From a virus: DNA of 23,287 bases. The notes below the pieces were generated by a model, which was given only the letters and a program-made list of their open reading frames with translations, was not told the origin of the DNA and ran no database searches. Where the stretch lies: positions 1-23,287 of the IMG/VR virus record IMGVR_UViG_3300010430_000466, one strand, 5' to 3'. Of this stretch, positions 1 through 23,287 are shown in pieces (position 1 is the first letter of the stretch; every line of letters starts with the position of its first letter). Made by a program: the position numbers and the translations under genes.

Positions 1-253
1 CGCCTCGAGGCGTTAAAATATCCATCAAAAACCAGTCAATTAAATTCACTCCATGATCAACAAAGCCCTCGAAAACTGTCGCTTCGTCTTTTCTTAAGCG
101 CCAAGTTGCTTCCATAAGAGTTGGTACACTTAAATGCTTACGGCGCTGGCGTGCTCGGCCAGTGCTCATTTCTGTGCGAAGAATGTTTGGTTGTCGCTTA
201 TAAGCTGCATCTTTTAAGCGTGGTAAAGGCAGCGAACTTGGGTAATTGATCAT
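1..253 (-). CDS. Phage tail protein following the tape measure, 3' end outside window
   Basis: The minus strand is open from an ATG at 253 to the left edge, giving the first 84 residues of a longer protein. It begins MINYPSSLPLP and continues through a basic stretch (TGRARQRRKHLSVP). The start lies 1 bp after the tape-measure stop, with GGGAA upstream. Position directly after the tape measure suggests a distal tail or tail-tip component, because siphoviruses order these genes tape measure, distal tail, hub. The basic N-terminal stretch matches my recollection of small tail proteins in transposable siphophages, but no catalytic motif is visible. The function is inferred from position. Confidence 0.7.
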   Translation of the reverse strand, partial: MINYPSSLPLPRLKDAAYKRQPNILRTEMSTGRARQRRKHLSVPTLMEATWRLRKDEATVFEGFVDHGVNLIDWFLMDILTPRG

Positions 254-254
254 T

Positions 255-3029
255 TTAGGTTCCCGTGCGCTGCAGATTTGGATAAGTGCGTTCTAACACT
301 TCAGACATAGGGCCGCCGCTTCGAATATCAGCAACAAATATGTTGATTTGCTCGTCGCCATTTTCTGAGCGTGTTTTCTCGTATGTGCCAGCACGACTTG
401 CATCTTCAACAAGTCTTATCACTACATTTACGTTAGTTGCGCCTGCTGCAGTGCCTGGTGTTCCTGCTGCTTTCATTTGGCTAGGGTTAAACACACGGCC
501 ACCATTACCGCCTGCTAAATAATATTTACCATTTAGCTCTACAAGCTCAGGTGTATTACGCTCACCAATCTCAATCAGCTTGTTACTATTGGTGTAACCT
601 CCATATTGGAAACCAGGTGGTTTTTGATCTTTTATAGATTTAACTTGAGCCAAACCAAGGCCAGTAATCACACCTGCAGCAATTGGTCCAGCAATTGGCC
701 CCAATTCAAGTGCCGCAGCTGCAGCTGTATAAGTACTCATTAAAGCTTTAGCAATATTCAGTGTTTGCTGAACTTTAAAAGCCTTTTTACTGTGCGTTGC
801 ATATTGGCCAGCTAGGTTCTCACCAATTTCTAAACCAATGGCAACACGGTCATTACCACTGGCACGATCAAAATCAACAAACTGCTGGACTACTTGGCCA
901 TAGTTACCTGCATATCTAAGTTGAACAGCGCGTTTACGTTCTTCATGTGCAGCTTCTTCAGCCTCAACGCGACTATGAAACCCTTGCAACTCAGCAATTT
1001 CAGTTTCATATCTATCGCGACGAATTTGGTCTTCACGTTGGCGGGCTTCATTCTGGCGCTGTATTTCACGCGCTTGTTTGTCTGATTCAAGCTTTTCTAA
1101 TGCAGCATCACGTTGCTGGCGAAGCTGTAGCTCAATTTCAGCATAACGTGCAGAGTCTTTGCCTTGCTCATCGAGCGCATTTCTAGCTATCTCTGTACGA
1201 CGAGTATAAGACTGACGAATACGATCTTCTTCAGTCAATAGGTCTTCTGTTAACTGCGTAAAGTCTTTTTCAATATCAGCTTGCTTATTTTTCTCATCAA
1301 TCAAGCTGGCAAGGTTACGCAGTTCTTGTTGTTGCTGGGGTAATAACTTGGCGTATTTACCACTGGCAATTTCATAATTAAGTTTTTCTAGCTCAGTGTT
1401 TTTACCAAGCAAGGCTAAGCGCTGCTGGTAAGAGGCATTCGCTTTTTGAAAATCCGAAAGGTCATTTGGGCTTTGGCCTTGTTCAGGCTTCTTAGTCGAA
1501 CTTTTCCCTACAACAGCCTGTAAAGCAACTATCTCATTTTTAAGATCTGTTACACGTTTTTCTGCTGCTTCAACATCTTCAAACTTACCCTTTAAGAACG
1601 GGTTATTAAAACGTTGCCTTGCTTCATCTGCGAGCTGAATTGCTCCTTTTAAACGCCCTTGAGCTAGCAACAATAAGCCTTGTGCTTGCTTACCGGTTAA
1701 GTTTGCATATGGGCTTAAATCTTTACTTGCGTCTTTAAGTTTATTTACAGAATCAGTTGCATCGTCCGCATTTGATGCAAATTCATAAATCCCCCAAGCA
1801 GCCAACATGATTAAACCTGCAGGGCCACCTAAAAGACCCATAGTGCCGCCTAGTGCACGCATTGCTATATTCGAACTGCGCACAGCAGCTGTATGCGCAA
1901 CCGTTGCAGCAGTTAACCGTGCTTTTGCAGGGCCTAACACGTTTGCCGCGCCAGTCATTGCAACCAAAGTTTGCACTTTACGCATATTTGCTTGAGCTGA
2001 AGCCAGCTCTGCAGCTGTATTTTTTACCGTTTCTTGAGCCAGTCGAGCTTTAGCTATTGTTGCTCTGGCCATGCCAGCTGCACTTACTGTTAAGCTGGTC
2101 GCTAATCTTCCACCAATAACAATAGCTAGCGCAGTTGCAGCTGTTGTTAGATTATCAATTAAGTCTTGATTTGTAGTCAGCTCATTTAATACCGTAGTTG
2201 CAGCATCAATTGCCGGCACAAGTGCAAAACTCACTGGTTGTTCTATACGGTTTATTAATTGCTCATAGGCTGTTTGAGTTCGATTAAGCGCTGCAGGAAT
2301 AGTACCTGCAATTCTTTGTGCTGCGCCTTCATAATCATCAAAAGCCTTAATAAGCGTTTCTTTAAAGAACTGGCTGCTAACTTTCCCATCAACAACCATT
2401 TGCCTAAATCCACCAGACACAAGGCCCGCCGCTTTATCTAAGCTTTGCAATAAACCAGGTAAAGGCTCTGTTACTTGGTTAAGTTCTTCTGCACGCAAAG
2501 TGCCTGCACTAAAACCTTGAGCCATACCATAAAGTGATTGCCCTAATTGAGTAGAATCAGCGCCCAGTTTACTAGCTACATTACTCATGCCTTCAAGCAA
2601 TTGCTTACTCTCAGTATCGGTAACAATCCCGCTATTTCGCAGAGTTAACAACTTGCTGTAGCTATCAGCCATTGTTGAATACACTTGGTTGTGCTTATTA
2701 CTTGTTGCTATCAAGTAATTCTGCACTTGGGCGTATTCTTGGCTTGATGTGGTTAGCCCTTGCAAACGGGCATTAAGTAGTTGGATCTGACCTATGTTTT
2801 GCACTTGCTGCTGTGCAAAATTAAGAGCCATAAAGCCACCAACAGCGGTGGCAAGGCTGGTATAACTGCGGGCAACACTATTATTACTAGACTCAAGCGC
2901 ACGATTTTGCGCAACTTGCTGCTGCGCTTGTCGTTGTAACGAGCGTATATCGTTTGTATTCGTACGCGTACCCTGGCTAATTGCTTTGCCATCGTACAGT
3001 ACTTTTAAACTTAAGTTATATCTGCTCAT
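255..3029 (-). CDS. Tail tape measure protein
   Basis: This 924-residue protein should set tail length and sit inside the tail tube before DNA ejection. Residues about 75-260 resemble the conserved N-terminal tape-measure domain (LQGLTTSSQEYAQVQNYL ... ELNQVTEPLPGLLQSLDKA). Hydrophobic, Ala/Gly-rich segments at about 285-330 and 390-415 look like membrane-inserting parts. A long charged coiled coil spans roughly 530-720. The C-terminus has a Gly/Ala-rich segment followed by GFQYGGYT, a common tape-measure ending. The ATG overlaps the end of the frameshifted tail-chaperone frame by 14 bp and is preceded by GAGAGC. A long tape measure after tail tube and G/GT genes argues for a long non-contractile tail. 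No key region appears to be missing. Confidence 0.93.
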   Translation of the reverse strand: MSRYNLSLKVLYDGKAISQGTRTNTNDIRSLQRQAQQQVAQNRALESSNNSVARSYTSLATAVGGFMALNFAQQQVQNIGQIQLLNARLQGLTTSSQEYAQVQNYLIATSNKHNQVYSTMADSYSKLLTLRNSGIVTDTESKQLLEGMSNVASKLGADSTQLGQSLYGMAQGFSAGTLRAEELNQVTEPLPGLLQSLDKAAGLVSGGFRQMVVDGKVSSQFFKETLIKAFDDYEGAAQRIAGTIPAALNRTQTAYEQLINRIEQPVSFALVPAIDAATTVLNELTTNQDLIDNLTTAATALAIVIGGRLATSLTVSAAGMARATIAKARLAQETVKNTAAELASAQANMRKVQTLVAMTGAANVLGPAKARLTAATVAHTAAVRSSNIAMRALGGTMGLLGGPAGLIMLAAWGIYEFASNADDATDSVNKLKDASKDLSPYANLTGKQAQGLLLLAQGRLKGAIQLADEARQRFNNPFLKGKFEDVEAAEKRVTDLKNEIVALQAVVGKSSTKKPEQGQSPNDLSDFQKANASYQQRLALLGKNTELEKLNYEIASGKYAKLLPQQQQELRNLASLIDEKNKQADIEKDFTQLTEDLLTEEDRIRQSYTRRTEIARNALDEQGKDSARYAEIELQLRQQRDAALEKLESDKQAREIQRQNEARQREDQIRRDRYETEIAELQGFHSRVEAEEAAHEERKRAVQLRYAGNYGQVVQQFVDFDRASGNDRVAIGLEIGENLAGQYATHSKKAFKVQQTLNIAKALMSTYTAAAAALELGPIAGPIAAGVITGLGLAQVKSIKDQKPPGFQYGGYTNSNKLIEIGERNTPELVELNGKYYLAGGNGGRVFNPSQMKAAGTPGTAAGATNVNVVIRLVEDASRAGTYEKTRSENGDEQINIFVADIRSGGPMSEVLERTYPNLQRTGT

Positions 3030-3677
3030 GCTGCTCTCGTGCTGCGTTTATTGCTTCTACTTCTAACACCTGAATTTTTTTAAAAATATCAGGGGTAATG
3101 TTTAACCCAGCTAGCCGCCAAGCGACTTCAGCATTGCCATAATCAAGGCCGCGCCCTTCTCCTTGCCATTGTGTTTCAACCATTAAAAACGCATTTACTG
3201 CTTCAGCATTACAGCTGTACAAATCAAAATGTTTCTCTTTGTTTTGCGCTTTTACTTGGTCAATAACTTCCTTGGGTGCTTTTTGCTGGGTTAAAACTTC
3301 AAGTAAATGTTTGGTGTCGGGGTGTTCGTCGGCTACCCAATAGCGGGCAGCCTCTAGTAGTTTTTTCTGCCAGCCACAGCTACTGCAATAAAGTAGGCAT
3401 CAAGCACAGCAGTACGCCACCAACTCACCTTTAAACATTTAGCTAAATTGTCATCGTTAAATGGCAGTGGCTTATTGTTTTCATCAACAAAGTCATCACC
3501 CCAGTCAACGAGCACGCGCTTAATCATTTCGTGGTCTCCACTTTCGGCAAGTGCTTCGTTTGCGTCATCATCAAGTAGCTTAAATTGAGCGGTAAACTCG
3601 TGGCTGTTGCCATCAAAGGTAAACTTAACGGGCTGATGAACTTGCACGTTCTGCATTGTCACAATTGAAAAAGCCAT
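3016..3677 (-). CDS. Tail assembly chaperone GT-like fusion made by -1 frameshifting
   Basis: The frame 3016-3360 has no good start: its first codon in the longest simple reading is a TTG at 3222, with no clear RBS. The frame is open upstream exactly to the A AAA AAC heptamer at 3366-3360, near the end of the preceding gene. A -1 slip there joins 106 residues of the first ORF to 114 residues of the second, starting LLEAARYWVADEHPDTKHLL, for a product of about 220 residues. This is the arrangement of lambda G/GT: the short product and the fusion act as chaperones for the tape measure and are absent from the mature tail. The downstream part resembles the DUF1799-type partner of such pairs. Seen directly: slippery site, phase and open frames. 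Inferred: that slippage occurs. Confidence 0.82.
3354..3677 (-). CDS. Tail assembly chaperone, G-like short product
   Basis: This 107-residue protein starts MAFSIVTMQNVQVHQP and ends AVAGRKNY. It has a strong RBS (AGGAG, six bases before ATG) and lies between the tail tube and the tape measure, where siphoviruses encode the tail assembly chaperone. The fold looks like a small beta-rich N-terminus followed by a helical, acidic region with WW near position 87. The stop codon comes one codon after the A AAA AAC slippery heptamer, so most ribosomes should make this short form and a minority the fusion. Function is inferred from gene order and the frameshift signal rather than from a recognised catalytic motif. 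Confidence 0.82.
   Translation of the reverse strand: MAFSIVTMQNVQVHQPVKFTFDGNSHEFTAQFKLLDDDANEALAESGDHEMIKRVLVDWGDDFVDENNKPLPFNDDNLAKCLKVSWWRTAVLDAYFIAVAVAGRKNY
3360..3366 (-). other. Programmed -1 ribosomal frameshift heptamer A AAA AAC
   Basis: Read on the minus strand, the codons AGA AAA AAC TAC TAG contain A AAA AAC in the phase required for tandem slippage. After slipping, the next codon is CTA and the frame stays open for 114 codons. The heptamer is one of the efficient bacterial -1 slippery sequences. No strong downstream pseudoknot was established by eye. Confidence 0.85.
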
Positions 3678-3712
3678 TGTTTTCTCCTGGTGTAAAAGTG
3701 TTTTAAAACGAA

Positions 3713-4624
3713 TTAATCAAGTAACAGGCTAAACTCGTCATTGCCTGTTTGCGGTAAAATAGCTAGGGCCATTTCAAGCTCTGCCTTTTTAGTGCGCTCA
3801 ACATACTTAGGCTGTTTCACTTGCACTTTAGGGCAGCTAATCGTTACGCGGTGACCACCTGCAGGGCCGTGCTTAATTTGCAGATTGCCGGTTGTCGAAT
3901 CTTTTGCTCGAGTAAAAAAGTCAATATCAGCCACATTAGGCGCAGCAATATTGACCGAGCCAGACATTGCGCGGTCTAAAAACTCAATCTTTGCCGTAGT
4001 AAGCGTTGGATCAAACTCCACTTCGTTGCCTGCATCGATGCTAAGTTTCGACGGCACAACTTCGAAGCCATGTAATTCAAAGTCAGTGGTGCGTCCTGCG
4101 CCCAGCGGAATAGGTTTAGGCCATGCACTAAAGTCGGCGGTTGGTAATGCGTTATCTTCAGGCGCAACATAAAGGCCTTTAAAATCGAACGATAAATAAG
4201 GAATGCCTTTTTCAAGCTCAATACTCACATTGCCTTGGGCGCCTAACAAGGTGTGCTTATTGCGGCCAAGCTGAAAGTGCATAGCCACTGATTCAGGCGC
4301 ATCTGAAATTGGTGTGTACTCAACACTGGTATCAGCCACAATAACTTCAGCCATACCACACGCGCGCATCAATGGTCCCCACGCTGGGGCAACACCTAAT
4401 GTGCCACTGCCTACCAGTTCAACTTTAAAACTGATACCCGCATATTCATTCGTAAACATGCTTTCTTCAGCACCTAAGTAAGGCGTATTTAAACCGCGCT
4501 CAACTTCCTCACCTTCAAGAGGGCGTAGCTCAATATCTTTAGTTAGCATGGCAAGCATTGCACCAGGCAACGTGCCATACGTTTGTTCAATTGCCGCTAA
4601 CAGGCTGGTTTGTGACCATTTCAT
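3713..4624 (-). CDS. Major tail tube protein
   Basis: This 303-residue protein has the N-terminus MKWSQTSLLAAIEQTYGT and a beta-rich body with phrases such as GISFKVELVGSGTLGVAPAWGPLMRACG and ISIELEKGIPYLSFDFKGLY-like strands, typical of phage tail tube proteins of transposable siphophages. It should polymerise into the tube around the tape measure. It lies directly before the G/GT chaperone and tape measure, the canonical position. Its ATG overlaps the stop of the small upstream gene as ATGA, so translation is probably coupled. No contractile sheath gene is adjacent, which supports a non-contractile tail. Confidence 0.83.
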   Translation of the reverse strand: MKWSQTSLLAAIEQTYGTLPGAMLAMLTKDIELRPLEGEEVERGLNTPYLGAEESMFTNEYAGISFKVELVGSGTLGVAPAWGPLMRACGMAEVIVADTSVEYTPISDAPESVAMHFQLGRNKHTLLGAQGNVSIELEKGIPYLSFDFKGLYVAPEDNALPTADFSAWPKPIPLGAGRTTDFELHGFEVVPSKLSIDAGNEVEFDPTLTTAKIEFLDRAMSGSVNIAAPNVADIDFFTRAKDSTTGNLQIKHGPAGGHRVTISCPKVQVKQPKYVERTKKAELEMALAILPQTGNDEFSLLLD

Positions 4625-4758
4625 TTGCTTGCACCTTTGTCTTCAACTTTGTTCGCTTGCTTTTTAGCTGTGCTCTCAGGCTGTGTTCTGGCCACGAGCT
4701 TCAACTTACCTTTGGAGTCTTTTATATAGCTGCCGCCTTGGCTTGGCTTTTCGTTCAT
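4621..4758 (-). CDS. Small basic phage protein, 45 residues
   Basis: A short ORF reads MNEKPSQGGSYIKDSKGKLK and continues to a Lys-rich C-terminus (KQANKVEDKGASK). It has GGAGAGC upstream of its ATG and its stop overlaps the tail-tube start (ATGA), so it fits the operon as a genuine gene. Mu-like phages often carry a tiny gene just ahead of their major tail protein gene, and this one sits in that slot. No function can be assigned. It is charged and probably largely disordered. Confidence 0.7.
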   Translation of the reverse strand: MNEKPSQGGSYIKDSKGKLKLVARTQPESTAKKQANKVEDKGASK

Positions 4759-4767
4759 GCTGCTCTC

Positions 4768-5223
4768 CTAACTACTTACATTCACTGTTAAACGCATACG
4801 CGCCTGATGACACAACACACCAGAAAACATCACTGGTGAGTGGTCATCTAAAATCAGCCCTGTGTCGTCGCCTTCGTCCAGGTCATCAACCAAATCATTA
4901 AGTAATGGATCACCTGCAAATGCGTCATCTAAAGATTCAATGGCATTTTCAAAGTGCTCTTGGCTGTCTTCGTCATCTACAAAGCTCTTTAAAAAAACCA
5001 CATCAAAGGTATAAGCAACCGTTGTTCTAGTGGCGTACGGGTTTTGGCGTTTACGGCGCTTTAATCGGATATACCCGCCACTAATGACGTCACCTTGGGC
5101 ATACATGGCTTTTAGCTCTTGAGTGTTTTTGCTAAAGCGCTCTTTTTTATAAAAGGTGCCTACATTTGCACTATTGAGCACATTCAAAATCGCCGTTCTT
5201 ACCTGGTTAAGCATTTGCGCCAC
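4768..5223 (-). CDS. Probable tail terminator / tail completion protein
   Basis: This 151-residue protein begins MAQMLNQVRTAILNVLNSAN. It has a basic central stretch (IRLKRRKRQNPYATRTT) and a strongly acidic region (about 115-135, NDLVDDLDEGDDTGLIL). Small mixed alpha-beta proteins immediately before the tail tube gene are usually tail terminators or neck proteins; Mu-family phages have a gp37-type protein here. It overlaps the stop of the upstream neck gene by 17 bp. The tail-terminator role is inferred from position and size; no signature motif was recognised with certainty. Confidence 0.65.
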   Translation of the reverse strand: MAQMLNQVRTAILNVLNSANVGTFYKKERFSKNTQELKAMYAQGDVISGGYIRLKRRKRQNPYATRTTVAYTFDVVFLKSFVDDEDSQEHFENAIESLDDAFAGDPLLNDLVDDLDEGDDTGLILDDHSPVMFSGVLCHQARMRLTVNVSS

Positions 5224-5713
5224 CCAACTTATTAATCATCAACTTCATTGCTTCGTTAAACCGTGCCTGTATATATGGCTCACTGGCCTCAAGACCTTCT
5301 TTAAACATCAACTTGCCAGTCGTACCACGCGCATTAATTTTCAATGCAATCAATGTTGCTACTCGTTCTGCTTCATCACCTTCAAGGCTAAGCACCGCCT
5401 CAACCCAATTCACTAAGGGTTCAATTGGTGGCATATGTGGTTTAGTGCCAAGCTCTACGGCTTCAGCGTAAAGCTTGCTAGTACCTACATAACCAATACT
5501 CACAGCTGGGTTTATTAAAACTTCACTATTAATACTGGCGGCTAAGTGGCCACCATCGCCGCTACCCAAAGGGGTTCTACTAACTACTTGATATTGTGCG
5601 TAAGCCACCGACTCATTCATTGCGCTCAAGAGCTGCTCTTGCACCATTGCCGGTGAGTGCTGCCAAAGCTCAGTCAATGCATCAAAGCCCTTTGCTGTAA
5701 TTCGTACAGGCAT
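5207..5713 (-). CDS. HK97 gp10-like / Mu gpG-like neck or tail completion protein
   Basis: This 168-residue protein contains phrases typical of the HK97 gp10 / phage virion morphogenesis family: ALTELWQHSP and AMNESVAYAQYQVVSRTPLGSGDGGHLAASI near the N-terminus, then IGYVGTSKLYAEAVELGTKPHMPPIEPL, followed by a helical tail. These proteins connect the head neck to the tail. The start overlaps the previous gene's stop and the 3' end overlaps the next gene, consistent with a translationally coupled neck cassette. The family call is by sequence feel and context. Confidence 0.75.
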   Translation of the reverse strand: MPVRITAKGFDALTELWQHSPAMVQEQLLSAMNESVAYAQYQVVSRTPLGSGDGGHLAASINSEVLINPAVSIGYVGTSKLYAEAVELGTKPHMPPIEPLVNWVEAVLSLEGDEAERVATLIALKINARGTTGKLMFKEGLEASEPYIQARFNEAMKLMINKLGGANA

Positions 5714-6090
5714 TAGCGCAACCGTTGGCGCTTAGGCAGTTGCACAGCCTTACCATGCGCACTGCTTTTATTGTCATTAACGACAACCGCCGCATACTGG
5801 CTGCGGTAACCGTTGGCGATGCGTCTGAAACTGTCGGCTTTAGTGCCGTGGTCAACGCTATCGCTTGAAATCGTACTGTTATCATCGTTGGCGTAATACG
5901 TGGCCAACTTATCAATGCAGCTTGCCGCTGCGAGTTTTAAACAGGCATCCACATGCTCTGCAGAAATCTCAACGTTACCCGTATCTTTTTGGTACTTCGC
6001 CAGCATATCGGCATAGGCACTGGCAATTTCATCAGCGCTTAAAATGCCTGCTTGGTCTTGTACATAAGCTGGGAGTCTGTCTGCGTACAT
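5713..6090 (-). CDS. Head completion / adaptor protein (gp36, DUF1320-like)
   Basis: This 125-residue protein has the helical pattern of head-tail adaptors encoded right after the capsid in Mu-like phages: MYADRLPAYVQDQAGILSADEIASAYADML, then EHVDACLKLAAASCIDKLATYYAND, ending in a basic tail (KRQRLR). Such adaptors form a ring beneath the portal. The RBS AAGGTG precedes ATG by about 9 bases. Classification is by position and helical architecture; a DUF1320-type assignment is likely but was not checked against a profile. Confidence 0.68.
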   Translation of the reverse strand: MYADRLPAYVQDQAGILSADEIASAYADMLAKYQKDTGNVEISAEHVDACLKLAAASCIDKLATYYANDDNSTISSDSVDHGTKADSFRRIANGYRSQYAAVVVNDNKSSAHGKAVQLPKRQRLR

Positions 6091-6109
6091 AGTTAAAACA
6101 CCTTATAAA

Positions 6110-6123
6110 GCGCATCCGTGCGC
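6110..6123 (-). terminator. Short GC-rich hairpin between capsid and adaptor genes
   Basis: In the 68-bp gap between the capsid gene stop and the adaptor start, GCGCA-TCCG-TGCGC forms a perfect 5-bp stem. On the transcribed strand it is followed by only TTTATAAGG, so it is a weak terminator at best. It could act as an attenuator or an mRNA-stabilising structure 3' of the highly expressed capsid gene. Confidence 0.3.
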
Positions 6124-6158
6124 AACCGTGTCATCCAATCACCAGAGGAACCAAGGAA

Positions 6159-8420
6159 TTAAAGAACCAGCGCTTTAGTCGCACCACGGTAGTCAGTACA
6201 TTGACCACCGTAAATGTGGCGGATTTTCATCGTGGTTTGGTCGTTCGTAAACACAGTGCCCACGTTTTGCATGTCTTGCGTGAAAATCTCAGGGTTTTCC
6301 ATGCCGTCTAAAAAGCCCATTTCAAAGTTGGCAAGCTCACTAGGGTCGGTCATTAAGCCCCAATCATTTGGATCAGTCGCACCAGGCACACGCAGAATTT
6401 CAAGGTTTAATTGCTGCGCAAAACCCTTGTCGTTGTTTTGCAAGCGTTGGAACAAGTCAAAGGCTGCATCCACATTACCCAGCGAACACAACAAGAACGC
6501 TGGCTCAATTTCTAGCATCTCGCCAGTATCAAGCTCTTGCTGGTTCATAATGGCGCGCCAATGCACCATTAACTCTTCCTGGCTTAGTGCAGCACTAAAC
6601 AAGTTGTTATGATCAGCATGAAACAGTGCTTTGCCATCAGGGGCATTGCGGTTGTTTAGGTAGAAATCCCACGCAAATTTGCTAAGTGTGCGCGCAGCGG
6701 CACGAGCCAGCTTGTTAGGAATTTGCGTAATGATGTTGCGGTCATCATTTTTAATCATTTCCATAGTGATGGTTGCAATACCACCTTTTTTGCTCACACG
6801 GTATTTCGCGTTGCTATCGGTAGGTTTTGCAAGTTCTTGGTAATCACCGCTTTCAAGCACATCTTGTAGGTCGCCATAGCCACCCCATTCAGTCACATTC
6901 TGATCTTTAAAGTCAGTTGCAGTACCAATGCGGAACACTTTGCGCCATAACTGGTATTTTTCTAAGCTGCCGTACACTTCAACCACACGGCGGTTTATTA
7001 CATCGGCCAGCACATTCGGTAAGCTATCACTATCAAGCGCTTCGACCATTCGCGTGCGGCTACAGTCGTTTAAACGACCTGTACAGTGCTTATCACCCGT
7101 CAAATCAATGTAAGCTTCTTTTAAGCTCACTACGTCTTTATTAGCCGGATCAAATAGTGCGGTAAGCAGCTCTACACCGCTTGGGTTATCGGAGTATTGC
7201 GCGCCTTCTGGCATGTTCACTTTGCCTGACTCAGTAAACTTACTTAAATAGCTAATCTCACTATCAATCAGCTTTTGCACCTTATCAGTGCTTACGTCTT
7301 CGCTGCTTTGCACGCTTTCTACCAAGCGCGTTTTGGCGGCGTCTGGCAAAGTCGACTTATTAATTAAAGCCACAGCACTTTGCTTTGCTTCAACCAAACG
7401 CTGGCTGTCTGCAATCACTTTGTTTACGTCTGCAAGTGTTAAACCTGTACCTTGGCCTGCATCAGGGGCACCGTGTTTAGCCAGTGCTTCAGTTAATTGC
7501 ACAATGGCTGTTTCATCATCTTCAGCTGTCACAGATGCTGCAAGCTGAGGGTTCGATTTTTTAAGCGCTTCGATTAGGCGCATTAGTTGTTCATTCATGA
7601 CATTGCCTTGATTATGAGCTTCTTTAAATGACACGATCCGACCACCTGCACCAGGTACCATGATCAAATCGACGGAATTAACTTTGAGGAACTTCTTAGC
7701 TGTGCGGCTGCCCTTTTTACCAGAAGCCGTACCATCCACATCAATACTTAAACCAAACAGGTCTTGCATATTGTTATCAACGGCTTCGCGCAATTTAGTG
7801 GCATAACCCGAGCTTTCAAGCACAGTTAAATCAGCCTGCAGTGCACCTTTTTTACCTGCGCCAACACCTTCAACAAATTGTGCATTGCTGAACTGGCCAA
7901 TTAGGTTATTAAAGTGTTGGGCAGTGCCTTTAAGATGGTCGTCATCAGACTTAACCATGCACTTAGCACCGTTAAACAAAGGAGCTGCTTCACGCAGAAC
8001 GTGGGCAGGATAGTCAACACCATTTAAGCTTTTACCCACCTCAATCAAGGTCACTAAAAACTTACTAGGTTTAACATTACTGGCTTCAATAAACTTAGTT
8101 TCGTCATACCAGGCTTCGGTTAACTTAACCACGTCAGAGGGCTTATACTCTTTGACGACTTCAATGGCGTTTTCAAACGTCACCTGATTTAACTCACTCA
8201 CCGCATAAGGGTATGCCCAGTAGCGGCCATCTTTACGAACCACCACTTTGTCAGCATAAAAAGCCGTAATATCAACCCAGCTATCACGCGAGTTAGTTGC
8301 CAGCAACTTACGCAGCTCTGCAGTCACAAGCGTCATCACATCGTGATAATCAGATGATTTAGCCTCAACAAATGCGCGATTGCCTAAAAAGCCGGTTCCT
8401 GTTGGTAAAAGGGTCAACAT
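6159..8420 (-). CDS. Prohead protease / major capsid protein fusion
   Basis: This 753-residue protein joins two functions that Mu encodes separately (I/Z and T). Residues about 1-270 look like a Mu gpI-type prohead protease. PAHVLREAAPLFNGAK resembles the family block before the catalytic His, with H162 in SDDDHLKG. FLKVNSVDLIMVPGAGG (S249) resembles the serine block. Residues about 275-450 are helical and Gln/Lys/Asp-rich, as expected of an internal scaffold. Residues about 450-753 form an HK97-fold, Mu gpT-like capsid region (TEWGGYGDLQDVLESGDY, GKALFHADHNNLFS). The RBS AAGGGG precedes ATG. An internal ATG at codon 275 has its own RBS. The protease active-site residues are proposed by analogy. 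Confidence 0.85.
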   Translation of the reverse strand: MLTLLPTGTGFLGNRAFVEAKSSDYHDVMTLVTAELRKLLATNSRDSWVDITAFYADKVVVRKDGRYWAYPYAVSELNQVTFENAIEVVKEYKPSDVVKLTEAWYDETKFIEASNVKPSKFLVTLIEVGKSLNGVDYPAHVLREAAPLFNGAKCMVKSDDDHLKGTAQHFNNLIGQFSNAQFVEGVGAGKKGALQADLTVLESSGYATKLREAVDNNMQDLFGLSIDVDGTASGKKGSRTAKKFLKVNSVDLIMVPGAGGRIVSFKEAHNQGNVMNEQLMRLIEALKKSNPQLAASVTAEDDETAIVQLTEALAKHGAPDAGQGTGLTLADVNKVIADSQRLVEAKQSAVALINKSTLPDAAKTRLVESVQSSEDVSTDKVQKLIDSEISYLSKFTESGKVNMPEGAQYSDNPSGVELLTALFDPANKDVVSLKEAYIDLTGDKHCTGRLNDCSRTRMVEALDSDSLPNVLADVINRRVVEVYGSLEKYQLWRKVFRIGTATDFKDQNVTEWGGYGDLQDVLESGDYQELAKPTDSNAKYRVSKKGGIATITMEMIKNDDRNIITQIPNKLARAAARTLSKFAWDFYLNNRNAPDGKALFHADHNNLFSAALSQEELMVHWRAIMNQQELDTGEMLEIEPAFLLCSLGNVDAAFDLFQRLQNNDKGFAQQLNLEILRVPGATDPNDWGLMTDPSELANFEMGFLDGMENPEIFTQDMQNVGTVFTNDQTTMKIRHIYGGQCTDYRGATKALVL
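7596..7609 (-). promoter_or_regulatory. Internal ribosome-binding site inside the protease-capsid fusion
   Basis: At codon 275 of the fusion an ATG (7598) is preceded by AAGG with a 7-base gap. The product would be MNEQLMRLIEALKKSNP onward, 479 residues, covering scaffold plus capsid without the protease. Mu gene I/Z and lambda C/Nu3 use the same nested-start logic. The site lies exactly at the protease-scaffold boundary. Confidence 0.5.
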
Positions 8421-8431
8421 AATTTAGCCCC

Positions 8432-8941
8432 TTACTTAGCCGCAGCTTTAGCTGGCGCTTTTTTTGTTGCTGCTGCGTCTTTTTCAGCTTGCTCTAATAG
8501 TGCTTTAGCTTCTGCTTTGGCCTTAGCAATAATGTCATCAGCTTCAGCTGCCGCTGCTTTTGCCTTTGCTGCCGCTTCTTGTTCTGCTTTAGCTAACAAT
8601 GCTTGAGCAGCATCATCAGAGGCGTGTGCAAGCTCACTGGTATTCTCACCATCACTGGCAAGTACGGCTTTAGCAAGGTCTGCAACAGCAAGTACACCTT
8701 CAACACGTTGGCCTGCTTTAGTTAACGCTTTAACAACGCCTGTTTCGCGTTCAACTTTATAGTCGAACACTTCATCTGGCTTAACTTGGCGGGTTTGTTT
8801 TTTGGTAAGCGTGTTGCCACGTTCATCGGTTTTAGGTTTATTGTCGTCGCCTAAGTCAACGACTTCTTCGTATAGCTCAAGCGCTTTAGATGCAATTTCT
8901 AAAACAGCATGGCCTTTAGTAAGTAAAGCAAAAAGACTCAT
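8432..8941 (-). CDS. Ala/Lys-rich capsid-associated or scaffold-like protein
   Basis: This 169-residue protein has a structured N-terminal half (MSLFALLTKGHAVLEIASKA, then a basic KKQTRQVKPDEVFDYKVE region). Its C-terminal half, from about 110, is almost pure Ala/Lys/Glu heptads (AKAEQEAAAKAKAAAAEADD), predicted as a long helix or coiled coil. It lies just before the protease-capsid gene, 11 bp apart, where phages place scaffold or decoration genes. It is the first gene after the 35-bp repeat and the AT-rich membrane-protein cargo. No family was recognised; the scaffold idea rests on composition and position. Confidence 0.72.
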   Translation of the reverse strand: MSLFALLTKGHAVLEIASKALELYEEVVDLGDDNKPKTDERGNTLTKKQTRQVKPDEVFDYKVERETGVVKALTKAGQRVEGVLAVADLAKAVLASDGENTSELAHASDDAAQALLAKAEQEAAAKAKAAAAEADDIIAKAKAEAKALLEQAEKDAAATKKAPAKAAAK

Positions 8942-8995
8942 TATGTTGCCCTCAATGGTTGTGAATATGGCTAATGAGTCTTTAAGGTAAGGGGT

Positions 8996-9030
8996 TTTGT
9001 TGAAGGGCTAAATTAAAGGGTTTTAGGAAA
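8996..9030. repeat. 35-bp repeat copy 1, candidate late promoter element upstream of capsid genes
   Basis: The core CTAAATTAAAGGGTTTTAG (with GGG before it) is identical to the copy at 16330-16364. The wider 35 bp match at 31 positions. On the transcribed strand it contains TTTAAT, a 5/6 match to a -10 box, with no recognisable -35, and CTAAA-N9-TTTAG symmetry. It lies 12 bp past the stop of the membrane-protein cargo gene and about 55 bp before the scaffold-like gene. Confidence 0.7.
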
Positions 9031-9037
9031 ATTGATA

Positions 9038-9931
9038 TTAAAGTTTATAAGCTTCAATCTCCTTTTCTTTATCCTCTAGGGCAGCGAGGATAATTTGTAC
9101 GTCAGATGGCATGATTAGACCTACTCGAGAGATAAGAATGCTAGCTTCAAAAACAGCTTGTAGAAATAAATCTGCACTTTCATAAACATCCTCTTTTTTT
9201 ACAAAATGACTTATTTGAATGAAAATGCCAAGATCCCTATAAAATGAAGCTATTCTTTGAAAATAATTATCTTCTTTTTCAATGTTTCCATTCATATAGT
9301 TAATTAAAAAACTATTATCAATTTTATTCACTTCATCTAAAATTTGAGGAATTATTGGCTTAAAGTCGTTTGCTATTCTAGATGTAACCATAAAGAAACT
9401 TTGTATCGCTGATGGTGAGTTTTCAGGGAATAGCAAGTCATAAAATTTACCATAATCAACTATAATTTTTTTTACATCTGGAGTATGGTTAACACCATCT
9501 AAAACACTCTGACACCTTTCAATAAATTGTTTCCTGTGCTCACAATAAAGAACAAAATTTTCTTTTGTGTAGTTTAACTCATATTGATTTTCAGCCAACT
9601 TAAATTGGTTAGATGCTAAACTCAACTGCTTACTTACTTTTGTTAACTGTGCCGATAATTGCAAGCTACGATGGTACATACCAATCAAAGTAGTTAGTGC
9701 AACCAACCCTGTAAACAACCCAATTGGCAGTCCGAACATAGATATGACAGCATTCCAATTTTCTATTTTACGCCAATCAACAACAAATTCATTCCAAGTG
9801 AATGCAACTTGAAAAATAAGAAAAGCTAGCGGGATAATGATTGTCGCTATTAGTAATAAGTTAAACGCATTATGCCAATTTTCAATTGAATTACTTTCCT
9901 GCTGTTCTTTATCGTATTCTTTCACAGTCAT
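9038..9931 (-). CDS. Cargo membrane protein in the head operon, unknown function
   Basis: This 297-residue protein has two membrane segments (about 22-45, AFNLLLIATIIIPLAFLIF; about 62-85, AVISMFGLPIGLFTGLVALT). A heptad-rich stretch follows (about 88-120, SLQLSAQLTKVSKQLSLASN), then a roughly 180-residue soluble C-terminal domain. This layout recalls putative abortive-infection membrane proteins such as the putAbiC type, but I cannot confirm homology. Base composition is strikingly AT-rich compared with the head genes on both sides. The start is either ATG at 9931 or GTG two codons later; AAGGA is better spaced for the GTG. It interrupts an otherwise continuous structural operon, which marks it as a moron, probably expressed in the lysogen. 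Confidence 0.8.
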   Translation of the reverse strand: MTVKEYDKEQQESNSIENWHNAFNLLLIATIIIPLAFLIFQVAFTWNEFVVDWRKIENWNAVISMFGLPIGLFTGLVALTTLIGMYHRSLQLSAQLTKVSKQLSLASNQFKLAENQYELNYTKENFVLYCEHRKQFIERCQSVLDGVNHTPDVKKIIVDYGKFYDLLFPENSPSAIQSFFMVTSRIANDFKPIIPQILDEVNKIDNSFLINYMNGNIEKEDNYFQRIASFYRDLGIFIQISHFVKKEDVYESADLFLQAVFEASILISRVGLIMPSDVQIILAALEDKEKEIEAYKL

Positions 9932-9975
9932 CCTTAAGTTTTAAACTATTTAAACTCCCTTTAAAATACCACAGC

Positions 9976-10815
9976 CTATTCTATTACTGCACGTGTCTTA
10001 TCAACTTCCCAGTGTTTCATCACTGGCACCGTAAAGCAGCTGCAATTGACTGTTTCTTTTGCTGGCGCTTTGGGGTCATGAGGGTGCATCATCTTAATGC
10101 CCCCAATAGTAAAAGGTTCATTTGCTGCAGCGCGAGTATTGTTTGCGGCCAAGTGACTAACGCGGTGTTCTTTACGCCGACCTAAGCGCCACTCTTTTTC
10201 CATGCCTGGTACTGCATCACCAATTTCGTTCATACGCATATGGCTTGCTGTGTTATACAAGCGGCTAAGCTCAGTGTTTACAATCGCCTTAGCGCGCCAC
10301 ATCTTTTTCTCGCCTAAACTTTCTGCTATGGCTTTTTTAGCGGTTTCGCTATCTTGCGCCCCCATCATCACAAGCCCAAGTTGCGATCGAATATAATCAG
10401 CCTTACCGCTTAACACATCTTTAATTCGGTCAACCATAAAATTATCAATGGCCACAAGCTGGCGATGCTGTAAAAGCTGCGTCATAGCATTTACCGTTAC
10501 ACCACCGGCTTTAAGGGGCGCATCAATTAAATTAATACCTGCTACCCATGTGGTTTGTGAAAAAGCTTTAATTTGTGCAGCGCTTCGCTCACCCAGTTCA
10601 AGCATCACCTGGTTAATTTGCCCCTGCAATTTGCCATAGTGCCATTGCTGCCAATCTGTCGGCTGCCCTTGTAAAATGGTTTGCGTGTTTTCTTCAGCTA
10701 GCTCAAGCAAACGCAATAGCGAATCCCAAAGCCCCTGCTTATTTTTAAGTAGCGCTTTGAGCTGCGCTGTACGGGCTTTATTAAAGGCCTTGGTGCGTTC
10801 ACTCGGTGTCATCAT
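9976..10815 (-). CDS. Phage head morphogenesis protein (SPP1 gp7 / Mu gpF-like)
   Basis: This 279-residue protein follows the portal gene, overlapping it by 17 bp. The C-terminal part is typical of the SPP1 gp7 / Mu F family: a conserved helical block (IVNTELSRLYNTASHMRMNE), then EWRLGRRKEHRVSHLAANNTRA, and the family's ending HPHDPKAP-AKETVNCSCFTVPV with paired cysteines. These minor capsid proteins bind the portal and help head assembly or DNA ejection. The length is within the family range. The gene is followed by the cargo membrane gene instead of directly by the protease and capsid genes. Confidence 0.87.
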   Translation of the reverse strand: MMTPSERTKAFNKARTAQLKALLKNKQGLWDSLLRLLELAEENTQTILQGQPTDWQQWHYGKLQGQINQVMLELGERSAAQIKAFSQTTWVAGINLIDAPLKAGGVTVNAMTQLLQHRQLVAIDNFMVDRIKDVLSGKADYIRSQLGLVMMGAQDSETAKKAIAESLGEKKMWRAKAIVNTELSRLYNTASHMRMNEIGDAVPGMEKEWRLGRRKEHRVSHLAANNTRAAANEPFTIGGIKMMHPHDPKAPAKETVNCSCFTVPVMKHWEVDKTRAVIE

Positions 10816-12322
10816 CTACGCCTGCATCGTCTGCACCATCAAACTCGTTAAAGGTGTCGGCCTTTACCTGGTCTTTTGCTTTTTGGGCAATAGCAGCTTG
10901 CGCGTTTATAAGCTCTTGCTCAGGATCAATCTCAACACCTAATCGATCCGCAATTGATGCAATCACACTTAACCCCGTTTCTTCGGTCATAATGCCCTGC
11001 GTAATCCCAAGGTTTACCGCAACCACAACTTGCTGCAGTGCAGCAGCATAACGGCTTATATCTTTAGCGGTCATTTCTGGCATCACCACTTTTGATTTAA
11101 ACACATCGGTTTCAACCATGCGGTCAGGCTCAATGCCCATGGTTGCTGTGTAGTACTGGCGAATAACAAAGGTCGCTATTTCGTGCAGCATGTAAATAAT
11201 GTAGCGCTGGCGCATAGCAAGTATTTTAAATGTCGGCTCGGCCATGGCTTCGCCGTTCGCACGGTTAACGTCCCCCCCATCAGCAAACCAACTTGGTGGC
11301 ATAGTCGCACCACCTAACATGTGGTTCCTAAATAATTTTGCTAAGGCTTCGGTGTCGCCAGAGCCTAGGTTGGGGCTTTCTGCTTTCCACTCTTCCGAAT
11401 CGTTATGCACATTTGCTGAGCCTGGTCTTGGCGGGTTGCTTTCAATTTCTGCAGCTCGGGCATTTACTTTATTTTGGTCAGCGCCTTTTAAAGTAACATC
11501 CCACACAAACGCCCGGGAGTTTTCAGCACGATCGCCTTCGCCAAAAATAAAGTCGTCGTATAAATCTAAAAAATCACACTGCGCAGTTAAATCAGAGTTG
11601 CCCCGTCCGTGGGCGCAAAAGCTGTTAATTGAAAAATAAAAAATATCGCCATCATTAAAACCTTCACGTAATCGCTGCGTTTGTTTGGTAAACACCGATT
11701 CTGGGCCATTGATGATCACTCTATAAATGTATTGTCGGCCATTTGTCATACGCTTGGTTTTTACACCAACCGGTTGCTCTGGATTGCGAGGGTCGTAAAT
11801 AACTTCCTCAACATGTGCTGGGTCTAGGTAGCTTAATTGCACTTCGCCACTAAGCGGGTTTACAAAGGCAGGGTAAAACTGCTCGCCAAATATCGACAGC
11901 TCACGCACTTTCTTTTCAAGCTTAATAGCCATGTTATTAATTGGGTGCGTCCAAAATGCATCGATAACAGCTTGATAGTCTTCATCATCATTCGTGACTT
12001 TTACGCCTTCCGCCAATAAATACGCGAGCGGTAACTCAATAATACGGTTAGCAATCATGTTACTTTGCCAAAGGTAAGGCGCTATTTTGTTCATGCGTGC
12101 GCGTGTTGGCCCACTTAAGTTACGATTAGAATCACCAGATAGCTTTGAATATAAGTGGTCATCAGCATCAATTGAGCCAGCCATAGCACCTGCTGCTTCT
12201 TTAAATGTGGTAGCTGATTCATTTGCAGCAGTGTTGCTTGCAATTGTTTCAGTAACAATTGCCGCAATTTTTGCTGCAAATTCTGCCTCTTGTTTTGCCT
12301 TGCGCTTTTTTGAACCAAACAT
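10799..12322 (-). CDS. Portal protein
   Basis: This 507-residue protein has a charged N-terminus with coiled-coil character and a portal-like core: LWQSNMIANRIIELPLAYLLAEGVKV, ELSIFGEQFYPAFVNPLSGEVQLSYLDP, ENSRAFVWDVTLKGADQ and AKLFRNHMLGGATMPPSWFADGGDVNRA. The C-terminus is acidic. The dodecameric portal forms the DNA entry vertex and docks the terminase. The position between large terminase and F-like gene is as in Mu gp29. ATG follows AAAGGG. The product is slightly shorter than some Mu-type portals but has no obvious gap. Confidence 0.88.
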   Translation of the reverse strand: MFGSKKRKAKQEAEFAAKIAAIVTETIASNTAANESATTFKEAAGAMAGSIDADDHLYSKLSGDSNRNLSGPTRARMNKIAPYLWQSNMIANRIIELPLAYLLAEGVKVTNDDEDYQAVIDAFWTHPINNMAIKLEKKVRELSIFGEQFYPAFVNPLSGEVQLSYLDPAHVEEVIYDPRNPEQPVGVKTKRMTNGRQYIYRVIINGPESVFTKQTQRLREGFNDGDIFYFSINSFCAHGRGNSDLTAQCDFLDLYDDFIFGEGDRAENSRAFVWDVTLKGADQNKVNARAAEIESNPPRPGSANVHNDSEEWKAESPNLGSGDTEALAKLFRNHMLGGATMPPSWFADGGDVNRANGEAMAEPTFKILAMRQRYIIYMLHEIATFVIRQYYTATMGIEPDRMVETDVFKSKVVMPEMTAKDISRYAAALQQVVVAVNLGITQGIMTEETGLSVIASIADRLGVEIDPEQELINAQAAIAQKAKDQVKADTFNEFDGADDAGVDDDTE

Positions 12323-12456
12323 AGCTTTTTAACCCTTTTGTAAATCTTTTACATTTGCCTAGGCGGCGCTAAATAAAATTTTCCGTGCAATGGCACTCAA
12401 AACACATTGCAAACGCTTAAAATCGCTCTGAGAGCGTCACCCTTAGTTTTTGATTT
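12323..12456. other. 134-bp gap between terminase and portal with two palindromes
   Basis: This is one of the larger gaps in the late operon. It holds TGCAATG-N12-CATTGCA arms (12386-12392 and 12405-12411). It also holds a short hairpin CGCTC-TGA-GAGCG (12424-12436), followed on the transcribed strand by ATTTT. A stretch near 12364-12383 weakly resembles the 35-bp repeat (CGCTAAATAAAATTTT). No ORF with an RBS is visible. It may be an attenuator or a degenerate late promoter. Confidence 0.4.
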
Positions 12457-14148
12457 TTACCCAGACTTGTCTGTTAGCACTTGGCCACTTTCATTTATCG
12501 TTCGATAGTTGAAGTCATCACCACCTAAACTAATCCAAGCAAGTTGCTCATTTCTAAAGTTGCCAATAAATATCCATTCAGAGCCGTTAAAGTACTGAAG
12601 TGTTACCTTGTTAGTTGGAGCCAAATAGCCAATTGCTCGTCTAAACAAACCGCCTGCACGTGTTCGGCCTTGCAAGCGAGATGGTCGGGTATTCATTGAG
12701 TTTTCAGCTTTAGGCACATTGACACCTGCAGCTGGTTCGCCCTCTTCCAAAGTGGCGGCATTTACCAGTACACCCGCAACGGCAGTATCGCCGTGTCGCC
12801 ATTTACCATCACTGCCTTTGTCGCGGCCATCATCCATTTTTGGCTGGCCTTTATCTAAAATAACGCGCCGATGATCAGCCACTACATCTTCACTCTCAGG
12901 CACGGTAATTAATTTGCTCTCGAGCGCAGCTTTATATTTTGGGAAAAATTGGTTGTACCAAGGCCGCGATAACATCACGCAATCAATTCGGCTTTCGCCA
13001 TAACGTTGCATGGCTTTTTCTGCCAACGATTGGCCATTACCTCGGCTATCAAATTTGCCGTGAAAAAACAGCGGCACATTATCAAGCAGGTAAAAGGTAA
13101 TTTGCTCTTGGCAATCAAACGGAATGTTTCTTAACTCAATTAAAAATGGTGTGTGGTATTTAGTAGGGCTTTCTTGCTGCATAAGCCATTGCACACTTAA
13201 GTCACCGCTTCGGCCAAAGTCTTGCCCGAACACAGTTCGTTTACCTGGCATGGCATCAATTAACGGTTTAATTGTGTCTTTCAGCCAATCATCAATTATG
13301 CGAGTACGCTCAGGGTTCGTAACAAAATCATCAGGCTTTTCTAAGCGAACGACTTTGCTATCTGGGTGCTGGCAACGTTCAACCAGCATACGGTTAATGT
13401 AAACACCACCGCCTGCACTTGGGATCACATCAAGTTCTTCTGCCGCACCATCACCATAGAAGTCGTATATTTCTTGCGCCCAGGCATCTTCTTTTTCTTG
13501 AGTCCACTCTAGGCCCTTCATAGCACAAATACGCTTATACAAGCCTTGGCTTAGCGCTTCTCTAAATGTTGTGCGGTAAACCTTGTATGGTTTTTTCCCT
13601 GCGCGACATTCTTTAATAAGTAAGTTAAATGGGTTTTCCTCACCATCATGTGTGCTGATAATGCGCACCTTACCGCCCCAAATTAACAGGGCAAAAGCGG
13701 CTTTAATAAGTTCATCTAAATTATCGTGGAATGCAGCTTCATCAAGTATCACGCGGCCTTGTTTACCCCGTAAGTTTGATGGCCGAGAACTCAGCGCAAT
13801 AATTCGAAAGCCACTGGCAAAGCGAATTACATAAGTAAGAATATCCTTACCTTCATCAGTAATAATCTCTTCGCTTACGTCATCACACACTTCGTTAAAG
13901 CTTTTAGCCCAGTTCGCACAGTCACGAATAAACTCTTCGGCCATATCTTTGTTATAACCGATGTACCAGCAATCCATGCCGCCAGCTGCTTTACTTGCCG
14001 CAGCATCAAGTACACTCGCTGCAGCCTCGCCCCAACTTAAACCAATCCGGCGCGACTTTTCATAAATGATAACGGGCGACTGGTCCCAAACATATTCAGC
14101 CTGGTACGGTAATAAAATCGATGTTAACTCTTGTGTGTCCATTGCCAT
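12457..14148 (-). CDS. Terminase large subunit (Mu gp28-like)
   Basis: This 563-residue packaging motor has a Walker A-like loop SRRIGLSWG (32-40), Walker B RVILDE (132-137) and a coupling motif IISTHDG (163-169). The C-terminal RNase H-like nuclease begins at FGQDFGRSGD, with D310 as probable metal ligand, and ends in a further acidic residue in WRHGDTAVAG. The ATPase drives DNA into the prohead and the nuclease cuts it; in Mu-type phages cutting occurs in host DNA next to the integrated genome. ATG overlaps the DUF3486 stop as TAATG with GGAG upstream. All key motifs appear present. The roughly 100 residues after the nuclease are less conserved. Confidence 0.92.
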   Translation of the reverse strand: MAMDTQELTSILLPYQAEYVWDQSPVIIYEKSRRIGLSWGEAAASVLDAAASKAAGGMDCWYIGYNKDMAEEFIRDCANWAKSFNEVCDDVSEEIITDEGKDILTYVIRFASGFRIIALSSRPSNLRGKQGRVILDEAAFHDNLDELIKAAFALLIWGGKVRIISTHDGEENPFNLLIKECRAGKKPYKVYRTTFREALSQGLYKRICAMKGLEWTQEKEDAWAQEIYDFYGDGAAEELDVIPSAGGGVYINRMLVERCQHPDSKVVRLEKPDDFVTNPERTRIIDDWLKDTIKPLIDAMPGKRTVFGQDFGRSGDLSVQWLMQQESPTKYHTPFLIELRNIPFDCQEQITFYLLDNVPLFFHGKFDSRGNGQSLAEKAMQRYGESRIDCVMLSRPWYNQFFPKYKAALESKLITVPESEDVVADHRRVILDKGQPKMDDGRDKGSDGKWRHGDTAVAGVLVNAATLEEGEPAAGVNVPKAENSMNTRPSRLQGRTRAGGLFRRAIGYLAPTNKVTLQYFNGSEWIFIGNFRNEQLAWISLGGDDFNYRTINESGQVLTDKSG

Positions 14149-14723
14149 TACAAACGCTCCCCAGCAATGGCACGGCGTATTAAATCAATATTGCCAGAGC
14201 TTAAACCTGCCGTTTTAGCCGCACTTTCTGCTTGCTCTTGTGCCTCGGCTAACGCTTGTTTTCGGGCTTTCTCTGCAATTTGTTTTTCTAGGTCGGCGTT
14301 ATAGTTTGCACTGCGTTGCAACCGGCTAATACTTAAAACCAAATCACCAAGCGTTTCAGGATCAATCGGATCTTCTTGGCTCATTAAATTAGAGGTCGTT
14401 TTAAATGCAGCGCTTTGCAGTAGGTTCATTAACACTCGGCCAGTATCACCAATACTCGATAAATCGCATTGTTTCGATAGCGCCTCAACATAAGCCTGGC
14501 TTTGTTTAATATCGTGGCTAATTTGTTCAATACGCTTTTTTTCACGCCAAACCGTATTGTCATCAATTGATTCAACATCGGTTTGCTCACCACTTATGTT
14601 CGCCAGTTCGTCGTTAATCGCATCGGCAATTTGCTGGCAAGTGTATTGCTTAGTGCCTAGCATCTCGCGCAAGTTTTCACGTATATGCTCAGGTAAGCGC
14701 TCAATCTTATTGCCGCGTGCCAT
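14148..14723 (-). CDS. DUF3486 protein, Mu gp27-like putative small terminase
   Basis: The start at ATG 14723 is chosen because AGGAGG lies 8 bases upstream and the protein then begins MARGNKIERLPEHIRENLRE, the typical N-terminus of DUF3486. A longer reading from 14813 would run into the upstream gene. The protein has 191 residues, is highly helical, and has an HTH-like segment (YTCQQIADAINDE) and a coiled-coil C-terminal half (SRLQRSANYNADLEKQIAEK). It precedes the large terminase directly with a TAATG overlap, as gp27 precedes gp28 in Mu. Small terminases bind the packaging-start DNA; that role is inferred for this family. Confidence 0.88.
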   Translation of the reverse strand: MARGNKIERLPEHIRENLREMLGTKQYTCQQIADAINDELANISGEQTDVESIDDNTVWREKKRIEQISHDIKQSQAYVEALSKQCDLSSIGDTGRVLMNLLQSAAFKTTSNLMSQEDPIDPETLGDLVLSISRLQRSANYNADLEKQIAEKARKQALAEAQEQAESAAKTAGLSSGNIDLIRRAIAGERL

Positions 14724-14724
14724 G

Positions 14725-15021
14725 TTAGTTGCCTCCTGGTGCTGGGCGCTTAACACCGTCAACCGACTTACGGCCAGTGGCAACATCAGCGCCTTGCTCA
14801 GTAATTCGTGCAACTAAGGTTTTATCGCCCACCACATCAATAGTGAGCAAACCCACATCTTCTAAAAAGCGCATATGGGCACGCACTCTATCGCGACTAA
14901 TATTGTGGCCATAGGTTGCTAATACACAGCTCAACATACTGCAGTTAGCGCTATAACCTGCCGCCTCATTTAAGGCGCGCAAAATAACTAAACGCTGATC
15001 AGCATCAAATAGGTTTTTCAT
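14725..15021 (-). CDS. Small wHTH-like phage protein (VpaChn25_0724 / Mu gp26 type)
   Basis: The start at ATG 15021 gives 98 residues (MKNLFDADQRLVILRALNEA) with GTGAGG just upstream. The longer upstream reading would overlap another small gene in full. The sequence suggests a winged-helix fold: ALNEAAGYSANCSMLSCVLATYGHNISRDRVRAHMRFLEDVGLL, then a beta hairpin (DVVGDKTLVARITEQGADVA). Proteins of this kind sit before the DUF3486 terminase subunit in many Mu-like phages. It may bind DNA, but its exact role is not known to me. It is separated from the next gene by one base. Confidence 0.8.
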   Translation of the reverse strand: MKNLFDADQRLVILRALNEAAGYSANCSMLSCVLATYGHNISRDRVRAHMRFLEDVGLLTIDVVGDKTLVARITEQGADVATGRKSVDGVKRPAPGGN

Positions 15022-15175
15022 TGTCCTCACCCTTAAAAAAGCGCTCATAAATAAACGCAATAACAAATTGGCCAAACGCAAAAACAAGCCAAAAACACAC
15101 GTACATGAAAAAAAAGAACCCAGCGATGACCAAACAAAGTACACTCCACAGCTCTAGTTCATGCTCATTTCGCAT
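15005..15175 (-). CDS. 56-residue membrane protein, possible holin
   Basis: This short ORF reads MRNEHELELWSVLCLVIAGF, then a long hydrophobic stretch (about 10-43) and a charged tail ERFFKGEDNEKPI. Its ATG overlaps the preceding stop as TAATG and its 3' end overlaps the next ATG by 17 bp, so it is embedded in a coupled operon. The hydrophobic stretch could be one long or two short membrane segments. Its nearness to the endolysin suggests a holin, but it is not the immediate neighbour and the family is unrecognised. A run of eight T's lies in the coding strand at about codons 21-23. Confidence 0.65.
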   Translation of the reverse strand: MRNEHELELWSVLCLVIAGFFFFMYVCFWLVFAFGQFVIAFIYERFFKGEDNEKPI

Positions 15176-15528
15176 TACTGTTTACCGGAGATTTTTGATT
15201 CAACAATCAAATTAAGCGGATGCTCAATGCGTTTTAAAAGATCATGTAAATGGTTATTTTCACCCTGTAGCTTGGCGACTTCTTTACTTAACGCACTGAC
15301 ATTTTGAGGTAAGTCTTTAACCTCAACTTCGATGCGTTGAACAGCCGCTTTGACTTCAGCAAAATCTTCATTCTTCACATACGTTTGCTCTACCGTTTGC
15401 AATCGCTTGTCTTGTGCAGACACATCATCCTTGCTAGCAAATGACTTTTTAAGTGCATACACCACCACAAAAAACACCAATAAAACTACACCTTGTACCC
15501 ACGGGTACCACTTAACATATTCATCCAC
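15175..15528 (-). CDS. DUF2730-like membrane-anchored coiled-coil protein (Mu gp25 type)
   Basis: This 117-residue protein has one N-terminal membrane segment (about 10-26, WVQGVVLLVFFVVVYAL) followed by a basic turn and a long coiled coil (QDKRLQTVEQTYVKNEDFAE ... LSKEVAKLQGENNHLHDLLKR). This is the DUF2730 architecture, which sits between lysis genes and DUF3486 in Mu-like phages. A spanin-like or lysis-accessory role is possible from its topology. Overlaps link it to both neighbours (8 bp upstream, TAATG downstream). Confidence 0.8.
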   Translation of the reverse strand: MDEYVKWYPWVQGVVLLVFFVVVYALKKSFASKDDVSAQDKRLQTVEQTYVKNEDFAEVKAAVQRIEVEVKDLPQNVSALSKEVAKLQGENNHLHDLLKRIEHPLNLIVESKISGKQ

Positions 15529-15742
15529 GGGGGTTACTCCTGTTTATTTTTGCTGTATTTGCAATGCGGGCTTCGGCTTCAAGGCGAACACCGCTAATTG
15601 AGTGCCAGCCTTTTAAAAATGCATTAACTAAAGTGGGGTCGCCCACAGGGCAAATGCTCTGTGGGTCTGGGTTGGTACCATTTTGGTAAGTAGTAATGCG
15701 CGCTTCGCGACCACGCTTAACGTAGTGAGGATAACTTTTCAT
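15521..15742 (-). CDS. Hypothetical phage protein, 73 residues
   Basis: The reading is MKSYPHYVKRGREARITTYQ, then NGTNPDPQSICPVGDPTLVNAFLKGWHSIS, rich in turns with no membrane segment. The start overlaps the endolysin stop as ATGA and the end overlaps the DUF2730-like gene, so it is probably translated. No family was recognised. Because it lies between the endolysin and a membrane-anchored coiled-coil protein, it may belong to the lysis cassette. Confidence 0.65.
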   Translation of the reverse strand: MKSYPHYVKRGREARITTYQNGTNPDPQSICPVGDPTLVNAFLKGWHSISGVRLEAEARIANTAKINRSNPRG

Positions 15743-16311
15743 GCTGCCTCACTCATTTTAAGTTCACGAATAACGCGCTCGATGCGGTTTTCAAGCTTAA
15801 ATAAGCGACGATGCCAGCCAAATAAAAACGCAATTTGGCTAGGATCATTAACTACAATACGGCTGTATTTGCTGGCGCGGCGTGCAAAGTAGTCAACCAT
15901 TAAGTTAGTTTGGTTTGCGTTAATGGCTGCAGCAAAGGTGCGTGAACCCAATATGCCATCAACCTTTACTCGCAATACTTGCTGCAAAAGCATATTGGCC
16001 AGTGGCACGCCATGGTTAATAGCAGAATCTAAATGCAACATAGCTAATTCATATAAACCATACTCAGCCAGTTCTTTAGCACGGCTACCACGCCAAAAAT
16101 CACGATGATAAATGCGCATGGCTTGAGGCCATGTCAAATTAGCTATATCAACATTCGGGTAAGCAGCTTGGCTTATGCCATACCGCGTTCGCCCACCTTT
16201 GTCGGCGCTATGATCAGAGTCGCCTCCTTCTGCCTCATATATCCAGTCCATGCAAAATAAAAACGCACGGCTGTAATTCGGGGTAAGGTCGGCAAAGTTT
16301 TGTGTTTTCAT
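15739..16311 (-). CDS. Endolysin, glycoside hydrolase family 108 lysozyme (Mu lys-like)
   Basis: This 190-residue muramidase should cut peptidoglycan at the end of infection. The N-terminal domain carries the GH108 signature: E-A-E-G-G at 26-30, with E28 as probable catalytic acid, then SADKGGRTRYGISQAAYPNVD (residues 35-55) and AMRIYHRDFWRG. The C-terminal part includes DGILGSRTFAAAINANQ, like the family's peptidoglycan-binding second domain. No signal peptide is visible, so release should need a holin. The start codon is overlapped by a perfect 8-bp hairpin and no free Shine-Dalgarno sequence is seen. It is the first gene of the late operon after a 35-bp repeat. Confidence 0.92.
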   Translation of the reverse strand: MKTQNFADLTPNYSRAFLFCMDWIYEAEGGDSDHSADKGGRTRYGISQAAYPNVDIANLTWPQAMRIYHRDFWRGSRAKELAEYGLYELAMLHLDSAINHGVPLANMLLQQVLRVKVDGILGSRTFAAAINANQTNLMVDYFARRASKYSRIVVNDPSQIAFLFGWHRRLFKLENRIERVIRELKMSEAA

Positions 16312-16329
16312 AGCGCCAGTGTGGCGCTA
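16311..16329 (-). promoter_or_regulatory. 8-bp hairpin covering the endolysin start
   Basis: TAGCGCCA-GTG-TGGCGCTA is a perfect inverted repeat whose inner edge includes the A and T of the endolysin initiation codon on the transcribed strand. No T-run follows, so it is not a classical terminator. It would mask the start region in mRNA. Confidence 0.6.
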
Positions 16330-16364
16330 TTTGCTGGGGGGCTAAATTAAAGGGTTTTAGTAAA
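16330..16364. repeat. 35-bp repeat copy 2, candidate late promoter element upstream of endolysin
   Basis: It shares an identical 22-bp core with 9005-9026 and matches 31 of 35 bases overall. It lies 12 bp beyond the stop of the last cargo gene and just upstream of the first late gene, the position of Mu Plys. On the transcribed strand it contains TTTAAT as a possible -10 without a -35, as expected for an activator-dependent promoter. Confidence 0.7.
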
Positions 16365-16372
16365 AATGAGAA

Positions 16373-17065
16373 TTAGTTGGGAGTTTTTGTTTGTTCCTCA
16401 ACTTTCAAGTTCTGAAATGGTGGAGTCTCTTTGGTTGACTCATTCTGAGCAGTTTGTTTTTGCTCTTCGACAATTTCTAGAACCGATTCCATAAGCTCTT
16501 CTTTAGAAAAATTAGTTAGAAGCTGCTTCTCTAATGTCTCTATTCTAGCTTGTGATATTTTTAGCCTTTCTTCACTGATAGTAATGTTTTTATTCGTTAG
16601 ATAGCCCGAAACCATTAAAGATAAAAATGCTATCAAAAATGAAGCCAGACCTATTTGTCTAGTCAGCTTGTTATGAGTATTTGTGTCATTGTGAGCCTCT
16701 ATCTTCAACGCAAAATCAAGGCCTTTGGCTGTAAGAGTATAAACTTTATGAGAAAGAATTAAGGGCGAATTGTCACTTGCTTCAATAACTCTATTAACAG
16801 CCTCTTGTTTTTCCCACTGCTTTATTAAGCCATCTTTAACTAATTTTCCAAGTTGTATCTCACAATATTCAAATAAATTTGTATTTTGAACTTCTGTAAC
16901 ATCAACTCCTGATTCTTTTAATAACTTGATGCAATTGTTCTTGTATTCAGGGTATAACTCAATGAAATAGTCAGCTTCAGGAAAAACCAACTCATCGTAT
17001 TTACGGAGCGTTATAAGCAGTTTTTCTACCGGATAATGATTGATATTTGTTAAATCTGCTTTCAT
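16373..17065 (-). CDS. Cargo protein D: wHTH-like, membrane segment and coiled coil
   Basis: This 230-residue protein is a paralogue of the gene just upstream. Shared blocks are Y-P-x-E-K-L-L near the N-terminus (11-17), ELVF-like, YTLTAKGLDFALKIEAHND (109-127), T-H-N-K-L, then one membrane segment (about 138-156, IGLASFLIAFLSLMVSGYL). A coiled coil follows (about 160-190) and then a Gln/Glu/Thr-rich tail. The LTxKGLD phrase is common at the end of winged-helix domains. The start overlaps the previous stop as ATGA. It is visibly AT-rich. No known family was recognised. As the last gene of a four-gene operon it is probably part of one complex with its paralogue. Confidence 0.82.
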   Translation of the reverse strand: MKADLTNINHYPVEKLLITLRKYDELVFPEADYFIELYPEYKNNCIKLLKESGVDVTEVQNTNLFEYCEIQLGKLVKDGLIKQWEKQEAVNRVIEASDNSPLILSHKVYTLTAKGLDFALKIEAHNDTNTHNKLTRQIGLASFLIAFLSLMVSGYLTNKNITISEERLKISQARIETLEKQLLTNFSKEELMESVLEIVEEQKQTAQNESTKETPPFQNLKVEEQTKTPN

Positions 17066-17703
17066 TTATTATCTGCTTTCTTAGTTTTGCCCAATTCAGA
17101 TGTCTGCTCTTCTTGCTGATGTACTTTTTCACCTAATGACTTAATTTGCTGTTGCTGTATTTCCAAGCGCTGTTGGTTTAGTTGCATATTTTGGTTAGCT
17201 ATATAGGCCAAGTATGCTGAGACACTAACAGCCACTAGTGATAAGAGAAAAGAAGAACCTGCAATCCAGCGCATTAATGTATTGTGTTTATGAGTATCGT
17301 TATGCCTGCGTTCGGCGTCATTATGAGCTTCAAGCTTTAATACCAAATCCAAACCTTTGCTAGTCAGATTATATGCAACATTCCTATAGCGAACTTTGGC
17401 ATTAACACCAGAGTCATCAAGCTCCACTCTGTGGGCTATTGGTCTCCATTCATTAATGAACTCATCTCTAGTTAGTTGGTTTAAAATCTTGGTACCTTCT
17501 AGTCGCTTATCTTCATCATGAAAATCACTAAAATCTATACCAATTGCTTCAAGTAAAATTTCATAGCTTTTTACTAATTCAGGAAATTGATTAAAGGGTG
17601 AGTCATTACCTACAAAAACTAAATTTGGGTGCTCCCTAAACATCAATAATAACTTTTCTATTGGATAATAATTATTATTAATTATTTTTGGCATTACTCG
17701 CAT
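17062..17703 (-). CDS. Cargo protein C: paralogue of protein D with membrane segment and coiled coil
   Basis: The ATG at 17703 (GGAAC upstream) is preferred over a TTG at 17721; the ATG at 17694 is also possible and aligns better with the paralogue. The protein has about 213 residues with NNYYPIEKLLLMFREHPNLVF at the N-terminus (14-34), YNLTSKGLDLVLKLEAHND (111-129), DTHKHNTLMRW, a membrane segment (about 147-167) and a Gln-rich coiled coil (NQNMQLNQQRLEIQQQQIKS, 171-190). The architecture is the same as the next gene, so the pair arose by duplication and then diverged. It is AT-rich and translationally coupled to the following gene. Function is unknown. Confidence 0.8.
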   Translation of the reverse strand: MRVMPKIINNNYYPIEKLLLMFREHPNLVFVGNDSPFNQFPELVKSYEILLEAIGIDFSDFHDEDKRLEGTKILNQLTRDEFINEWRPIAHRVELDDSGVNAKVRYRNVAYNLTSKGLDLVLKLEAHNDAERRHNDTHKHNTLMRWIAGSSFLLSLVAVSVSAYLAYIANQNMQLNQQRLEIQQQQIKSLGEKVHQQEEQTSELGKTKKADNK

Positions 17704-17717
17704 ATAGTTCCAGAGAC

Positions 17718-18911
17718 TCAATTATAAGCTTTACAAAATAACCAAAATGTTAACCCTAGCAAGACAAATGAAACAAATATAGAAAAGCCCAGTTTCAATT
17801 GTACTTTTGTTTCTGCACTTAAGATTTCACCTTTTGCTCTGAGAATATCATCTGCTTCATCTTCAAAATTTAAAGCTAATTGCTCAAATACACTAACGTA
17901 TTCTTTTTTTAGTATTTTAAGGTTTGAGAATTGCCCGAAAAGATTGAATACTAAGATCGCTACAAGGGAAGTAACAGTGACTAACACCGTCACATTTTTA
18001 GCAAATTCCATACTCCCAAATGTGCTAGCTTCAACTTGAGTTGTAGCAAACCAAATACCGGCGGGGAGTGATAAAAGCTTTGTAGCTACATTATCAAATA
18101 CGTCATAAACTTTCTGAGTATATTCAGAGCGCTTTTCTTGATACTCCTTTCTTACCTTATCGAAAGTGTAGTTTTCAACATACCCTTGGTAGCTCAGTTG
18201 AACGTTAAAAATTAACGAGCTCAAGTGTTGTACTAAATAACTAAAACGTTTTTTTACATCAACATCTTTTAAAAAGCTCACTAATTCCTTGCAAAGCAAA
18301 CAGGTGATAGCCTCTTTGTGTAAATCTTTACTAAGGATTTTATCTAAAACATCAAGATCAATTGGGTGGTCTAGGTCTGACTCTGATAAAGTGAATTCAA
18401 ATGCGAGAGGCCGCTCATAGAAGATTGTTCTATCTCCCCCCTCAGTTTCCTTCGCCAGATTATGAATTAAAGTAAAAACTTTACTGACATTTTGGTAATT
18501 AATAAATTTCTCAGAGCCGCTATTTGCATCAAAAACCTCATTTGCCTCAATTAGAAAAACACTGTTTACAGGTTTCTTTACGCATTCTTCATAAGCTAAT
18601 AATTCATTCCAGTTGTTACACACAACAAAGCGACTATGAATTTTCTTACGGTGCAGCTCTACCTTAAAAAGAACATCTTCAGCAAAAAACTTTTCATCAA
18701 TAAACTCTAAAGCTTTTTCTCCTAATGGTTTGTTAGCTTTAGTGTATTCGTATGACCCACCATCGGTCAGTTCAGCATTTTCGAGTTTGCTTAAGAAAGT
18801 GAGCATCTGCGCATCAAGTTGTAACCAGCCCGTAACAGTGTCAGCCCCAAAAACTTTATTTTGGAGCCTATTAAAAACTATACTGTAAACATCGGTTATG
18901 TTGGCAGACAT
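17718..18911 (-). CDS. Cargo protein B: large soluble domain with two C-terminal membrane segments
   Basis: This 397-residue protein starts 2 bp after the NdpA-like gene. Residues 1-280 appear soluble, mixed alpha/beta. One or two weakly hydrophobic stretches occur near 278-290 (LLSLPAGIWFATT). Clear membrane segments lie at about 306-325 (NVTVLVTVTSLVAILVFNLF) and 374-393 (LGFSIFVSFVLLGLTFWLFC), flanking a charged helical loop of about 45 residues. No nuclease, kinase or ATPase motif is seen. Cysteines at 98, 110, 204, 207 do not form an obvious zinc site. The family is unrecognised. A membrane protein next to a DNA-bound partner suggests a sensor-effector relationship, but that is inference. 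Confidence 0.83.
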   Translation of the reverse strand: MSANITDVYSIVFNRLQNKVFGADTVTGWLQLDAQMLTFLSKLENAELTDGGSYEYTKANKPLGEKALEFIDEKFFAEDVLFKVELHRKKIHSRFVVCNNWNELLAYEECVKKPVNSVFLIEANEVFDANSGSEKFINYQNVSKVFTLIHNLAKETEGGDRTIFYERPLAFEFTLSESDLDHPIDLDVLDKILSKDLHKEAITCLLCKELVSFLKDVDVKKRFSYLVQHLSSLIFNVQLSYQGYVENYTFDKVRKEYQEKRSEYTQKVYDVFDNVATKLLSLPAGIWFATTQVEASTFGSMEFAKNVTVLVTVTSLVAILVFNLFGQFSNLKILKKEYVSVFEQLALNFEDEADDILRAKGEILSAETKVQLKLGFSIFVSFVLLGLTFWLFCKAYN

Positions 18912-18913
18912 GA

Positions 18914-19954
18914 TTACTCTAAATCTTTCTCTCTTGCTGCAATCTCTTCATCTAAAGACGCTTTTAAAGATGTTGGTATATTTTTAATAGTGAGTATTCC
19001 GTTCTCGTATTGTACTTCTTTACCAAGCATATCACTATCAAAGCTAATTGCCATTCCTTTACCACGCCCTGAAATCTTCTTATAGGAGCGTAAGCTAGGC
19101 TTATGAATAGCAAGATCCTCTGGTAAATCAAATTTATCTCGCGCATTTTTTACAAACTCGTCTGGCTTATCAGGGAAAACACGATTTGCAAGTTGGCTTA
19201 AAAGAACTTGATTGCCTAGTTTTTGTTGCTCTGTTATGAAGTCGTGTGCGGCTGTGATCTTCCCTGATATTTGTTCATCTGTAAAATCATATTTTTCTTT
19301 AGCAAAGCCTCTTATCGCTTTTTTGAGCGCTTTAGTTTCTTGCTTAGCGGCCTCTTTATCACGCTGACAGCCTATAAACTCTTCAAAATAATCCCTTACC
19401 TCAACAGCAAGGCCTGTTCTAAACCGGATATAACGTGTACTTAGGCCACTTTGCCACTGTGTTAGATTAATAGCAGCGCCAAGATGTAATTTTTTCAAAT
19501 CTAAAACCTGACTTGGTATAACATCTAGTTTATTAGAAATATCAATGCCATCCGTTTTATTTAGTATTGCTACTGCTAACCAGTTATCCCCTCGGGTTTC
19601 ATAGTGATAAAACACCAAGTACCCACCTTTTACCGAGGTTAACTGCTTACTTACAAGTATACTTTCATATCGCCTTGCAAGAACTTTAGTTAGTTCAGGG
19701 AAGTTTGCACAATTGTCTTTGTTGTCATAAAACTTATTCAGTTTTTGCTCAAAAACAGGTTGAGCTTCTTTATCGTCCAAAACCTGAAACTCACCAATAC
19801 TAAGGCTTGCACTACTAAATAACTCAAGCAAATCTTCAGATAGCTTACCAGCTAAACCATCAAGGCTATTTTCTTTATCACGTAGTTGAATTGTTAATTT
19901 GTCGCCAGTATTGTCACGCCTGACTTGATGAACAATTACATGCTTTATTGCCAT
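18914..19954 (-). CDS. YejK/NdpA-like nucleoid-associated protein (37-kDa family), cargo protein A
   Basis: The ATG at 19954 is chosen because AGGAA lies 6 bases upstream and the protein then begins MAIKHVIVHQVRRD, like the NA37 family. The 346 residues are close to the roughly 335 of host YejK. Further family-like features are LSEDLLELFSSASLSIGEFQ, LVFYHYETRGDNWLAVAIL, LDVIPSQVLDLKKLHLGAAINLTQW, RTGLAVEVRDYFEEFIGC and, near the C-terminus, the basic LRSYKKISGRGKGMAISFDS before a final beta-rich domain. Family members bind the nucleoid; their biochemical activity is not well defined. Here the gene heads a four-gene AT-rich operon inside a prophage, which hints at a cargo role such as recognising incoming DNA. 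Confidence 0.88.
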   Translation of the reverse strand: MAIKHVIVHQVRRDNTGDKLTIQLRDKENSLDGLAGKLSEDLLELFSSASLSIGEFQVLDDKEAQPVFEQKLNKFYDNKDNCANFPELTKVLARRYESILVSKQLTSVKGGYLVFYHYETRGDNWLAVAILNKTDGIDISNKLDVIPSQVLDLKKLHLGAAINLTQWQSGLSTRYIRFRTGLAVEVRDYFEEFIGCQRDKEAAKQETKALKKAIRGFAKEKYDFTDEQISGKITAAHDFITEQQKLGNQVLLSQLANRVFPDKPDEFVKNARDKFDLPEDLAIHKPSLRSYKKISGRGKGMAISFDSDMLGKEVQYENGILTIKNIPTSLKASLDEEIAAREKDLE

Positions 19955-20053
19955 AGCAGTTCCTAATATTTTTTTAAAATTTAAAGGAGGGGTAACTGAA
20001 ATGTGTTGCCGCATCCTTGCTTATTGCATTGCCCTAGAGGTTCCATGTATTGT

Positions 20054-20746
20054 TTACAAGTCCTTTCCCATCCAAACAACTCGACCAACAATATGGAGTT
20101 GATCTAAACTATCTTGAGGGACAAATTGAGGTTCGTATGCTGGGTTATCTGATAGTATTTTAATTCCACCGGTAAACTGCCTTTGCAAGCGTTTAACCAA
20201 CAAATGACTATCTAAATCTATTACGTATATACCATCTACAAAGTTATCTAAGGGAGATGTATCAACCACTAATGGCTCACCACTGAGGATAGTTGGGTGC
20301 ATACTATCCCCCTTAGCTGTAATAACCACTAAATTATTTTTATTTAAATTTCGTTTAGATAACCAATGGCAATCAAACACCATACTCTTTTCAGTATAGG
20401 CTTCATTTACAACTATTGAACCGTGACCAGCTGAAGCTTCCACATCAATTACTGGTACATAAAATAAATTCGAAGGTAGAAAATCTGACTCATCAGGCTT
20501 AACTAGACGTTTCACTTCTGAACCCTTAGACACCTTTTCTTCACTTTCAAACTTTTTTGAACTCTCGCCAGTTACTACAAAGTGAATATCGAAACCAATC
20601 TTCCCTAGTTCTGCTAGCTTATCAGATGGTATCGGAGAGCCCGATTCCCAACGGTAGTATGTGACCTTACTTACACCTATAGACTCAAAGACATCCTTTT
20701 GCTTTAGGTTAAGCCTTTCTCTTTCTTGCAACAAAAAAGGTTTCAT
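20054..20746 (-). CDS. Lysogeny repressor with HTH and S24 peptidase domain (CI-like)
   Basis: The start at ATG 20746 (MKPFLLQERERLNLKQKDVF) fits HTH repressors. A GTG at 20776 would add ten residues and begin inside the operator. Residues about 5-60 form an HTH (KQKDVFESIGVSKVTYYRWESG). The C-terminal S24/LexA-like domain has an Ala-Gly in VEASAGHGS (probable cleavage point), GDSMHPTI with the nucleophilic Ser, and LLVKRLQRQF with the catalytic Lys. It should keep the prophage silent and self-cleave after RecA activation. Mu c lacks such a peptidase domain, so induction here is probably SOS-linked. It is divergent from ner across the operator region. Confidence 0.92.
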   Translation of the reverse strand: MKPFLLQERERLNLKQKDVFESIGVSKVTYYRWESGSPIPSDKLAELGKIGFDIHFVVTGESSKKFESEEKVSKGSEVKRLVKPDESDFLPSNLFYVPVIDVEASAGHGSIVVNEAYTEKSMVFDCHWLSKRNLNKNNLVVITAKGDSMHPTILSGEPLVVDTSPLDNFVDGIYVIDLDSHLLVKRLQRQFTGGIKILSDNPAYEPQFVPQDSLDQLHIVGRVVWMGKDL

Positions 20747-20762
20747 ATGTTTATCTTTATTA

Positions 20763-20792
20763 TTGACAGGGTTCACATATGAACCCTATACT
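20763..20792 (+). promoter_or_regulatory. Early rightward promoter TTGACA-N18-TATACT
   Basis: A perfect -35 (20763-20768) and a 5/6 -10 (20787-20792) point toward ner. Transcription should begin near 20799. The 18-bp spacer is exactly the palindromic operator, so repressor binding would block polymerase directly. A weaker leftward candidate (TTTAGT-N16-TATAGG) overlaps it on the other strand and could serve the repressor gene. Confidence 0.8.
20769..20786. promoter_or_regulatory. Palindromic operator GGGTTCA-CATA-TGAACCC
   Basis: This perfect 7-bp inverted repeat with a 4-bp centre lies between divergent repressor and ner genes. Possible related half-sites are TTGACCC (20793-20799) and GGGTTAC (20848-20854). 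It is the probable binding site of the CI-like repressor, possibly also of the Ner-like protein. Confidence 0.75.
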
Positions 20793-20810
20793 TGACCCGA
20801 ATCTTAACTA

Positions 20811-20852
20811 AACCGTTTTATGTACTGTTCGCCAAAACCACATAAAAGGGTT
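20811..20852. repeat. Inverted repeat in the ner leader
   Basis: Arms AACCGTTTTATGT (20811-20823) and ACATAAAAGGGTT (20840-20852) match at 12 of 13 positions across a 16-bp spacer. It lies downstream of the predicted early transcription start and about 20 bp before the ner ATG. It may be a Ner-type operator or an RNA hairpin; no T-run follows. Confidence 0.6.
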
Positions 20853-20872
20853 ACTTCAAAAGGTAATGTACT

Positions 20873-21145
20873 ATGAAAGCACAAGAAATTAAACAAGCTA
20901 TTAAAGCTAAAGGTTATACCCTTTCAATGCTTGCTGATGCGCTAGACGTCAATCTTGCTACTGTTTCTGGCGTAGTTTGTGGGCATACACAATCTCTTCG
21001 CGTTGCAAAAGCCATTTCTAAACTCCTTGATAAATCTGTTGAAGAAGTTTTTCCACATGTTGAGTCATATTCTCGCCCTAGGTTTTTAAAAGGTAAACAG
21101 AGACAACAAGGTGTTGAAGAGCTTAAACAATTACTCGCCTCATAA
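20873..21145 (+). CDS. ner: Ner-like early transcriptional regulator
   Basis: This 90-residue protein has the Ner/Nlp HTH: MKAQEIKQAIKAKGYTLSML, then ADALDVNLATVSGVVCGHTQSLRVAKAISKLLDKSVEEVFP. The C-terminal tail is basic. In Mu, Ner represses both the early promoter and the repressor promoter after induction. Here it is the first early gene, facing the repressor, with AAAAGG as RBS. The divergent gene and the operator region fit that role. The HTH and its position are clear; the exact binding site is not known. Confidence 0.9.
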   Translation: MKAQEIKQAIKAKGYTLSMLADALDVNLATVSGVVCGHTQSLRVAKAISKLLDKSVEEVFPHVESYSRPRFLKGKQRQQGVEELKQLLAS

Positions 21146-21192
21146 GGCTTAAGTAACCAGTTAAGAACTAAGTCAACCAAAGGACCAGAACC

Positions 21193-21564
21193 ATGATTAA
21201 AATGCGCTCGTCGCTGCTCACACAACCACAGCAAGGTCAGCAACTGATTGCTACGCTGCTTATACAGTGTGCGCACAGTAATACGCCGCTGCATATACCG
21301 CTTGCGGCTCAAGTCAATAATCAAATGCTTAAGTGTTACAGCACTACAAGCCGTAAACGTAATGTTGGGCATGGGTTTATCGTCAATACAGAGCCAAACC
21401 AACACATTTTGTACAGTGTAATTTTGCATGTTTTCCCCTCAAGTTACGGTGTTTTATTCAGCCTAGTGTTAAGGGGTATTAAATGTGAAGTTCTAAAAAT
21501 TGTTTATTTTTGGAACGTGTTTTTTACCTGCTCAAGCTTGCAAATTGGAGCATGTTATGACTAA
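21193..21564 (+). CDS. Uncertain ORF in the early region
   Basis: The ORF has AAAGGA nine bases before its ATG and reads MIKMRSSLLTQPQQGQQLIA, then a plausible middle (MLKCYSTTSRKRNVGHGF). Its last 45 residues look non-coding: hydrophobic and Cys-rich, overlapping an AT-rich hairpin and the RBS and start of the next gene. It may be a small regulator with a decayed or read-through 3' end, or no gene at all. If it is false, 21146-21556 is a 411-bp leader holding the hairpin at 21490-21525. Confidence 0.35.
   Translation: MIKMRSSLLTQPQQGQQLIATLLIQCAHSNTPLHIPLAAQVNNQMLKCYSTTSRKRNVGHGFIVNTEPNQHILYSVILHVFPSSYGVLFSLVLRGIKCEVLKIVYFWNVFFTCSSLQIGACYD
21490..21525 (+). terminator. AT-rich hairpin followed by a T-run
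   Basis: Arms GTTCTAAAAA (21490-21499) and TTTTTGGAAC (21507-21516) pair with one U-G wobble around a 7-base loop. They are followed by GTG and six T's. This could be a partial terminator or attenuator between ner and the rest of the early operon. Its AT-rich stem makes it weak. Confidence 0.4.
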
Positions 21565-22057
21565 GCCAAAACGCCGTCAGTGGGGCCGTATTGTTGCGCG
21601 AAGCCTGCCTGAAGCCCTTCAGCTATGTAAAGAGCATGCACAAGCGACACGTCAAATGAGCGTACCACGTATTGCAGACCGCACAGGAATTAGTACTGAT
21701 ATGCTTTATAAACATTTAGGCAGCGGCGATATGCCCACCAGCTTACTGATTCCTTATATGGCAGCTACTGGGCGCGAATACCCGTTAATGTATATGGCAC
21801 ACAGTCTAGATAAACTCATTGTGGATATGCCCAAAGGCAAAAAGCCTAGTAGCAGTAACCTTACACACTTAAATCAATTCGCTAATCAAGTGATCGGTAT
21901 GGTTATGCAGCTAGAAGAAGGTGCAGGCAATGCACAATATGTCGCAGAACAAATCGTGCTGCTTATGCAACAACTCGCCTATCAAAAACTTGAAGCTGAA
22001 AAGCTAGATGAACCGCAAACAAGTTTTGACCTCAGCCCCGATCCAGAACGTCTCTAA
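21557..22057 (+). CDS. Early phage protein with HTH, possible CII-like regulator
   Basis: The start at ATG 21557 has GGAG 8 bases upstream and gives 166 residues starting MTKPKRRQWGRIVARSLPEA. An HTH-like segment spans about 33-58 (SVPRIADRTGISTDMLYKHL, then GSGDMP), followed by a Leu/Met-rich helical part (about 100-150). This pattern resembles phage CII-type or related regulators in which an HTH is followed by an oligomerisation helix. The assignment is tentative. It is followed by three more early genes with short gaps or overlaps. Confidence 0.78.
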   Translation: MTKPKRRQWGRIVARSLPEALQLCKEHAQATRQMSVPRIADRTGISTDMLYKHLGSGDMPTSLLIPYMAATGREYPLMYMAHSLDKLIVDMPKGKKPSSSNLTHLNQFANQVIGMVMQLEEGAGNAQYVAEQIVLLMQQLAYQKLEAEKLDEPQTSFDLSPDPERL

Positions 22058-22071
22058 TTAAGGAAAAAACC

Positions 22072-22404
22072 ATGACCATCAAAGACCAAGATCTATCTAA
22101 AAAACGCGTTTTTGTCCAAAAAACAACCTTTGCAAGTAGAAAAGCAAATTTACAAAACACGATTTTACTAACTCAGCCTATCACCACTGAGCAGCTGGAT
22201 ATGTTTGTTGCAACGTTCACTTTGCAGTGCAACTGCTGTAAACGCAAAGAGCACGGCACCATAGCGAAAAACTCCTTTATAGCAGCTGCTAATCACATGG
22301 GTTGGCGACAAGTTAAAACCAGCCATATCGACATAGATAGCGCCTGTCCAAGCTGTGTAAGAGAGCTAAAAGAGTTTTACCAAACTCAGCAGGTGCCAGC
22401 ATGA
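22072..22404 (+). CDS. Cys-rich small early protein, possible zinc binder
   Basis: This 110-residue protein has AAGGA before its ATG and overlaps the next gene as ATGA. It has a cysteine cluster C53-N-C55-C56 and a second pair C92-P-S-C95, with His61, His75 and His85 between them. That could make a C4 zinc ribbon, although the 36-residue spacing is long. The N-terminus is basic (KKRVFVQKTTFASRK). No family was recognised. It may be a DNA- or protein-binding accessory of early expression. Confidence 0.75.
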   Translation: MTIKDQDLSKKRVFVQKTTFASRKANLQNTILLTQPITTEQLDMFVATFTLQCNCCKRKEHGTIAKNSFIAAANHMGWRQVKTSHIDIDSACPSCVRELKEFYQTQQVPA

Positions 22405-22709
22405 GTGAACAATACCTATCAACCACCATGCAACGTGGTTTGAACGCTATTAAAGCGTTAAGTGGTCATGAAGCCGATGGTATGCGCCCTGGCGAACTAG
22501 CCAAGCGTATGGGTATCAGTCAACCACAAGCAACGTCAGTTATTAAAAATCTGATCCATGCAGGTTTTGCTGAGCACTGCCCATGGGACCAAAACAAAGT
22601 ACGTTTGGGGCCTGCCCTTATCACCATCGCCAACAGCGCACAACTGGCGATTAATCAGCGTGCTATGCAACTTGAACAAGATCGTAAAAATTACGGAGCA
22701 ATCGTATGA
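22401..22709 (+). CDS. Winged-helix regulator (IclR/MarR-like N-terminal domain only)
   Basis: This 102-residue protein is almost entirely one wHTH domain: TTMQRGLNAIKALSGHEADG, then MRPGELAKRMGISQPQATSVIKNLIHAGFAEH and the wing NKVRLGPALITIA. It resembles the DNA-binding part of IclR proteins without the ligand domain. It is linked by ATGA overlaps on both sides to its neighbours, so it belongs to the early operon. It probably regulates phage transcription or supports replication; its target is unknown. Confidence 0.8.
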   Translation: MSEQYLSTTMQRGLNAIKALSGHEADGMRPGELAKRMGISQPQATSVIKNLIHAGFAEHCPWDQNKVRLGPALITIANSAQLAINQRAMQLEQDRKNYGAIV

Positions 22710-23287
22710 CAACCGAATTATCACCCCAACAACAGCAAGCTACAGTCGAAGCGACTAAGATACTTGCCTCGAAGCAAGATTCACTTCTACAACTTGGTCA
22801 AATTCAAGCTTTCAACTTTATAGGAAAACTCGTAACTGTTACGGAGTTAAAGGTTGTTCAACAAATAAAAGAATCTAAGAGTTACAAAGGACTAACTTAT
22901 TCTAATGAAAATGGCGAACTCGTAACAGTTACGACTTGGGACGAATGCTGCAAACATTTTTTGCACACCGATTCGCAAAATATAGATAACCGACTTCGCA
23001 ATCTTCAACAGTTCGGTGAAGAATTTTTCGAAGCAGCTCAGCAAATGAAGTTAGGTTACCGCGATTTAAGAGCATTACGTCAATTACCTGAAGAAGCCCA
23101 AACGCTTGTTATGGAGTCTGAAGCAGTAGAGACAGGTGACAAAGAGGCGGTAAAAGAGCTAATTGATGACCTAAAAGCGCAGCACAAAAAAGAGTTAGAT
23201 GCCGAGAAGCTAAAAACCAAAGAGTTAGACTCACAGCGCCAAGTGGCTATTCGTATGCGCGACGAGTACCAAATGAAAGCCATGGAC
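22706..23287 (+). CDS. Early coiled-coil phage protein, 3' end outside window
   Basis: The ATG at 22706 overlaps the previous stop (ATGA) with GGAG 8 bases upstream, and the frame is open to the right edge (194 residues). The N-terminus is Gln-rich. A central block (TWDECCKHFLHTDSQNIDNR, then LRNLQQFGEEFFEAAQQMKLGYRDLRALRQLPEE) looks like a DNA-binding or chromosome-handling helical domain seen in phages and integrative elements. The rest is charged coiled coil (KELIDDLKAQHKKELDAEK). A peptide motif L-V-T-V-T occurs twice, encoded by two DNA palindromes 90 bp apart. Exact function is unknown. Confidence 0.75.
   Translation, partial: MTTELSPQQQQATVEATKILASKQDSLLQLGQIQAFNFIGKLVTVTELKVVQQIKESKSYKGLTYSNENGELVTVTTWDECCKHFLHTDSQNIDNRLRNLQQFGEEFFEAAQQMKLGYRDLRALRQLPEEAQTLVMESEAVETGDKEAVKELIDDLKAQHKKELDAEKLKTKELDSQRQVAIRMRDEYQMKAMD
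22831..22843. repeat. Palindrome CGTAAC-T-GTTACG, copy 1
   Basis: This perfect 6-bp inverted repeat with a 1-bp centre lies inside the last gene and is embedded in a 17-bp stretch (AACTCGTAACTGTTACG) repeated 90 bp downstream with only the centre base changed. Confidence 0.65.
22921..22933. repeat. Palindrome CGTAAC-A-GTTACG, copy 2
   Basis: Second copy exactly 90 bp after the first. Because 90 is divisible by three, both encode Leu-Val-Thr-Val-Thr in the same frame. Confidence 0.65.

What the first reader, a model, noticed from the sequence alone, without database searches (positions are those of the whole stretch)
9038..9931. Membrane-protein moron splitting the head gene cluster
A two-TM plus coiled-coil plus cytosolic-domain protein interrupts the head operon between the F-like gene and the scaffold/capsid genes. 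Composition differs sharply from its neighbours. Its topology is like several abortive-infection or superinfection-exclusion proteins, but no family could be named.
Basis: partly seen in the sequence, partly recalled or inferred. Interest (0 to 1): 0.55.

Follow-up and report, generated by a model that had tools for sequence, protein, structure and literature searches.

The report
Swappable membrane moron in prophage heads
In a group of related temperate phages, one accessory slot between head genes carries a fast-changing membrane protein whose inner half is swapped between phages; it most likely protects the phage's bacterial host from rival phages, although no function has been shown.

Summary
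ORF 9038-9931(-) is a 297-aa gene of 31.7% GC between a Mu-F-like gene and head genes of 45-46% GC, with two hydrophobic segments, a coil and a soluble C-terminal half. Read against 10 related records (with the window, 8 distinct phages), it is one type in an accessory slot. Flanks are about 96-98% identical in the closest relatives, yet the slot protein is only 26-34% identical to its relatives (family in 6 of 8 phages) or replaced by two small genes without detectable similarity (2 of 8). The family is modular: three phages share an 89-92% identical membrane/coil half joined to C-terminal halves only 19-33% identical. The slot ends at a conserved element (R), found exactly twice in each of 7 checkable records. 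The second copy borders another low-GC cassette holding relatives of the DS-1 anti-phage pair. This supports 'moron' and makes a structural role unlikely. An anti-phage function is my best reading (about 0.6) but rests on position, diversity and architecture alone. No family is recognised: putAbiC and SLATT cut-offs are not met. The host is unsettled and there are no expression data.

The parts
9038..9931 (-). slot-1 moron gene, 297 aa, two TM + coil + soluble C-terminal half
   Evidence: homologues at the same place
9803..9859 (-). TM helix 1 (residues 25-43)
   Evidence: hydropathy
9695..9751 (-). TM helix 2 (residues 61-79)
   Evidence: hydropathy
9566..9694 (-). coil segment (residues 80-122); the swap point between alleles lies at its end
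   Evidence: alignment; sliding identity; helix prediction
9041..9565 (-). C-terminal soluble half (residues 123-297), the half that differs between phages sharing one membrane half
9940..9967 (-). upstream element L (three TTTAAA-like repeats around GGGAS) in the 44-nt gap before the gene; possible promoter or regulator site (inferred)
9006..9030 (-). boundary element R, copy 1, 7 nt after the stop codon
8932..8983 (-). predicted hairpin over the ribosome site and start codon of the next gene; 1 of 19 pairs shows a change on both sides
16340..16364 (-). boundary element R, copy 2 (1 mismatch), at the start of the late operon
16373..20014 (-). slot-2 low-GC cassette (0.34-0.37) ending 9 nt before R copy 2: NA37/YejK-like 366 aa, DS1_2-like 397 aa, and 219-aa and 230-aa TM+coil proteins
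9976..10815 (-). upstream flank: F-like head morphogenesis gene
8432..8941 (-). downstream flank: 169-aa Ala/Lys-rich protein, no family

Best explanation
The gene is a phage moron: accessory cargo in a fixed slot inside the head operon of a group of temperate phages. Shown: it sits between conserved genes, different phages hold different versions or other genes there, the variable stretch ends at a conserved boundary element, and the membrane/coil half and the C-terminal half have separate histories. Inferred: the two TM helices anchor it in the inner membrane with both ends inside, the coil oligomerises it, and the cytosolic half recognises a component of an incoming rival phage. It then blocks that phage, by stopping genome entry or by disturbing the membrane (abortive infection). 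Variation in the recognition half would be kept because different rivals are met in different hosts.
For: Slot turnover between flanks of about 96-98% nt identity in the closest relatives. The F-like gene is under strong constraint (dN/dS 0.01-0.07), while slot proteins of different types are 24-43% identical in each half; higher only for the N halves of L003/L006/L008 (89-92%) and L005/L010 (61%) and the C halves of L005/L006 (53%). So N and C halves are incongruent; on the multiple alignment the C halves of L003, L006 and L008 are 19-33% identical. L003 and L008 N halves differ about as much as their F-like genes (83% vs 82% nt), while L008 and L009, 90-100% identical in 13 of 14 steps of the F-like gene, carry different cargo; cargo types thus cross lineages. 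The other R-bounded slot of the same phage holds relatives of DS-1 (NA37 E 8e-54; DS1_1 E 1e-13 and DS1_2 E 3e-6, below cut-offs), and slot 2 of G003 and of G009 a RES-domain protein over its Pfam cut-off. A YejK domain is among newly validated defence domains in PMC13092281 (passages). A known moron in a similar setting defends the lysogen: Tab lies in a late operon between terminase genes >90% identical in protein (PMC10884400, passages and part of Results). Integration is suggested by bacterial genes (gpmI end, EnvC-like, S41 protease) on the contig that carries an L003-like phage, and the window encodes an S24/HTH repressor-like protein.
Against: No homologue with known function. No Pfam match over cut-off in 6 of 6 members (best 19.6 bits vs 27, PAS_GdpP); for the window protein none over cut-off in NCBIfam; best E 0.0003 in PADLOC (Cas6, 2 members) and 0.008 in PHROGs. 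No sigma-70 consensus was found upstream on its strand; the one promoter-like match inside element L points the other way. So expression in the lysogen is not shown, and the gene runs in the direction of the late genes and could be a late gene. Each of the 8 phages has something in slot 1, so there is no true empty site. dN/dS is below 1 in both halves (0.04-0.30; three of the pairs saturated), so there is no direct sign of positive selection.
Confidence: 0.6

Rival explanations
1. A late-lytic membrane protein: transcribed with the head genes after induction, it acts on the producing cell (lysis timing, exclusion of secondary infection, or countering a host defence) rather than protecting the lysogen.
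For: Same strand and direction as the late operon, only 44 nt after the F-like gene; no sigma-70 consensus upstream on its strand; weak PHROG holin hit E 0.043 in the window protein only.
Against: The endolysin lies elsewhere (15739-16311); the L element is conserved upstream of the last slot gene in both kinds of cargo, which suggests separate regulation; composition and turnover are typical of lysogen cargo (general knowledge).
Confidence: 0.22
2. A structural or morphogenetic head protein that evolves fast.
For: Fixed position in the head cluster; some gene is always present in slot 1 (8 of 8).
Against: Replaced by two small genes without detectable similarity in 2 of 8 phages, one of them (L007) about 97% identical to the window on both sides; two TM helices; 31.7% GC.
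Confidence: 0.04
3. A counter-defence or host-modifying gene without anti-phage action (for example against host defences during infection, or altering host physiology).
For: Slots of this kind are known for both defence and counter-defence (general knowledge); high diversity fits any arms race.
Against: The other slot of the same phage holds relatives of defence genes.
Confidence: 0.14

Closest known systems
Tab of Pseudomonas phage JBD26 (PMC10884400; passages and part of Results read)
   Same: Moron inside the late operon between packaging genes conserved at >90% aa among related phages; present in 2 of the group of phages tested there
   Different: [quoted passage not shown] here 297 aa, membrane, same strand
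P22 SieA (PMC10883804; abstract passage and other passages) and HK97 gp15 (mentioned there)
   Same: Prophage inner-membrane protein; SieA exists as three types under 30% identical
   Different: SieA has about 162 aa and three predicted TM, without a large cytosolic half (inferred from its length); comparison of two types showed no difference in target; no sequence link was tested here
PdpSau of Staphylococcus prophages (PMC10127798; abstract and passages)
   Same: Prophage accessory gene linked to lytic genes and exchanged with other cargo; membrane anchor plus cytosolic C-terminus
   Different: One TM, OB-fold-like C-terminus; no similarity tested
putAbiC (PF16872) proteins
   Same: Membrane segments, coil, soluble part in the same order in most of those looked at; weak profile match over TM2/coil (46 columns)
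   Different: Pfam profile not matched by any of 6 members; hhalign probability only 6.8%
P2/P4-type anti-phage hotspots (PMC9122126; start of abstract and passages)
   Same: Variable loci of phages and satellites with changing defence cargo
   Different: Here two slots per phage, each ending at the same element R, and a gene exchanged in halves

Membership tests
phage moron | extra gene between genes that are conserved in relatives, absent or replaced there | tested here: met
   family in 6 of 8 phages, other genes in 2 of 8, flanks conserved
phage moron | base composition unlike its neighbours | tested here: met
   GC 0.317 vs 0.45-0.46 in the adjacent head genes
phage moron | own promoter and terminator | tested here: inconclusive
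   no sigma-70 consensus upstream and no terminator match on its strand; a promoter-like match inside L points the other way; conserved L element upstream, R and a hairpin downstream
phage moron | expressed from the prophage, dispensable for growth | not testable with these tools
   needs RNA-seq and deletion
putAbiC (PF16872) | profile score over the Pfam cut-off | tested here: not met
   not listed for any of 6 members at E<=1 nor for the 5 others scanned singly at E<=0.1
putAbiC (PF16872) | profile-profile similarity | tested here: inconclusive
   hhalign prob 6.8%, score 27.8, above all 120 block-shuffled controls (max 25.9; reversed 16.3)
SLATT | score over the NCBIfam SLATT_1 cut-off | tested here: not met
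   16.5 bits vs 41 for the window protein; listed for 1 of 6 members at E<=1; hhalign to one SLATT_1 protein gave nothing
HK97 gp15 / P22 SieA | sequence homology | not tested
   no such protein was fetched; resemblance is by role and topology only
DS-1 (slot-2 pair, not the finding) | NCBIfam equivalog cut-offs | tested here: not met
   DS1_1 50.7 vs 330 bits, DS1_2 26.6 vs 315 bits; Pfam NA37 is met, 183.7 vs 24.6

The most novel reading that the evidence does not exclude
These phages run a modular, allele-swapping immunity protein: a constant membrane/coil effector half is recombined with exchangeable cytosolic recognition halves, and cargo is traded between phages at a repeated boundary element (R) that marks two docking slots per genome. 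Types shared across diverged phage lineages would then be kept by balancing selection, as in immune receptors.
Probability: 0.27. Interest if true: 0.65.

Novelty: new variant of a known kind. Interest (0 to 1): 0.46.

Why it matters
Phage-carried defence genes are usually found by homology or in hotspots of well-studied phages. Here a conserved 25-nt element marks two cargo slots in a phage group, so cargo can be found by position without homology. The slot-1 family offers natural chimaeras (one membrane half with three different C-terminal halves) with which the question 'which half sets specificity' can be tested directly.

Tried and rejected
Homology: hmmscan of the window protein and of the 6 family members against Pfam, PHROGs, PADLOC and NCBIfam and of the five other members singly against Pfam gave only weak hits (PAS_GdpP 19.6 bits vs 27, SLATT_1, LeoBC, Cas6, Srg, holin and others), read as noise; for the non-window members the NCBIfam cut-offs were not shown. 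tblastn of the window protein gave two Clostridioides records over 24% of the query at E 0.2 in phages and none in plasmids. L005 gave none in phages or plasmids, L008 none in phages, L003 none in plasmids (L003 in phages, L008 in plasmids, L006 and L010 were not run). The alternative 101-aa cargo gave none in phages. PDB profile search: best E 0.2.

Structure: the model of the window protein is poor (pLDDT 50.7). A model of the L005 homologue was better (72.0), but Foldseek gave no match at E<=0.001 in PDB or BFVD. VIA-align rows (best Z 7.4) lie nearly all on residues 1-126 and are at the level expected for long helices; the C-terminal half was barely tested. No fold claim is made.

putAbiC: of 14 putAbiC loci, I aligned 7 proteins (L061, L062, L064-L066, L070, L071) and compared profiles, with a shuffle control. 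Left out: L063, L067-L069 and L072, whose ORFs were short, broken or unclear, and L073 and L074, which I did not look at. It remains a lead, not membership.

Wider distribution: the genome-contig scan gave one locus, the L003-like phage in a MAG contig. Searches around that MAG (1 genome of its genus, 47 of its class, the MAG included) found the slot-1 family only in the MAG itself; the F-like protein was found in 2 of 21 relatives, the MAG and one distant 29% match. As the MAG label (Gemmatimonadetes) may not be the true host, these searches say little.

Positive selection: NG86 dN/dS is below 1 wherever it could be computed. The idea that L and R share a regulator site (common TTAAAGGG in opposite orientation) is untested. 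A relaxed version of L also hit elsewhere in L040 and L041, in another sequence context.

Full report
What is there. The window is a 23,287-base virus record with late genes on the minus strand: terminases, portal, F-like protein, protease/capsid fusion, tail tube and tape measure, and an S24/HTH repressor-like gene at 20054-20776. The flagged ORF 9038-9931(-) codes for 297 aa. Its GC is 0.317 while the adjacent late genes are 0.45-0.46. Two hydrophobic segments (25-43, 61-79), a short loop and a long helix, with repeated QFxLAxxQF motifs in the relatives, precede a soluble half. Lys/Arg counts (N-tail 2-7, loop 0-2, 30 residues after TM2 2-4) fit both ends inside, although the window protein's own N-tail is net -3. 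The fold of the window protein is not resolved (pLDDT 50.7).

Comparison with relatives. The F-like protein found 9 IMG/VR loci, and a MAG contig was found in genome contigs. With the window, slot 1 can be read in 11 records. The window and L002 are 99.92% identical over 5,077 nt, and L003, L004 and L015 are 99.95-100% identical, so there are 8 distinct phages. Six carry the 2TM family (window, L003, L005, L006 cut by the contig end, L008, L010). Two (L007, L009) carry instead a 78-aa membrane-like protein and a 101-aa protein, which show no similarity to the family in the comparisons run (on the L007 copies). Blocks on either side are 96-98% identical between the window and L003, L004, L005, L006, L007, apart from one 118-nt stretch further upstream at 81% in L005. 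In 60-nt steps the F-like gene runs at 88-100% up to its last step in window/L003, window/L005, window/L006 and window/L007. The slot runs at 33-66% (one step of 70% where it reaches R in window/L007), and identity returns to 100% just after R starts, then stays at 83-100% except for the last step of two comparisons (70-72%). F-like genes are 96-97% nt identical among window, L003, L005 and L006, while their slot proteins are 28-42% identical in each half, except L003/L006 N (92%) and L005/L006 C (53%).

Modularity. Splitting at the end of the coil (codon ~122), L003, L006 and L008 are 89-92% identical in the N half but 25-33% in the C half by pairwise alignment, 19-33% on the multiple alignment. 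L006 C is closest to L005 C (53%). The DNA identity of L003/L006 drops from 90-100% to about 50% within two 60-nt steps at that point. L003 and L008 N halves are 83% nt identical, about as diverged as their F-like genes (82%), while L008 and L009, 90-100% identical in 13 of 14 steps of the F-like gene, hold different cargo. Cargo types are thus older than, or exchanged across, the two phage lineages. dN/dS is 0.01-0.07 for the F-like gene, 0.04-0.20 for three N-half pairs and 0.26-0.30 for two C-half pairs; three further pairs were saturated.

Boundary elements. A 25-nt element R lies at the 3' end of the slot; stop codons end between 8 nt inside it and 7 nt before it in the 7 slots measured. 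In the window it occurs twice, at 9006-9030 and 16340-16364, with none in 100 shuffles, and as a 40-nt repeat of 88% identity. In 7 of 7 records where both regions were held (window, G001-G004, the G009 contig, L058) there are exactly two copies at up to 7 mismatches. At copy 2 the last accessory gene ends 9 nt before R in 4 of these 7, and 3, 33 or 148 nt in the others. The 148-nt case (L046) looks like an empty slot 2 behind a repressor-like gene (by eye). An exact scan of IMG/VR found R in 10 records, 8 of this group and 2 others (L059, L060), where it precedes a small membrane protein and a lytic-transglycosylase-like gene (these gene labels are my reading of the sequence). Element L upstream of the last slot gene was found in 8 records, all of this group, one match in each stretch held; L005 has a 1-nt variant. 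I take R for a late promoter or processing element that also serves as a recombination joint; this is inference. The downstream hairpin over the next start codon has 1 of 19 pairs with changes on both sides, which is weak support.

Slot 2. In the window it holds an NA37/YejK-like protein (PF04245 183.7 bits, cut-off 24.6) that also matches DS1_1, and a 397-aa protein that matches DS1_2, both below the NCBIfam cut-offs, plus 219-aa and 230-aa proteins with a soluble N-terminal half, TM and coil. L037 has a 210-aa relative of the 219-aa protein whose TM/coil half is nearly identical and whose other half has diverged, a pattern like that of slot 1. Slot 2 of G003 (L042) and of G009 (L044) has a RES-domain protein (PF08808, 32.9 and 35.9 bits over a cut-off of 23.2). 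L059 has a second NA37 + DS1_2-like pair that runs into R. DefensePredictor lists a YejK nucleoid-associated domain among newly validated defence domains (PMC13092281, passages); that this is DS-1 rests on the NCBIfam names.

Reading. Turnover in a fixed slot, foreign composition, modular variation and the company of defence-like cargo at the sister slot make a moron nearly certain and an anti-phage role the most likely one. Architecture (membrane anchor, coil, variable cytosolic half) suggests sensing inside the cell. Entry block and abortive membrane damage cannot be told apart here. Against this stand the lack of any recognised family, of a promoter match on its strand, and of any expression or plating data.

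Comparison with known systems. Tab is the nearest parallel in setting; SieA in being a diverse inner-membrane exclusion protein; PdpSau in being exchangeable membrane cargo. None is shown to be a homologue. putAbiC is a weak remote lead. Literature searches with moron/superinfection, Pseudoalteromonas prophage, NdpA/nucleoid-associated, SLATT, boundary-sequence and putAbiC terms listed no paper that I recognised as describing this family. That covers only the held open-access library, and apart from the five papers I saw listings only.

Host. The contig bearing the L003-like prophage begins with the end of gpmI, an EnvC-like gene (below that model's cut-off) and an S41 protease gene. The record title calls it a Gemmatimonadetes MAG. 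I suspect a gammaproteobacterium, from recall of that gene order; it is not established.

Noticed in passing
window 16373-20014: Second low-GC cassette bounded by the same R element: NA37/YejK-like and DS1_2-like pair plus two TM+coil proteins (219 and 230 aa).
   Followed up: partly
L037:14635-17328 (similar in L042, L044, L058): 897-912-aa protein with signal-peptide-like start, beta-propeller match and a HATPase_c domain (nearest NCBIfam models NarQ/NarX, below cut-off), next to a 151-aa HTH-like and a 172-aa protein, upstream of the late operon; the window and L046 have a repressor-like gene in this region. In L044 the frame is split in two. A phage-borne two-component-like sensor near the lysogeny region would be unusual.
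   Followed up: partly
L042:826-1641 and L044:577-1392: RES-domain proteins of 271 aa as the last accessory gene before R copy 2.
   Followed up: partly
L059:6186-8395: Another NA37 + DS1_2-like pair running into R in a phage record that was found only through the R pattern.
   Followed up: partly
window 16311-16329: GC-rich inverted repeat (tagcgccacactggcgcta) shortly after R copy 2 and reaching the start codon of the endolysin gene, parallel to the hairpin after copy 1.
   Followed up: no
window 9957-9964 and 9006-9030: L and R share TTAAAGGG in opposite orientation; only 5 such octamers occur in the window.
   Followed up: partly
L007:5850-6479 and L009:5850-6481: Alternative slot-1 cargo, a 78-aa membrane-like protein and a 101-aa acidic protein; no Pfam or PHROG family above noise and, for the 101-aa protein, no phage match.
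   Followed up: partly
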